Positions 1 to 64,000 of a stretch of DNA of 64,000 nucleotides are shown piece by piece. Under the pieces are notes generated by a model. It saw nothing but the letters and a program-made list of their open reading frames with translations, had not been told where the DNA came from and searched no databases. Every line of letters starts with the position of its first letter. Within the stretch, counting starts at the first letter, position 1. Source of the DNA: Vibrio splendidus (lineage in GTDB: Bacteria > Pseudomonadota > Gammaproteobacteria > Enterobacterales > Vibrionaceae); the NCBI RefSeq assembly GCF_024347615.1, contig NZ_AP025508.1, forward strand, positions 372,001 through 436,000, read 5' to 3'. Both the position numbers and the translations under genes were made by a program.

Positions 1-3000
1 GTTCTTCGAAGCGTGTGATGAAAGAGCTGGATAATTTACTATTGAAAACTTTGGTGGATGTGACCGCTAAAGACTCTTCACTTCTCTATCGCTCAGTTTC
101 GGGCGAAGATCGTCAGCTCGATATCGACATTTTAAAATGGCAAAACACAGACAAACATCACCTTGCTGAAGGGGTTGTTAGCATTAAAGACGCCAATCTT
201 AACTCGTTGTCAGTAAGTGCTAACTTTATCGATGGTGGCTCATTAACCGATGTAACCGGTGAGTTCTATGTGAGTGCAGATAACATCTCGGTTAAACCAT
301 GGCTAACCCGTTACATGCAGGCTGAGTCTGGTGTTGAAACCGGTACAGTGAGTTTGAATAGCTGGCTGACCTTGAGAAACAGCAAACCAGTGAGTGCGTA
401 TGTTGAGGTGTTACCTTCTGAATTGACTTGGAACGAAGATGGCCAACATGATCTGATGCTTGAGTCAGGGGTCTTTAAGTTGTCTCCAATTGATGATGGA
501 TGGCAAGTGAATGGTCACTCACTTAATCTCAGAACGGATGATAGGTCTTGGCCTGAGTTAGATGTTGCCTTCAAGTGGAATAAAGGCCCATGGGAACTTA
601 ATGTTTCTGAACTTGATGTAGAAACTATTACCCCGTTAATCAAGTTGATGCCAGATTCTGCGCAATCAACCAAAATGATCAATTCGTTGAAGCCTGGTGG
701 CTCCGTTTCTGATATTCGGGTCTCAATGGATACTGGCATCGAAAGCTTACGTTATTCAGCGAGTTTTAGTGATCTTGCCATTGAGCAATGGGAGTTGGTT
801 CCGGGCTTTAGCCAAGTTTCAGGCAGTGTGTTTGGCTCTGCATCTGAAGCGAAAGCCAGTCTGCATGTGATTGATGATGTGTTTCCTTATGGTGACGTCT
901 TTCAAGCGCCTTTGAATATCAAACAAGGTCAGGTTGATATTGTTTGGCAGCAAGATGAAAACGGTTGGAAGCTTTGGTCAGATAAAATCACAGCAGCCAC
1001 GCCAGATTTACAAGTACTAGGCGCATTTCGCTTGGACTTCCCAAAGGATGCTAGCCCATTCTTATCGTTCTACGGCGAAGCTGATGCTTACAATGTCGGA
1101 GAAACATGGCGTTACTTACCTACATTGGCACTAGGACAAGATCTTACCGACTACCTTTCTACTGCGATTCAAGCGGGTAAAGCGGATACCGTAAAACTGT
1201 TGTGGCATGGCGATTTGTCTCAGTATCCATACACCAACCACGATGGTATTTTCCAAGTTTGGGTTGGCTTAGAGGACGCTAAGTTCAGTTTTGATACTGC
1301 CTGGCCATTGATTACCGATCTTCAACTTGATCTGTTGTTTGAAAATGATGCGATGCATCTGGATTCTCGTTCCGCTCAATTGATGGATGTGACGGCAGAC
1401 CGAATCACAGGACGCATTCCTTATTTAGGGGAAGGCGGCCATATTGAAATTGAAGCGAAAGCGACGGCTTCAGGTAATGCGGTTCGTGATTACATGACGG
1501 CTTCACCGTTGGTTGATTCTGTGGGTGCTGCCCTAACGGCGCTGCAAGTGAGTGGTGATGTATCGTCTGAATTCCAACTCAATATTCCTTTTGATTCCGA
1601 AAAAGAGCCAAGAGCGTGGGGTTATGCTGATCTCAAAGATAACCATGTAGAGATTGAAGCGCCGCCAATGGTGCTTGAAAATACCACTGGGCGTATTGAA
1701 TTTGATAATGATGTGATTACGGCCAACGGTCTCGCTGCCGATTTATTAAAGCAAGGTATTTCCGTTGACTTTAAAGGGCTCAACGATGGGCCTGGATATG
1801 CCGTTGATATCGATGTATTGGGCGATTGGGACGTTAAGCCTTTAGAGCCTTATGTTGGTGAACAGTGGTTGAGCCGATTGTCAGGTCATGCGCAATGGCA
1901 AAGCCAGATTGATATTCAACTTAATGACATCGGGTTTACTTACCAATTAGATTTACAGTCAGATCTTAGATATTTGGCGAGTGATTACCCGTATCCATTG
2001 GCGAAAAAATCATTAGAAAGTGGTTCTGCAAGGCTTCAAGCCTCGGGCAACCAAGAGTCGATTACCGCGCGTCTGCAACTGCCAAACACTAAATACCAAG
2101 CTGAGATTGATATTACCGGCGATGTTCCTGAGTTAACGGCGACCAACTTAGTGCTGGGTCGTGGTGGCTATAAAATTAGCCCTGTCGTTGGGCATCATGC
2201 GTTGATTCGTACGGATAAATTTAATGCTGATGATTGGTTATCAGTGGTGATGGAGCCAGTGCAACCGTCAGATGCAATACTTAGCCAAATGAACACGCCA
2301 ACCATTCCAGCGCCAAGCCGTATTACCTTTGAGAGTAAAGAGCTGATCTTAGGTGGTATTTCTTGGAATGATGTCGACTTTAGCGCCCGCAAGAACAAAC
2401 AAGCGTGGCAAATGGAAGTGTCTAGCCAAGAGATCGAAGGAGATATTAATTATCTGCCTCCTTACGACTTAACCGTTTCTCTGGATCGCCTGCACCTGTT
2501 TGTTCCTGAATGGAGCGATAAGAAAAACCAAGAGCAACTACTGCAACGTAAAGAACAAGAAGCACCATTGATCTCTAAGCTAGATAGAGAGATTTATGAT
2601 GCGATGCCTAATCTGAAGTTAGCGCTGAACGATTTTTGGCTACAAGGCTATAAGGTCGGTACCGTCGATGTTGAGTTAACTAGACAAGACGATCGGCTTG
2701 AGTGGAGCAAGATTCAAGTTCGTAGCGGGAGCAATAAAGCCGACGTGAGTGGCTGGTGGGCACTGAATGGTGACAAGAGTCACTCATCGCTAACCGTTGA
2801 TATTGAAGGTGAAAACAATAGCGAACTCATGGAGCGCTTCGGCATTACATCCGGAATTCAAAAAGCGCCGTTCGAGTTAGAAGGTCAACTGAACTGGGAT
2901 GGTTCGCCTTGGGGGATCAAAATGGATACCCTTGATGGCAACGTTAAAACCAAATTTGGTAAAGGTATAATCTCGGATGTCAGTGGCGCGGCTCGATTGC

Positions 3001-3449
3001 TGGGGTTGTTTAGCCTAGATTCCATTATCCGTAAGATGCAGCTCGATTTCTCGGATGTGTTTGATAAAGGCATGGCATTCAATAGCATCACAGGAACGGG
3101 CAAGATTCAAAATGGTATCTTCCTGACGAACGATCTGAATATGGATGCGGTCGCTGGTGAGATGAAGATCAAAGGAATCGCTAACCTCAACACGCGCTTG
3201 GTCGATGCTGAGGTGAACTTTACTCCTGATATTACCTCGGGCATTCCAGTATTAACGGCCTTTGCGGTAACGCCTCAAACGGCGCTGTATGTATTGGCGG
3301 TGACTACGGTTATATCGCCGGTGGTTGAAGTCTTTACTCAAGTGAATTACTCGGTAAAAGGCCCATTGGATTCACCTACGGTGAGTGAGCTTTCTCGTAG
3401 TTCTGGCGAGTTCCAGCTACCCGAAAAATTGAGAAAATTAGCTGAGTAG
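1..3449 (+). CDS. yhdP: YhdP-family AsmA-like envelope protein, 5' end outside window
   Basis: The reading frame is already open at the left edge (first full codon at 3), so the N-terminal membrane anchor and the true start are missing. About 1148 residues remain of a family that is usually near 1270. The product is a long beta-rich repeat protein. The C-terminal 200 residues (FGKGIISDVSGAARLLGLFS, then alternating glycine and hydrophobic strands, ending in a hydrophobic segment with TALYVLAV) are typical of the AsmA-like/DUF3971 C-terminus. Family knowledge: YhdP, TamB and YdbH are inner-membrane-anchored bridges that move phospholipid to the outer membrane. It is followed by the nitrilase-type gene and tldD in the same direction, with 75 bp to the next start. 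The GTG at 15 is an internal codon, not the start. Identity is confident; function is from the family. Confidence 0.9.
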   Translation, partial: SSKRVMKELDNLLLKTLVDVTAKDSSLLYRSVSGEDRQLDIDILKWQNTDKHHLAEGVVSIKDANLNSLSVSANFIDGGSLTDVTGEFYVSADNISVKPWLTRYMQAESGVETGTVSLNSWLTLRNSKPVSAYVEVLPSELTWNEDGQHDLMLESGVFKLSPIDDGWQVNGHSLNLRTDDRSWPELDVAFKWNKGPWELNVSELDVETITPLIKLMPDSAQSTKMINSLKPGGSVSDIRVSMDTGIESLRYSASFSDLAIEQWELVPGFSQVSGSVFGSASEAKASLHVIDDVFPYGDVFQAPLNIKQGQVDIVWQQDENGWKLWSDKITAATPDLQVLGAFRLDFPKDASPFLSFYGEADAYNVGETWRYLPTLALGQDLTDYLSTAIQAGKADTVKLLWHGDLSQYPYTNHDGIFQVWVGLEDAKFSFDTAWPLITDLQLDLLFENDAMHLDSRSAQLMDVTADRITGRIPYLGEGGHIEIEAKATASGNAVRDYMTASPLVDSVGAALTALQVSGDVSSEFQLNIPFDSEKEPRAWGYADLKDNHVEIEAPPMVLENTTGRIEFDNDVITANGLAADLLKQGISVDFKGLNDGPGYAVDIDVLGDWDVKPLEPYVGEQWLSRLSGHAQWQSQIDIQLNDIGFTYQLDLQSDLRYLASDYPYPLAKKSLESGSARLQASGNQESITARLQLPNTKYQAEIDITGDVPELTATNLVLGRGGYKISPVVGHHALIRTDKFNADDWLSVVMEPVQPSDAILSQMNTPTIPAPSRITFESKELILGGISWNDVDFSARKNKQAWQMEVSSQEIEGDINYLPPYDLTVSLDRLHLFVPEWSDKKNQEQLLQRKEQEAPLISKLDREIYDAMPNLKLALNDFWLQGYKVGTVDVELTRQDDRLEWSKIQVRSGSNKADVSGWWALNGDKSHSSLTVDIEGENNSELMERFGITSGIQKAPFELEGQLNWDGSPWGIKMDTLDGNVKTKFGKGIISDVSGAARLLGLFSLDSIIRKMQLDFSDVFDKGMAFNSITGTGKIQNGIFLTNDLNMDAVAGEMKIKGIANLNTRLVDAEVNFTPDITSGIPVLTAFAVTPQTALYVLAVTTVISPVVEVFTQVNYSVKGPLDSPTVSELSRSSGEFQLPEKLRKLAE

Positions 3450-3524
3450 TTGATAACAAGCCAGTCGGTTAATATACGGTCAAATGCCGATTTCTGAATC
3501 ATAATGAATAGAGGAGCGAGACAC

Positions 3525-4337
3525 ATGGATAGTGTTGGGTTGATTCAAATGACATCTGGCTCTAGCCCTGAATTGAACCTTGCTTACCTTGCTCAAGAAG
3601 TAGCAAAGTGCAAAGCGTTGGGGGCTAAGTGGGTTGTGTGCCCTGAAAACGCGTTAGTTTTTGGCAGTAAAGCCGACTATCACCAGTATGCTGAGCCTCT
3701 AAATGATGGCCTACTACAAAAGAAATTATTTGAGTTAGCCAAGCTTCACCGAATGTGGATCGTTGTCGGTAGTATGCCGATAAGCTCAGCTGAAGGCGTG
3801 ACCACTACAACCCTAGTGATTGATGACTTTGGGTGCCTAGTTGCTCATTACGATAAGCTACACATGTTTGATGTGGATGTCGCCGATGCGCACAAGTGCT
3901 ATCGAGAGTCGGATATTTTCACGCCGGGTGAACGAGTTGTGACGACGGAAACGCCTTTTGGTCGCTTAGGTTTGAGTATTTGTTATGATGTGCGCTTTCC
4001 TCACTTGTATTCAGAGTTACGCAAGCAAGGTGCACAAATCATAGTGGTACCAGCAGCGTTTACTGCGGTAACGGGTCAAGCGCATTGGGAAGCATTATTA
4101 AGATGCCGCGCGATCGAAACACAATCGTGGATTGTCGCGGTGGGGCAAGGGGGAAAGCACCCTTGTCAAAGAGAAACATGGGGACACTCAATGGTGGTTG
4201 ATCCATGGGGACGAGTGGTCGCACAGCTAGACCAAGATCCTAAAAGTATGGTGGTTGAGATAGACACATCCAGTTGCGAATCAATCAGGCAAAATATGCC
4301 AATCGCGCAACACTCTCGATTTACCAATAAATTTTAA
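3525..4337 (+). CDS. Carbon-nitrogen hydrolase (nitrilase superfamily, Nit1/YafV-like omega-amidase type)
   Basis: The protein has 270 residues, the usual length of a single-domain nitrilase-fold amidohydrolase. The catalytic triad is visible: Glu41 in PENAL, Lys111 in YDKLHMFD and Cys153 in [12 protein letters not shown] start at ATG 3525 because a strong ribosome binding site (AGAGGAG, 3510-3516) lies 8 bases upstream; the in-frame ATG at 3504 would place that site inside the gene. The family includes deaminated-glutathione amidase (Nit1) and omega-amidases acting on alpha-ketoglutaramate. The exact substrate cannot be read from the sequence. It sits between yhdP and tldD, 19 bp before tldD, so it is probably co-transcribed with it. 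Confidence 0.88.
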
Positions 4338-4356
4338 TTACAAACAAGAGCCATTT

Positions 4357-5802
4357 ATGAGCATTAATCAAATTGAAGAAGCGCTACTTACCCCAACAGG
4401 GCTGACGGAGCAAAATATCGCAGATACATTGGCGAGCATTGCTACCCGCCAAATTGATTATGCTGATATCTACTTTCAGTCAAGCTGGCACGAGTCATTA
4501 GTGCTAGAAGACAGCATTATTAAAGACGGCTCTTTCAATATCGATTGTGGTCTTGGTGTACGAGCAGTCTCTGGTGAAAAAACCGGTTTTGCTTACTCTG
4601 ACCAAATCCAATTGGATGGCCTTAAACAGAGTGCAATCGCGGCTCGCGGTATCGCTAAGCAAGGCCAAAACGGCAAGGTACAAGCTTTCAAGCGCAACTC
4701 TAACCAAGCTTACTATGACGCGGTAAACCCGCTAGCAAGCTGGGAAAAGCAGCAAAAGACAGAATTGCTTAAAGCGCTTGATGCTTACATTCGTACTAAA
4801 GAGCCGATGGTGACTGAAGTATCGGTAAGCTTAAGTGGTGTACATGAGCAGATGCTGGTTGCGGCAACTGATGGTACTTTCGCTGGTGATATTCGCCCGC
4901 TGGTTCGCTTGTCTATTAGCGTACTTGCTCAGAAAGGCGATCGTCGTGAACGTGGCAGTGCTGGTGGCGGTGGTCGTTTTGGTTACGACTTCTTCTTAAG
5001 TGATGCTAATGGTTCTCAGGTTGCTTATCAATTTGCTGATGAAGCAATCCGCCAAGCGTTAGTTAACCTTGAAGCGGTTGCTGCACCTGCTGGTGCAATG
5101 CCTGTCGTTCTTGGTTCGGGTTGGCCGGGCGTTCTTCTACATGAAGCGGTAGGCCACGGTTTAGAAGGTGACTTCAACCGTAAAGAGTCTTCAGTATTTT
5201 CTGGCAAAGTGGGCGAGCAAGTCACATCAAGCCTATGTACGATTGTTGATGACGGTACATTAACGGATCTACGTGGTTCATTGAACGTCGATGATGAAGG
5301 CGTTAATGGCCAGTACAACACGCTAATCGAAAACGGCATCCTAAAAGGTTACATGCAAGATAAGCTTAATGCTCGTCTAATGGGTGTAGCGCCTACAGGT
5401 AATGGTCGTCGTGAGTCTTATGCACACCTTCCTATGCCGCGCATGACCAACACTTACATGTTGCCAGGTGAGCATACTCCTGAAGAGATTATCTCGACGG
5501 TTGAAAGAGGCATCTACGCGCCGAACTTTGGTGGCGGTCAGGTGGATATTACTTCTGGTAAGTTTGTGTTCTCCGCGTCTGAAGCGTACATGATTGAAAA
5601 CGGTAAGATCACTCACCCAGTGAAAGGTGCAACGCTAATCGGTTCGGGTATCGAAGCGATGCAGCAAGTGTCTATGGTGGGTAACGACCTTAGCCTTGAC
5701 CGTGGTGTTGGTGTGTGTGGTAAAGCCGGCCAAAGCGTACCAGTCGGTGTTGGTCAACCAACATTGAAACTAGACTCGTTAACGGTTGGTGGTACTGAGT
5801 AA
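4357..5802 (+). CDS. tldD: TldD metalloprotease subunit
   Basis: This 481-residue protein matches the full length of TldD. The zinc-binding HExxxH motif is present as [11 protein letters not shown] near residue 263. The C-terminal [20 protein letters not shown] block is also characteristic of the family. TldD pairs with TldE (PmbA), encoded elsewhere, to form a cytoplasmic heterodimer that degrades unfolded peptides; the pair is known for maturing microcin B17 and degrading the CcdA antitoxin. It follows the amidohydrolase gene by 19 bp, and transcription ends at the hairpin at 5957-5987. Confidence 0.96.
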
Positions 5803-5862
5803 TTCAGACCAACTTCAGCAAATTTGTGATAGCAAGCTAGTTGAAATTACAGTTTCAGTTGC

Positions 5863-5958
5863 AGTTAAAGTTAAAGTTAAAGTTAAAGTTAAAGTTAAAG
5901 TTAAAGTTAAAGTTAAAGCTAAAGCTAAAGCTAAAGCTAAAGCTAAAGCTAAAGTTAA
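5863..5958. repeat. Hexanucleotide microsatellite, 16 units (AGTTAA/AGCTAA)
   Basis: Sixteen perfect six-base units lie head to tail: nine AGTTAA (5863-5916), six AGCTAA (5917-5952) and one AGTTAA (5953-5958). The two variants form pure blocks and are not interspersed, as expected if slippage amplified each separately. The array fills the gap between the convergent genes tldD and PIN-PhoH and runs directly into the tldD terminator stem. A short degenerate version (CAGTTTCAGTTGC) lies just upstream. Confidence 0.95.
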
Positions 5959-5987
5959 AAGCGCCTCCAATGTGAGGCGCTTTTTTG
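5957..5987 (+). terminator. Rho-independent terminator after tldD
   Basis: The stem is GCGCCTC (5961-5967) and GAGGCGC (5974-5980) around a 6-base loop. Flanking A and T runs extend the pairing, and a run of six T follows. The A run on the left could also let it serve the opposite strand, after the PIN-PhoH gene. Confidence 0.88.
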
Positions 5988-6048
5988 TTTCTGGGCTTTC
6001 TGTCTCTGGGCTTTTCTGTTTATGGAGTACGATTTACTAAACCGACCG

Positions 6049-7428
6049 TTACATGTTCTCTTCAGCAAACTCGGCCAGTCGACTTCGTACCACACCATTG
6101 AGGTGAATATTGGCACTGCCTTCGAAGTCTTTAAAACGCTCGACCATGTAGGTTAAGCCTGAAGTTACAGGAGTTAAGTAGGATGAATCTATCTGAGCGA
6201 GGTTTCCTGAACAGACGATCTTGGTGCCTTCACCACAACGGGTGATGATGGTTTTGATTTGTGAAGCGGTGAGATTTTGACACTCATCCAAAAGGACAAA
6301 GGCATTTTGAATTGAGCGGCCTCGCATGAAGTTAATCGATTTGAACTGGATATTGGCTTTGTCACAGATGTACTTCATTGACCCTTCGGTGCAGTGATCG
6401 TTCTTGTGCAGAGCTTCCAGTGTATCGGTCACCGCCGCTAACCAAGGCAGCATTTTCTCTTCCTCGGTGCCGGGAAGGAACCCAATCGACTCACCGATAT
6501 CGGGCGTGTTTCGGGTTACGATGATCTTATCGAATTGTTTACGCTCTATGGTTTGTTCAAGTGCGGCAGCCATGGCTAACAGTGTTTTACCACTACCTGC
6601 AGCGCCCGTTAGAATCACCAGATCGATGTCAGGGTCGAGCAGTGCATCAATCGCCATCCCTTGATAGACATTCTTAGGTGTAATGTCCCATGTCTTGCGG
6701 TTCATTAACCTTTCTCTACTGAGATCTCTGAGCGTAATGCGTTCGGCCTCAATCTCTTCTACACGACCAGCAAAGTCACTTTCTTCGTCAATCACATATT
6801 GGTTGAGGAAGGTTGGGTCGAAAGGTGCTCTCGCTAGGGTGTGCAGCGTTTTTCCGCCTAAACTTCTACTCTCGACGTTATCGACGCCATCCCAGAATGA
6901 GCCTTCGAGTTGTTGAAAGCCTTTAGTGAGGTATTGGATGTCATCAATCAATTGGTCGGTTTGATAGTCTTCAACAAAGCGGACCCCAGCGCCTTTGGCT
7001 CGTAAGCGCATGTTGATGTCTTTAGTGATAAGAACCACTTCGCGTGGCGCGCGTTTGTTTTGAAGGTAGAGGACTGCGTTGAGGATTCGGTTATCGCCTG
7101 CCTTGTCATCGGCGAACGCTTTGATGCTTTCTTGAAGTTCGTAATCAGCGAGTATTGAAATACTGCCAGATGCGTTTATGTCTTTAGAAAAAGGAATGCC
7201 TTCCGATATTTGGTCTGGTGTGGCTTCCCTGAACAAGTCTTCGAGCGTTCGAATCGCAATTCTCGCATCTCGAGCAACGTCTCTTTTACTGTCTTTGATT
7301 CTGTCGAGTTCTTCTAGCACGGTCATGGGGATAACGACATCGTGCTCTTGGAAAGAAAATATAGCGAAGGGTTCGTGAAGTAGGATATTAGTGTCTAAAA
7401 CAAATAGCTTCCGGTTGGTCTCGCCCAT
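6049..7428 (-). CDS. PIN domain-PhoH ATPase fusion (PhoH2-type RNase/helicase)
   Basis: The 459-residue protein has two domains. Residues about 5-130 form a PIN-type nuclease with the first acidic residue in LFVLDTNILLHEP and others in VLEELD and DNRIL. The C-terminal half is a PhoH ATPase with Walker A GAAGSGKT near 276 and Walker B LLDECQN near 379. PIN-PhoH fusions (PhoH2) are described as RNA-unwinding, RNA-cleaving proteins, and PIN domains are common toxin domains. No small antitoxin-like partner gene is next to this one. I start at ATG 7428 because AAGGAG lies 5 bases upstream; the longer frame from 7467 adds 13 residues before that site. It converges on tldD. Confidence 0.88.
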   Translation of the reverse strand: MGETNRKLFVLDTNILLHEPFAIFSFQEHDVVIPMTVLEELDRIKDSKRDVARDARIAIRTLEDLFREATPDQISEGIPFSKDINASGSISILADYELQESIKAFADDKAGDNRILNAVLYLQNKRAPREVVLITKDINMRLRAKGAGVRFVEDYQTDQLIDDIQYLTKGFQQLEGSFWDGVDNVESRSLGGKTLHTLARAPFDPTFLNQYVIDEESDFAGRVEEIEAERITLRDLSRERLMNRKTWDITPKNVYQGMAIDALLDPDIDLVILTGAAGSGKTLLAMAAALEQTIERKQFDKIIVTRNTPDIGESIGFLPGTEEEKMLPWLAAVTDTLEALHKNDHCTEGSMKYICDKANIQFKSINFMRGRSIQNAFVLLDECQNLTASQIKTIITRCGEGTKIVCSGNLAQIDSSYLTPVTSGLTYMVERFKDFEGSANIHLNGVVRSRLAEFAEENM

Positions 7429-7894
7429 AGCATCTCCTTGCCGACGTGCGGCTTGCCTTGCATTCATTGAACGTAGATAAAGCTCATATAAAGATTAGTA
7501 TCTCATTCCGGTGATAGTCAACTACTCACCTAAACTTCATCTAGAGAAATATCGCCATATCGTTGTGAATGAATATGGCGTATTCGTTTGAGAGCAGCAA
7601 TCTGCTACCTATAGATTACCCATGATTTTTTGACAGTTTGATTGCACTGGCGAAAACAGAAAAAAAGTATGAAATCATCTCCTTTAGGCGTGACCTAAAT
7701 CACAGCATCGAGTAAGATTAGCGACCTTTTTCTGCACCATTTTCTCGAGATATTTATTATTAAGAGCGCACTTAAAAAGTGGCTGCAAACTAGGCATCTT
7801 TAGCTATATTTTTAGTTCAAGCGCGATAACGCTCTTGTTTAAAACTGCAGTTAACATGACCAAATTCCAACTATAAGATTGAGGTAGTCGATTC
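7429..7894. other. Divergent intergenic region between PIN-PhoH and rapA
   Basis: These 466 bases carry the promoters of both flanking genes. I see the CRP-like palindrome listed separately, and a TTGACA hexamer at 7630-7635 without a good partner. A long-spaced inverted repeat, AAGAGCG (7762-7768) and CGCTCTT (7830-7836), lies in the probable rapA leader. I find no coding sequence with a convincing ribosome binding site here. Confidence 0.5.
7689..7704. promoter_or_regulatory. Candidate CRP binding site upstream of rapA
   Basis: CGTGA, six bases, then TCACA matches the CRP consensus TGTGA-N6-TCACA at 9 of 10 positions. A TAAGAT hexamer at 7713-7718 could be a -10 element, which would put the site closer to the start than the usual class II position; activation and repression are both possible. 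Confidence 0.45.
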
Positions 7895-10804
7895 ATGACA
7901 TTTGCTTTGGGGCAACGCTGGATAAGCGATACGGAGAGCGATTTAGGTTTAGGTACCGTTGTAGCAATGGATGCTCGAACAGTGGCAGTAATGTTTGCAG
8001 CATCAGAAGAGAATCGTGTCTATGCACGCACTGATGCTCCCGTAACCCGAGTAACGTTTAATGTTGGCGATGTCATCGAATGCCAAGAAGGTTGGTCTCT
8101 AACTGTCGAAGAAGTTATCGAAGATAAAGGGCTACTGACTTATTTGGGCACTCGTGAAGACACTCAAGAGACAGAGGTGACTCTGCGTGAAATATTCTTA
8201 AGCAACCAGATCCGCTTTAACAAACCGCAAGATAAGCTGTACGCAGGTCAAATCGACCGTATGGATAACTTTGTGCTGCGTTACCGCGCGTTAAGCAATC
8301 AATACCAACAACATAAGAGCCCGATGCGTGGCTTGTGTGGTATGCGCGCTGGTTTGATTCCTCACCAGTTGTACATTGCTCATGAAGTAGGTCGTCGTCA
8401 CGCACCACGCGTTTTACTGGCTGATGAAGTGGGTCTAGGTAAAACCATCGAAGCAGGCATGATCATTCACCAACAGGTGTTGTCTGGCCGTGCTGAACGC
8501 ATTCTGATTGTGGTACCTGAAACGCTACAACACCAATGGCTTGTCGAGATGATGCGTCGTTTCAATCTACACTTTTCTATCTTTGATGAAGAGCGCTGCA
8601 TTGAATCTTTTGCTGAATCAGATAACCCATTTGATACTCAGCAATACGTTCTGTGTTCACTGGATTTCCTACGTAAGAGCCGCAAGCGCTACGAGCAAGC
8701 ACTTGAAGGTGAGTGGGATCTGTTGGTTGTCGATGAAGCGCACCACCTTGAGTGGAGCCAAGATAAGCCAAGCCGCGAATATCAAGTGGTTGAAGGATTA
8801 GCTGAAAATACTTCTGGCGTACTGCTACTGACAGCAACCCCTGAACAGCTGGGTCGTGAGAGTCACTTTGCACGTCTGCGTCTGCTTGATCCTGATCGCT
8901 TCTACGATTACGAAGCATTCGTGGAAGAAGAAGACCAATACGCCCCTGTTGCTGATGCAGTAACGGCATTGTTCTCTGGCGTGAAGCTTGAAAACAGCGC
9001 GAAGAATCAGATCACAGAGCTTCTATCTGAGCAAGATGTTGAGCCTCTATTCCGCGTTATCGAGGGCGATAGCAGCGAAGAAGAGCAAGCGTTAGCTCGC
9101 CAAGAACTGATTGATAATCTTATGGATCGCCATGGTACAGGCCGTGTTCTATTCAGAAACACACGTGCTGCAATCAAAGGCTTCCCTAAGCGTAATGTAA
9201 ACCTACTGCCGATGGATATTCCAACGCAGTACACTACCTCGATGCGTGTATCAGGCATGATCGGTGGCAAAATGGCCCCCGAAGCTCGTGCGATGAAGAT
9301 GCTGTACCCAGAAGAGATCTTCCAAGAGTTTGAAGGTGAAGATTCAAGCTGGTGGCAGTTCGACTCACGCGTTAACTGGTTGATTGAAAAGATTCAAGAT
9401 AAGCGTAGCGAGAAGATCCTAGTGATCGCGTCGCGTGCGAGTACGGCTCTGCAACTGGAACAAGCTCTACGTGAGCGTGAAGGAGTGCGTGCAACGGTAT
9501 TCCACGAAGGCATGTCGATTCTAGAGCGTGATAAAGCGGCGGCTTACTTTGCTCAAGAAGAGGGTGGCGCTCAGGTTCTTATCTGTAGTGAAATCGGCTC
9601 TGAAGGTCGTAACTTCCAGTTTGCTAACCAGTTAGTGATGTTCGATTTGCCATTCAACCCAGACTTGCTTGAGCAACGTATTGGTCGTTTGGACCGTATC
9701 GGTCAGCTGCGTGATATCGACATTCACGTTCCTTACCTAAAAGGCACGTCGCAAGCGATTCTAGCGCGTTGGTTCGATGAAGGTCTGAATGCATTTGCAG
9801 AGACGTGCCCTACAGGTCGCACAGTTTACGATAAGTATTCTGATGTACTGATCGAAATGCTGGCATCTGGTAATACCGAGCAGCTTGATGAAGTGATTGA
9901 AGAATCAGCGAAGCTAAACCAAAGCCTGAAATCGGATCTAGAAAAAGGCCGAGATCGCCTACTAGAAATGCACTCAAATGGCGGCGAAAAAGCGCATGAG
10001 ATTGCAGAAAAGATCGCGTCGACTGACGGTGATACTAATCTAGTGTCTTTTGCACTGAGTCTGTTCGATACCATTGGTTTGAACCAAGACGATAAGGGTG
10101 AAAATGCGCTAGTTGTAACGCCATCTGAGCACATGATGGTTCCAAGCTACCCTGGCCTACCTTATGAAGGTGCAACCATCACGTTTGATCGTGAAACTGC
10201 GCTGTCTCGTGAAGACATGAACTTCATTAGCTGGGAACACCCAATGATTCAGGGCGGTATTGATCTGCTATTGAGCGAAGGTGTGGGTGCGTCTGCGGTA
10301 TCGCTATTGAAAAACAAAGCGTTACCTGTTGGTACTATCCTGCTTGAGCTGGTTTACCTTGTTGATGCACAAGCGCCAAAGCGCAGCGGTATCAGCCAGT
10401 TCTTACCTAAGACGCCGATTCGTTTGATGATGGATGGTCGTGGTAACGATTTATCTGCTCAGGTTGAGTTCGATAGCTTTAACCGTCAACTGAGCCCTGT
10501 GAACCGCCACCTGGCAAGCAAGTTGGTGAATTCAGTACAGGGTGAAATTCACAAGCTAATTGAAGCCGGTGAGACGCATGTGCTGCCGAAGGTTGAAGAA
10601 GTTCGTCAGCAAGCCCAGAAAGATATGCAAACCAACTTGAACGGTGAGCTAGAGCGTCTACAAGCGCTTAAAGCGGTAAATCCTAACATTCGTGATGAAG
10701 AGCTAGAAGTTATCGAAGCTCAAATCAATGAACTGACGGGTTACATCAGTAAAGCTCAGGTTCAGCTGGATTCGTTACGCTTGATTGTGGTTTCTCACAA
10801 CTAA
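7895..10804 (+). CDS. rapA: RNA polymerase-associated Swi2/Snf2 ATPase RapA (HepA)
   Basis: The 969-residue length matches RapA. Helicase motifs are clear: motif [13 protein letters not shown] near residue 176, motif II DEAHH near 280, motif [11 protein letters not shown], and motif [14 protein letters not shown] in the second RecA domain. The N-terminal Tudor-like region begins [13 protein letters not shown], typical of RapA. Family knowledge: RapA binds core RNA polymerase and promotes recycling by remodelling stalled post-termination complexes. It is a single-gene unit with a strong terminator 40 bp after the stop. rluA, its close neighbour in E. coli, lies 1.6 kb downstream. Confidence 0.98.
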
Positions 10805-10842
10805 GCCAAGAACTCGAATATCGCTAGCTTGACGCTTTAACG

Positions 10843-10873
10843 AAATAAGGCCTTCATCACGAAGGCCTTATTT
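10843..10873 (+). terminator. Rho-independent terminator after rapA
   Basis: A perfect 13-bp stem (AAATAAGGCCTTC, 10843-10855, with its complement at 10861-10873) encloses a 5-base loop. The AT-rich stem ends supply A and T runs on both strands, so it may also stop the convergent transporter transcript. Confidence 0.85.
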
Positions 10874-10944
10874 GTATCTGTAGCTTGGTTAACAGTTTAG
10901 TTCAGAGTTCGGTTAGCAGTTTGGCTAATAATTTGGAGAGCTGA

Positions 10945-12225
10945 TTACATCAACCATTTCCACCAAACGAACAGAGCTAAGAAGCCAAATAGGTAAACCA
11001 GACCTGCTACAGACAACCATTTTAGCTTAGTGCCAATCGCAAGCGCTTTAGGTAGCTCTGCTTTGCTCACCAAAATGAAATTCAGTAATGCGAAGAAGGG
11101 GGTTGTGATAAAGGCGAGTATCATCGCGAAATCGAGCATTGGCATCAAGGCTGCACTAAAGAACATTACGATTGCTAGCGCAGCGATAGATACGATGATT
11201 ATCCACCCTTGTAGCATTCTTGGGCTGCTCTCTTTTTTAAGCAGTAGACGCTGTGATTCAGCAAGTACGCGTGAGTAGCCATCGATAACGGTAATGGTAC
11301 TGCCAAAAATACAGAAGAAGGCGACGATTGCGATCAGTGGACGAGACCATTCACCAATTGTCGAGGCGTAAATACCGACCAACTGATGAGTGAAGCCAAC
11401 GCCAGAGCGAGACAATTCAACTCCCGAGCCGTGAAGTACCAGAGCACCTAAAGCAACGAATACCAATGCAAGCAATGCCGTACCAATGTAGCCTACATTG
11501 AAATCGAACAGTGCTGATTGAGCGGTCACGTCTTGTTTCTCTTTTTGGCTTTTTAGCCACATAGAAGTGATGCTTGAGATCTCGATAGGCGCAGGCATCC
11601 AACCCATAGTCACCACGATAAATCCGATAGCTGCCAATGACCAAGGTGATGGTGGCACAAAAGCGGCATCAGGTTCGACTGGAGAGCCAATAGCAATCGC
11701 AACAGCAGCTAAGGTTGTGATGGTCAGGATCGCCATGATCGCTTTAGAGAGAGTGTCGAGCGCGCGGTAATGGCCCGCAAAAAGAATGATCAAACAGGTC
11801 GCTAAAACGATCATGCACAAGGTGCTGGTGGCTAAATCGAAAGGAATAAAGTAACTGAGTAGGTTCGCACTGAATAACAGCAAGGCTGCGGTATTCACGA
11901 CTGCGGAAATAGCACTCAGTATCGAAAAGATCACAAGGTATGGGCGGCCTAGGTTAGAGTAACCTTCCACCAAGCTTTGACCCGTTCCTAGTGTGTATTG
12001 GATACCAGCTTTGAAGAACGGGTACTTAAATATGTTTACGAGGATAATAAGCGCGGCTAGCTGCCAACCATAAATCGCACCAGCCTTGGTTGAGGCTACT
12101 AAGTGAGAGCCACCTACAGCTGCTGCGGCCATCATAATGCCTGGTCCAAGAGACTTAATTAAACTTGATAGGGGAGCTGAGGTTGGTGTTTTTGTGCTGG
12201 TAGTTTTAACCGTACTTTCCATCAT
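10945..12225 (-). CDS. Nramp-fold divalent metal (or related) transporter lacking the DPGN motif
   Basis: The 426-residue protein has about 11 hydrophobic segments. Its N-terminus (SLGPGIMMAAAAVGGSHLV, then STKAGAIYGWQLA) aligns with the first helix of Nramp transporters. The canonical DPGN of helix 1 is replaced by GGSH, and the MPH of helix 6 reads MPAP (GWMPAPIEIS), so the key metal-binding Asp and Asn are absent. Nramp-related proteins with altered helix 1 include the NRMT magnesium transporters and other atypical members. The fold is clear; the substrate is uncertain. Two adjacent ATG codons (12225 and 12222) follow AAAGGAAAA; the second has the better spacing. The gene is alone and is divergent from rluA. 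Confidence 0.8.
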   Translation of the reverse strand: MMESTVKTTSTKTPTSAPLSSLIKSLGPGIMMAAAAVGGSHLVASTKAGAIYGWQLAALIILVNIFKYPFFKAGIQYTLGTGQSLVEGYSNLGRPYLVIFSILSAISAVVNTAALLLFSANLLSYFIPFDLATSTLCMIVLATCLIILFAGHYRALDTLSKAIMAILTITTLAAVAIAIGSPVEPDAAFVPPSPWSLAAIGFIVVTMGWMPAPIEISSITSMWLKSQKEKQDVTAQSALFDFNVGYIGTALLALVFVALGALVLHGSGVELSRSGVGFTHQLVGIYASTIGEWSRPLIAIVAFFCIFGSTITVIDGYSRVLAESQRLLLKKESSPRMLQGWIIIVSIAALAIVMFFSAALMPMLDFAMILAFITTPFFALLNFILVSKAELPKALAIGTKLKWLSVAGLVYLFGFLALFVWWKWLM

Positions 12226-12380
12226 TTTTCCTTTGATGCTGACTTCTTATTATCCGTTACCCTATCAATACCATGTTTTGTAAGGTCGTCAACTTTTATG
12301 TACAAAAATGTTGAAAATTGTATTTATTAATAAACGAATCAACCGTGAATTATTTGTTCACTAGTAATTAAGAGGCTTTA

Positions 12381-13115
12381 ATGGCGTTAGAACAGTACAC
12401 ACCACCACGTGAACCGTGGATTGATATTGTTTATCAAGATGACGATATTCTAGTGGTGAACAAACCTGCTGGCCTACTTTCAGTTCCGGGGAGATTGCCT
12501 GAGCACTACGACAGTATGTGGAGTCGGTTGGTTGTCGAATTTGCGGAGATTCAGGTTGTGCATCGACTGGACATGTCGACATCGGGGTTGATGCTGCTCG
12601 CTAAACACAAACAAGCTGAGCGTCATTTGAAGAAGCAATTTCAATATCGACTGACACACAAACTCTATTACGCCCGAGTATGGGGTTCAGTAGAAGAAGC
12701 AGAAGGTTTGATTGATCTGCCACTCATTTGTGATTGGCCAAATCGACCAAGACAAAAGGTGTGCTTCGAGGATGGCAAGCCATCACAGACTCACTATGTG
12801 GTGGAGCAACAAGAGGCTCAAACGGCATTGTTGAAGTTGCTGCCGATCACTGGCCGCTCTCATCAGTTACGTGTTCACTGCATGGAACTAGGGAACCCAA
12901 TCGTTGGCGACGAGTTTTATGCAACGCCAGATGCGTTTAACTATAGTGATAGGTTAGCTCTGCACGCGTGTGAACTGAGCTTTTATCATCCGGCTAATAA
13001 TCAGCTTTTCAAAGCCTTTGTTCCGTGTGAGTTTTACCCTCAAGCATCACCGCAAATTGAACAGCACTTTGAAATTGCGCCAGAGCTTCCAGACTACAGC
13101 AAGCTAAAAGCTTAG
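12381..13115 (+). CDS. rluA: 23S rRNA/tRNA pseudouridine synthase RluA
   Basis: The 244 residues include the catalytic HRLDMSTSG motif, with the active Asp near residue 64, and the blocks LVVNKPAGLLSVPGR, DLPLICDWPNRP and ITGRSHQLRVH. These agree closely with E. coli RluA (219 residues), which modifies U746 of 23S rRNA and U32 of several tRNAs. The extra length is at the C-terminus. It is downstream of rapA as in E. coli, although a transporter gene has come between them. The dehydrogenase gene follows by 34 bp and may be co-transcribed. Confidence 0.93.
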   Translation: MALEQYTPPREPWIDIVYQDDDILVVNKPAGLLSVPGRLPEHYDSMWSRLVVEFAEIQVVHRLDMSTSGLMLLAKHKQAERHLKKQFQYRLTHKLYYARVWGSVEEAEGLIDLPLICDWPNRPRQKVCFEDGKPSQTHYVVEQQEAQTALLKLLPITGRSHQLRVHCMELGNPIVGDEFYATPDAFNYSDRLALHACELSFYHPANNQLFKAFVPCEFYPQASPQIEQHFEIAPELPDYSKLKA

Positions 13116-13149
13116 AATGGTTAAATCAATACCAATGCAAGGACGTACA

Positions 13150-14112
13150 ATGCCGAAGTTGAAAGTGGTCTTTCTCGACCGAGCCACCATCCCATCTCAA
13201 ATTCATTTAAAACCTCTCCGCTTTGAACATCAATGGGTTGAATATGATTTCACTTCGCCGGAGCAAGTGTCTGAACGAATTGAAGACGCTGATGTGGTTA
13301 TTACCAATAAGGTGGTGCTCAACGAATCGAATTTAGCTCAAGCAGAACAACTTAAGCTAATAGCCGTTTCAGCAACGGGTGTGAATAATGTCGATGTTGG
13401 CTACTGTAAGAGTAACAATATCGCAGTGACAAACGTGCAAGGTTACGCGACTCAATCGGTACCTGAACATGTTATAGCGATGCTGTTTGCGTTAAAGCGT
13501 AATCTCGTTGGTTACCATCAAGACATCGAAGCCGGCGAGTGGCAAAAGGATCAACAATTCTGCTTCTTTACTCATCCGATTCAAGATGTTGCAGGCAGTA
13601 CATTAGGCTTAATCGGTAGTGGTGGCTTAGGACAAGCAACAGCGATATTGGCTAAAGCAATTGGTATGAATGTCATCTTTGCTGAGCGTAAAGGGGCTGA
13701 CTCTTGTCGAGAAGGGTATCTGCCTTTTGATACGGTGTTGCAACAAGCAGATGCAATCAGCTTACATTGTCCATTGACCAAAGCGACTCGAGACCTGATT
13801 TCAGAGCGAGAGCTAGCAATGATGAAACCAAATGCGGTGTTAGTTAATGCTGGTCGCGGTGGACTCGTGGATGAACAAGCCTTAGTTGAAGCTTTGAAAA
13901 ATCAAGAGATTGCGGGCGCGGGTATGGATGTGTTCACACAAGAACCGGCTGACAACTCAAATCCATTACTGGCTAATAGTCATTTGCCAAATTTACTATT
14001 AACGCCACATGTAGCGTGGGGCAGTGATAGCTCAATTCAAAAGCTGTCTGATATCTTAATCGATAACATTGATGCCTTTGTTTCTGGTAAGCCGCAGAAT
14101 CTCGTCAGTTAA
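13150..14112 (+). CDS. D-2-hydroxyacid dehydrogenase (glycerate dehydrogenase/HprA-like)
   Basis: This 320-residue NAD(P)-dependent dehydrogenase has the Rossmann motif GLIGSGGLGQATA near residues 146-158. It also has the signature NAGRGGLVDEQAL with the catalytic Arg, a Glu in MDVFTQEP, and the catalytic His in PHVAWGS. Family members reduce hydroxypyruvate, glyoxylate or other 2-ketoacids; closest in style is HprA. I choose ATG 13150 because AAGGA precedes it by 8 bases; the frame can extend to 13117, one base after the rluA stop. Substrate not determinable by sequence alone. It ends at a strong terminator. Confidence 0.87.
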   Translation: MPKLKVVFLDRATIPSQIHLKPLRFEHQWVEYDFTSPEQVSERIEDADVVITNKVVLNESNLAQAEQLKLIAVSATGVNNVDVGYCKSNNIAVTNVQGYATQSVPEHVIAMLFALKRNLVGYHQDIEAGEWQKDQQFCFFTHPIQDVAGSTLGLIGSGGLGQATAILAKAIGMNVIFAERKGADSCREGYLPFDTVLQQADAISLHCPLTKATRDLISERELAMMKPNAVLVNAGRGGLVDEQALVEALKNQEIAGAGMDVFTQEPADNSNPLLANSHLPNLLLTPHVAWGSDSSIQKLSDILIDNIDAFVSGKPQNLVS

Positions 14113-14151
14113 TTCGCAGTAAGAGCGGTTATACACTCAGCTTCAGACATA

Positions 14152-14180
14152 AAAAAGGTTGGCTTTGAGCCAACCTTTTT
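14152..14180 (+). terminator. Rho-independent terminator after the D-2-hydroxyacid dehydrogenase
   Basis: The 13-bp stem AAAAAGGTTGGCT / AGCCAACCTTTTT has a 3-base loop, with A and T runs on the two sides. It is likely bidirectional, serving also the convergent stress-protein gene. Confidence 0.87.
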
Positions 14181-14215
14181 AGATGTTTTGTCTTTAGTTC
14201 GACTTAGCTTATCTG

Positions 14216-14243
14216 CCAGAAGCCAGAAGCCAGAAGCCAGAAG
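14216..14243. repeat. Heptanucleotide tandem repeat, 4 copies of GCCAGAA
   Basis: Four perfect copies of GCCAGAA lie head to tail, ending 3 bases before the stop codon of the convergent stress-protein gene. It is the second of three short tandem arrays in this window that lie between convergent genes. Confidence 0.9.
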
Positions 14244-14246
14244 CGA

Positions 14247-14684
14247 TTAGCCTTGAGGTTTGATGACCAATACATTGATTGGTGAATTCTGTACGACTTT
14301 ACTCGCCACTGAACCCAGTACCACTTTGTCGATTTTCGAGCGCTTATGACTAGGCATCACAATCAGGTCTGCCCCAAGCTTTTCTGCGTAATCTAGAATC
14401 GTTGTGTAGGTTTTACCTTCGGCAACGTGAACCTTATAAACCACTTCATCGTCGATGTACTTGTCTGCAAACTCTTTGAGCTGATTTTTCACATCGAGCT
14501 TCATTTGATTCGCTGCATCTTTCGGGAAGTAAGACGCCACCATCGACATGTGAATGCCCGGCAATACGTTCAAGATGTGGATTTCAGCATTACTGTGCTT
14601 TGCGTGCCATACCGCTAATTCAACAGCTTTGTCAGAAAAGCCTTTGTCGTTAAGGTCAACAGGAACAAGGATTTGTTTATACAT
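14247..14684 (-). CDS. Universal stress protein (UspA family), linked to the TRAP operon
   Basis: The 145-residue single Usp domain begins MYKQILVPVDLNDKGFSDKA. It ends with the usual strand pattern LGSVASKVVQNSPINVLVIKP. In ATP-binding Usps the loop motif is G-2x-G-9x-G(S/T); here the first two glycines read P and K (MPSHKRSKIDKVVLGS), so nucleotide binding is doubtful. It lies 104 bp downstream of the TRAP permease gene on the same strand. Family knowledge: Usps encoded with TRAP transporters (for example TeaD of Halomonas) modulate transport activity. I infer the same role here. Confidence 0.88.
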   Translation of the reverse strand: MYKQILVPVDLNDKGFSDKAVELAVWHAKHSNAEIHILNVLPGIHMSMVASYFPKDAANQMKLDVKNQLKEFADKYIDDEVVYKVHVAEGKTYTTILDYAEKLGADLIVMPSHKRSKIDKVVLGSVASKVVQNSPINVLVIKPQG

Positions 14685-14788
14685 GTGTTTTTCTCTTTTT
14701 TATCAGCGCTTAGTATTGACCAAGCGCTGTGATTATCCTTTCCATGTAATAAAGCCAAATAGAGTTGAGCGCTACTTGGCTCTATCCA

Positions 14789-17368
14789 TTACGCGCTAAT
14801 CTCATCCTTACGAGCACGCCTTCTTTGGTTCATCGCTAAGCCAATCAAAATGAGTAGGGATGGTAAGAATACCCACTCTTTCATTGGTCTTTCTGCGTCT
14901 TGGATAACTGATTTAATTTCCCAATCAAAGTCAATGCCAGCCGCTTCTGCTGGGCTACCGAACTCAACCATGTCGACAATCATCTTGCCTTCAGATTTCG
15001 TCAGCATTAAGCCCATTGAAGCAATGCGGTCTTCACTTGTTGTCGCAGAATCTTCAAATGGAAGGCGAACCGTCTTCTCAGAATAGTCACCTTCTAAGTT
15101 TTCGCCACCCACTCTTAACTCAAGAGATTGTCCCACAGATAGACCTTCTGTGATTTGAGCGATCTCAACTCCAGGTGAAAGAACTTTCTCTGGATAAATC
15201 ATGTCCCACCAGAAGCCAGGGCGGAAGAAAGAGAAAGTTAGAACCAATAATAGGATCGTTTCCCACCATTTGTTCTTGGTAAACCACCAACCTTGCGTTG
15301 CAGCTGCAAAGATAAGTACCGCCGTCACAGAAGAGAAGATAGTGAGGAATAGATGCCACCAAGAATCAATGCCCATCAACAGTAGTTGGGTATTGAAGAT
15401 GAACATGAATGGCAAGATCGCGGTCCGGATATCATAGGTAAAGCCTTGAATACCAGTACGGATCGGGTCTGATTTTGCAATCGCGGCGGCCGCAAAGGCT
15501 GCCAAGCCAACCGGAGGTGTATCATCGGCTAAGATACCGAAGTAGAACACGAATAAGTGAACTGCAATCAGAGGAATGATCAGGCCATGCGCCGCGCCTA
15601 AGGTAACAATTACCGGAGCCATCAGCGTTGATACAACGATGTAGTTCGCCGTTGTTGGTAAGCCCATACCTAAGATTAAGCTGATTACCGCAGTGAATAG
15701 CAGCATAAGAATGATGCTACCGCCTGAGATGAACTCAACGAAGTCCGTCATTACCAAGCCGATACCCGTCAGAGTAACCACGCCGACAACCGTACCCGCA
15801 GCAGCTGTTGCTACACCGATACCGATCATGTTGCGCGCGCCTGAAACCAAGCTCTCTAATAGGTCAATGAAACCTGCTTTAGTTTGTTCTGCAAGATCGT
15901 CAGATTTGTTCATCAGAGTCATCAAAGGACGCTGTGTGATCAAAATGAAGATCATGAATACCGTTGCCCAGAAGGCAGAAAGACCTGGAGAGAAACGCTC
16001 TACAGTCAGACACCAAACAAGAACCACGATAGGCAGTAGGAAGTGCAGGCCAGATTTAATGGTTGGGCCTGGATCGGGTACTTCTGTTAGCTCGGCATCG
16101 ATGTCCATGCCACCTTCAGCGGCATATTTTGCTGATACTCGAACCAAGGCTACATAAGAGATCAATAGAGCAACGGTAACAATAGGTGTCGCTGCATCGC
16201 CAAAGACATCTTTCGTCCAGCCGACACCGTAGTAAACCGCAGCACTGATGACACATAGCCCAAGAATGGTACCAGTGAAAGACAGTAAGCTTTGTACGAT
16301 AGTTGGTGTGTGGCGACGAGGTAGGCCAGTCATACCCGCTTTACATGCTTCTAAGTGAACAATGTAAATCAGGGCGATGTAAGAGATAAGAGCAGGCAAT
16401 AGCGCCGCTTTAATCACTTCTACATACGAGATACCCACATATTCAACCATCAAGAATGCAGCAGCACCCATGATTGGTGGAGTTAATTGACCATTGGTTG
16501 AAGCGGCAACTTCTACAGCACCGGCTTTTTCACCTGAGAATCCGACTCTTTTCATTAGAGGGATCGTAAAAGTACCCGTGGTTACCACGTTAGCGATAGA
16601 TGAACCAGACACAAGACCGGATAAGCCAGATGCAACAACGGCTGCTTTCGCTGGGCCGCCTTTCATGTGGCCAAGTAAAGAGAACGCAACCTTGATGAAG
16701 TAAGCACCTGCGCCCGCGCGTTCTAGCATTGCACCAAACAGTACAAACAAGAATACGAATGACGTAGAGACGCCAAGAGCAACACCGAATACGCCTTCAG
16801 TTGTTAGCCACAGATGCGACATTGCCTTGTTCAGGCTTGCACCTTTATGGGCGATAACGTCTGGCATGTGTGGACCGCCAAAGGTGTAAAGTAGGAAGAC
16901 TGCAGCCACAACCATAAGAGGTGGACCTAAAGCGCGTCGTGTTGCTTCAAGCAGTAGAACCATACCAAATACAGCAGCAACAATATCGAATGTTGTTGGT
17001 GCGCCTGAACGTTCAGCGAGTTGAGTATAGAAAATATAGATATACGAAGCTGAAAAGCTACCAACCAGCGCTAATATCCAGTCGACCGCAGGAATTCTAT
17101 CCCGAGGTGAATTTTTCATTGCTGGGTAAGCGGTAAAGGCTAGGAAGATGGCAAACGTAAGATGAATTGCTCGAGCTTCAGTGTCGTTTAAAATTGCGAA
17201 GTTAAAAATGAACGGCAGCGGAGATGCATACCAAAGTTGGAACAGTGACCAACATAGAGGCACAAACCATAAAATACGGCCTTGGATACCGCGAGGGCTA
17301 CGCGCACCAGTGTCTGATTGTGCCACCATTTCTTGCACATCTGGAGACGGTGATGTTGTCTGCGTCAT
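14789..17368 (-). CDS. TRAP transporter permease, fused small and large subunits (TAXI type)
   Basis: The 859-residue integral membrane protein fuses the 4-helix small subunit (N-terminal ~200 residues) to the DctM-like large subunit. Typical large-subunit segments are present: VVASGLSGLVSGSSIANVVTT, STNGQLTPPIMGAAAFLM, GMGLPTTANYIV and ADDTPPVGLAAFAAAAIA. The last ~110 residues form a soluble DUF3394-like domain with a PDZ-like run (MIVDMVEFGSPAEAAGIDFDWEI) before a final helix and an RRRARK tail. AAGGAT precedes the ATG. With the binding protein it forms a sodium-driven secondary transporter. The substrate is unknown; characterised TAXI systems take up dicarboxylates, glutamate and related organic acids. 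Confidence 0.95.
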   Translation of the reverse strand: MTQTTSPSPDVQEMVAQSDTGARSPRGIQGRILWFVPLCWSLFQLWYASPLPFIFNFAILNDTEARAIHLTFAIFLAFTAYPAMKNSPRDRIPAVDWILALVGSFSASYIYIFYTQLAERSGAPTTFDIVAAVFGMVLLLEATRRALGPPLMVVAAVFLLYTFGGPHMPDVIAHKGASLNKAMSHLWLTTEGVFGVALGVSTSFVFLFVLFGAMLERAGAGAYFIKVAFSLLGHMKGGPAKAAVVASGLSGLVSGSSIANVVTTGTFTIPLMKRVGFSGEKAGAVEVAASTNGQLTPPIMGAAAFLMVEYVGISYVEVIKAALLPALISYIALIYIVHLEACKAGMTGLPRRHTPTIVQSLLSFTGTILGLCVISAAVYYGVGWTKDVFGDAATPIVTVALLISYVALVRVSAKYAAEGGMDIDAELTEVPDPGPTIKSGLHFLLPIVVLVWCLTVERFSPGLSAFWATVFMIFILITQRPLMTLMNKSDDLAEQTKAGFIDLLESLVSGARNMIGIGVATAAAGTVVGVVTLTGIGLVMTDFVEFISGGSIILMLLFTAVISLILGMGLPTTANYIVVSTLMAPVIVTLGAAHGLIIPLIAVHLFVFYFGILADDTPPVGLAAFAAAAIAKSDPIRTGIQGFTYDIRTAILPFMFIFNTQLLLMGIDSWWHLFLTIFSSVTAVLIFAAATQGWWFTKNKWWETILLLVLTFSFFRPGFWWDMIYPEKVLSPGVEIAQITEGLSVGQSLELRVGGENLEGDYSEKTVRLPFEDSATTSEDRIASMGLMLTKSEGKMIVDMVEFGSPAEAAGIDFDWEIKSVIQDAERPMKEWVFLPSLLILIGLAMNQRRRARKDEISA

Positions 17369-17573
17369 GTACTTTATCCTTATTATTGATGGTCTGCCTT
17401 TCTTACGAACAACGAGACGTTATTTATTTCCTATCTAGTGTAGCGAATGGATAGGGAAATGCGTTTTTTGTTCGTCTTTGTCTTAGGCTTGATACGAAGG
17501 TAAGTTCGCCAAATTGGAGAAACTTAAAGGTTTGTCTCTTTTCACTTGGGTTATTTTTATAAAACGTGAAAAG

Positions 17574-17602
17574 CCAATAAGGAGGACATGCCTCCTTATT
17601 GG
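17574..17602 (-). terminator. Intra-operon hairpin between TAXI binding protein and permease
   Basis: A perfect 12-bp stem (CCAATAAGGAGG and complement) with a 5-base loop lies 21 bp after the binding-protein stop. On the transcribed strand it is followed by CTTTT, only a weak U run, so it may act as a partial terminator or an mRNA stabiliser that keeps binding protein in excess over permease. Confidence 0.65.
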
Positions 17603-17623
17603 TAGAGCAGGCTTAAAGTAGAA

Positions 17624-18592
17624 TTACTTTAGAAGGCCTACTTCTTTGTAGTATTTTACTGCGCCAGGGTGAAGAGGGATTGAGATACCCGCTTTAACCA
17701 TGTCTTCTTTCTTCAGGTTCGCAAATGCTGGGTGCAGGCGTTTGAATGTAGCGAAGTTTTCAAATACCGCTTTAGCAACGTTGTATGCGACTTCATCAGA
17801 AACGTCAGACGTTGTTACCATAGTTGCAGCAACACCGAAGCTGTTTACGTCAGCATCTGTACCACGGTACATGCCAGCTGGAACTGTGCTGTATGCGTAG
17901 TATGGGTTTTCAGCTACGATCTTGTCGATTTGTGGACCAGTTGCAGAAACCAGTTTTGCATCACAAGAAGTCGTTGCTTCTTTGATTGATCCGTTCGGGT
18001 GACCAACCATGTAGATGAATGCATCAATCTTGTTGTCACAAAGAGCTTGTGAACGCTCAGAACCTTTAAGTTCAGAAGCAAGCTTGAAGCTATCGTTAGT
18101 CCAACCCATAGCGTCCATTACAACACCCATCGTTGCACGGTCACCAGAGCCTGGGTTCCCAATGTTTACACGCTTACCTGCTAGGTCAGACACATTGTTG
18201 ATACCAGCATCGGTACGAGCGATGATGTTGAACGGTTCTGTATGTAGAGAGAACATAGCGCGAAGTTTTTTGTATTCGCCCTGATCTTTGAATTTACTTG
18301 TACCGTTGTAGCCGTGGTATTGCCAGTCCGATTGAACAACACCGAAATCTAGTTCACCAGCACGGATGGTGTTAACGTTGTAGATCGAACCACCAGTAGA
18401 TTCTACAGAACAACGAATGTTGTGGTCTTTGCGGCCTTTGTTCACAAGCTTACAAATAGCACCACCAGTTGGGTAGTAAACACCCGTTACTGAACCTGTA
18501 CCAATTGTGATGAACTCTTGAGCGTTAACTGCGCCAGCGCCCATTACAGCAGCTGCAATAGCCCCAACTTTAATAAGTTTGGTAAATGCCAT
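17624..18592 (-). CDS. TAXI-family TRAP transporter solute-binding protein
   Basis: The 322-residue periplasmic protein has a clear signal peptide with cleavage after VNA near residue 24. The mature start EFITIGTGSVTGVYYPTGGA is the hallmark of TAXI binding proteins, with CKLVNKGRKDHNIRCSVESTGGS following. GAAGGGAAATTC gives a good ribosome binding site. It is first in the operon with the fused permease and the stress protein. The ligand cannot be deduced. A CRP-like site lies about 270 bp upstream. Confidence 0.95.
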   Translation of the reverse strand: MAFTKLIKVGAIAAAVMGAGAVNAQEFITIGTGSVTGVYYPTGGAICKLVNKGRKDHNIRCSVESTGGSIYNVNTIRAGELDFGVVQSDWQYHGYNGTSKFKDQGEYKKLRAMFSLHTEPFNIIARTDAGINNVSDLAGKRVNIGNPGSGDRATMGVVMDAMGWTNDSFKLASELKGSERSQALCDNKIDAFIYMVGHPNGSIKEATTSCDAKLVSATGPQIDKIVAENPYYAYSTVPAGMYRGTDADVNSFGVAATMVTTSDVSDEVAYNVAKAVFENFATFKRLHPAFANLKKEDMVKAGISIPLHPGAVKYYKEVGLLK

Positions 18593-18860
18593 GAATTTCC
18601 CTTCCTTTATTCATTATTAACCCTGAAACAAGTGTAGTCGTTTCTGGAGTTTCCTATTTGGAAACGGCACCTTTTTCAATCCATGTGATGAAAAAGTGGC
18701 TGAATAATATCAAAAATTGGCAGAAAATTACTCAAATGTTAAAAGATATAGCTAAAAAATCTAACAAATGACGGTTAGATCTTGTGTTTGATTTGCTACT
18801 GAGTTTTTTAAAATCAATGGTTTAGTGGTGTTTGAGGAGGGGGAGATAGATATTCTAGGA

Positions 18861-18899
18861 TGTGATTTGGATCACGAAGCGAATCGGTGTTCGTGATCC
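18861..18899. promoter_or_regulatory. Candidate CRP site overlapping a 10-bp inverted repeat, TRAP operon/argR intergenic region
   Basis: TGTGA-TTTGGA-TCACG (18861-18876) matches the CRP consensus at 9 of 10 core positions. It overlaps a 10-bp inverted repeat, GGATCACGAA (18869-18878) with its complement at 18890-18899. The repeat lies 35 bp past the argR stop and could be the argR terminator stem, though no U run follows. The rest of the 342-base gap (18593-18934) is AT-rich and shows no gene; it should contain the TRAP operon promoter. Confidence 0.5.
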
Positions 18900-18934
18900 A
18901 TTAATCAGGTTTATGGTTATGAAACTGTGACCAA

Positions 18935-19405
18935 TTATCCTGCGTATTCAAACAGTTCGCACACAGAATCAAACAATTGCTTCGTGGTAACTGACAAGGT
19001 TGGCGTGATGAAGATAGTATCATCGCCTGCAACGACACCTAGTATACCTTCCGACTTACCTAATGAGTCCAATAAACGAGCAATAAGCTGCGCCGCACCT
19101 GGGCCGGTGTGTATCACCACCAATGCATTGTTGTGGTCGATATCTAATACTAATTCTCTCAGAGAGCTAGAAACTGTCGGAACACCAAGTTCAGCAGGAA
19201 GACAGTAAACCATCTCCATTTTTGCATTACGAGTTCGAACTGCACCAAACTTAGTTAACATACGCGAAACTTTAGATTGGTTGATACTTTCAAAACCTTC
19301 ATGTTTGAGGGCATCGACAATCTCGCCTTGCGAACCAAAACGTTCTTCTTTTAGTAATGATTTAAAAGCACGAACTAAGTTGTCTTGTTTTTCTGTATTG
19401 CGCAT
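18935..19405 (-). CDS. argR: Arginine repressor ArgR
   Basis: This 156-residue protein has the full length of ArgR. The N-terminal winged helix carries [16 protein letters not shown] and [20 protein letters not shown]. The C-terminal oligomerisation and arginine-binding domain includes [15 protein letters not shown] and [11 protein letters not shown], with the paired Asp residues that contact arginine. It acts as a hexamer on ARG boxes and as an accessory factor in Xer recombination. Its divergence from mdh is conserved in enteric bacteria and vibrios. ARG-box-like sequence just upstream suggests autoregulation. Confidence 0.97.
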
Positions 19406-19435
19406 ATGTCATTCTTATTCATTAACAAAGATGTT

Positions 19436-19459
19436 TGCATATTCTCGCATACATATTCA
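19436..19459. promoter_or_regulatory. Candidate overlapping ARG boxes upstream of argR
   Basis: CGCAT-ACAT-ATTCA (19446-19459) fits the ARG box pattern TGAAT-N4-ATTCA except for the first positions of the left arm. A weaker copy, TGCAT-ATTC-TCGCA (19436-19449), overlaps it. The site begins 31 bp upstream of the argR start, as expected for autorepression. Confidence 0.45.
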
Positions 19460-19633
19460 ATTTTAGCTAAAATATCACGGCAATTTGTTAGTCATATCAC
19501 TGTAAAAATTTAATAGAATAATGTGTTATTAGTATCGACTTATTTTGTGATTTCAGTCGATTATCGCCATAATGCGAACTTGCTGTGTAGCACGGTTTTA
19601 TTGACTTGCGCGAAGTCGCAAAGCTGGCGTTAA

Positions 19634-19657
19634 TTGATTGTAATCACTTTGTGATTA
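19634..19657. promoter_or_regulatory. Candidate FNR-like box and perfect palindrome upstream of mdh
   Basis: TTGAT-TGTA-ATCAC (19634-19647) matches the FNR/CRP-type core TTGAT-N4-ATCAA at 9 of 10 positions. Overlapping it is a perfect 7-bp inverted repeat, TAATCAC-TTT-GTGATTA (19641-19657). Both lie about 80-105 bp upstream of mdh. The rest of the 332-base argR-mdh gap is AT-rich promoter DNA with no gene. Confidence 0.45.
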
Positions 19658-19737
19658 ATATATTTTTTTAACCATAATTTAGCTCAAGAACTACCCTACC
19701 AAGAATTTATAAGAGAAATCTCTCAAGGAGAATAACA

Positions 19738-20673
19738 ATGAAAGTAGCTGTTATTGGTGCCGCTGGTGGCATCGGTCAAGCCCTAGCCCTACTACTAAAG
19801 AACCGCCTACCTGCTGGTTCAGATCTTGCACTTTACGACATCGCTCCGGTAACACCGGGTGTCGCTGCCGATCTTAGCCATATCCCAACACCTGTTTCGA
19901 TCAAAGGTTACGCGGGTGAAGATCCAACACCAGCACTAGAAGGTGCGGATGTTGTGCTTATTTCTGCGGGTGTTGCTCGTAAGCCTGGTATGGATCGTGC
20001 GGATCTTTTCAATGTGAACGCCGGCATTGTTAAGTCTCTTGCAGAGAAAATCGCAGTTACTTGTCCTACTGCTTGTGTTGGTATCATCACTAACCCAGTA
20101 AACACAACAGTACCAATCGCTGCTGAAGTACTTAAGAAAGCGGGCGTTTATGACAAGCGTCGTTTATTCGGTATTACTACTCTTGATGTTATTCGTTCTG
20201 AAACGTTTGTTGCTGAGCTGAAAGATAAAGATCCAAGCGACATCCGTGTTCCTGTTATCGGCGGTCACTCAGGTGTAACGATCCTTCCTCTACTTTCTCA
20301 AGTTGAAGGCGTAGAGTTTACTGATGAAGAAATCGCAGCGCTAACGACTCGTATCCAAAATGCGGGTACTGAAGTCGTAGAAGCTAAAGCTGGCGGCGGC
20401 AGTGCAACACTATCGATGGGTCAAGCGGCTTGTCGCTTCGGTCTTGCTCTAGTGAAAGCGCTTCAAGGCGAAGAGAACGTAATTGAATGTGCATATGTTG
20501 AAGGTGAAGGCGAGCACGCACCATTCTTCGCACAACCAGTTAAACTTGGCAAAGAGGGCGCAGAAGCGATCCTTAGCTACGGTGAACTGAGCGACTTCGA
20601 ACGCAACGCATTAGACAGCATGCTAGAAACGCTAAATGGCGATATTGAGATCGGTGTTGAATTCGCTAAATAA
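19738..20673 (+). CDS. mdh: Malate dehydrogenase
   Basis: This 311-residue NAD-dependent malate dehydrogenase is full length. The dinucleotide fold reads [17 protein letters not shown]. Substrate-site residues are in [14 protein letters not shown] and in [18 protein letters not shown], and the catalytic His lies in [14 protein letters not shown]. It interconverts malate and oxaloacetate in the TCA cycle. AAGGAG lies 8 bases before the ATG. The gene is monocistronic, with a terminator 40 bp after the stop. Confidence 0.98.
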
Positions 20674-20713
20674 GCGGGACACCATTTAACTCAGCCAAAA
20701 GATAGTTAATAAG

Positions 20714-20738
20714 AGCCGGTCATTATGATCGGCTTTTT
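20714..20738 (+). terminator. Rho-independent terminator after mdh
   Basis: An 8-bp stem, AGCCGGTC / GATCGGCT (one G-U pair), around a 5-base loop is followed by six or more T. Confidence 0.85.
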
Positions 20739-20801
20739 TGATCCTTGCATTCAACCCGCTCGTAATACTTTTATAACCACGAAGAATTAGGGTATTGAAC
20801 G

Positions 20802-20993
20802 ATGACTAGAGTACAAAAAGGAATGAATGTTAACTATCTAGGTCGCTTGGGCAAGATATTGGTTATCGATGAGCAAGAGCAGTTCGCTTTATTTGAGTCT
20901 TACAATAGTCATAAGCAATATGCGGTTCCATTGGAAGAACTTGAAGAGATCGAAGCGCAATTACCTTTATCATTAGAATCGAGTCGATATTGA
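20802..20993 (+). CDS. Small conserved-looking protein of unknown function
   Basis: The 63-residue reading frame is bounded by the mdh terminator upstream and its own terminator 27 bp downstream, so it appears to be an independent unit. The product is soluble and acidic at the C-terminus (PLEELEEIEAQLPLSLE). The N-terminal GMNVNYLGRLGKILVIDEQEQFALFES is beta-rich and resembles a small SH3-like barrel. AGGGTATTGAACG precedes the ATG, giving a moderate ribosome binding site. I do not recognise a named family. Confidence 0.65.
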   Translation: MTRVQKGMNVNYLGRLGKILVIDEQEQFALFESYNSHKQYAVPLEELEEIEAQLPLSLESSRY

Positions 20994-21020
20994 AACCCGG
21001 AGTTATATCTAACAGGATCA

Positions 21021-21046
21021 AAAAAAGAGCCAACCGGCTCTTTTTT
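21021..21046. terminator. Bidirectional terminator between the small gene and ispB
   Basis: The stem GAGCC/GGCTC around AACC is flanked by six A on the left and six T on the right, so it should work for the 63-residue gene (plus strand) and for ispB (minus strand). Confidence 0.82.
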
Positions 21047-21089
21047 GTTATTTATATAGAAGCTAGAAGCGAGTTGTCTATTAACCTGC

Positions 21090-22061
21090 TTACTTGCTGC
21101 GTTTAACTGCTAAGTGTGCGAGCGTGGTTAGCGCTTGCTTATATTCAGAGTCAGGAAGAACAGAAAGCTCAGCAATCGCTTTATCTGCTTCTTCGTAGGC
21201 TTTATTTGTTGTGTACTCTAACGAGCCTGTCTCTTTCATAACAGCCATAATGTCGTCGAGACGCTCCATACCATTGGCTTTTTCAATCGCTTCTCGAATC
21301 ATGCTGGTTTGTTCAGGAGAACCATTGTGCATTGCGTAAAGTAGAGGCAGTGTTGGTTTGCCTTCGGCTAGATCGTCACCAACGTTCTTACCCATCTCTT
21401 TACCATCAGCAGTGTAATCCATCACATCATCAATCAATTGGAATGCAGTACCGAGGTATTTACCGTAGTTTTGCATAGCCGTTTCGATTTCAGGTGATGA
21501 TTCGCTAAGAATTGCACCGATTTGCGTTGCAGCTTCAAACAAACGAGCGGTCTTCGAGTAGATGACCTGCATGTAACTTTCTTCTGTAGTGTCCGGGTTA
21601 TTACAGTTCATTAATTGTTGAACTTCACCCTCGGCAATCACGTTAACTGCTTCACTCATTAACTCAAGGATCTTTAAGGATCCTAGCGTTGTCATCATCT
21701 GGAACGAGCGAGTGTAGATAAAGTCACCCACCAAAACGCTAGCGGCATTACCAAAAGCTGCGTTGGCTGTCGCTTTACCGCGTCTCATGTCCGACTCGTC
21801 GACGACATCATCATGGAGAAGGGTAGCGGTGTGAATAAACTCGATAAAAGCTGCAGAGGTGATATGAGCTTCACCTTGATAACCAAGTGCACGAGCAGAT
21901 AAAAGAGCAAGCAAAGGACGTAGGCGTTTGCCACCACCGCTAACGATATAAAAACCAAGCTGGTTGATTAAACTTACGTCAGAATTAAGTTGGGCTTGAA
22001 TTGTTTCATTCACTTTTGCCATATCATTGGCAGTAAGCGTTTGGATAGCTTTAAAATCCAT
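21090..22061 (-). CDS. ispB: Octaprenyl diphosphate synthase IspB
   Basis: This 323-residue trans-polyprenyl synthase has both aspartate-rich motifs, DDVVDESDMRRG near residue 84 and DDVMDY near residue 211, plus the GGGKRLRPLL block. It makes the C40 side chain of ubiquinone and menaquinone from farnesyl diphosphate and isopentenyl diphosphate. Divergence from rplU-rpmA is conserved in gammaproteobacteria. GGATGAAC precedes the ATG. Confidence 0.96.
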   Translation of the reverse strand: MDFKAIQTLTANDMAKVNETIQAQLNSDVSLINQLGFYIVSGGGKRLRPLLALLSARALGYQGEAHITSAAFIEFIHTATLLHDDVVDESDMRRGKATANAAFGNAASVLVGDFIYTRSFQMMTTLGSLKILELMSEAVNVIAEGEVQQLMNCNNPDTTEESYMQVIYSKTARLFEAATQIGAILSESSPEIETAMQNYGKYLGTAFQLIDDVMDYTADGKEMGKNVGDDLAEGKPTLPLLYAMHNGSPEQTSMIREAIEKANGMERLDDIMAVMKETGSLEYTTNKAYEEADKAIAELSVLPDSEYKQALTTLAHLAVKRSK

Positions 22062-22218
22062 TGTTCATCCGGCTGAAGTTAGACCCTGTAAGGCTTATAC
22101 GTTGTATTTAATTGTTGAATAATACACTAAAAAACGTTGATTAATACATCACTTAAAGGCATCATTGCCGCACTTTTCTTTGGCGAACATGTTTTCGCCA
22201 ATATTTTAAAAATATGGC

Positions 22219-22247
22219 TTGTCATAGCGGCATGATTCCCGTAGAAT
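22219..22247 (+). promoter_or_regulatory. Sigma-70 promoter of rplU-rpmA
   Basis: The -35 element is TTGTCA (22219-22224) and the -10 element is TAGAAT (22242-22247), with an ideal 17-bp spacer. Transcription should start near 22254, giving a leader of about 75 bases that contains the structured element at 22271-22311. Confidence 0.75.
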
Positions 22248-22270
22248 CTGCGCCCTATTGATTAGTTTAG

Positions 22271-22311
22271 CGCACACCCGAGTTGTAGAATTAACAACCA
22301 TAGGCTGTGCG
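22271..22311 (+). promoter_or_regulatory. Structured leader of rplU, possible autoregulatory element
   Basis: Nested pairing is visible. The outer stem is CGCACA (22271-22276) with TGTGCG (22306-22311). The inner stem is GTTGT (22282-22286) with ACAAC (22294-22298) around a 7-base loop. The whole element ends 18 bases before the rplU start. Many ribosomal-protein operons are controlled by such leaders; I do not recognise a specific named motif. Confidence 0.5.
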
Positions 22312-22329
22312 GAAAAAGCGGAGTAAAAT

Positions 22330-22641
22330 ATGTACGCTGTTTTCCAATCTGGTGGCAAACAACACCGAGTAAGCGAAGGTCAAACACTTCGTTTAGAGAA
22401 ATTAGACGTTGAAACTGGTGCAACTGTAGAATTTGATAAAGTTCTTCTTGTTGCTAACGGCGAAGAAATCGCTGTTGGTGCACCTCTTGTTGAAGGTGGC
22501 AAAGTTACTGCAGAAGTAGTACAACACGGTCGTGGCGATAAAGTAAAAATCGTTAAGTTCCGTCGTCGTAAGCACTCGCGTAAGCAAGCTGGTCACCGTC
22601 AGTGGTTCACAGAAGTGAAAATCACTGGCATTAACGCTTAA
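22330..22641 (+). CDS. rplU: 50S ribosomal protein L21
   Basis: The 103-residue protein begins [18 protein letters not shown] and has the basic tail [19 protein letters not shown], both diagnostic of L21. It binds 23S rRNA in the large subunit. CGGAG precedes the ATG, and rpmA follows after 19 bp in a conserved two-gene operon. Confidence 0.98.
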
Positions 22642-22660
22642 GTATTAGGAGAGTTTAACA

Positions 22661-22918
22661 ATGGCACATAAAAAAGCTGGCGGTTCTACTAATAACGGCC
22701 GCGATTCAGAAAGCAAACGTCTTGGTGTTAAGCGTTTTGGTGGTGAATCTGTTCTTGCAGGTAACATCATCGTTCGTCAACGTGGTACTAAGTTCCACGC
22801 TGGCACAAACGTTGGCATCGGTAAAGACCATACTCTTTTCGCTCTTACTGAAGGTAAAGTGAAATTTGCAGTAAAAGGTCCTAAAAACCGTAAGTTTGTA
22901 AGCATCGAAGCTGAGTAA
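22661..22918 (+). CDS. rpmA: 50S ribosomal protein L27
   Basis: The 85-residue protein begins [20 protein letters not shown], the L27 N-terminus that reaches the peptidyl transferase centre. There is no N-terminal extension of the type cleaved in Firmicutes. TAGGAGAG precedes the ATG. Transcription ends at the hairpin 51 bp after the stop. Confidence 0.98.
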
Positions 22919-22969
22919 TTTAATCTTTTATTAGATTATTTATACTAGCTTTCAAGCTGAATTCAAAAG

Positions 22970-22994
22970 CCCTGCCGATTCGGCAGGGTTTTTT
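22970..22994 (+). terminator. Rho-independent terminator after rplU-rpmA
   Basis: An 8-bp GC-rich stem, CCCTGCCG / CGGCAGGG, around a 3-base loop is followed by six T. Confidence 0.9.
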
Positions 22995-23144
22995 ATTTAT
23001 AGCGAGAATAAAAAAGTAGACGCTCTTGTTTTGGTTTTGAGAAGCCGTTTTATTTTTGAGAAACAGTTTGGTTTTATTAAGAAGCCGTTTGTTTTTTAGG
23101 ATACAGAAAGCAAAGAACCTCTCCTTATTTGTTCCTTGGTTGCA

Positions 23145-23193
23145 GATCGATCTAGATCTTAGGTGATCGATCTAAACACGGATCTGCTAGAAT
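23145..23193 (+). promoter_or_regulatory. Likely obgE promoter region with two direct repeats
   Basis: GATCGATCTA occurs at 23145-23154 and again at 23165-23174, exactly 20 bp apart, on one face of the helix. A -10-like TAGAAT follows at 23188-23193, about 52 bp before obgE; no good -35 is seen, so an activator could bind the repeats. The rest of the 326-base rpmA-obgE gap holds the rpmA terminator and imperfect AAGCCGTTT repeats (about 23041-23095), and no gene. Confidence 0.4.
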
Positions 23194-23241
23194 TTATATC
23201 ACTCCTTGATGAGTGGTAACGCAACGTAAGTGCGGAGTTAA

Positions 23242-24417
<1,176 letters not shown>

Positions 24418-24482
24418 TCATCCTCGTAGTTTCTTATAAGCACTTTGGTCGCTTTTTCTAAGATACGCTGATAGTTTTATTA

Positions 24483-24510
24483 AACCGCAATGAAAATTGC
24501 GGTTTTTTTG
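24483..24510 (+). terminator. Rho-independent terminator after obgE
   Basis: The 9-bp stem AACCGCAAT / ATTGCGGTT with a GAAA loop is followed by a run of T. Confidence 0.87.
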
Positions 24511-24586
24511 TATCTAAATCATGACGTCTTGCTGTTTTTTATGCAAAATTTATCTTTAGATAATTAACGCCTATGGGAAGGAAATC

Positions 24587-25354
24587 ATGGCATCAAAGCA
24601 AAGAGCGATCTCAAGGTTAGTCGCTCAATCAGGACAAATGTTATTAGCTCATGGCGCCGAGAGCACATTGGTCGGTGACATTATGCGCCGTATCGGTATT
24701 GCTTGTGGGGTGAATGAAGTTGAAGTTGCACTGTCAGCCAATGCGTTGGTTGTGACAACGGTAATGGATGATCATTGCATAACGACGACTCGAAGTTGTG
24801 CTGATCGTGGCATTAATATGCAGGTGATAACCGAGATTCAACGTGTGTGTATCATGATGGAGAAAGGGATTCTTGATTATGATTTAGCTTATAAGAAGAT
24901 CCAAGGGATCAGTCCTGAACGCTACAACCGTTGGTTAGTTGTCGTAATGATAGGGCTATCGTGTGCTTCTTTTAGCCGTCTTGCTGGCGGAGATTGGCAT
25001 GTCTTTATGATGACGTTTATAGCTTCGGCTTGCGGTATGATCGTGAGACAAGAGATCGGTCATCGCCATTTCAATCCGTTATTAAATTTCGCTATTACCG
25101 CTTTTGTCACCACCACGATTTCAGCTCAGGCGGTGCTCTACAATATTGGTGGTCAACCCACTATCGTGATGGCTTCGTCAGTATTGATGCTAGTGCCCGG
25201 TTTTCCTTTGATTAACTCCGTAGCAGATATGCTTAAAGGCCATATAAATATGGGTCTCGCACGCTTCACCATGGCCAGTTTATTAACGTTGGCTACAAGC
25301 TTAGGTATTGTCGCAGCGATGAGCCTATCTGACGTATGGGGGTGGGTGAACTAA
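24587..25354 (+). CDS. yjjP: Threonine/serine exporter family N-terminal subunit, YjjP-like (DUF1212)
   Basis: The 255-residue protein has a soluble N-terminal domain (about 1-115) with the family pattern GQMLLAHGAESTLVGDIMRRI. About five transmembrane segments follow, including LMLVPGFPLINSVADMLKG, a conserved ThrE-family stretch. GGAAGGAAATC gives a strong ribosome binding site. The stop overlaps the next start (TAATG). In E. coli the YjjP-YjjB pair is reported to export succinate; ThrE proteins export threonine and serine. The substrate here is not settled. Confidence 0.9.
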   Translation: MASKQRAISRLVAQSGQMLLAHGAESTLVGDIMRRIGIACGVNEVEVALSANALVVTTVMDDHCITTTRSCADRGINMQVITEIQRVCIMMEKGILDYDLAYKKIQGISPERYNRWLVVVMIGLSCASFSRLAGGDWHVFMMTFIASACGMIVRQEIGHRHFNPLLNFAITAFVTTTISAQAVLYNIGGQPTIVMASSVLMLVPGFPLINSVADMLKGHINMGLARFTMASLLTLATSLGIVAAMSLSDVWGWVN

Positions 25355-25827
25355 TGACTATTTTTGAACTTTTTGTTGGGTTACTCAACGACATGTTTTT
25401 TGCTGCGATTCCTGCGGTTGGTTTTGCATTGGTGTTTAACGTCCCGCAACGAGCGTTGATCTATTGTGCTCTCGGAGGATCCATTGGCCACGGTAGCCGT
25501 TACTTAATGATGCATTTCGGCATTCCCATTGAATGGGCGACGTTCTTTGCTGCTACATTGGTAGGCATGATAGGGGTGCATTGGTCGCATAAATTGTTAG
25601 CACACCCGAAAGTATTTACGGTTGCAGCCTTGATTCCGATGGTCCCTGGCGTGTTTGCCTTTAAGGCGATGATTGCCATGGTTGAGATTAACCGAGCAGG
25701 ATACAACCCAGAACTATTGGCATTGTTGATGGAGAATTTTTTGAAATCGATGTTCATTATCGCAGGGCTTGCGGTTGGCTTAGCAGTGCCAGGGCTGTTA
25801 TTCTACCGTCGTAGACCTATCGTCTAG
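25354..25827 (+). CDS. yjjB: Threonine/serine exporter family C-terminal subunit, YjjB-like (DUF3815)
   Basis: The 157-residue membrane protein has four or five helices, including AALIPMVPGVFAFKAMIAM, which mirrors the LVPGFPLIN motif of the partner. I start at ATG 25354, which overlaps the yjjP stop by one base (TAATG) and implies translational coupling. In many bacteria the two halves are one ThrE protein; here they are split and adjacent. Confidence 0.9.
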   Translation: MTIFELFVGLLNDMFFAAIPAVGFALVFNVPQRALIYCALGGSIGHGSRYLMMHFGIPIEWATFFAATLVGMIGVHWSHKLLAHPKVFTVAALIPMVPGVFAFKAMIAMVEINRAGYNPELLALLMENFLKSMFIIAGLAVGLAVPGLLFYRRRPIV

Positions 25828-25867
25828 CTTCAACTTCATTTTCAAGTAAGGACAGGACTTTCGATTT

Positions 25868-26347
25868 ATGATCATCAGCATGATAGCGGCAATGGCAAAC
25901 AACCGTGTAATTGGTAAAGACAATCAGATGCCTTGGCATTTACCTGCAGATTTCGCATGGTTTAAACGTTCAACTATGGGTAAACCTGTCGTGATGGGAC
26001 GTAAGACTTACGATTCAATTGGTCGCCCTTTGCCGGGGAGGCTGAACGTTGTAATCAGCCGCGACGAGAGTTTAGAAATCGAAGGCGTAACGACGGTAAC
26101 TTCGATTGAAAAAGCACTAGAGCTGGTAAGTGATGTTGATGAAGTGATGATCATCGGTGGTGGTTCAATCTATGAAACCTGCTTACCAAAAGCGAACAAG
26201 TTATACCTGACTTATATCGATTTTGATGTGGATGGTGATACTCAATTCCCAGACTGGGGAGAAGGTTGGAAGCAGAGCTTTAATGATACTTATCAAGCGG
26301 ATGAGAAAAACAAGCACGATATGGAGTTTGTGGTTCTCGAGCGTTAA
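25868..26347 (+). CDS. folA: Dihydrofolate reductase
   Basis: This 159-residue chromosomal-type enzyme begins MIISMIAAMANNRVIGKDNQ. Active-site residues are in MPWHLPADFAWFK, with the catalytic Asp near 28. NADPH-binding segments are GRKTYDSIGRPLPGR and IIGGGSIYE. It reduces dihydrofolate to tetrahydrofolate and is the target of trimethoprim. It begins 40 bp after yjjB. It converges on apaH across a microsatellite. Confidence 0.97.
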   Translation: MIISMIAAMANNRVIGKDNQMPWHLPADFAWFKRSTMGKPVVMGRKTYDSIGRPLPGRLNVVISRDESLEIEGVTTVTSIEKALELVSDVDEVMIIGGGSIYETCLPKANKLYLTYIDFDVDGDTQFPDWGEGWKQSFNDTYQADEKNKHDMEFVVLER

Positions 26348-26378
26348 CGGTGGTTATTAAGAGTTAGGCTCTGAAAAT

Positions 26379-26409
26379 GCTTGCGTTACTGTGCCCAGTT
26401 AGCGCAAGC
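26379..26409 (+). terminator. Possible folA terminator hairpin without U run
   Basis: GCTTGCGTTA (26379-26388) pairs with TAGCGCAAGC (26400-26409) with one G-U pair and an 11-base loop. No T run follows; the heptamer array begins directly after it. Confidence 0.4.
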
Positions 26410-26410
26410 T

Positions 26411-26480
<70 letters not shown>

Positions 26481-26483
26481 TTT

Positions 26484-27287
26484 CTATAGCGCTTTTTGAG
26501 TGAAAAACTGTTTGTCTTCCCAGCGAAGTATCGTCAAGTCTCCCCCCCACACACACCCAGTATCAAGTCCAATCACATCTTTTCCTGAGTAACCTTCTAG
26601 CGCAGCCCAGTGTCCAAAAATAACTGTTTTATCGAGCTTTATACGTTGTGGTAGGTCAAACCAAGGCACTAGCGGCTCAGTTGTAATTTCGTTTGGTGGA
26701 AGTTTACAGGCCATATCGAGACGACCATTAGTAAAACAGAATCGCATTCTAGTAAGGCTGTTGATCGCATAGCGATAGCGCTCAATCCCTTCTAAATTTT
26801 GACGCCATAAGTCAGGCGTGTTGCTGTACATATTCTCGATAAGCCATTGCCACTGATCGGATTTTAATAAATCAGCTATTTCCAGATTTTCAATCCGTGC
26901 TCGCTCTAGATCCCATTGAGGTGAGATACCAGCATGAGACATCACGAACTCTGGGTGCTCCTGAATTAAAGGCTGTTGTCTTAACCATTCGAGCAGCTGT
27001 TCACGGTCTTCTGCATCAAGAATAGGTTGAGTCTTATCTTTTGCTTTAGCTGGAAATAGCCCTAAGGAAGCCGCAAGTAGATGCAAGTCATGGTTACCTA
27101 ATACAACCTTAGCTGCGTCACCTAGGCTACGAATAAAGCGTAGTGTCTCCAATGATTTAGGACCTCGAGCGACCAAGTCACCAGCGACCCATAAGGTATC
27201 TTGTTGTTTGTCAAAGTTGACGGTTTCAAGCAGTAATTGAAGTTCGTCGAAGCACCCTTGGATGTCTCCGACAATATAATTCGACAC
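26484..27287 (-). CDS. apaH: Diadenosine tetraphosphatase (symmetrical) ApaH
   Basis: The 267-residue metallophosphatase has the three family motifs near its N-terminus: GDIQGCFDEL, GDLVARGPKSLE and GNHDLHLL. It cleaves Ap4A to two ADP and can remove Np4 caps from RNA. The start is GTG at 27287, with AGGAAATTATT placing AGGAA 7 bases upstream. It is the last gene of the lptD-surA-pdxA-rsmA-apaG-apaH series, 29 bp after apaG. Confidence 0.96.
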   Translation of the reverse strand: MSNYIVGDIQGCFDELQLLLETVNFDKQQDTLWVAGDLVARGPKSLETLRFIRSLGDAAKVVLGNHDLHLLAASLGLFPAKAKDKTQPILDAEDREQLLEWLRQQPLIQEHPEFVMSHAGISPQWDLERARIENLEIADLLKSDQWQWLIENMYSNTPDLWRQNLEGIERYRYAINSLTRMRFCFTNGRLDMACKLPPNEITTEPLVPWFDLPQRIKLDKTVIFGHWAALEGYSGKDVIGLDTGCVWGGDLTILRWEDKQFFTQKAL

Positions 27288-27316
27288 AATAATTTCCTGT
27301 AGGTACAGATGTACGG

Positions 27317-27697
27317 CTAATTAAGAATATTAGGGATCGCGAGTCTAAATGGATCCACTTCAGTTATGAAGTCGATGCCTTTGTTATCTGTCATCACATA
27401 ATGACCTTGCATAACACCCACAGGAGTTTCGATGACGGTACCACTGGTGTAAGTGTATTCGTCGTTGGCCTCAATCACGGGTTGTTGCCCAACTACGCCA
27501 TCACCTTCTATGGTGAGTTGTTTGCCGTTGGAGTCGGTAATCAGCCAGCGGCGAGACATGAGTTGAACCGTTGTTTTGCTGAGGTTTTTGATGGTAATGA
27601 TGTAGGCGAAGACGTAGCGGTTCTTCGTTGGTTCAGATTGTTCCTCTATGTATTTAGAGTGAACCTGACATTTGATACAAGGCGTAGATATATCCAT
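27317..27697 (-). CDS. apaG: ApaG protein
   Basis: The 126-residue protein has a fibronectin-III-like beta fold. Family signatures are [24 protein letters not shown] and the glycine-rich [22 protein letters not shown], followed by GVMQGHYVM. Its biochemical role is not firmly established; it is linked genetically to cobalt/magnesium handling and the same domain occurs in some F-box proteins. AAGGTG precedes the ATG. Confidence 0.95.
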
Positions 27698-27745
27698 ATT
27701 CGCACCTTTTGTTGTTGGTATACTTTAAAGTATTACATAAAAAAC

Positions 27746-27772
27746 AGGCTCCTCACCGAAGTGTAGGAGCCT
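27746..27772 (-). terminator. UUCG-capped terminator between rsmA and apaG
   Basis: On the minus strand AGGCTCCT pairs with AGGAGCCT. An inner CAC-TTCG-GTG helix caps it with one bulged A, giving a very stable UUCG loop, followed by G and a run of six T. It lies 8 bp after the rsmA stop, inside the conserved operon. Confidence 0.8.
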
Positions 27773-27779
27773 TTTAGAA

Positions 27780-28595
27780 TTATTTGTCAGCGCTGTGAGT
27801 GTCGTACAACCAGTTTGCCATGTCGACAAACTGCTCGAGCGTTAAATTCTCAGGACGCATGCCAGGGTTAACACCCAACTCTTCAAGTACTTCCTTGTCG
27901 ATTAGGCTCTTGTAGCAGTTACGAACCGTTTTACGACGCTGGTTAAAGCCTTCACGACATACACGATCTAGCCATTTCAGATCTTTTGCCGGGTAAGGTA
28001 GCACTTCGTATGGCTGCAGGCGTACTACTGCAGAATCTACTTTCGGTGGCGGAACGAAGGCCGTTGGTGGCACTTCTAGCACAGGCGTCACTTTACAGTA
28101 GTATTGAGCCATTACCGTAAGACGACCATAAGCTTTAGTACCTGGGCCGGCCGCTAATCGGTTAACCACTTCTTTTTGAAGCATGAAGTGCATGTCTTGC
28201 ACGTCTTTATGGAACTCAAAAAGGTGGAACATCAATGGTGTCGAGATGTTGTATGGCAAGTTACCGAAAATACGTAGCTTGTTGTTTGGCTTAACAAGTT
28301 GTTCGAAATCGAACTTCATTGCATCGCCTTCATAGATCGTTAGCTTATCAGCCAGATCGGGATGGTTGCGAAGACGTTCAGCTAGGTCTCTATCCAATTC
28401 GATAACGGTAAATTTATCGACAAGCTTACCCACTGGCTCAGTAATTGCGCCTAGACCAGGACCGATCTCTACCAAGTTTTGACCTGGTAGTGGGTTAATG
28501 CTCGATACGATGCCATCAATAATGTATGGATCGTTAAGGAAGTTTTGACCAAAACGTTTACGCGCTTTGTGCCCTAAGTGGACATCATTTCTCAT
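27780..28595 (-). CDS. rsmA: 16S rRNA dimethyladenosine transferase RsmA (KsgA)
   Basis: This 271-residue Rossmann methyltransferase has the SAM motif [14 protein letters not shown] and the catalytic NLPYNIST. It dimethylates A1518 and A1519 in helix 45 of 16S rRNA late in 30S assembly. Its ATG overlaps the pdxA stop (ATGA), so it is translationally coupled. A UUCG-capped terminator separates it from apaG. Confidence 0.98.
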
Positions 28596-29581
28596 TGCTT
28601 TTTCTCTACTAATTCAATGGCGTGCGTGAGCGCTGTTCTAAAGCTCCCTGTATCGGCTTGGCCTTTCCCTGCCAAGTCTAAGGCGGTACCGTGGTCGACT
28701 GATGTGCGAATAAACGGTAAGCCAAGCGTGATGTTCACTGAGCGACCAAACCCTTTGTATTTCAATACCGGGAGTACTTGGTCGTGATACATACCTAAAA
28801 CAGCATCTGCATCTTGCAAATATTTTTCATTAAAGATGGTATCTGCTGGCAATGGGCCAACTAAATTGATGCCATCTTTTTGGCGAATTTTTTCTAGCGT
28901 AGGGGTGATGGTTTCTATCTCTTCACGTCCCAAGCAACCATCTTCACCAGCATGTGGATTCAAGCCACATACGTAGATAGTTGGTTTCTCAATAGCAAAT
29001 TTTTCAACCAAATCTTTATTCAGAATTGCAATAATTTGCTCTAATCTGTCTTCGGTCACTGCTTGAGATACATAAGCTAGTGGGATGTGCGTTGTTACTA
29101 GCGCAACACGCAGCCCTTCTGTTGCCAACATCATCACCACCAGTGGTGTATTGGACTTCTCTGCAAAGAACTCGGTATGGCCGCTAAAAGCAACGCCAGC
29201 TCGGTTAATTACACCCTTGTGAACAGGGCCGGTGACAATAGCATCAAATTCATCATTCATACAGCCAATTGCTGCGGTTTCTAAAGTATTTAATACGTAA
29301 TGACCGTTCGCTTCATTGAGTTGGCCAGCTACGGCAGTTTCAGCAAGTGGAACGTGTTTCACAACTAGTGTTCCGGAGCGTTGAGGTTGCTTGGGCGCAG
29401 TTGAATCGTAATCCAACAGCTCAACCTCGATCCCTAACATTTCAGCTCGCTTTGCTAGTAGGGTTTTATCGGCACAAACGACGAGCTGATGTGGCCAGCT
29501 TTCCTGGGATAAGGCGAGAGTCAAATCTGGCCCAATTCCCGCTGGTTCACCTGCCGTAATGACAAGGCGTTTAGTTGTCAT
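28592..29581 (-). CDS. pdxA: 4-hydroxythreonine-4-phosphate dehydrogenase PdxA
   Basis: This 329-residue enzyme of pyridoxal phosphate synthesis has metal-binding His residues in [18 protein letters not shown] and [10 protein letters not shown], and begins with [15 protein letters not shown] start at ATG 29581, which gives the standard 329 residues and has GAGG 9 bases upstream; in-frame starts further up give longer N-termini. The first 11 bases overlap the end of surA, and its stop overlaps the rsmA start. Confidence 0.96.
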
Positions 29582-30866
29582 CTTGGTCATCCTCAACCAT
29601 TTCAACAAAGGCACTTGCTCTTACTTCTTGCAGCCAAGCACCAGCTTCTTCGTTGAACTTACGGTTAAATAGAATTTGGTAAGCTTTGTTTTTCAAAGCT
29701 GAATCGGTACGGTCTACTTCTCGACGGTCTAGTACTTCAACAATGTGCCAGCCATGCACGGTTTTAAATGGTGCGCTGATCTTACCTTCAGGTAGCGTTT
29801 CTACTTGGTGCTTAAATTCAGGTACATACAAATCCGGTGTTTGGTAGCCTAGTTCACCATCTTGCACTGCAGAGCCTGGATCTTGGCTGTATTGCTGCGC
29901 AAGTTCACCAAAGCTCGCTTCACCCGCGTTTACACGACGCGTGATTTCTTCAAGTTGCTCCTTGGCACCGTCGTCACTTAAGATTACGGTCGGTTTAATT
30001 AGGATATGACGAGCATTAACTTCCGTCACCGCTACCGTTTCCAAGCCTTTCACATCTTCAATTTTCAGAATATGGAAACCAACGCCGCTTCGGAAAGGAC
30101 CGATGATGCTGCCTTTATTCTGCATTTTGATTTGGTCTGCAAAAATGGTAGGCATCTCTTCTTTACGCATCCAACCCCAGTCACCACCTTGTAGTGCTTT
30201 AGGGCCTTTTGAATAAGTATAAGCCATGGTGCTGAAATCTTTGCCTGAGTTAAGCTCCTCAACCACTTCTTTAGCTTGAGCTTCTAGCTCTTCTTTGGTT
30301 TGGTCATCATTAAAGCGAAGTTGGATGTGGCCGATTTTGTATTGAACGGTCGCGTTAGTCTCTTGCGCCAAGATATCCGCAAGGTTATCGACTTCAGCTG
30401 GAAGAATGTTGATACGACGACGCACTAAGGCGTTACGCGCTTCACTTGCCGCAATCTCTTTTCTTACTTGTTCGCGAAATGCATTGTAACTAAGGCCTTC
30501 TTCAGCAACCGATGCTGTTAATTGTTCTACAGTCTGGTTGTTGTCTTTCGCGATGCCTTCGATTGCTTGATCAAGTCGAGCATCATCGATACGAACCCCA
30601 ATACGCTCTGCTTCTTGTGTTTGAATGGTATCGATGATCAGCTTTTCAAGCACTTGCTCATTGAGCACGTCTTGCGATGGTAGTGTTTGGCCGTTTTTCT
30701 TAGCATTTGCGCGCAGCGTCTTCATTGAAGCATCGATGTCACTTTGTAAGATCACGCCTTCGTTAACGATAACTTTTACGCTGTCTAGTTCTACCGGCGC
30801 TGCGTAGCTTACTGATACAGTGCAAGCTGCTGCGATGGCAATTAATGTGCGTTTCCACAATGTCAT
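29571..30866 (-). CDS. surA: Periplasmic peptidyl-prolyl isomerase and outer-membrane-protein chaperone SurA
   Basis: The 431-residue protein has a signal peptide (cleavage after SYA near residue 22). The N-terminal chaperone domain begins [21 protein letters not shown]. Two parvulin domains follow at about 175-275 and 285-385 (each with GGDWGW or [12 protein letters not shown] cores), then a C-terminal helix. It escorts unfolded beta-barrel proteins, including LptD, to the BAM complex. AAGGATTACAC precedes the ATG, 43 bp after lptD. Confidence 0.97.
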
Positions 30867-30909
30867 GTGTAATCCTTTAAATTTACTGATGTTTTATCAG
30901 TAAAGAAAA

Positions 30910-33243
30910 TTAGTTGTTTAAGAAGAATGGGCGGCCGTAGCTCAGAGAGTTATCAGAACTACTATCCCCAACAGCGCCAGAGTCAGAGCCGATATTAGTG
31001 CCAAAGCCGACAATACCGAAGTTCACACTGAAGTTATTTTCATATTCAGGCGTAGTATTTGGGTCACTAATGTTATTTGTTAAACGGTTACTATAGGTAA
31101 AGCCGATGTACCAACAATCCGATTTATAGTTTAACCGAGCTAACCACTCGAGATTCTCTTGTGTCGTCAAATCATAGAAATATTGAGCACTGGTATTCCA
31201 TTTCGGTGAAATTTGGTAAGCGCCAAGTAAGCCTGCTTGAGAGATACCATCTCTTGTTATTGATGATACGTCAAAATCAACCGTTTCATTTATGTATTCT
31301 TCTGTAACGTAGCGATAGTTGGTTTGTATGTAACCACCACCAAAACGGTATTCAATAGTACTGTTTGCTAGCTGCATAGCCGAAGTGTCGATATCGTATT
31401 GCACGCCACCATGGTAGAACAGGTAATCATCGTAGTTGAAGTCCATTTCAATAGCCCAAGAAGAATAATTAGTTTTAGCATCAGAACCTTCACTACTCAG
31501 GGTTTGCTTTGTATCTTTATCAAAATAGAATATTTGACCAAATGATATATTTAGGCGTTCTTTGTATTCGTCATCAAAGAAACGAGAGGATGCGCCGTAA
31601 CTCACTTGGTTTGCCGCTGCGATGCGATCTACACCACTGTATTTACGACTTCTGAACAGGCCGTAGTAATCAGTCTGCAGTAGTGTTGTATCGTAAAGGC
31701 CAATATCACTTTGATCTTCTTCTGGAACATACAAGTATTGGACTTGCGGCTCTAGTGTTTGAGTATAGTTGCCAACAATAGTGGTATCTCGTTCTAGTAC
31801 GACACCCGCATGGCTTCTAAATTCAGGGATCACGCGACTTACTGATTCTTCCAAGCCTTCATAATCAGATCCTGCGCCTGTATCAACACCATCAAGATCT
31901 TGTTGGTAATACGTACCAAGTAAGCGAGCTTCTGTTGTCCATGTTCCCCATGTATTGCCTACCGGGATTGTAATTCCAGGTTCTACATGAATACGATTCG
32001 CAGAGGGTTTTCCACTTGCGTCGGTATCAAACATTGAGACATGGCTGATCATGTCAAAGTCTAAATATTCCATCACTTCAGGAGCATAATAGTTATACTC
32101 AAGTTGCGGCATTAGGCGATAAGGTAGATTGTTACTCGTAGTAAGAACTTGGAAATCTCGCACAAGTACAGAAGCATCCCAGTTCTGTGAACGGTATGTC
32201 GCTCGGCCTTCTTGAAGCAATTGACCATCTTCACGGTTACCAATACCAGAACTTAGATCGGTAAAGTAATCAATATCGCTGACTTTTGAGTAGTCGACTT
32301 CAAACAACCATGATTCCTGGAATATCCCTGAATGCTGTAGTTGAGCCCCCCAACGGTCGCCTTTCTCGGAGTATTTTTTGTCATCCGGTAAATATTCAGA
32401 CTCGATACTACCTGAGCCAAAATCGCTCAAGTAACGGAATTTACTGTTAAGTTGGGTACCACGCTCTTGCATGTACTTGAAGGTAGTTTCCAAATCGTAG
32501 TTTGGCGCTAAGTTCCAGTAAACGGGGATTTCAGCTTCAAAGCCATCACTTGAACCGTATGAAACCGTTGGGTACAAGAAACCAGTTTTACGTGTGTCGC
32601 CGACAGGTACCGTTAAGTAGGGTAAGTAAAAGACGGGAACACTCTGGATTTCAAAACGTGGATTATAAAAGGTGGCTTGTTCTTCGTCTTGGTCGACACT
32701 GATGCTTGATGCTCTTAGGCGCCAAGCATTGTCGCCAATAGGGCAAGAGGTGATCGAACCATCTTCGATCTCATAAACCGCTTTACCTGTCTTCGATACA
32801 TATACAGCATTTCCTCGGCCTGGTTCGCAAAGAAATTCGTAGTCAGTATTTTCTAGCGTCATTTCATCGGTCGTCAGATTGTTGGTTGCTCTGTCTGACA
32901 CTGATTTGATTTGACCATCACTAAAGTTTACGTTGCCTTCAGCTACAACGATATTTTCTTGTTGGTGTAAGGTCACATTATCGGCAAGGATGGTCTTGTT
33001 CCCTTGCGTAACTCTTACGTCACCCGAATATATTGCCTTGTCACCATTGATAGCTTCTAAGCGATCTGACTCAACATGAGCGGGTAGCTGTGTCTCGTTT
33101 TCTGCAGCGGGCTCGATCAAGCATTGATCTATAGAGGGCATTTCCTGCACACTACTATCGGTGATTGTTTCAGCTTGAGTTGTCGACACGTATAATGCCG
33201 TACTTATAGACGCGGCTAACAAGGTGCGGGAAAAAGATTGCAT
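30910..33243 (-). CDS. lptD: LPS-assembly outer membrane protein LptD
   Basis: The 777-residue protein has a signal peptide (after TQA, about residue 24). A periplasmic jellyroll domain of the OstA/LptA type follows ([23 protein letters not shown]). A large beta-barrel with alternating aromatic strands ends with a C-terminal Phe-rich segment (RPFFLNN). Length fits E. coli LptD (784). With LptE it inserts LPS into the outer leaflet. It heads the operon with its own chaperone surA and is divergent from djlA. Confidence 0.97.
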
Positions 33244-33392
33244 GAAGTTGAACTATCCTGTGTCACTAGATGAAGGGTTGATCTAGTATCAATCCAATTA
33301 ATAAAGCATTTTCCTTATGATAAAGGAAATATTAGCATTCAGCATCATCAGACAGCGTTACTCAGATAAAATTCATAGATAGAGAACACATA

Positions 33393-34247
33393 ATGCAAAT
33401 ATTTGGCAAAATTTTGGGCGCGTTTTTTGGCTTTTTATTTGGAGGGCCGCTCGGTTTAGTTTTTGGTCTGTTTTTAGGGCATCAATTTGATAAGGCTCGA
33501 CGTTTAAGCCAATCGGGCTTCAATAGCTCTGGTTTTGGCCGAGGTCCAAGCCAAGCTGAAAGACAAAACGAGTTTTTCAAATCTGCTTTTGCGGTTATGG
33601 GACACGTTGCTAAAGCTAAGGGGCAGGTTACACCAGAAGAGATTCAGCTCGCTTCTACAATGATGGAGCGTATGAACCTGCATGGCGAACAACGTAAAGC
33701 GGCTCAAGATGCTTTCCGTGACGGCAAAGAGAGTGACTTCCCGTTAAGCGATGTGCTTGAGCGTGTGAAAATCTCATCGGGTGGTCGTTTTGACCTTCTG
33801 CAGTTTTTTCTGGAGCTACAAGTGTCCGCAGCATTTGCCGATGGCAGCTTGCACCCGAGTGAACGCCAAGTTCTGCATAAGATAGCGCAAGGCCTTGGAT
33901 TTTCGGCAGAGCAGCTAGAACGCCGCTTGCAGATGCAAGAAGCAGCGTTCCGTTTCCAACAGCAAGGTGGAAGCTTTGGTGGCCATCAAGGGCATGGACA
34001 ATCATCAGGTTGGCAACAAGCTTCACAACAGAATCAGCTTGGCGACGCATATAAGGTTCTCGGTGTGAGTGAAAGTGCCGACGGTAAAGAGGTGAAGAAA
34101 GCTTACCGCAAGCTGATGAATGAGCATCATCCAGACAAATTGATGGCAAAGGGCTTACCGCCTGAAATGATGAATGTTGCGAAAGAGAAATCGCAAGAAA
34201 TTCAGAACGCTTATGATCTGATAAAGAAAGTCAAAGGTTTTAAGTAA
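33393..34247 (+). CDS. djlA: Membrane-anchored DnaJ-like co-chaperone DjlA
   Basis: The 284-residue protein has one N-terminal transmembrane segment rich in Gly and Phe (GKILGAFFGFLFGGPLGLVFG). A central TerB-like helical domain (about 55-175) and a Gln/Gly-rich linker (about 190-220) follow. The C-terminal J domain has the HPD motif in MNEHHPDKLMAKG. It acts with DnaK at the inner membrane and is linked to capsule and envelope stress signalling through Rcs in enterics. Divergence from lptD is conserved. Confidence 0.96.
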   Translation: MQIFGKILGAFFGFLFGGPLGLVFGLFLGHQFDKARRLSQSGFNSSGFGRGPSQAERQNEFFKSAFAVMGHVAKAKGQVTPEEIQLASTMMERMNLHGEQRKAAQDAFRDGKESDFPLSDVLERVKISSGGRFDLLQFFLELQVSAAFADGSLHPSERQVLHKIAQGLGFSAEQLERRLQMQEAAFRFQQQGGSFGGHQGHGQSSGWQQASQQNQLGDAYKVLGVSESADGKEVKKAYRKLMNEHHPDKLMAKGLPPEMMNVAKEKSQEIQNAYDLIKKVKGFK

Positions 34248-34257
34248 TTGAATATAG

Positions 34258-34290
34258 ACCGAGTCATGATATTAAATGACTCGGTTTTTT
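34258..34290 (+). terminator. Rho-independent terminator after djlA
   Basis: A 9-bp stem, ACCGAGTCA / TGACTCGGT, with a 10-base loop is followed by a T run. It overlaps an in-frame upstream ATG of the next gene, which argues against that start. Confidence 0.85.
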
Positions 34291-34305
34291 ATTAAAGGGA
34301 ATTAT

Positions 34306-34851
34306 ATGACGGTAACGTATCAGGATGTTCTAGAGTTTTGGTTCGATGAACTGACGCCAAAAGACTGGTTTACTGGCGGTGAAGAGATCGATACTTTGAT
34401 TGAGTCTCGTTTTGCTAAACTGCACAAAGCCGCTATCCAAGGTGAGCTATTTGAATGGCGACAAAATGCAGAAGGGCGCTTGGCTGAAATTATCGTGCTT
34501 GATCAGTTTTCTCGAAATATGGGTCGAAACAGTCCAGTAGCATTTTTGGCTGATCCTATGGCGTTGGTTTTAGCGCAAGAGGCGGTAGCGGGTGGTTTTG
34601 ATCACCAGCTTAACGAGCAACAAAAAAGCTTCCTGTATATGCCTTATATGCACAGTGAATCTTTGTTGGTTCATGAACAAGCCGTGGAGCTCTTTTCTCA
34701 AACGGGATTAGAACATAATCTTGATTTTGAGTTTAAGCACAAGGTCATCATTGAGCGGTTTGGTCGCTATCCGCACCGCAATGAAGTGTTAGGGCGAGCT
34801 TCGACTCCCGAAGAAATTGAATTCTTACAGCAACCGGGCTCAAGCTTTTAA
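34306..34851 (+). CDS. DUF924-family protein
   Basis: The 181-residue protein has the DUF924 pattern: EFWFDELTPKDWFTGGEEIDTLI, then IVLDQFSRNMGRNSPVAF, and PYMHSESLLVHEQAVELF near the C-terminus with FGRYPHRNEVLGR. The all-helical fold resembles TPR proteins. The molecular function is unknown. I start at ATG 34306 (AAAGGGAATTAT upstream); the longer frame from 34276 begins inside the djlA terminator. Confidence 0.88.
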   Translation: MTVTYQDVLEFWFDELTPKDWFTGGEEIDTLIESRFAKLHKAAIQGELFEWRQNAEGRLAEIIVLDQFSRNMGRNSPVAFLADPMALVLAQEAVAGGFDHQLNEQQKSFLYMPYMHSESLLVHEQAVELFSQTGLEHNLDFEFKHKVIIERFGRYPHRNEVLGRASTPEEIEFLQQPGSSF

Positions 34852-34880
34852 TCGTAGAAATACGGTCAAAGAATTGAGAA

Positions 34881-34919
34881 GAGGCTAGAGGTTAATAAAA
34901 ACCTCTCGCCTCTTTTTTT
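34881..34919 (+). terminator. Rho-independent terminator after the DUF924 gene
   Basis: A 13-bp stem with one mismatch, GAGGCTAGAGGTT (34881-34893) with 34900-34912, is followed by seven T. Confidence 0.85.
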
Positions 34920-34952
34920 GTTTAGCTTAATTCATGAGCTTTAACGTTAAAA

Positions 34953-35735
34953 CTAGTTTGCTTGGTTAAGCGACCAATCATAGTCATAACTGGTTTTTTC
35001 AGTGTTCGTCACCGGCTTTGTTCGATACTGGTCTAAGTGTTGAATGAGTTGTTTCTCTGTACCAAAATCCACAGCAAACCATTCGTAAATCGATGATAGT
35101 TGGAGTTTGTTGTTTCCAATCAACACGCCCTTATCGCTATTTACAAAATCACTAGCAGCTTGTTCCAACAAGGCTGCAGTGTTGTCAGAGGTAAAAGCTT
35201 CAGGCTGCAAGTTAGGGCATCCCAAACTCGCACAATTCACTGCATAATGCGTACGTGGATCTTGCCAAATCGGTCTTAAGATTCGATGTTCAATATCATT
35301 GAGTGTTAGCGACTTCCCATTTACCTTCACTACATCATCTCCCCACGGTCCAAAACTAAACAGTCCGCCGAGCTTGGTGATGGATTTTATTGGGTAAGCA
35401 TCGAGAATTAGATCGACAGTCACGGCGTTATATAAATTAACCCAGTAGGCATACTGTTCCGCTTTTGAATAGTCGAGTGGATTCAACTGTTCTAGTCTCT
35501 TGATGTACTGCTTGAGCTTTGCCTTATCTGCAGCGCTAACCGCTTGATAGCGAACTAGGGTGTTTTGCCCTTGTTTAATTAAGTAGCTATCGATAAATTG
35601 CTGCCAGTCTTGATGAGATACCTGTTCTTGATTGGTTTCATTACTTTGGTTCCAGTATGGCCAAAGATCAGATTTAGGCGCAGACCAAGCTAAGGTTGAG
35701 AAAAGTAGGCTGACAATAAAAAGTAGTTGTTTCAT
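34953..35735 (-). CDS. Exported DUF547-domain protein
   Basis: The 260-residue protein has a signal peptide (cleavage after WSA near residue 18), so it is periplasmic or secreted. The DUF547 core is clear: YWVNLYNAVTVDLILDAYPIKSI, then LNDIEHRILRP, HYAVNCASLGCPNL and the late YEWFAVDFG. The conserved Cys and His residues suggest an enzyme, perhaps of a cysteine-protease-like fold, but no function is established. AGGAGAATGCC precedes the ATG. The gene stands alone between terminators. Confidence 0.88.
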   Translation of the reverse strand: MKQLLFIVSLLFSTLAWSAPKSDLWPYWNQSNETNQEQVSHQDWQQFIDSYLIKQGQNTLVRYQAVSAADKAKLKQYIKRLEQLNPLDYSKAEQYAYWVNLYNAVTVDLILDAYPIKSITKLGGLFSFGPWGDDVVKVNGKSLTLNDIEHRILRPIWQDPRTHYAVNCASLGCPNLQPEAFTSDNTAALLEQAASDFVNSDKGVLIGNNKLQLSSIYEWFAVDFGTEKQLIQHLDQYRTKPVTNTEKTSYDYDWSLNQAN

Positions 35736-35828
35736 GGCATTCTCCTGATGACTGACTACTAAGACCTTATGCTTTACGATTTTCTTTCATAGCTCTTCAG
35801 TTAAATAGCGGAACTGCTCTAAATAAAG

Positions 35829-35905
35829 GGCTGAGCTTAATAAGCACATTAAGTTAAGCTAAAAGCTCAGCCAAATAAAAAAGGTTGGCACTAGGCCAAC
35901 CTTTT
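35829..35905 (-). terminator. leuABCD operon terminator with an adjacent second hairpin
   Basis: On the minus strand a GGTTGGC / GCCAACC stem with a 5-base loop (35883-35901) is followed by six U and lies 25 bp after leuD. Beyond it a second 9-bp hairpin, GGCTGAGCT / AGCTCAGCC (35829-35837 with 35864-35872), occupies the gap to the DUF547 gene. Confidence 0.82.
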
Positions 35906-35929
35906 ATATGTACACAAAACTGTGTGATG

Positions 35930-36532
35930 CTATTTCAGGAAGCTAGGAATCTTAGCTTCAAACTCTGAAATTTTATCTGCGTGTTGAAGCGTTAGGCCGA
36001 TGTTATCTAGGCCATTCAGCAAGCAGTGACGACGGAACTCATCAATTTCAAACGAGTATTCTTTTCCATTGGCAGCGACTTTTAGTGCTTCAAGATCAAC
36101 TGTAATTTCTGCGCCTTCGTTTGCTTCAACGAACTGGAAGATTTCATCAACTTCCTGCTCTGTAAGACGAACAGGAACCATCTGGTTATTGATCGAGTTA
36201 CCGTAAAAAATGTCTGCAAAGCTTGGCGCGATCATCACTTGAATACCGTAATCGGCAAGCGCCCAAGGTGCATGTTCACGAGATGAACCACAACCAAAGT
36301 TTTCACGAGCTAGGAGAATTGAAGCGCCTTTATAACGTGGGGCGTTCATTACAAACTCAGGGTTTGGCTGTTGGCCTGCGTCATCAAGGAAGCGCCAATC
36401 GTGGAACAAGTGCTTACCAAATCCAATACGGTTCACTTTCTGTAGAAACTGCTTTGGAATGATCGCATCAGTATCGATGTTGGCCGTATCTAGAGGAACG
36501 ACTAATCCGGTGTGTTGTTGAAAACCTGACAT
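35930..36532 (-). CDS. leuD: 3-isopropylmalate dehydratase small subunit LeuD
   Basis: The 200-residue small subunit begins with a [23 protein letters not shown] segment and contains [15 protein letters not shown], the swivel-domain signature. With LeuC it isomerises 2- to 3-isopropylmalate. GAGGATTTAAC precedes the ATG, 14 bp after leuC. It is the last gene of the operon. Confidence 0.97.
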
Positions 36533-36546
36533 GTTAAATCCTCTAA

Positions 36547-37959
36547 TTAAAGTTCACGAATATCGACAAAGTGACCAGCGATTGCCGCTGCGGCTGCCAT
36601 TGCTGGGCTAACTAGGTGCGTACGACCATCACGGCCTTGGCGACCTTCAAAGTTACGGTTTGATGTAGAAGCACAGCGCTCTTGTGGACCTAAACGGTCA
36701 TTGTTCATAGCAAGACACATAGAGCAACCCGGTAGGCGCCATTCAAAACCTGCTTCGATAAAGATCTTATCTAGGCCTTCAGCTTCAGCTTGCGCTTTTA
36801 CTTGCTCAGAGCCTGGAACGATCAATGCTTGAACATGTTCCGCTACTTGGCGGCCTTTCGCTACTGCTGCTGCTGCGCGCATGTCTTCGATACGAGAGTT
36901 AGTACAAGAACCAACAAACACTTTATCGACGTTGTAATCAGATAAAGATTTACCCGCTTCAAGTCCCATGTAAGCTAGCGCTTTTTCAGCCGATGCTTTT
37001 TCAACAGGGTCTGCGAAGCTTTCTGGCGCAGGGATTGGTGTGTCTACTGAGATCACCTGACCTGGGTTAGTACCCCAAGTGACTTGTGGTTTGATGTCAG
37101 CCGCTTCTAGCGTTACAACAGCATCGAACTCTGCATCAGCATCGGTTTTCAATGTGTTCCAGTATTCAATTGCCGCTTCTAAGTCTTCGCCTTGTGGAGA
37201 GAACTTACGACCTTTGATGTATTCGTATGTTGTTGCATCTGGAGCAATTAGACCCGCTTTAGCACCAAGCTCGATCGCCATGTTACATACCGTCATACGA
37301 CCTTCCATTGTAAGGTCGGTAATCGCCTCACCACAGAATTCAACCACGTAGCCTGTACCGCCAGCCGCCGTTGTCTTGCCGATGATCGCCAGTACGATAT
37401 CTTTTGCTGTAATACCTTCCGCTACTTGACCTTTGACTTCAATCTTCATGGTTTTAGCGCGAGCTTGTTTTAGTGTTTGCGTTGCTAGAACGTGCTCAAC
37501 TTCTGAAGTACCGATACCGAATGCCAATGAACCAAATGCACCGTGTGTAGCCGTGTGTGAGTCACCACATACGATGGTCATGCCCGGTAGCGTAATACCT
37601 AGCTCAGGGCCCATTACGTGCACAATACCTTGGTATTTGTGGTTTAAGTCGTAAAGCGTGACACCAAACTCTTCACAGTTCTTCGATAGCGTTTCCATTT
37701 GGATACGAGCCATCTCGCCAGAAGCGTTGATGTCTTTAGTTTGTGTCGATACGTTGTGGTCCATGGTCGCAAAAGTTTTACCTACTTGGCGAACTTTACG
37801 GCCTTTTTCACGCAGGCCATCAAAGGCTTGTGGCGACGTTACTTCGTGGACTAAGTGGCGATCGATATAAAGAATAGGCGTTTCGCCCTTCGCTGCAACC
37901 GCAACGTGAGCGTCATAAACTTTTTCGTATAAGGTTTTTGCTTGCTGGTTTGTCGACAT
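36547..37959 (-). CDS. leuC: 3-isopropylmalate dehydratase large subunit LeuC
   Basis: The 470-residue aconitase-family subunit has Cys ligands for the [4Fe-4S] cluster in [13 protein letters not shown] and in [11 protein letters not shown]. The substrate-site blocks [15 protein letters not shown] and RNFEGRQG are also present. AAGGAAGAAAAGCT precedes the ATG. A 117-base gap with a 10-bp hairpin separates it from leuB. Confidence 0.98.
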
Positions 37960-38001
37960 AGCTTTTCTTCCTTGGGAGCATCAGTCCCAGTGTTTGTTTC
38001 T

Positions 38002-38033
38002 AGCCAAGTCATGCTATTTAAGCTGACTTGGCT
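38002..38033 (-). other. Intercistronic hairpin between leuB and leuC
   Basis: A perfect 10-bp inverted repeat, AGCCAAGTCA / TGACTTGGCT, with a 12-base loop and no U run lies in the leuB-leuC gap. It may stabilise or mark a processing site in the leu mRNA. Confidence 0.55.
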
Positions 38034-38076
38034 TGATATTATTCTTATGTACTTGCTTCTAATCTAAGCATCTAGC

Positions 38077-39177
<1,101 letters not shown>

Positions 39178-39220
39178 TTAATTCTTGTTACTGAGCTAGT
39201 TGGCTCGTTTTAAATTTTGT

Positions 39221-39249
39221 CCCTAAAGCCAACAACAGCGGCTCTAGGG
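39221..39249 (-). other. Intercistronic hairpin between leuA and leuB
   Basis: CCCTAAAGCC (39221-39230) pairs with GGCTCTAGGG (39240-39249) with one mismatch and a 9-base loop, 16 bp after the leuA stop. No U run follows, so it is unlikely to be a full terminator. Confidence 0.5.
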
Positions 39250-39265
39250 CTCTGTTATTGGGTGC

Positions 39266-40813
39266 TTAAACTGTCGCGATTCTTTGCTGCTTCATTTCAG
39301 CGATGGTGTCTGCACGTTGAATGCTATTGATAACGTGCAATAGCGCTTGACCAGAAGCTTCAACGATATCCGTTGAAACGCCCGTACCGTGGTACTTACG
39401 GCCTTTATAGTTCGCAATAATATCGGCTTGACCTAAGCCATCTTCGCCTTCGCCTTTCGCGGTCAGGTCGAATTTATCCAATGCAATTTCGTAACCAGTT
39501 AAGCGGTAGATACATTGGTATAAAGCATCTACAGGGCCGTTACCGACAGCCGCTTCGCATTTCTCTTCATCACCACATTGCAGTTTGATGCTGGTGGTAG
39601 ACATAACACTACCAGATTGTACGCTCAGGTAGTTAAGTTTATAGAAGTCATCTTCGTCGCGTAGGTTCGCGAAATGCATTAATGCTTCTAAGTCGTAATC
39701 GAATACTTGGCCTTTACGGTCAGCCAGCTTCAAGAAGTCTTCGTACAATGAATCTAGGTTGTATTCGTTGTCTTTGTAGCCCATCGCGTCCATGTGGCTC
39801 TTAACTGCCGCTCGGCCACTACGGCTTGTTAGGTTCAATGCCTTGTTCTTCAAGCCGATAGACTCAGGCGTCATGATCTCGTAAGTGTTCTTGTTCTTAA
39901 GCATGCCATCTTGGTGAATACCTGAAGAGTGGCTGAATGCGTTAGCACCGACGATTGCCTTGTTGTCTTGAATTGGCATGTGGCAAAGCTGGCTAACCAA
40001 CTTACTGGTGCGGTGAATCTCTTTATGATCCAAGCCGGTGTGAACACCCAAAAGCTCTTGACGAGTTTTGATGATCATTGCGATTTCTTCTAAAGAACAG
40101 TTACCTGCACGTTCGCCAATACCATTGATTGTGCCTTCAATTTGACGAGCGCCCGCTTGCACAGCAGCAATTGAGTTTGCAACCGACATACCTAAGTCAT
40201 CGTGACAGTGAACAGAGATGATCGCTTGGTCGATGTTGGGTACGCGATCGAATAGCGTTTTGATAATGCCACCAAACTCATTCGGTACTGTATAGCCAAC
40301 GGTGTCTGGAATATTGATGGTTTTTGCGCCAGCGTTAATCGCGGCTTCAACCATACGACATAGGTTGTCGATAGGGGTACGACCGGCATCTTCACATGAG
40401 AACTCAACATCGTCAGTGTAGTTACGCGCGTGTTTGACGGCTTTCACTGCCATCTCGACAACATCGTCGTAGCTGCGGCGTAATTTGTCTTGTACGTGAA
40501 CCGTCGATGTAGAGATGAAGGTATGAATACGGAACTGGTCAGCAACTTTAAGCGCTTCTGCAGCGGCGTCGATATCTTTCGCTACGGCACGAGAAAGTGC
40601 ACAAATACGGCTGTCTTTGATGTGTTTAGCGATGGTTTGTACAGACTCAAAATCACCTGGCGAAGAGATAGGGAAGCCAGCTTCGATAACATCGACACCC
40701 AGTCTCTCAAGAGCATAAGCGATCTGTAACTTCTCTTTTACCGTAAGGCTTGCAGCCAATGCTTGCTCGCCGTCACGTAAGGTAGTATCAAAAATTATTA
40801 CTTGATCGTTCAT
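39266..40813 (-). CDS. leuA: 2-isopropylmalate synthase LeuA
   Basis: The 515-residue enzyme has the catalytic barrel with [17 protein letters not shown] and the HxH metal site in [15 protein letters not shown]. The C-terminal allosteric domain (about 390-515) is where leucine feedback acts. It condenses acetyl-CoA with 2-ketoisovalerate, the first step to leucine. It heads leuABCD and is preceded by the leuL attenuator. ATAAGGAAGCACCC precedes the ATG. Confidence 0.98.
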
Positions 40814-40895
40814 GGGTGCTTCCTTATATCGATAATGAATCGATTGCTATCCAAATTATTATTAAGAATGATGTTCTTTTAAAAGTGCCAGTTAC

Positions 40896-40919
40896 AAAAA
40901 AACCCGCTCAGTGCGGGTT
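40896..40919 (-). terminator. Leucine attenuator terminator upstream of leuA
   Basis: On the minus strand AACCCGC-ACTGA-GCGGGTT is followed by a run of U (seven A on the plus strand at 40896-40902). It lies between the leader peptide and leuA, 82 bp before the leuA start. Its 5' arm ACCCGC can pair instead with GCGGGT in the last codons of leuL, giving a simple antiterminator. Confidence 0.85.
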
Positions 40920-40922
40920 TTA

Positions 40923-41023
40923 ATATTTGTGTAGTTCTTGACCCACAACTTACCCGCGCGATTGGTTCACGATAAGGAGAAGTTTCAGCAGTAGAGAAGA
41001 AGAAAAAATCATTACACAAATAT
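40923..41023 (-). repeat. 11-bp long-range inverted repeat enclosing leuL
   Basis: ATATTTGTGTA at 40923-40933 is the exact complement of TACACAAATAT at 41013-41023. In the leader RNA the second arm lies immediately before the leuL start codon and the first lies after its stop, so pairing would enclose the leader gene and hide its translation start. The remainder of the 568-base leuA-TetR gap contains the attenuator, the leu promoter (not resolved) and the TetR operators. Confidence 0.6.
40950..41012 (-). CDS. leuL: leu operon leader peptide
   Basis: A 20-codon frame reads MIFSSS, then Leu-Leu-Leu-Lys-Leu-Leu-Leu, then IVNQSRG and TAA. Six of seven consecutive codons are leucine codons (CTA, CTG, CTG, CTT, CTC, CTT), with Ile and Val directly after. 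Its position before a terminator and leuA is that of a classical amino-acid attenuator. If a ribosome stalls at the Leu codons, the GCGGGT in the last codons is free to pair with the terminator's ACCCGC and leuABCD is transcribed. The ribosome binding site is weak (ACGGA). It is too short for routine ORF calling. Confidence 0.85.
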   Translation of the reverse strand: MIFSSSLLLKLLLIVNQSRG

Positions 41024-41279
41024 CCGTAAATAAACTGTTAACACCATATTTACCGCAATTTATTCTGAGCGTCAAACAAGAAAATCCAATATCAGCGTAC
41101 ATTAGCAGTGTTTTGGTTTCGTTAGTGCTGTTTTTTGTTCTTTAATTGGCTAAATCGACTGATTGGTGGTTTTGTATTGGCGGGTTAGTTTATCGTTTGG
41201 TCGATGTGTAGGTTAAAACTTTGTAGTAAATCTTTTTGATGGAACGATTCACCAAAAAAATTACAAGCGTGACCCAGTT

Positions 41280-41299
41280 AATTAATCACTTGATTAAAT
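41280..41299. promoter_or_regulatory. Upstream TetR-type operator
   Basis: AATTAATC-N4-GATTAAAT is the same palindrome core as the larger site at 41335-41370, with one base different. The two centres are 63 bp apart, six helical turns. A lone half-site TAATTAATC lies between them near 41306. Confidence 0.6.
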
Positions 41300-41334
41300 A
41301 GTGAGTAATTAATCTTCTACTGTTACGCCTGTTT

Positions 41335-41370
41335 ATCTCTATAATTAATCGGATGATTAATTATAGAGAT
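41335..41370. promoter_or_regulatory. 16-bp-arm perfect palindrome, probable operator of the TetR/RND operon
   Basis: Perfect 16-base arms (41335-41350 and 41355-41370, core AATTAATC / GATTAATT) flank the 4-base spacer GGAT. The site ends 11 bp before the TetR start codon, so a bound repressor would block the promoter of its own operon. Confidence 0.75.
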
Positions 41371-41381
41371 GGATTTTGGCC

Positions 41382-42041
41382 ATGACGGCACGAAAAGCGG
41401 GGCGACCTCAACAGAACTTAGATGTTCGACAGTTATTGATTGAGCATGCTCGCGATCTGTTTGTTGTTCAGCCATACGACAAGGTCTCGACACGTCTGAT
41501 TGCTGATCGTGCGGGTGTGAACATTGCGATGATCCGTTATTACTTTGGCAGTAAGGCTGGGTTATTTGAGGCGATGCTACGTGAAACCCTACGACCGATG
41601 CAATTGCAGATGCAAAGGTTGGTTGAAGAAAGCAGTCATGAGAACTTTCTTGATCTAATGCGGACTTACTACAAAGAGATGGTCAAGGTCCCCAAGTTTC
41701 CACGCTTGATTGCCCAAGTAATGAATATGCCTCCCTCTGAAGTGCAAAGAGAGTTGCTCGAAAAGGTTTTCCTCGATGTGGCCAAGCCAGCCCAAGATGT
41801 CATTTTTGAAAAGTTGGTGGCACAAGGTGTCTTAAGAAAAGAGATGGATCCCAAGCTCTGTCGCGTGTCGTATATAAGTTTGATGGTATTTCCATTTATT
41901 GCGCCGCCCCCTCTATTAGCAATCCATGGTATTGAGATTAATGAAGAATTTCTTAACCGTTTAATCGAACACAACATTCAATTGATGACAGAAGGCTTTA
42001 TAAACACGCCTAGCCCTTCTTCCGTGCAGGACCAAAGATAA
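41382..42041 (+). CDS. TetR/AcrR-family regulator of the adjacent RND pump
   Basis: The 219-residue protein has an N-terminal TetR helix-turn-helix (about residues 12-58), with STRLIADRAGVNIAMIRYYFGSKAGLFEAML as the recognition region. The ligand-binding helical domain follows. I use ATG 41382; an in-frame TTG at 41376 adds two residues. The stop overlaps the next start (TAATG), so it is in one operon with the adaptor and pump genes. Its likely operators are the two palindromes directly upstream. The inducer is unknown. Confidence 0.92.
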   Translation: MTARKAGRPQQNLDVRQLLIEHARDLFVVQPYDKVSTRLIADRAGVNIAMIRYYFGSKAGLFEAMLRETLRPMQLQMQRLVEESSHENFLDLMRTYYKEMVKVPKFPRLIAQVMNMPPSEVQRELLEKVFLDVAKPAQDVIFEKLVAQGVLRKEMDPKLCRVSYISLMVFPFIAPPPLLAIHGIEINEEFLNRLIEHNIQLMTEGFINTPSPSSVQDQR

Positions 42042-43378
42042 TGAAAATAAATAAAAAACTACTCTTCTTTCCGGCACTTGCGGTTGGTGTCATTGGCCTT
42101 GTGGTTGCGATTAACTTGAAGCCGGATCTTCCAACCAAGCCCGCGGGTGATAGAGCTCGCTTAGTTGACACAGTAAGCCTAAAGCAACAGCTGATAGCAC
42201 CGTTAGCGGTTGGCTTTGGCAAAGTGGTGCCGAAAGTCGAATGGAAAGCGATTGCCGAGGTGACTGGACAGATCGTTTATCGTCATCCGGATCTTGAGAA
42301 AGGTCAGGTGATCCCTGCGGGAACGGTTGTGCTCAAGGTTGATCCATTGGATTACGAATTGAAACTGATACAAGCAGAGGCGGATCTAAAATCAAGCCAA
42401 ACCTCATTAGCAAAATTGAATCAAGAAGAAGACAACCTGAATCAGACTCTTAAGATCGAAAAGAATCGCTTAGTGATCAGCAACAAAGAGCTACAACGTA
42501 AACAAGATCTGCGTAAGAAAGGGCTGACTTCTCAATCGGATGTCGACCTGCAACAACAAAGTGCACTGTCTCAACAGAAGCTAGTGTTGGATATCGCGAA
42601 CCAAATCGCTTTAATGCCAGATGAAAAACGTGTTGCGGAAGCGGTGATTAAGGTCAATGTATCTAAAGTGAAAGAGGCGCAGCGCTCTCTCGATAAGACC
42701 ACCATCATTTTGCCAAGAGCGATGCGAATTGCCCAGGTTGATATCGAACAAAACCAAGTGGTTAACCTTCAGCAAGAGATGTTTGTTGCTCACGGAATTG
42801 ATGTCATGGAAGTGGAGGCGCAACTTTCTATTCACGATATGCAAACTTTAGCCTCGAGCTTTAATCAATTCCCTCGCGATGCTGCAGGTATCCCTAATCC
42901 TTATGAAGCGCCAATCAAAGCGACGATTCAACTTAACAGCGGCAACCTGAAACTGAGTTGGCCTGCGAAGGTGGCAAGAATCAGTGAGACGGTTGATGAA
43001 AACCAAGCGACAGCAGGAATTATTCTCGAGATCGCTCAAGACTATTCACAACTGCAGCCAAGCAATGCGACCCCTTTGGTCAACGGCATGTTTGTAAAAG
43101 CTGAGATTGAAGGTGTAGCCAATCTGAGTTGGGTGGTTCCTGAGCGAGCACTGCACGGTGATAAGGTTTACCTGATGGATGACAATCAGCGCTTGCAAGT
43201 GGTGAATGTTGAAGTGCTTTATCGCAGAGACAATCAAGTGGTTGTGAGTGGCGAGCTACAAACTGGAGATAAACTGGTTCTCAATGATGTTCTGCCAGCA
43301 ATTGAAGGCATGTTACTGAAAGAGTCGAACTCTGAAGAGGCCAAGCTTGAATCGGATACTCAGGAGAGTGCGTCATGA
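42041..43378 (+). CDS. RND efflux periplasmic adaptor (membrane fusion protein)
   Basis: The 445-residue HlyD/AcrA-type protein has one N-terminal transmembrane segment (about 6-24, no lipoprotein Cys). A lipoyl half follows (WKAIAEVTGQIVYRHPDLEKGQVIPAGTVVLKV), then a coiled-coil hairpin (about 105-200, many Gln and Leu) and beta-barrel domains. It links the inner-membrane pump to an outer-membrane channel. Its start overlaps the TetR stop by one base and its stop overlaps the pump start by four (ATGA). Confidence 0.92.
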   Translation: MKINKKLLFFPALAVGVIGLVVAINLKPDLPTKPAGDRARLVDTVSLKQQLIAPLAVGFGKVVPKVEWKAIAEVTGQIVYRHPDLEKGQVIPAGTVVLKVDPLDYELKLIQAEADLKSSQTSLAKLNQEEDNLNQTLKIEKNRLVISNKELQRKQDLRKKGLTSQSDVDLQQQSALSQQKLVLDIANQIALMPDEKRVAEAVIKVNVSKVKEAQRSLDKTTIILPRAMRIAQVDIEQNQVVNLQQEMFVAHGIDVMEVEAQLSIHDMQTLASSFNQFPRDAAGIPNPYEAPIKATIQLNSGNLKLSWPAKVARISETVDENQATAGIILEIAQDYSQLQPSNATPLVNGMFVKAEIEGVANLSWVVPERALHGDKVYLMDDNQRLQVVNVEVLYRRDNQVVVSGELQTGDKLVLNDVLPAIEGMLLKESNSEEAKLESDTQESAS

Positions 43379-46300
43379 TCAAGTTCTTTTCTAGGCACCC
43401 AACAGCGGCAAACTTGTTGATGCTTGGGTTATTGATCATGGGTATAAGCTCATTATCAACCATCAAGCGTGAAACCTTCCCCGCTTATGATCCGCCTTAC
43501 ATTATGGCTGCCATCGTTTATCCCGGTGCATCACCACAAGAAGTGGAAGAAAGCTTGTGTGTACGAATGGAAGATGCCGTCGATGGCCTAGCTAACATTG
43601 AAGAGACTCAGTGTGAAGCCATCGAAGGTAGCGCACGTCTAATCCTGAAGTTGAATGAGAAAGCGGATATCGGTCGAATGCTGGTGGATGTGCAAACTCA
43701 AATCAACTCGATCAATGATTTCCCAACTGAGATTGAATCGCCTGTTGTTCAAGAACTGGATTGGAATGAACCGGTTGTTGATATCGCCATCACAGCAGAA
43801 ACATCGTGGCCGGAGCTTAAGGCCTACGCTGAAGACCTCAAGCGTATCATGAAGCTTGATTATGATGTTTCACTGGTCGATGTTAGCGGCTTCTCTGATC
43901 ATCAATACCGCGTTGAACTGGATACTCAAGCGATTCGCCAGCTGGGTTTGAGTGTCGGTGATATCGCAGACCAGATTGGCCGTCAGAATGTAAAACTGCC
44001 AAGCGGTAACGTTGAAACACCAGACAAGAATTTTTTGATTCGTTTTGATGAAAGACGAATTACACCGGTTGAGCTTGAAAGTATCGTGGTTGGATCTGCG
44101 CCCAATGGCTCTGTGATCCGTTTGAGGGACATTGCAAAAATAACCGACCGCTTTGAGCTTGATGAACAGAAGGTGTTGTTTGATGGCAAGCCATCGGCTC
44201 TGTTGAAAATCAGTAAGAATAAAGAAGATGATGCGTTACGAATCAAAGAGAACGTAACACGATTCGTTGAAGATCAAAGCGCGATTGCTCCTGATGGCGT
44301 GACACTACAAATGACCAACGATCTCTCGTCGGTACTTTGGGATCGCCTTACCATGATGGTTCGCAATGGCTGGCAAGGTATTGTGCTGGTATTTGCCACC
44401 ATGTGGTTGTTCTTCAGTTTGCGTTATTCATTCTGGGTAGCTGCTGGCCTGCCGGTAGCCTTCCTTGGTGGTTTGTTCTTGATGGTTAACCTTGGTTTAT
44501 CGATTAACATCATGTCATTGGTTGGCTTGCTAATGGCGATTGGTATCATGATGGATGACGCCATCGTGATTGCTGAATCGATAGCGTCCCATTTAGATCG
44601 GGGGCAAAACGTTGATGATGCGGTGTACAATGGCGTTAAGAAAGTGCTTCCCGGAGTCTTATCTTCTTTCTTAACTACAGTGTGTATTTTCGGTAGCTTG
44701 CTGTTTCTTGATGGGGAAATGGGCGCGGTGCTTAAGGCTGTTCCTCAAGTATTGATATTAGTGCTCTCGTTGAGCTTGATTGAAGCCTTCCTGATTCTGC
44801 CTAATCATTTGTCTCATTCATTACACAAAGAAAAGAATGACAAGCCAGCGCTGCGCTTCAAAGTTGTGTTGTTAGAGAAGTTTGAGAACTTTCGTAATAC
44901 CACCTTGATGAACATGGTTGAGAAAGTGGTGACATTCCGCTACGCCTTTATGGGGGGAGTGCTGACCCTGCTGTTGCTTTCGGTAGCCTTGATTGCTGGT
45001 GGCGTTGTTAAGTTCCAACCTTTCCCTGAGCTTGATGGTGATATTGCCGAGGCGCGTATCATTCTTCCGCCGGGCGCATCATTGTCTCAAACCGAGAGAG
45101 TCGTAGACAAAATTGTCGCGTCGGCTGAGCGTTTGAACAAGCAATGGAGCGAAGAGGTTGAGGATGGTAATAAATTGGTTGAGCATATCACCAGCCAATT
45201 CAATGCCAACGCAGACGCCAATGAATCAGGCCCACACTTAGCCACTGTGCGCCTAGACTTACGCGGTGCAGAGAGCCGTAACACGGTTATCGATGATTTC
45301 ATCAATGCATGGCGTGAAGATATCGGCGATTTGGCTGATCCTATCTCGCTGGTTTTTAAACAACCGACGATGGGGCCGGGTGGCCGTGCTATCGAGATCC
45401 GTGCCAAGCATGATGATCTGGCTGAATTGAAGTCTGCTTCTCTGGAGATTCAGGAATACCTCAATCAGTTTGACGGGGTGCATGGTGTACTTGATGACAT
45501 GCGCATGGGTAAAGAAGAGATCTTAGTCAAGCTGCGCCCTGGAGCCGAAACCTACAATGTGAATGGGCAGATGATTGCGTCTCAGTTACGTGCAGCCTTT
45601 TTTGGACAAACAGCAGACGAGATTCAAATCGGTGTTGAGAACATCTCGATTGAGGTGCGTCTTAATAAGGAGCAAGCGGGCGACATACAGCAGCTGGCTA
45701 ACTTCCCTATCATTACCGCAGATGGCAGTCAGATCCCGCTAGCAACCTTGGCTACACTAGATTTCCAACGTAACTACGTGCGAATTCAACGTATTGATGG
45801 GCTGAGAACCATCAGTATCTTTGGTGATATTGATAATAAGAAAGCGAGTTCATCCGCGATTTTGGCTCAGTTCCAAAAAGATGAAGCCGCCAAACTTATT
45901 CAGAAGTACCCGGGCTTACGCTTTGATTTCGAAGGGGAAGCCAAAGATGCAGCTAAGACTGGAGCCTCGATGGGCAAAGGCTTCTTGCTCGGCCTATTCG
46001 GCGTGTTTGCGATTCTTAGTTATCAGTTCAGAAGCTATTTAGAGCCTGTGGTCGTGATGTTAGCGATTCCACTCGCCTTTATTGGAGTGGTCGTTGGGCA
46101 CTGGATACTTGGACACGCTTTGAGTATGCCAAGCATGATGGGCTTTGTATCGCTTGCCGGGATTGTGGTCAATGATTCCATTTTGTTGGTGCAGTACATT
46201 CGTCACCATGTCGATGAGGGAGATAGCGTGCATGACTCGGTGGTGAAAGCCAGTCGCGAGCGTTTCCGAGCGGTATTTTTGACCTCAATGACGACTGCAG

Positions 46301-46482
46301 CTGGTTTGCTCCCGCTGTTGACGGAAACCAGCTTGCAGGCTCAGGTTATCCAGCCATTGGTTATTTCGATTGTGTTTGGCATATTTGCCTCGACCTTACT
46401 GGTGCTGTTTATGATCCCTGCGGCCTACGCGATACTGGCGGACTTTGGTTTAGTGAAAAAGCATGAGCCATTAGCGCTATAA
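43375..46482 (+). CDS. RND-family efflux transporter permease
   Basis: The 1035-residue pump has 12 transmembrane helices and two large periplasmic loops. The proton-relay Asp pair is present in helix 4 (GIMMDDAIVIAES, about 394-395). The N-terminus reads FFSRHPTAANLLMLGLLIMG, and helix 10-12 includes GIVVNDSILLVQYIRHHV. It is AcrB-fold but closer to the group often annotated as generic efflux RND permeases than to AcrB itself. No outer-membrane factor gene is nearby, so it probably uses a shared TolC. Substrates unknown. Confidence 0.93.
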   Translation: MIKFFSRHPTAANLLMLGLLIMGISSLSTIKRETFPAYDPPYIMAAIVYPGASPQEVEESLCVRMEDAVDGLANIEETQCEAIEGSARLILKLNEKADIGRMLVDVQTQINSINDFPTEIESPVVQELDWNEPVVDIAITAETSWPELKAYAEDLKRIMKLDYDVSLVDVSGFSDHQYRVELDTQAIRQLGLSVGDIADQIGRQNVKLPSGNVETPDKNFLIRFDERRITPVELESIVVGSAPNGSVIRLRDIAKITDRFELDEQKVLFDGKPSALLKISKNKEDDALRIKENVTRFVEDQSAIAPDGVTLQMTNDLSSVLWDRLTMMVRNGWQGIVLVFATMWLFFSLRYSFWVAAGLPVAFLGGLFLMVNLGLSINIMSLVGLLMAIGIMMDDAIVIAESIASHLDRGQNVDDAVYNGVKKVLPGVLSSFLTTVCIFGSLLFLDGEMGAVLKAVPQVLILVLSLSLIEAFLILPNHLSHSLHKEKNDKPALRFKVVLLEKFENFRNTTLMNMVEKVVTFRYAFMGGVLTLLLLSVALIAGGVVKFQPFPELDGDIAEARIILPPGASLSQTERVVDKIVASAERLNKQWSEEVEDGNKLVEHITSQFNANADANESGPHLATVRLDLRGAESRNTVIDDFINAWREDIGDLADPISLVFKQPTMGPGGRAIEIRAKHDDLAELKSASLEIQEYLNQFDGVHGVLDDMRMGKEEILVKLRPGAETYNVNGQMIASQLRAAFFGQTADEIQIGVENISIEVRLNKEQAGDIQQLANFPIITADGSQIPLATLATLDFQRNYVRIQRIDGLRTISIFGDIDNKKASSSAILAQFQKDEAAKLIQKYPGLRFDFEGEAKDAAKTGASMGKGFLLGLFGVFAILSYQFRSYLEPVVVMLAIPLAFIGVVVGHWILGHALSMPSMMGFVSLAGIVVNDSILLVQYIRHHVDEGDSVHDSVVKASRERFRAVFLTSMTTAAGLLPLLTETSLQAQVIQPLVISIVFGIFASTLLVLFMIPAAYAILADFGLVKKHEPLAL

Positions 46483-46609
46483 TTTTTAGTGCTATAACCT
46501 TTAGCGCTATTATCATTAGTGAGCACTATTATCATTAGCGAACGCTATAACCATTAACACGATAGAAGTAGCGTTTGCTTGCTTATATAAAGAAGTAAAA
46601 ACGTAGAAG

Positions 46610-46641
46610 AATAAAGCGGCCTTGGGTCGCTTTATTTTTAT
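46610..46641 (+). terminator. Terminator after the RND operon
   Basis: AATAAAGCGGCC pairs with GGTCGCTTTATT with one mismatch around a TTG loop, and a short T run follows. Between the pump stop and this hairpin (46472-46558) lies a degenerate set of repeats of the type TTAGCGCTATAACC, with no gene. Confidence 0.75.
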
Positions 46642-46654
46642 CTGCAGTTTCTAG

Positions 46655-46664
46655 CCCCCCCCCC
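46655..46664. repeat. Poly-C tract of 10
   Basis: Ten consecutive C lie 128 bp upstream of the PAP2 gene, between the RND terminator and the Pho box. Tracts of this length are prone to slippage. Confidence 0.9.
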
Positions 46665-46723
46665 ATCAGCTTGCTAGCGAAAGCGGTCAATTCGCCTCAA
46701 AATTCATTTTAGTTCATTCAAAA

Positions 46724-46741
46724 CGTCACTTAACTGTCATT
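46724..46741 (+). promoter_or_regulatory. PhoB box of the PAP2-glycosyltransferase pair
   Basis: ACGTCAC-TTAA-CTGTCAT consists of two 7-base direct repeats separated by 4 A/T bases, the layout of the PhoB consensus CTGTCAT-(A/T)4-CTGTCAT. The right repeat matches at 7 of 7 and the left at 4 of 7. A -10-like TAACTT (46752-46757) follows 10 bp later, the usual spacing in Pho-dependent promoters, and the PAP2 start is 51 bp after the box. Confidence 0.6.
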
Positions 46742-46792
46742 TCAGGAGCATAACTTGAGCCTTAACTGAATAAGGATTGTTAAGGAGATTGT

Positions 46793-47317
46793 ATGCGTAC
46801 TATCGAACCTATTGTCCGCTGGGATGTGGCATTTTCTGTTTTCTGTTTAAAGAGCCGTTATAGCGGACAACAGGCGACACTCAGTAAGGCGGTGTCTCAT
46901 ACTGGAGATGGACACCTTTACGTTTTGATTGCTTTGGTTGCACTACTGGCTGACAGTTACACCGGTCGAGATTTTCTATTGGTGGGCTTAACTGCCTTTG
47001 CAATCGAGTTACCTATTTACTGGTTTGCCAAAAATACCCTCAAGCGTCGCAGACCCGCTGAATTCTCTTCATTGCTTTACTCCCATATTGTGCCATCTGA
47101 TAAATACAGCCTGCCTTCTGGGCATTCCGCTGCGGCTTTTGTTATGGCGACTCTAATCGGACATTTCTATCCGAGCTTATATCTCTTTAGCCTGATTTGG
47201 GCGGCAGCGATTGCTGGCTCTCGAATCCTACTTGGTGTGCACTTTTTAACGGACGTACTGATTGGCGCAGCCTTGGGCATAGCTTGTACTAGCCTTGCTA
47301 TCAGCTTCATCCTGTAA
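46793..47317 (+). CDS. PAP2-family membrane phosphatase
   Basis: The 174-residue protein has about five hydrophobic segments and all three PAP2 motifs: KNTLKRRRP, SLPSGHS, and SRILLGVHFLTD, with both catalytic His residues. Family members remove phosphate from lipid phosphates such as phosphatidic acid, phosphatidylglycerol phosphate or undecaprenyl pyrophosphate. AAGGAGATTGT precedes the ATG. A PhoB box lies upstream and a glycosyltransferase gene follows after 57 bp, so a part in phosphate-starvation lipid remodelling is plausible but inferred. Confidence 0.92.
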   Translation: MRTIEPIVRWDVAFSVFCLKSRYSGQQATLSKAVSHTGDGHLYVLIALVALLADSYTGRDFLLVGLTAFAIELPIYWFAKNTLKRRRPAEFSSLLYSHIVPSDKYSLPSGHSAAAFVMATLIGHFYPSLYLFSLIWAAAIAGSRILLGVHFLTDVLIGAALGIACTSLAISFIL

Positions 47318-47374
47318 TCATTTTGTTGGCAACAACCACAGCCGAGCTTAAGTGGCAAACATAAAGGAACATGC

Positions 47375-48430
47375 ATGAAAATTTTATATGGCGTACAAGG
47401 CACAGGGAATGGGCACATCGCTCGAGCGAGGGCAATGGCTGTGGCTTTTCGTCAGCAAAATATCGATGTCGACTTTCTGTTCTCTGGGCGAGACGAGAGC
47501 AAGTACTTCTCGATGGAAGCGTTTGGTAATTATCAGACCCGCAGCGGCTTAACTTTTTACAGCGAGCAGGGGCAGGTTAAATACGGCAAGACATTCATCA
47601 AGAACAACATCTGGCGATTTCTCAGTGAGATTAATCAGATCGATTTGACGCCTTATGACTTAGTGTTGAATGACTTTGAGCCTGTGACTGCATGGGCAGC
47701 TAAGAGGCAAGGTGTGCCATGCATTGGCATAAGCCACCAGAATGCGTTCCGCTACGATGTACCTAAAGAAGGGGGCAACTGGATTGAACATTCGGTGATT
47801 CAACATTTCGCCCCAACTGAGCACTCGATTGGTTTGCATTGGTATCACTTTGAACAACCGATACTGCCGCCTATCGTTCACACGCTGGCTGGTGATCAAC
47901 AAACAAAAGCAGCACAAAACTTTACGTTGGTCTATTTGCCGTTTGAGGATCTTGAGTCGATCTCCGAGCTGCTGATGAAGTTCATTTCGCACAACTTTGT
48001 CTGTTACCACCCAGATGTTATTGAGCATAGCCGAGTCGAAAATATTGAGTTCAAACCACTGAGTCATGCCGGTTTCCAATTCGACCTCAATCAATGCTCT
48101 GGTGTAGTGGCCAATGGCGGCTTTGAATTGCCATCTGAAGCCTTAACTTTGGGGAAGAAATTGCTTCTTAAGCCACTCGAAGGGCAGTTCGAACAACAGA
48201 GTAATGTGGCGACGCTAGAGGCTCTTGGGTTAGCTCAAACTATGAGCTTTTTAGACGCGGCTACCTTGCGTGGTTGGCTCGGTGAAAAACAGGCAGAAGT
48301 GGTCACTTATCCCGACGTGGCAAGTGCACTTGTTGAGTGGGTGTTAGCGGGCAATTGGTCCAACCAAGATGACTTGAGAAAGCAACTTTGGGACAAGGTA
48401 GATTTTCCTAGTTATGCATCGCTCACTTAA
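47375..48430 (+). CDS. MJ1255/VC2487-family glycosyltransferase (GT-B fold)
   Basis: The 351-residue protein begins MKILYGVQGTGNGHIARARA, the donor-independent N-terminal loop shared with MurG-type and diacylglycerol glycosyltransferases. The C-terminal half has VVANGGFELPSEALTLGKKLLLKP, where the nucleotide-sugar donor usually binds. The V. cholerae family member VC2487 names the family, and the position between leuA and leuO appears conserved. AAAGGA lies 6 bases before the ATG. It is probably co-transcribed with the PAP2 gene. Acceptor and donor are not known; a lipid acceptor is my inference. Confidence 0.88.
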   Translation: MKILYGVQGTGNGHIARARAMAVAFRQQNIDVDFLFSGRDESKYFSMEAFGNYQTRSGLTFYSEQGQVKYGKTFIKNNIWRFLSEINQIDLTPYDLVLNDFEPVTAWAAKRQGVPCIGISHQNAFRYDVPKEGGNWIEHSVIQHFAPTEHSIGLHWYHFEQPILPPIVHTLAGDQQTKAAQNFTLVYLPFEDLESISELLMKFISHNFVCYHPDVIEHSRVENIEFKPLSHAGFQFDLNQCSGVVANGGFELPSEALTLGKKLLLKPLEGQFEQQSNVATLEALGLAQTMSFLDAATLRGWLGEKQAEVVTYPDVASALVEWVLAGNWSNQDDLRKQLWDKVDFPSYASLT

Positions 48431-48776
48431 CTCATAAGTGTTATTTCTGAATCAACTAGCCAAACAATTCATGGGTTCAATAAATTGTAACAAATGTAAC
48501 CAAACGATAGAACAGCTAAATAAGTCGAAATGAAACTCATAAGTGATGCATTTTATGTTTTTTTATAACTCTATAAATAACTGATTTTTAGATGTTATTT
48601 AATCATTAAGGTAAAATAAAATTATTCTTTATCAATCTTGTTGGTAGCTCGAGATTTATTGGTTAATAGTAATGGTAATCCGAAAAACATCGGTCTGATA
48701 AATATAAGAATTAGTGGTTATCTATTCCTATACCATTACCAATTTAACGCTGTCGAACCGACAAGAGGCAACTTGA
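48431..48776. other. AT-rich region upstream of leuO
   Basis: These 346 bases are markedly AT-rich (long A/T stretches at 48545-48640), as expected for an H-NS-bound leuO promoter. The 11-mer ACTCATAAGTG occurs twice (48430-48440 and 48535-48545). A small inverted repeat CACTTA / TAAGTG overlaps the glycosyltransferase stop. No gene and no clear terminator are seen. Confidence 0.45.
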
Positions 48777-49736
48777 ATGTTAGAGAAAAAAGACGCAATG
48801 AGTGCTATTGCAAGCTACAGAATGGAAAGCACACTTCGTGGAGTCGACTTAAATCTTTTGACTGTATTTGATGCAGTTATGCAAGAGCAAAACATTACAC
48901 GTGCAGCTCATAATCTGGGTATGTCTCAGCCTGCTGTAAGTAACGCTGTTGCTCGTCTAAAAGTGATGTTTAACGACGAACTATTCATGCGTCAAGGTCG
49001 TGGTATTCAGCCGACTCAACGTGCTCGTCAGTTGTTTGGTCCAATCCGCCAAGCACTACAGTTAGTACGCAATGAACTGCCAAGTTCTGTGTTCTCTCCA
49101 GAGTCGTCTTCTCGTCTGTTCAAACTTGCGATTTGTAGCCCTTGTGACATGCGTTTTGCACCTAAGATCATGTCGACAATCAACGACCAAGCACCGAGCG
49201 TTAAACTGCACATGGATGCAGAATTCGATCGTCAACTTTCTGAGCGTATGCGCTACCAAGAAATCGACTTCGTTATTGATTACGCTCGTTTTGATGAGCA
49301 GGGCTTTTCAAGCACTGAGATCTTCCAAGACGAATTAGTTGTTGTTGCTTCTGCTTCTCACCCACGTATCAACGGTGAAGTTTCAGCGGCAGAGCTGCTT
49401 AACGAAAAGCACGCAAAACTGTCTCGCATCCATGGTCAACGCAGCTTCTCGGAGCAAGCTTACCGTGATCTAGATTGCACGCCTTTCTACGAAGGTACGA
49501 GCTTAAGCAACGTACTTTACGTTGTTGGTCAATCTGAGCTTGTGACGATTGCACCTCGTTGGATGGTTGAGCATGCAGCGAACAAAGATCAGCTTCAGAT
49601 TTTAGATTTCCCATTCGATAATGCGGCAATTTCTGGCTTCCTAAGCTGGCACGAATCAAGTGAAAAGGATAAAGGACACATTTGGTTACGAGATCAGTTA
49701 ATGATGATCTGTGGCGAAGTCGTGGCGCTTAACTAA
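48777..49736 (+). CDS. leuO: LysR-type regulator LeuO
   Basis: The 319-residue LysR regulator has its helix-turn-helix at about 25-85: LRGVDLNLLTVFDAVMQEQN, then RAAHNLGMSQPAVSNAVARLK, which is LeuO-specific in wording. The effector domain follows. LeuO counters H-NS silencing and in vibrios also controls stress and virulence traits. In E. coli it lies between leuABCD and ilvIH; here it is on the same side but separated from leuA by 7 kb and from ilvI by an acyl-CoA synthetase gene. AGAGG precedes the ATG. Confidence 0.93.
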   Translation: MLEKKDAMSAIASYRMESTLRGVDLNLLTVFDAVMQEQNITRAAHNLGMSQPAVSNAVARLKVMFNDELFMRQGRGIQPTQRARQLFGPIRQALQLVRNELPSSVFSPESSSRLFKLAICSPCDMRFAPKIMSTINDQAPSVKLHMDAEFDRQLSERMRYQEIDFVIDYARFDEQGFSSTEIFQDELVVVASASHPRINGEVSAAELLNEKHAKLSRIHGQRSFSEQAYRDLDCTPFYEGTSLSNVLYVVGQSELVTIAPRWMVEHAANKDQLQILDFPFDNAAISGFLSWHESSEKDKGHIWLRDQLMMICGEVVALN

Positions 49737-49757
49737 GCACTAATCCCTATGATTTGT

Positions 49758-49793
49758 AAGCCCTAAGCTGGGAGTCTGGCTTGGGGCTTTTTT
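49758..49793 (+). terminator. Rho-independent terminator after leuO
   Basis: A 12-bp stem (AAGCCCTAAGCT with GGCTTGGGGCTT, two G-U pairs) and an 8-base loop are followed by a T run. Confidence 0.82.
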
Positions 49794-49937
49794 GTACCTG
49801 CTATTTTTGTTGATAGAAAACTTAGCGTGAGACGTACTATTACTTATAACTTTGAGCTTCATCAGTTGCCTTTTCCATGATCAGAGGTACACTTGTGCGC
49901 TCAAAAAAGCTTACAGGTGTAAGCCAAAGGTAAAGAG

Positions 49938-51746
49938 ATGGCCAATTTAGATTTTCATATCGTAAAAAGACTTCGTGACCAAATTGCCCAAGGCGGCAAC
50001 CGTACAGCTTTGAAGCATAAAGTCGACAATGTATGGCAAGGTATTAGCTGGGAACAGTTTGGACAACAAATCGATACGCTTTCATTAGCACTGTTGGCTA
50101 ACGGACTGAGAGTTCAGGATAAGATCGGTATCTTTTCGAACAATATGCCTCAGTGGACTGTGGCAGATTTTGCATCTTTACAAGCGCGTCTTGTAACGGT
50201 ACCAATCTACCCAACCAACACAGCGGCGCAGTCTTCTTACATTATCCAAAATGCAGATGTGAAGATCTTATTCGTTGGCGAGCAAGCTCAATTTGATGCG
50301 GCGGTTAGCCTTTTTGAAGAGTGTGAACAGCTAGAAGTTGTTGTGGCGATGTCTGATGATATCGATCTGCAAGGACATCGCTTTGCCGTCTCTTGGAAAG
50401 AATTCATGGCTCGTGGTGTTGAAGATCAGCAAGCTGAACTTGATGTTCGTCTTGCGGATGCCTGTATGGATGACTTACTGACGCTTATCTATACCTCTGG
50501 TACAACAGGCCAGCCAAAAGGCGTAATGCTTGATTACACGAACGTTGGCTATCAACTAAAAGGCCATGATGAGCGCCTTAGCTTAAGCAAAGACGACGTC
50601 TCATTGTGTTTCTTACCTTTATCACATGTATTTGAGCGTGCTTGGACTTTCTATGTCCTTTATAAAGGCGCAACCAACTGTTACCTGCAAGACACAATGC
50701 AAGTGCGTGATGCGCTGAGTGATGTTAAGCCAACGGTTATGTCTGCAGTTCCTCGTTTCTACGAGAAGATATTCTCAGCGATTCACGAGAAAGTATCTAA
50801 AGCACCGTTTATCCGTAAAGTCCTCTTTACTTGGGCGGTGAACATGGGAGCGAAGCTTTCTGTTTGTCACCAAGAAGGTCGCACACCATCATTCATGCTG
50901 AAGAAGAGCCATGCGCTTGCCGATAAGCTTGTGTTATCTAAACTGCGAGCTCTGTTAGGCGGTAATATCAACTTCATGCCATGTGGTGGCGCGAAGCTTG
51001 ATGAAACCATTGGTCGCTTCTTCCACGCGATTGGTATCAACGTAAAACTTGGCTACGGCATGACAGAAACCACGGCAACAGTATCGTGCTGGGATGACCG
51101 TTGTTTTAACCCTGATTCGATTGGTATGTCGATGCCGGGCGCTGAAGTAAAAATTGGTGCTAAGGACGAGATTCTTGTTCGTGGTCCAATGGTGATGCGT
51201 GGCTACTACAAGATGCCAGAAGAGACAGCTAAGACGTTTGACGAGCACGGTTTCCTAAAGACTGGTGATGCGGGACATTTTGATGAAAATGGTAACCTGT
51301 TCATTACTGATCGTATTAAAGAATTGATGAAGACCTCTGGCGGTAAGTACATTGCACCGCAAGTGGTTGAAGGCGCGATTGGTAAAGATCACTTTATCGA
51401 ACAGATTGCCGTTATCGCTGATACACGTAAATTCGTTTCTGCGCTGATCGTTCCTTGTTATGACTCGCTAGAAGAGTATGCCAAAGAGCTGAATATCAAG
51501 TATCACGACCGTGTTGAGCTTGTTAAGCACCACCAGATTGTCGAGATGCTAGAGAAGCGCGTGAATGACTTGCAGCAAGAGTTGGCTAAGTTTGAGCAAG
51601 TGAAGAAATTCAAGTTGCTGCCAAAAGCATTCTCTATGGATGATGGCGAACTGACACCTACTCAAAAATTGCGTCGTAAAGTTATCAACGATAAGTATCA
51701 AGACGAAATCGAAGAAATGTACAATGAAAAGCCTAAAGATAAGTAG
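49938..51746 (+). CDS. Long-chain acyl-CoA synthetase (FAA1-type AMP-binding enzyme)
   Basis: The 602-residue ANL-superfamily enzyme has the phosphate loop [13 protein letters not shown] near 187, then [12 protein letters not shown], the [11 protein letters not shown] adenosine-binding motif, and [18 protein letters not shown] in the hinge. It resembles the eukaryote-like FAA1 class rather than FadD, and lacks a signal or membrane helix. It activates fatty acids to acyl-CoA with ATP. It lies between leuO and ilvI as a single gene with its own terminator. Chain-length preference unknown. Confidence 0.92.
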
Positions 51747-51776
51747 TTTTCTGCTTAGATAAATTTTCAGTTGTTT

Positions 51777-51820
51777 AAAAATCCCCCTACGAATGTGATT
51801 GCATTTTTAGGGGGATTTTT
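51777..51820 (+). terminator. Rho-independent terminator after the acyl-CoA synthetase gene
   Basis: A perfect 13-bp stem (51777-51789 with 51808-51820, core ATCCCCCTA / TAGGGGGAT) encloses a loop that can itself form a small AATG / CATT hairpin. A and T runs flank it on both strands. Confidence 0.9.
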
Positions 51821-52206
51821 TATGCCTGCTGACACAGCACAATGTGCGAAAGCGCACACCAATAAGGGCGTAATTAATCGATAAATCGTGATTCATTTGA
51901 ATATTAAGCTCTTTTTTTTAGGTGTTAATTGGTTTTTAAATCTAACTATTGGGTTTGGTTTGGGTTTTATTTGATGCTTTCAGCTAATAGTTGGTTTTTT
52001 GACGTAATTATCGGATAACAGGTGTTAGACCAGATGATAATAAAGCGTTAAAGTTGTTTCGTATTACTGTTTGTTGTTATCACGACAGACAGCCATAGCC
52101 GAAAAAGTGGAAGTATTTCGAATTAGGCTACGAATAAGCCCTAGACTATGAAAAACCAGCCCAACATGTTCACCAAATATGGTTGGAAACTGGTGAGGAG
52201 AGCAAT
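51821..52206. other. Long upstream region of ilvIH with a possible 20-codon upstream ORF
   Basis: These 386 bases are AT-rich in the first half, consistent with Lrp-type control known for ilvIH in enterics, though I cannot place sites. An ATG at 52148 opens a 20-codon frame with one Trp and basic residues near the end. Its TGA (52208-52210) overlaps the ilvI ATG (52207). It has no good ribosome binding site and no run of Ile, Val or Leu codons. Confidence 0.4.
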
Positions 52207-53964
52207 ATGACAACAAAACCTGAAACAGCCATGTCATCCGGCGCTGAAATGTTATCCGGCGCTGAGATGGTGGTGCAGTCTCTAATTGAAGAGGGTGTAG
52301 AACAAATCTTTGGTTACCCAGGTGGTTCTGTACTTGATATCTATGATGCGCTGCATGCTAAAACTGCTGAAATTAAACACGTATTAGTACGACACGAACA
52401 AGCCGCTACCCACATGGCAGATGGCTATACTCGTTCTACCGGTAAGCCGGGCGTAGTACTTGTGTGTTCTGGTCCGGGTGCGACCAATACCGTTACTGGT
52501 ATTGCCACCGCCTACATGGACTCAATTCCAATGATAGTTATTTCTGGTAACGTACCAAATAGCTTAATTGGTAATGACGCCTTCCAAGAGTGTGACATCG
52601 TGGGTGTATCCCGTCCGATCGTTAAACACAGCTTCCTCGTTAAGAAAGCGGAAGATATCCCTGAAGTCGTTAAAAAAGCATTCTATATTTCAACGACAGG
52701 ACGTCCTGGTCCTGTGGTTATTGATCTGCCAAAAGACATCTTAAACCCACAAATCAAGCTTCCTTATGAATACCCAGAAACGATCAAAATGCGTTCGTAT
52801 AACCCAACGGTTACGGGTCATAAAGGTCAGATCAAAAAGGCGCTAAAAGCCCTTCTTGAAGCGAAGAAGCCGGTACTTTATGTCGGTGGTGGTGCAGTTA
52901 TTTCTGAGGCAGATAAGCCGCTGTTAAAATTAGCAGAGGCACTGAATTTACCCGTGGTAAGCACCCTAATGGGGCTTGGCGCTTTCCCTGGTACCCATAA
53001 GAACTCTTTGGGTATGTTGGGCATGCATGGTTTGTATGAAGCCAATATGGCGATGCACAATGCGGACTTGATCTTTGGTATTGGCGTACGTTTCGATGAT
53101 CGAACCACCAATAACCTAGATAAGTACTGCCCTGATGCGAAGATCATGCACATTGATATCGACCCATCTTCTATCTCTAAGAACGTTAAAGTGGATCTAC
53201 CGATTGTAGGTTCAGCGGAAAAAGTACTAGAGAGCATGGTTAACCTGCTTATTGAGCAAGGTGGAACTAACGATGCAGACGCGATGGAAAGCTGGTGGAG
53301 TGAAATTAAACAGTGGCAAGAGCGTGACTGCTTGGCATATGACAAAACGTCTGGTCGTATTAAGCCACAACAAGTTATTGAAACACTTCATAAAGTAACC
53401 AATGGCGATGCCTATGTTGCTTCTGATGTAGGTCAACACCAAATGTTTGCTGCTTTGTACTACCCGTTTGACAAGCCACGCCGTTGGATTAACTCTGGTG
53501 GTCTAGGCACGATGGGCTTTGGCCTACCTGCTGGTATGGGCGTTAAGTTTGCGAAACCTGATGAAGAAGTTGTGATTGTTACTGGTGACGGCAGTATTCA
53601 AATGAATATCCAAGAGCTGTCGACTGCGCTGCAATACAATATTCCCGTTAAGATTATTAACCTTAACAACCGTTTCTTAGGCATGGTAAAACAGTGGCAA
53701 GACATTGTTTATCAAGGTCGTTACTCTAATTCATATATGGACTCTGTTCCTGATTTTGCTGCGATTGCTGAGGCTTATGGCCACGTTGGCATGCGTATTT
53801 CATCTCCGGATGAACTGGAATCAGGTTTGGAAAAAGCACTGGCGATGAAAGACCGTTTGGTATTTGTCGATATCAGTGTGGATGACACCGAGCACGTATA
53901 CCCAATGCAGATCAAAGGCGAGGGTATGGATAACATGTGGCTAAGCAAAACGGAGAGAACATAA
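52207..53964 (+). CDS. ilvI: Acetolactate synthase III large subunit
   Basis: The 585-residue thiamine diphosphate enzyme has the catalytic Glu in [13 protein letters not shown] and the cofactor motif [19 protein letters not shown] ending in [10 protein letters not shown]. It makes acetolactate or acetohydroxybutyrate, the first common step to Val, Leu and Ile. I start at ATG 52207, with GAGGAGAG just upstream; a TTG at 52183 extends the frame. The N-terminus carries an 18-bp tandem duplication (SSGAEM then LSGAEM). ilvH begins one base after the stop codon. Confidence 0.96.
52234..52269 (+). repeat. 18-bp tandem duplication in the ilvI 5' end
   Basis: TCATCCGGCGCTGAAATG is followed directly by a copy with two changes, encoding SSGAEM and LSGAEM. 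E. coli IlvI has one such unit (LSGAEM) at this place, so the extra copy lengthens the N-terminus by six residues without frameshift. Confidence 0.8.
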
Positions 53965-53965
53965 T

Positions 53966-54460
53966 ATGAGACACATCCTTTCACTATTAATGGAAAACCA
54001 ACCAGGTGCACTTTCTCGAGTGGTTGGCTTGTTTTCTCAGCGTGGCTACAACATCGAGTCTTTGAATGTATCTCCTACGGATGATCCAACGCTTTCTCGT
54101 CTGAATGTCACCACTAACTCGAGCGAAATGCAGCTTGAGCAGATCCAAAAACAGCTACACAAGTTAATCGACGTACTTAAGGTACAAGAAGTGTCTGAGC
54201 TTGAGCATATCGAGCGTGAACTATTGATGGTAAAAGTACGCGCTAGCGGCTTTGCTCGCGCCGAAGTGAAGCGCACCGCGGATATCTTCCGTGGCCAAAT
54301 CGTTGATGTAACGGCTTCGCAATATACGGTGCAAATGGCCGGCACTAGCGAGAAGCTGGATGCTTTCATTCAGGCATTGTCTGAAGTAACGGAAGTACTT
54401 GAAGTGGCTCGAAGTGGGGTTGTTGGCATCGCACGTGGTGAACGAGCGTTGAAAGCCTAA
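53966..54460 (+). CDS. ilvH: Acetolactate synthase small regulatory subunit
   Basis: The 164-residue subunit begins with an ACT domain (RHILSLLMENQPGALSRVVGLFSQRGYNIESL) that binds valine for feedback inhibition. A second ferredoxin-like domain follows. It is encoded directly after ilvI and assembles with it. Its start is one base after the ilvI stop, so translation is probably coupled. Confidence 0.97.
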   Translation: MRHILSLLMENQPGALSRVVGLFSQRGYNIESLNVSPTDDPTLSRLNVTTNSSEMQLEQIQKQLHKLIDVLKVQEVSELEHIERELLMVKVRASGFARAEVKRTADIFRGQIVDVTASQYTVQMAGTSEKLDAFIQALSEVTEVLEVARSGVVGIARGERALKA

Positions 54461-54486
54461 ACAAGAAGTATTTAAAAAATAGTTTT

Positions 54487-54516
54487 AAAGCCGCTTTTTT
54501 AAGCGGCTTTTATTTT
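54487..54516 (+). terminator. Rho-independent terminator after ilvIH
   Basis: The stem AAAGCCGCTT / AAGCGGCTTT with a TTTT loop is followed by a T-rich tail. Confidence 0.87.
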
Positions 54517-54571
54517 GTTAATTTCCTAGAGTGCTATAATCTTGCGCTCTCTTTTTCTTCCTGAGCTAGTA

Positions 54572-56455
54572 ATGCGAAATAAAAAATCAATAATTACATT
54601 ACTAATCATCTCAATCACACTCTGTTCAGCTGTCGCTCTATATTACTTGCAGCGATATAAAGAAGTGAAGCAGCAGAGTTTTGACTACTCGGCTAAGCAA
54701 GCTGTCCATCAATTGGTGTACGCGAAGCGAGACTACGATCTTCTTAAGACTCAATTAGTTTCCGTAATGGGCCTCTTAAGCCACAGCCAAAGCTTGGTTA
54801 ACTTTGCCTCTTCTCCCTCTGACCAAACCAAAGATCTACTTGAAGAGGTTTGGCAGTCTGTCCTCGTGAACCAAAAATGGTATACACAGATCCACCTGCT
54901 AGATATCTCGGGTAAAGAGCTGGTTCGTGTCAACTACTCCGCTGATTCAGGCCACATAACGGTACCGCAACAACTTCAAGATAAATCTGACTCGAGCTAC
55001 TTTCAATACGCTCAAAAACTAGAAGCTGAACAAATTGGCGGCTGGGGTATTGAGCTTGAAATGGAACATGGTGAGATCACCTTCCCTTATATGCCGGTTA
55101 TTCGTGTCTTTACCCCCGTAGAAACACCTGAGAAAAGAGTGGGCTACCTTGTTATTAATCTCGACGTATGGGGTTTATCGTCGCGTCTTAGTTTTTCACC
55201 TGATAATGATCTTAGAGCAGAAGTTCTTAATGAAGCGGGTTATTACATAGCGAGTAACCATAGCGGTAAGCTGTTTGGCGATTCTATTCCAGAAAGAAAA
55301 GGCTACAACCTGAAAAACATCGCACCAAAGGCATGGGAAGCGATCTCTAATGATCAGGTGGGGCACGTTTTTGAAGATGGCAATTTGTTTGCGTTTAACA
55401 CGGTGATGCTCGCGAATAATCAAAAGGTCCATTTACTGATTCAACTTAATCAGAAACAACTGATGGATCGAGCTGAACCGAGCTTAAGTGACCTCTCTCA
55501 AGAAGAAGTGTTTGTGTTGCTAACGGTACTGGTTTTTGCGTTTCCGTTTGCTTATTTAGTGACTCATTACCGACGTCGAAGTCTAGAAAGTAAGTTGGCA
55601 CGCGCCGCATTGAGCGGCATGTCGGCCGTCATGATCTCTGATAAGCAGCATCGTACTATGATGATCAACAACGAGTTTGAGAACATGACGGGGTACTGCA
55701 AAACTCAAGTTATCGGTCAAAATGCATTACAGCTGTTGCTTGAAAATACCGAGCAGGCACTCTCGAGTGATTCAATCTGGCAACACTTAGAGCAAGAAGA
55801 AGTATGGGAGGGGGAAGTTCTGTGTAAGAACAAGTTACGTATCCCTTTCACCGTCATCATGCGAGTACAAGCTGTTAAGAATCGCTCTGGAAAGATCAGT
55901 TACTATATTACGTCTTTGGTTGATATTTCTGTAAGGAAGGAGCTTGAGGTGCGTTTGAGGATCTTAAGTGAACGAGATTCTTTGAGTAACCTTTGGAACC
56001 GCCGAAAGTTCGAAGAGCAGCTCGCGTATTATTCTCGCTTGGTCGAGCGTTACCCTAATGAAGCGACCACTTGCTTAGCTTTAGTCGATATTGATAACTT
56101 CAAACGAATCAATGACGAACTTGGCCACGATGAAGGCGACCGAGTGATTGCAAGTGTTGCAAGGCTTCTACAAGACAGCCTACGCAATACTGATTTTGTT
56201 GCTCGCGTTGGGGGGGAGGAGTTTGCATTACTGATGCCACACACCTCACTGCCGGAAGCGAAACGTGTGTTGGATCGATTACGAATAGAAATAGAGCTAT
56301 CCTCAGGGACTAAAGTGACGGTGAGTGTCGGTTTCACTGATTTGACAAGCAACAGCACTCGCTCATACAAATGTGCCGATGTTGGGCTCTACGAATCTAA
56401 ATCGTCTGGGCGCAATACCGTCTCTATGTGCCCTAGTCATGCTGATGTAGCTTAA
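54572..56455 (+). CDS. Membrane diguanylate cyclase with periplasmic sensor, PAS and GGDEF domains
   Basis: The 627-residue protein has a transmembrane helix at about 8-28, a large periplasmic dCache-like sensor, and a second helix at about 313-333 (VFVLLTVLVFAFPFAYLVTHY). A PAS domain (about 345-460) and a C-terminal GGDEF domain follow. The active site reads GGEEF near 547 and the inhibitory I-site RNTD stands five residues before it, so it should make c-di-GMP with product feedback. I start at ATG 54572, since the longer frame begins at a TTG in the ilvH downstream region; the ribosome binding site is weak. The ligand is unknown. Confidence 0.92.
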   Translation: MRNKKSIITLLIISITLCSAVALYYLQRYKEVKQQSFDYSAKQAVHQLVYAKRDYDLLKTQLVSVMGLLSHSQSLVNFASSPSDQTKDLLEEVWQSVLVNQKWYTQIHLLDISGKELVRVNYSADSGHITVPQQLQDKSDSSYFQYAQKLEAEQIGGWGIELEMEHGEITFPYMPVIRVFTPVETPEKRVGYLVINLDVWGLSSRLSFSPDNDLRAEVLNEAGYYIASNHSGKLFGDSIPERKGYNLKNIAPKAWEAISNDQVGHVFEDGNLFAFNTVMLANNQKVHLLIQLNQKQLMDRAEPSLSDLSQEEVFVLLTVLVFAFPFAYLVTHYRRRSLESKLARAALSGMSAVMISDKQHRTMMINNEFENMTGYCKTQVIGQNALQLLLENTEQALSSDSIWQHLEQEEVWEGEVLCKNKLRIPFTVIMRVQAVKNRSGKISYYITSLVDISVRKELEVRLRILSERDSLSNLWNRRKFEEQLAYYSRLVERYPNEATTCLALVDIDNFKRINDELGHDEGDRVIASVARLLQDSLRNTDFVARVGGEEFALLMPHTSLPEAKRVLDRLRIEIELSSGTKVTVSVGFTDLTSNSTRSYKCADVGLYESKSSGRNTVSMCPSHADVA

Positions 56456-56886
56456 TCTTTCACTTGGCTTTCAACAGACTTAGCCTTTAAAAGATTTACG
56501 TTTTAAGTCACTAACCACTTTCCTATCAAGCCATCTTCCTCGCTTCGTATCTTTTAAAGCTAGTCTTCAGCCGTTCCTTTCAACATCTATACTAGGAATC
56601 TCACTTTTGAGGCGACCTATGTCACAAGTCTTATGTAGTTAGACTAAAGTCTAATGCTGATGAAAATTTGAGCTAAAATAAACAATAAGTAAACTATCTT
56701 GCTTCAGGTTGCGTCGTGTTAAGCGAACCAATAAACAGAGTGTTTACCCGATATAAAAGGGATGACACCGTTAACTTAATTCAGCTGGTTAGCTCGCCTT
56801 ATCAATGGCTTGAGAGATAATAGTAGAATTAGGTTAGCTGTAGCAAGAGTTTGGGGATCATACTGTCTGGTTAAAAGAGGCCTGGT
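56456..56886. other. Intergenic region after the diguanylate cyclase gene
   Basis: These 431 bases hold no convincing gene. A perfect palindrome, TTAGACT-AA-AGTCTAA (56639-56654), stands out as a possible regulator site about 230 bp upstream of the small gene. No clear terminator follows the cyclase gene. The promoter of the small gene must lie here. Confidence 0.45.
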
Positions 56887-57018
56887 ATGTTTGTCGATTT
56901 TTTAGTGAGGTTAACCATAGGCACATTAGTCATTCTTGGCTTTCAACTGAGTGCACTGTATTTTTTACCTATGGTTGTACTGCTCAATACTCATCACAAA
57001 GAGTTTTTTGGGTGGTAG
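56887..57018 (+). CDS. 43-residue predicted single-helix membrane protein
   Basis: A short frame begins MFVDFLVRLTIG, continues as one hydrophobic helix (about residues 9-33, with ILGFQLSALYFLPMVVLL) and ends NTHHKEFFGW. AGAGG lies 6 bases before the ATG and a strong terminator begins 22 bp after the stop, so it has the full layout of an expressed small gene. It lies in an otherwise empty region between the diguanylate cyclase and the GntR gene. I do not recognise a family; it could modulate a membrane partner. Confidence 0.6.
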   Translation: MFVDFLVRLTIGTLVILGFQLSALYFLPMVVLLNTHHKEFFGW

Positions 57019-57040
57019 TTCAGTCGTGATACTGGAAACA

Positions 57041-57068
57041 AAAAACGGAGCCGTTGGGCTCCGTTTTT
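57041..57068. terminator. Bidirectional terminator between the small gene and the GntR gene
   Basis: A perfect 12-bp stem (AAAAACGGAGCC and complement) with a GTTG loop has A and T runs on both sides, so it can end transcripts from both directions. Confidence 0.9.
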
Positions 57069-57092
57069 ATTTGGTTAGAATCTATCTTGGCG

Positions 57093-57752
57093 TTATGCCG
57101 CTTCGATAACTTCTTCAATTCGTTTCATTGAACCTAGTAAATGTTGATCAAGTAACTCTGTTGCTTGTTCTGCATTCTTAGAGAGTACTAGCTTCATGAT
57201 CATTTCGTGCTCATCAATATTGAACAGATCATCAGATGCTGTTTCAGCTGACATTGCTAAGAAGCGGTAACGTTTAACTTGGTTAATAAGTTCATCAAAG
57301 AACTTAAACATGTTCTCTGAATCAGCACCTTCAAGCAACGCGACATGGAACTGTTGGTGGCGTTCTTCCCATTCAACAGAATCAAATTCTTCTTCTACGT
57401 TCTGAAGGCGTGATAGCTTGTGGTAAGAGGTCAACACTTCTAATTCCCAGCTTTCATCGCCAGCTGAGATCGCTTTTTTAAGCAGAACGGAAGAGACCAG
57501 TCGAAGGCTTTCGTATAGGTCATTGAGTTCTTTCTTTGATACCGGAGATACCCAGCAGCCTTTCTGTGGCTCTAGCTTTACGTATTTACTCCAAGATAAC
57601 TGCACTAAGGCTTCACGAATTGGAGATGCGCCTACGTTGTAGCGTGCTTTTAGATCAGCAACAACGAGTTTTTGGCCAGGGGTTAACTCACCATTAAGAA
57701 TATCTTGGCGAATCATCTTTGATACTTTGTCTGTGAGCGTAGGACTAGACAT
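57093..57752 (-). CDS. GntR-family regulator with FCD ligand domain
   Basis: The 219-residue protein has an N-terminal winged helix (LTPGQKLVVADLKARYNVGASPIREALVQLS) and a helical FCD domain with the pattern of metal-binding residues (ERHQQFHVALLEG, then DEHEMIMK). FCD regulators usually sense organic acids. I start at ATG 57752 because GAGG lies 6 bases upstream; the longer frame to 57764 puts that motif inside. It is downstream of pykF on the same strand but behind a strong terminator. Its targets are unknown. Confidence 0.9.
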   Translation of the reverse strand: MSSPTLTDKVSKMIRQDILNGELTPGQKLVVADLKARYNVGASPIREALVQLSWSKYVKLEPQKGCWVSPVSKKELNDLYESLRLVSSVLLKKAISAGDESWELEVLTSYHKLSRLQNVEEEFDSVEWEERHQQFHVALLEGADSENMFKFFDELINQVKRYRFLAMSAETASDDLFNIDEHEMIMKLVLSKNAEQATELLDQHLLGSMKRIEEVIEAA

Positions 57753-57886
57753 TACAAACCTCATGTATATTTGATTCTAGTCTGCTAATCCGTCTCTTCG
57801 AAAGAGCCCATGGAAGTTAACAGTACGTAATTCTACTGTGATTGATAATACAGCGTACTGAAAAGTTAGGCAAGATTTGTTTCATA

Positions 57887-57913
57887 AAAAAAGAGGGCCG
57901 AAGCCCTCTTTTA
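57887..57913 (-). terminator. UUCG-loop terminator after pykF
   Basis: On the minus strand GAGGGC-TTCG-GCCCTC is followed by a run of U, 24 bp after the pykF stop. Confidence 0.9.
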
Positions 57914-57937
57914 TATTTTATGCGTATCGGTTCATTC

Positions 57938-59350
57938 TTATAGAACGTGAACAGATGCCGTGTTTGTAGTACCAGAAGCGACTAGAGCACCAGAAACCAT
58001 AACTACGATGTCGCCTTTGTTACCTAGGCCAGATTGTAGAGCGATTTCTTTACCGTTGATGTAAAACGCGTCTGTGTTCTCGATAGAGTCAACAAGAACT
58101 GGCTTAACACCTTTAGTTAGAACTAGCTGTGCAGCTGTCTTTTCGTTAGTTGTTAGAGCAAGGATGTTTGCAGTTGGGAAGTACTTACGTACTGAACGTG
58201 CAGACTTACCGCCTTCAGTTGCAACAACGATTAGAGGAGCAGCTAGCTTCTCTGCTGTGTCTACAGCGCCTTTACATACTGCTTCAGTGATGCGTAGACG
58301 TGGGCTGTCTAGACGAGAACCTAGCTCAGCTTTAAGAGCTGAATCAGTACGGTTCGCGATTTGAGCCATGATAGTTACAGCTTCAACTGGGTACTTACCT
58401 TTAGCAGTTTCACCAGAAAGCATTACTGCATCAGTACCATCCATGATTGCGTTCGCAACGTCACCCGCTTCAGCACGAGTTGGACGTGGGTTGCTGATCA
58501 TAGAGTCAAGCATTTGAGTTGCAGTGATAACCATCTTACGTGCGCGGTTACACTTCTCGATCATCATCTTCTGAGCGAAGATTACTTCTTCAGCTGGGAT
58601 TTCAACACCTAGGTCACCACGAGCAACCATGATGCCGTCAGAAGCTTCAAGGATTGAATCGAAGTTATCTACACCTTCTTGGTTTTCAATCTTAGAAATG
58701 ATGTGGATGTTCTCGCCGCCGTTAGCGTTTAGAAGCTCACGGATTTCTTTAACGTCGTCTTCTTTACGGATGAAAGAAGCAGCTACGAAATCAACGCCTT
58801 GCTCACAACCAAACTTAAGGTCAGCTTTGTCTTTCTCAGAAAGAGCTGGAAGTTGAACAGAAACGCCAGGAAGGTTAACACCTTTGTTTTCGCCTAGAGC
58901 ACCGTTGTTAAGAACTTTACACTTAACTTCAGTTTCTGTTGTTGCGATAACTTCCATTTCGATTAGGCCGTCATCAACAAGGATAGTGTTACCAGCTGTT
59001 AGGTCTTTAGCGAAACCTAGGTAAGTTACTGCTACTACGTCTTTGTTACCAACAACTGTTGCGTCAGTTGTGAAAGTGAACTCTTGACCAGCTACTAGAT
59101 CTACGTCGTTACCATCTTCAAGTTTGATAGTACGGATTTCTGGACCTTTAGTATCTAGAAGGATAGCAAGTTGCTCACCTTTGTTTTCCATTACTGTACG
59201 GAAGTTCGCGATACGAGTGCCGTGTTCTGCGAAGTCACCGTGAGAGAAGTTAAGACGCATAACGTTCATGCCAGCATCTACTAGTTCAGTTAGCTTCTCT
59301 ACAGATTCAGTTTTAGGGCCAATCGTACATACGATTTTGGTCTTTTTCAT
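57938..59350 (-). CDS. pykF: Pyruvate kinase I
   Basis: The 470-residue enzyme begins [19 protein letters not shown] and contains [11 protein letters not shown], the catalytic-lysine and metal segment [15 protein letters not shown], and [16 protein letters not shown]. Length equals E. coli PykF (470), the fructose-1,6-bisphosphate-activated type. It makes pyruvate and ATP from phosphoenolpyruvate. A leader of roughly 260 bases is suggested if the TAGAAT near 59623 is its -10 element. Confidence 0.97.
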
Positions 59351-59715
59351 GGAAGGTACTCTCCGGTAAGTATTGTTACAATTTGAAATTTATTTAAGGT
59401 CTGAAGATTGGTCCGCTACATCAACATTTTGTGCCTGTTGTGTAAAAGCGCGGGACTTCCAATATGTCCTTCAGAGTTGTAAGTCTTTCATCAATTTTAG
59501 TCATTTTATGACCAAAAGATTTTGATTCAATATCGGTTTTATGTGACTTACCCCACTATATAAGAGGTAAGTTGCAAAAAAATAACAGTCAGTTTTGTAA
59601 TTTTTTTTCTTTTCGGGTGCGGATTCTACCACCTAATCAGTTCAATATCACTGCTTAACAATTGTCTTAGGACAAGGTTTTATCGCTATTTATTAATTTT
59701 TTGGATCAAAATAAA
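59351..59715. other. pykF leader and promoter region
   Basis: On the minus strand a -10-like TAGAAT (59623-59628) is followed by CCGCACCC, much like the rplU promoter. TGAACTGATTAGG (59632-59644), just upstream, partly resembles a Cra site, the repressor of pykF in E. coli. An inverted repeat TTGTC-N4-GACAA lies at 59662-59675. No gene is seen in these 365 bases. Confidence 0.4.
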
Positions 59716-59762
59716 TGGACTAAATAGTTTCGTTGTAACTATAATATGTTTCAAATCGAAAC
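59716..59762 (+). promoter_or_regulatory. Promoter of the DeoR gene with overlapping GTTTC operator motifs
   Basis: The -10 is TATAAT (59740-59745) and the -35 is TGGACT (59716-59721), 18 bp apart. GTTTCG at 59728-59733 and the inverted repeat GTTTC-AAATC-GAAAC at 59748-59762 flank the -10. Repeated TTTCG/CGAAA motifs are typical operators of DeoR-family regulators, so autoregulation is likely. Confidence 0.55.
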
Positions 59763-59779
59763 TTACTGGCCTTTTTTAA

Positions 59780-60550
59780 ATGTCGAAACGAAACACCCAG
59801 CTCAGAAGACATGCTATTTCTAACCTCGTTAATGAAAAGGGGGAGGTTAGTGTTGATGAACTATCCGCTAAATTCGAAACCTCAGAGGTCACGATTAGAA
59901 AGGACTTAGCGTCTTTAGAGAAAAACGGTCAGCTTTTGCGCCGTTATGGTGGTGCGATTTCATTACCGAAAGAGGTTGTCAACGAAGAACTGGGTCCACA
60001 AGTTTCGACTCGAAAGATTTCATTAGCGAAAGCCGCTGCAGATTTAATTCGCGACCATAATCGCATTGTGATCGATAGCGGTAGCACGACAGGGGCGCTA
60101 ATTCAGCAGCTCAATAGCAAGCGTGGTTTGGTTGTGATGACCAACTCGTTGCATGTTGCTAATGCACTTAATGAATTGGAAAGCGAACCAACACTGCTAA
60201 TGACCGGCGGCACTTGGGATACCCATTCGGATTCTTTTCAAGGCAAAGTCGCAGAATCAGTACTTCGAGCTTACGATTTTGATCAACTATTTATCGGGGC
60301 TGATGGTATCGACCTTGATAGAGGCACAACCACGTTCAATGAATTGGTTGGCCTAAGTAAAGTAATGGCTGAAGTGTCACGAGAAGTGATCGTGATGGTT
60401 GAGTCGGAAAAGGTGGGACGAAAGATCCCGAACTTAGAGCTGGCATGGGAACATATTGACATCTTAATTACCGATACAGACTTAGGCGAAGAATCCAAAG
60501 CAAGTATCGAATCACATGATGTTCGAGTGATCCTGACCGATCCAGCGTAA
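59780..60550 (+). CDS. DeoR-family regulator next to glmS (GlmR-like)
   Basis: The 256-residue protein has an N-terminal DeoR helix-turn-helix (KGEVSVDELSAKFETSEVTIRKDLASLEKNGQLLRRYGGA). The sugar-phosphate-sensing domain has DSGSTTGALIQQL and LFIGADGIDLDRG. It lies 107 bp upstream of glmS in the same direction, as DeoR-type glmR genes do in pseudomonads and other vibrios, so a hexosamine-phosphate effector is plausible. The start lacks a clear ribosome binding site (T-rich CTTTTTTAA upstream). Confidence 0.88.
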   Translation: MSKRNTQLRRHAISNLVNEKGEVSVDELSAKFETSEVTIRKDLASLEKNGQLLRRYGGAISLPKEVVNEELGPQVSTRKISLAKAAADLIRDHNRIVIDSGSTTGALIQQLNSKRGLVVMTNSLHVANALNELESEPTLLMTGGTWDTHSDSFQGKVAESVLRAYDFDQLFIGADGIDLDRGTTTFNELVGLSKVMAEVSREVIVMVESEKVGRKIPNLELAWEHIDILITDTDLGEESKASIESHDVRVILTDPA

Positions 60551-60657
60551 AAACAAATTTAAGTATTATGCATTTACCTTCCTATAATTGATCTTAATAA
60601 AGATCTGGCCTTTGCTTGCTGCCAATAGGAATAAAACGAAATTGATGGAGTGAAACT

Positions 60658-62490
60658 ATGTGTGGAATTGTTGGTGCAGTAGCACAGCGTGATGTAGCTG
60701 AAATTTTAGTAGAAGGCCTTCGCCGCCTAGAATACCGAGGCTACGATTCAGCGGGTGTCGCTGTAGTTGATAGCGAATCTAACCTAACTCGTGTACGCCG
60801 CCTTGGTAAAGTACAAGAGCTAGCAGACGCAGTCGATCAACAACATGTCATTGGCGGTACTGGTATTGCTCATACACGTTGGGCGACACACGGTGAGCCT
60901 TCAGAAGCAAACGCACATCCACACATGTCTGGCGATATTGCTGTTGTACACAATGGCATTATCGAAAACCACGAAACACTGCGCGCTCTGCTGCAAGAGC
61001 GTGGCTACGTGTTTACTTCACAAACAGATACAGAAGTTATCGCTCATCTTGTTGAGTGGGAACTTCGCACGTCAGCTTCTTTGGTTGAAGCTCTGCAAAA
61101 AACAGCAAAACAATTAGACGGTGCATACGGCACAGTAGCGGTTGATCGTAAAGATCCTAGCCGTATCGTTGTTGCTCGCTCTGGTAGCCCAATCGTTATC
61201 GGTTTTGGTGTGGGCGAGAATTTCCTAGCCTCTGACCAACTTGCACTGTTAAGCGTAACTCGTCGCTTCATGTACTTAGAAGAAGGTGATGTTGCTGAGG
61301 TGACTCGTCGTGATGTAACAGTATTTGATGTGGCGGGCGAGCGTGTTGAGCGTGAAATCGTTGAATCAAACGCAGAACACGACGCTGGTGACAAAGGTCA
61401 ATACCGTCACTTCATGCAGAAAGAGATCTTTGAGCAGCCAACAGCGCTGATCAACACAATGGAAGGCCGTATCTCTGACACTTCGGTTATCACTAACGCG
61501 ATTGGTGTTAAAGCGGAAGAGATCCTAAGCAAGGTTGAACACGTGCAGATCATCGCATGTGGTACGTCTTACAACTCAGGCATGGCAGCTCGTTACTGGT
61601 TTGAATCTCTAGCAGGCGTAAGCTGTGACGTAGAGATTGCCTCTGAATTCCGTTACCGTGATTTCGTTGTTCGTCCGAATAGCCTATTGGTGACTTTGTC
61701 TCAGTCTGGTGAAACGGCGGATACGCTTGCTGCACTTCGTCTTGCAAAAGAAAAAGGTTACATGTCAGCAATGACTATCTGTAACGTTGCAGGTTCTTCG
61801 CTGGTTCGTGAATCTGATTTTGCCTTCATGACTCGCGCAGGAACAGAGATCGGTGTTGCTTCAACTAAAGCCTTCACAACACAGCTAGCGGCTATGCTGA
61901 TGATGGTAACGTCAATTGGTCGTCTACAAGGTCGCATCAATGAAGAGAAAGAAGCTGAGATCGTTCAAGCACTGCATCAACTGCCTGCTGATATCGAGAA
62001 AGCATTGGCGTTTGATAAAGAGATCGAAGCGCTAGCACCTGATTTTGCTGATAAGCATCACACACTGTTCTTGGGTCGTGGTGAGTTCTACCCTATCGCG
62101 ATGGAAGCGTCTCTGAAACTGAAAGAGATCTCTTACATCCACGCAGAAGCATACGCGGCTGGTGAGCTTAAGCACGGTCCTTTGGCTCTTATCGATGCAG
62201 ATATGCCAGTCGTCGTTATTGCACCAAGCAACGACTTGCTAGAGAAGCTGAAATCAAACGTTGAAGAAGTACGTGCTCGTGGCGGTCTACTTTACGTATT
62301 CGCAGATGAAGATGCAGGCTTTGAAAGCGATGAGAACATGAAGATCATCAAGATGCCTCACGTAAGTGAAGTAACAGCACCTATCTACTACACAGTACCG
62401 ATGCAGCTGTTGTCTTACCACGTGGCGCTAATCAAGGGTACCGATGTTGACCAACCTCGTAACCTTGCGAAAGCGGTAACGGTTGAGTAA
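60658..62490 (+). CDS. glmS: Glutamine-fructose-6-phosphate aminotransferase (isomerizing)
   Basis: The 610-residue enzyme has an N-terminal glutaminase domain with the nucleophile Cys2 ([13 protein letters not shown]) and two SIS domains ([38 protein letters not shown]). It ends [11 protein letters not shown] as in the family. It makes glucosamine-6-phosphate, the entry to peptidoglycan and LPS precursors. GATGGAG precedes the ATG. A weak promoter-like TATAAT lies at 60583-60588, so it may be transcribed alone as well as with the DeoR gene. Confidence 0.98.
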
Positions 62491-62523
62491 TCGTTAGCCT
62501 ATCTAAGAAAATTAGATAATAAG

Positions 62524-62550
62524 AAGCCCATCCTGTGATGGGCTTTTTTG
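62524..62550 (+). terminator. Rho-independent terminator after glmS
   Basis: A 9-bp stem, AAGCCCATC / GATGGGCTT, with a CTGT loop is followed by a T run. Confidence 0.9.
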
Positions 62551-62594
62551 TGTCTGTTAGCTAACGATCAGCGTTAGATCTAGCTTTAACGGCG

Positions 62595-63863
62595 TTAAGC
62601 ATTAAGTGCTTGCTCTAGGTCAGCCAGGATATCGTCAATGTGCTCAATGCCTACTGAGAGGCGAATCATTTCTGGTGACACACCTGCTTGCTTTTGTTCC
62701 GCTTCGCTTAATTGACGGTGTGTTGTAGAAGCAGGGTGACAAGCGAGAGATTTTGCATCGCCAATGTTCACCAAGCGCTTGAAGATTTGCAGCGCATCAT
62801 AGAAACGAACACCGGCTTCATAACCATCTTTCAAGCCAAAAGATAAAATGGCAGACGGCTTACCTTGCATGTACTTCTCAGCCAATGGGTAGAACTCAGA
62901 GGTTGGTAACCCCGCGTAGCTTACCCAACTCACGTTCTCATGTTGCTTAAGGTATTCTGCTACTTTCAGTGCATTCTCGGTGTGTCGCTCCATGCGTAAC
63001 GACAACGTCTCTAAGCCTTGCATTAGCATGAAGGCATTCATAGGCGACAGTGCTGCCCCCGTATTACGCAATGGAACGGTTCGAGCACGGCCAATAAATG
63101 CGGCTTCACCAAAGGCTTCGGTATACACCACACCGTGATAAGAAGGCTCTGGCTGATTAAAGACCGGGAAGCGATCTTTGTGCTCTGCCCATGGGAATTT
63201 GCCTGAATCGACAATCACTCCACCCAATGTTGTTCCGTGACCACCAACGTATTTGGTTAGCGAGTGCACCACAATATCGGCACCAAAATCGATAGGTTTA
63301 CACAACACAGGTGTCGCCACCGTGTTATCGACAATCACAGGTACACCTTGTGCGTGAGCAAGCTCAGCAACACGTTCTAAGTCGATAATATTGCCTGCTG
63401 GGTTACCGATACTTTCGCAGTAAACCGCCTTGGTTTTTTCATCGATCAGTGCAGCTAAGCTTTCTGGTTTGTCGTCTTTGGCAAAGCGAACTTCGATCCC
63501 TTGGTTTGGTAGCATATGAGCAAATAGGGTGTAAGTACCGCCGTAAAGCTGAGGTGTTGAAACGATGTTGTCACCGATTTGTGCCAACGTTTGAATCGCG
63601 TAGTTGATCGCCGCGCTGCCTGCACTCACCACTAAGCCTGCAATACCACCTTCTAAGGCTGCCATGCGTTTTTCCAACACATCATTGGTTGGGTTCATTA
63701 TACGAGTGTAGATATTGCCTGGCACCGCAAGGTTAAACAGGTCGGCGCCGTGTTGTGCGTCATCGAATTCGTAAGCAACGGTTTGGTAAATAGGAGTCGC
63801 AACCGATTTGGTTGTTGGATCAGTGTCGTAGCCGAAGTGAATCGAGAGCGTTTCGTCTTTCAT
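62595..63863 (-). CDS. metY: O-acetylhomoserine aminocarboxypropyltransferase (sulfhydrylase), MetY-type
   Basis: The 422-residue PLP enzyme of the Cys/Met-metabolism family has the cofactor lysine in HSLTKYVGGHGTTLGGV. The preceding VDNTVATPVLCKP and the N-terminal SIHFGYDTDPTTKSVATPIYQTVAY are typical of O-acetylhomoserine sulfhydrylases, which are longer than MetB/MetC (about 390) because of an insert. It can make homocysteine directly from sulfide. It converges on glmS. Confidence 0.93.
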   Translation of the reverse strand: MKDETLSIHFGYDTDPTTKSVATPIYQTVAYEFDDAQHGADLFNLAVPGNIYTRIMNPTNDVLEKRMAALEGGIAGLVVSAGSAAINYAIQTLAQIGDNIVSTPQLYGGTYTLFAHMLPNQGIEVRFAKDDKPESLAALIDEKTKAVYCESIGNPAGNIIDLERVAELAHAQGVPVIVDNTVATPVLCKPIDFGADIVVHSLTKYVGGHGTTLGGVIVDSGKFPWAEHKDRFPVFNQPEPSYHGVVYTEAFGEAAFIGRARTVPLRNTGAALSPMNAFMLMQGLETLSLRMERHTENALKVAEYLKQHENVSWVSYAGLPTSEFYPLAEKYMQGKPSAILSFGLKDGYEAGVRFYDALQIFKRLVNIGDAKSLACHPASTTHRQLSEAEQKQAGVSPEMIRLSVGIEHIDDILADLEQALNA

Positions 63864-63931
63864 GAGTCTTCCCTGAACTATTGAATGATTTGTGTACTAT
63901 CATATTGCCGATTTTTTTATAAAAGAAAAGT

Positions 63932-64000
63932 ATGTTTAGTCACATAGAAGAAACTGGACGAATGGGGCTGAGCGTTAAGCTAGAAGATAAAGGGCTAGAA
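63932..64000 (+). CDS. Possible start of a gene running off the right edge
   Basis: An ATG at 63932 opens a frame of 23 codons (MFSHIEETGRMGLSVKLEDK and on) that is still open at the window end, with AAAAGAAAAG just upstream as a weak ribosome binding site. It is divergent from metY. I cannot identify it from so few residues. Confidence 0.3.
   Translation, partial: MFSHIEETGRMGLSVKLEDKGLE

Follow-up and report, generated by a model that had tools for sequence, protein, structure and literature searches.

A predicted PhoB-controlled PAP2 phosphatase-glycosyltransferase operon of Vibrio and a putative route to glycolipids at low phosphate

A gene for a small PAP2 membrane phosphatase, followed directly by one for a GT-B glycosyltransferase (GT), is found in a 64,000 bp stretch of the Vibrio splendidus genome (contig NZ_AP025508.1), which as a whole is termed the window here. 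Judged by gene order, the two genes form an operon that is common to Vibrio and many other gammaproteobacteria, and the pair probably enables these organisms to form sugar lipids free of phosphorus, with no need of the usual phospholipase. The reading that is favoured, with some reserve, is that PhoB activates the operon at phosphate shortage and that its products make a phosphorus-free glycolipid from diacylglycerol (DAG). In the proposed mechanism, phosphorylated PhoB would bind an array of four half-sites, which are seen in the DNA together with their spacing, and would bring RNA polymerase to the -10 element. The PAP2 protein would dephosphorylate phosphatidic acid or a related lipid phosphate, which would yield DAG and save phosphate. 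The GT-B enzyme would then transfer a sugar from a UDP-sugar to DAG, and the neutral glycolipid would take the place of the phospholipid. In certain other lineages the DAG may come from a PlcP-like phospholipase, either replacing PAP2 or joining it. The features of the locus are listed in Table 1.

Table 1. Promoter elements, genes and protein motifs of the PAP2-GT locus (positions in the window)
Feature	Position	Strand	Basis
Pho half-site A, AATTCAT	46701..46707	+	22 bp 5' of half-site C; relatives' alignment
Pho half-site B, GTTCATTCAAA	46712..46722	+	weakest of the four; alignment judged by eye
Pho half-site C, ACGTCAC	46723..46729	+	left half of the box in the initial annotation
Pho half-site D, CTGTCAT	46734..46740	+	right half of the box in the initial annotation
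-10-like hexamer TAACTT	46751..46756	+	exactly 10 bp past half-site D
Shine-Dalgarno-like AAGGAG of PAP2	46782..46787	+	sequence
PAP2 membrane phosphatase gene, 174 aa	46793..47317	+	PF01569 66.8 bits, cut-off 27.2
PAP2 motif 1, KNTLKRRRP (K-x6-RP)	47030..47056	+	sequence
PAP2 motif 2, PSGH	47114..47125	+	invariant in alignment A3, 34 sequences
PAP2 motif 3, SRILLGVHFLTD	47219..47254	+	R144, H150, D154 invariant in A3 (34 sequences)
GT-B glycosyltransferase gene, 351 aa, MJ1255/VC2487 family	47375..48430	+	TIGR00661 318.3 bits, cut-off 195.9

The promoter displays a PhoB box, ACGTCAC-TTAA-CTGTCAT, at 46723-46740, with a right repeat that matches in 7 of 7 positions and a left repeat that matches in 4 of 7. 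The initial annotation had described this box with the same repeat scores and four-base spacer, followed after 10 bp by a -10-like hexamer; both descriptions hold, with the start of the box lying one base to the left of where it had been placed. The distance from box to gene, given there as 51 bp, is right to within one base but not exact, as 52 bases separate the box from the PAP2 ATG. The two-repeat box itself is present, but two half-sites upstream of it (A and B in Table 1) had been missed, and the array is one of four. In aligned Vibrio relatives the array consists of four half-sites at 11-bp steps, then 10 bases, then TA. The half-sites take, in order, a TGTCAY-like, a degenerate, a CGTCAY-like and a YTGTCAY form, and at the position of half-site B a CAAA-like end recurs and is often present.

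Conservation of this layout was followed in 90 Vibrio loci, of which 30, including that of the window, came from a search, the other 60 being chosen from further matches. The dinucleotide TA stands at +10 from half-site D in all 90, own locus included, compared with 0 to 4 of the 90 at offsets 6-9 and 11-14, and the position of half-site A matches [GT]T[AC]A[CT] in every one of these loci, again counting that of the window. Of the 90, 77 agree with the C-D pattern at each of its 11 scored positions, a test that is partly circular because the pattern was derived from those same promoters; the TA at +10 and half-site A stood outside that pattern. Beyond Vibrionaceae, [GT]TCA[CT] words paired at 11 bp occur upstream of the PAP2-GT genes in 35 of 51 loci and are missing from the other 16, while the controls, other upstream regions in these loci and GT coding stretches, have them in 4 of 222 and 0 of 51 cases, respectively. 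Pairs of these words spaced by 11, 22 and 33 bp number 38, 41 and 39, the mean for other spacings being 0.77. Conservation of the box in relatives, which the initial annotation had proposed as a check, is therefore seen not only in Vibrio, where TA and half-site A are universal among the loci compared, but also outside the family.

Comparison with promoters expected to be under PhoB points the same way. A matrix of 18 positions was trained on 24 different boxes in the promoters of phoB and pst2, with PAP2-GT sequences excluded. Nine of these were phoB boxes, taken from 30 Vibrio genomes with the present one included, and the other 15 came from 11 pst2-type pstS promoters, these being the 11 of 30 pstS loci (own genome included) picked by the pattern NTGAAAC-N4-NTGTCA[CT], with the others left out; a good box was not seen at the phoB-linked pstS genes, which are positioned downstream of phoB. 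Under this matrix the site at 46723-46740 ranks first among all 127,966 18-mers when the window is scanned on both strands, with a small lead (13.53 vs 13.37 for the runner-up inside 11652-11669). The 95% shuffle point is exceeded by 60 of 90 Vibrio PAP2 promoters, 2 of 89 leuO upstream regions and 1 of 90 GT coding stretches; the remaining 30 PAP2 promoters stay below it under this strict matrix. The gene phoB is present in the genome, and in each of the 30 Vibrio genomes compared the promoter of phoB itself has the same two-half-site box, which frequently lies 51-53 bp from the start and reads nnG[AT]CAC at the position of half-site C. In the 11 pst2 promoters the four half-sites are laid out likewise, and TA-rich -10 words follow 10 bases downstream. 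The arrangement that defines a PhoB-regulon promoter, Pho box(es) at the -35 position and a -10 about 10 bp downstream, is thus what is found here. On the strength of the box rank, the conservation of the array, the likeness to phoB and pst2 promoters and the periodicity outside Vibrionaceae, PhoB control of the PAP2-GT operon, predicted from sites and spacing, is very likely. The footprint and the likeness to promoters of the same genus give the original suggestion of PhoB control strong support.

The gene pair is conserved too. Every one of the 90 Vibrio loci has PAP2 as the gene immediately upstream of the GT. It also adjoins the GT in 75 of 80 named loci, which are the best 80 of at least 582 and comprise 24 from Vibrio (some shared with the 90) and 56 others; outside Vibrio the count is 51 of 56. 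The pairing first noted in the window holds throughout the first set and in most of the second. Non-Vibrio named loci include Rheinheimera, Motilimonas, Photobacterium, Shewanella, Alteromonas, Glaciecola, Marinomonas and Methylococcales. Among the 75 pairs in the best 80 of at least 582 loci, the two genes overlap in 22 and lie within 30 bp in 41, with flanking genes that vary. In the window the pair is flanked by leuO and by an RND-type efflux gene (425 bits against RND_permease_2, under the cut-off of that model). The genome consists of two contigs (5.88 Mb), and the closest named relatives by GT, at 94-96% identity, are Vibrio crassostreae, V. splendidus and a Vibrio sp.

The GT is present in 127 of 148 Vibrio genomes but is patchy in an even draw from the class, being found in 14 of 369 genomes, own included, with several matches weak. 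The class-sample set comprises eight loci (L246 counted, L250 not), and four of the 13 other class genomes with a match (G172, G198, G259 and G318) were left out of it. The PAP2 genes of L241 and L243 were missed by the open reading frame filter and recovered by tblastn. No PAP2 was found in five of the 80 named loci, all non-Vibrio (L170, L184, L197, L200 and L203), in the class-sample locus L245, or at the remote GT relatives L246 (30%) and L250 (26%).

The PAP2 protein carries K-x6-RP, PSGH and [SA]R-x5-H-x3-D, which we take to be the three catalytic motifs of the PAP2 superfamily; PAP2 motifs had been read from the sequence at the outset and are upheld, with PF01569 above its cut-off. With the third motif in this form, all 90 Vibrio loci and 74 of the 75 named loci have the full set; when only serine is allowed in the third motif, the counts are 68 of 90 and 69 of 75. 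The structural model has a pLDDT of 93.1, and the nearest fold is 5jki, the PAP2 PGP phosphatase of Bacillus subtilis, followed by LpxE and acid phosphatases. The protein falls under every NCBIfam equivalog cut-off that was compared. In 34 aligned sequences the active-site face is basic, with a mean of 5.3 K+R in residues 1-38, and the loops of the opposite face are nearly without K or R (0.29, 0.00 and 0.09). Because the face of the active site is basic, the positive-inside rule, applied here with no PgpB or LpxE run as a control, offers a hint that the active site is cytoplasmic and on the side of the GT. Against this, the known PAP2 enzymes of the inner membrane, PgpB and LpxE among them, act at the periplasmic face.

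The GT also matches PF13528 (125.6 bits, cut-off 25), and this match, together with that to TIGR00661, confirms the assignment of the downstream gene to the VC2487-type GT-B enzymes. VC2487 of Vibrio cholerae is a namesake of the TIGR00661 family. The model of the GT (pLDDT 93.2) displays a UGT/MurG-type GT-B fold; the sequence search yielded no relative with a solved structure. A sterol glucosyltransferase, MurG, drug and macrolide glycosyltransferases and UDP-GlcNAc epimerases rank equally as fold matches, and the fold leaves the acceptor unnamed because lipid and non-lipid glycosyltransferases and epimerases match equally. The modelled fold group does include lipid-acceptor enzymes, which is counted in favour of a lipid acceptor.

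More specific pointers come from gene context in other genomes. A PlcP-like gene is present in 9 of 88 GT loci, that is, in six of the 80 named loci (L146, L177, L179, L184, L200 and L204) and three of the eight class-sample loci (L240, L242 and L245). These PlcP-like metallophosphoesterases are 42-85% identical to the L177 protein; the labels PlcP-like and Agt-like were set by the L177 and L204 proteins, not by a characterised PlcP or Agt. Eight of the nine (the truncated L204 protein left out) match LpxH models at no more than 60 bits, vs cut-offs of 134 and 190. In the PAP2-less locus L245 the PlcP-like gene immediately precedes the GT; L184 and L200, which also lack PAP2, have it upstream with a patatin gene between. 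The gene order in L242 is PlcP-like, patatin, PAP2, GT and DAG-kinase-like, and L184, L200 and L242 each carry both a patatin and a DAG-kinase-like gene. The best matches of the L184 patatin, all below cut-off, are CBASS and other anti-phage phospholipases, so this patatin may lie outside lipid remodelling and weighs little. L204 and L197 have a GT4 glycosyltransferase that, among the NCBIfam models, comes closest to GlcN-PG synthase and monoglucosyl-DAG synthase, though without reaching the cut-offs. In L186, galE lies 3 bp past the GT. A phospholipase A1 gene is found two genes upstream of PAP2 in L178, and L189 has, likewise upstream, one that is 75% identical. Neighbours of the PlcP-like or Agt-like kind are absent from the PAP2-less loci L170 and L203. 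Counting against a lipid reading, PlcP-like neighbours are infrequent (9 of the 88 loci), and none was found in any of the 24 Vibrio loci among the 88. Taken together, the contexts in other genomes lend support to a lipid acceptor for the GT and to DAG as the product of PAP2, and DAG itself is, by a modest preference, the putative acceptor.

Independence from PlcP, as first suggested, is supported for this genome. The check for plcP that had been advised, made with the L177 PlcP-like protein as query, returned a single match (27% identity, E 1.3e-7), which was identified as LpxH (334 bits, cut-off 190). A full-length Agt-like GT4 was likewise not found in the genome, the L204 Agt-like query giving two partial matches of 32-36% identity. 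A PlcP-like gene of 39-45% identity occurs in 3 of 30 Vibrio genomes (G135, G141 and G098), away from the GT, and in G135 it is near a pstS-like gene; weak matches in Vibrio have 24-28% identity. Published PlcP proteins of distant genera are 46-47% identical to one another according to excerpts of one study, within the range of the PlcP-like set (PMC8528852). There is one match to PF19576 (OlsF-type) in the genome, an open frame of 588 codons, and a scan of 370 bases about its start with the PhoB matrix gave no site above 0.

These gene contexts bear on a different role, in which the pair would be an envelope-carrier unit under PhoB. PAP2 would then act on undecaprenyl diphosphate or PGP, and the GT on an undecaprenyl-linked or other envelope intermediate, for example in making a phosphate-sparing surface glycan. 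This is unlikely, though it deserves consideration: the informative partners elsewhere are genes of lipid turnover (PlcP-like, DAG-kinase-like and phospholipase A1), no glycan cluster was seen among the minority of neighbours that are annotated, and in Vibrio the pair is set among unrelated genes.

It is rather improbable that the pair serves an LpxE-like use, with PAP2 taking a phosphate off lipid A or a phospholipid and the GT putting a sugar on the outer-membrane lipid instead. Among PDB sequences PAP2 matches LpxE best (6ebu, E 6.1e-8), and LpxE is also its second fold match, but PAP2 misses the LpxE equivalog cut-off (25 vs 177 bits), and the GT is modelled as a soluble-type GT-B fold. 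Enzymes of that type use cytoplasmic nucleotide sugars, and the phosphates of lipid A are removed outside.

A further possibility concerns the signal. In V. cholerae a ChiS ChIP peak is located upstream of VC2487 according to the available portion of one paper (PMC11856585), so phosphate may not be the sole signal, and the Vibrio unit may be tied also to chitin via ChiS. The stronger version, in which the promoter element is chiefly the target of a different regulator, for instance ChiS, and the PAP2-GT unit forms part of the chitin response, is improbable to a slightly greater degree than the LpxE-like use. Besides the ChIP peak, it has in its favour that CGTCA stands in half-site C at 55 of the 90 Vibrio loci and that the complement TGACG was found by eye three times (359, 368 and 398 of L123) upstream of the genome's own chb. 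On the other hand, the array resembles the PhoB boxes at phoB and pst2 and persists beyond Vibrionaceae, where, by eye, CGTCA is missing from half-site C in L169, L177, L181, L186 and L192, for example. A sequence for the ChiS site does not appear in the accessible parts of the mBio or J Bacteriol paper. A published phoB primer matched 0 of the 227 Vibrio genomes compared; V. cholerae is apparently outside this set, or the letters differ.

Findings on lipids in V. cholerae count against the glycolipid reading. At low phosphate this species reaches about 90% ornithine lipid (OL), as stated in the part of the report available (PMC13157583). The lipid studies of this species, in the sections available, name PE, PG, CL and OL only and no glycolipid (PMC13157583, PMC12186959), and figure legends in one of them give LIPID MAPS as the source for phospholipids, with a custom list for OL (PMC13157583). 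That dominance of ornithine lipid would fit a conserved pair without a role in bulk lipid, in low-level signalling or the detoxification of lipid phosphate, but strict pairing and a strong promoter across many genera make this very improbable.

We return to the glycolipid reading and to its wider form. PF13528/TIGR00661 might be a further family of DAG glycosyltransferases, operating in a PhoB-run gammaproteobacterial route where a small, cytoplasm-facing PAP2 makes DAG from phosphatidate for the GT and where PAP2 and PlcP are exchangeable DAG sources; this broader proposal is put forward tentatively, at somewhat short of even odds. If true, many gammaproteobacteria (Vibrio, Shewanella, Alteromonadales and Methylococcales among those seen) remodel lipids by a route invisible to surveys that count PlcP, and a function would be given to a GT family that NCBIfam names solely by two locus tags. 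No description of the PAP2-GT pair was found in the literature searched, which was available in part, and an earlier report of its phosphate control is possible. In type Ia methanotrophs, 'another putative DAG glycosyltransferase' near plcP is mentioned in the available text of one paper (PMC9239053).

Several known systems resemble the pair in part. With the PAP2 phosphatases LpxE, PgpB and YodM it shares the fold and the three catalytic motifs, and it differs from them in that the PAP2 found here is below the NCBIfam equivalog cut-offs compared. The OlsF pathway of V. cholerae (VC0489) provides, within the same genus, a phosphorus-free membrane lipid under PhoB control, as described in the portions seen (PMC12186959, PMC13157583), but its chemistry is that of an acyltransferase acting on ornithine, and its lipid is sugar-free. 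A cyanobacterial phosphatidate phosphatase route is similar in that DAG would come from phosphatidate rather than from PlcP; it is, however, a suggestion only, and a Pho-controlled PAP2-GT operon is not named in the available part of that paper (PMC4796936).

The closest likeness proposed is to PlcP-Agt renovation, the glycosylation of DAG at low phosphate in Phaeobacter, SAR11, Pseudomonas aeruginosa (PA3219-PA3218/PA0842) and Methylosinus. As far as the available sections go, the shared elements are a Pho box ahead of the glycosyltransferase operon, in P. aeruginosa, and a DAG-producing enzyme beside the GT (PMC8528852, PMC4796936, PMC9239053). The GT here belongs to PF13528/TIGR00661, whereas theirs is a GT4 Agt, and DAG is proposed to come from a PAP2 phosphatase, whereas theirs comes from PlcP. 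As the L177 and L204 queries found neither PlcP nor a full-length Agt in this genome, the pair is not classed as a member of that system. The best reading is that of a PAP2-to-DAG-to-glycolipid route that resembles the known PlcP-Agt remodelling but would draw on a different DAG source and a different GT family.

When 148 Vibrio genomes were searched, the match to the glycosyltransferase gene of the pair was found in two fragments in five (G010, G057, G085, G096 and G129), with in-frame stops in some of these, and was absent from 21; the pair may therefore be decaying in places. In V. coralliilyticus, a tandem of two PAP2 genes, sharing 58% and 61% identity with the PAP2 of the window, lies 5′ of the glycosyltransferase gene.

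Upstream of the pair's promoter, a run of ten C residues lies 36 bp 5′ of the first Pho half-site; it may mark a slippage site or have arisen artificially in the assembly. Immediately 3′ of the RND gene there are short repeats around TTAGCGCTAT / ATTATCATTAG.

Coordinates of features in the window and in related loci
Feature	Sequence	Position
Short repeats	window	46470-46560
Ten-C run	window	46655-46664
Similar stretches	L123 (upstream region of chb, same genome)	358-404
90-bp direct repeat	L123	561-736
Tandem PAP2 genes	L130 (V. coralliilyticus)	2859-3996
PlcP-like and pstS-like genes	L247 (genome G135)	3325-6067
OlsF-type frame	L253 (same genome as window)	1383 onward

In the window's genome, the gene for the chitin-oligosaccharide binding protein begins with an exact 90-bp direct repeat (offset 86), which duplicates the ribosome-binding region, the ATG and the first codons. 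Two similar stretches 5′ of this gene, TTGACGTTAATGACGTG (at 358) and TTAACGTTTTTGACGGG (at 388), are candidates for the two ChiS sites.

Another Vibrio genome, G135, carries a PlcP-like gene separated by one open reading frame from a pstS-like gene, whose score is under the pstS family cut-off. This proximity points to a second candidate route of lipid remodelling in some Vibrio.

With respect to the OlsF pathway, a 370-base scan spanning the start of the OlsF-type frame of the window's genome gave no site scoring >0 under the PhoB matrix, whereas VC0489 of V. cholerae is reported to be controlled by PhoB (PMC12186959).
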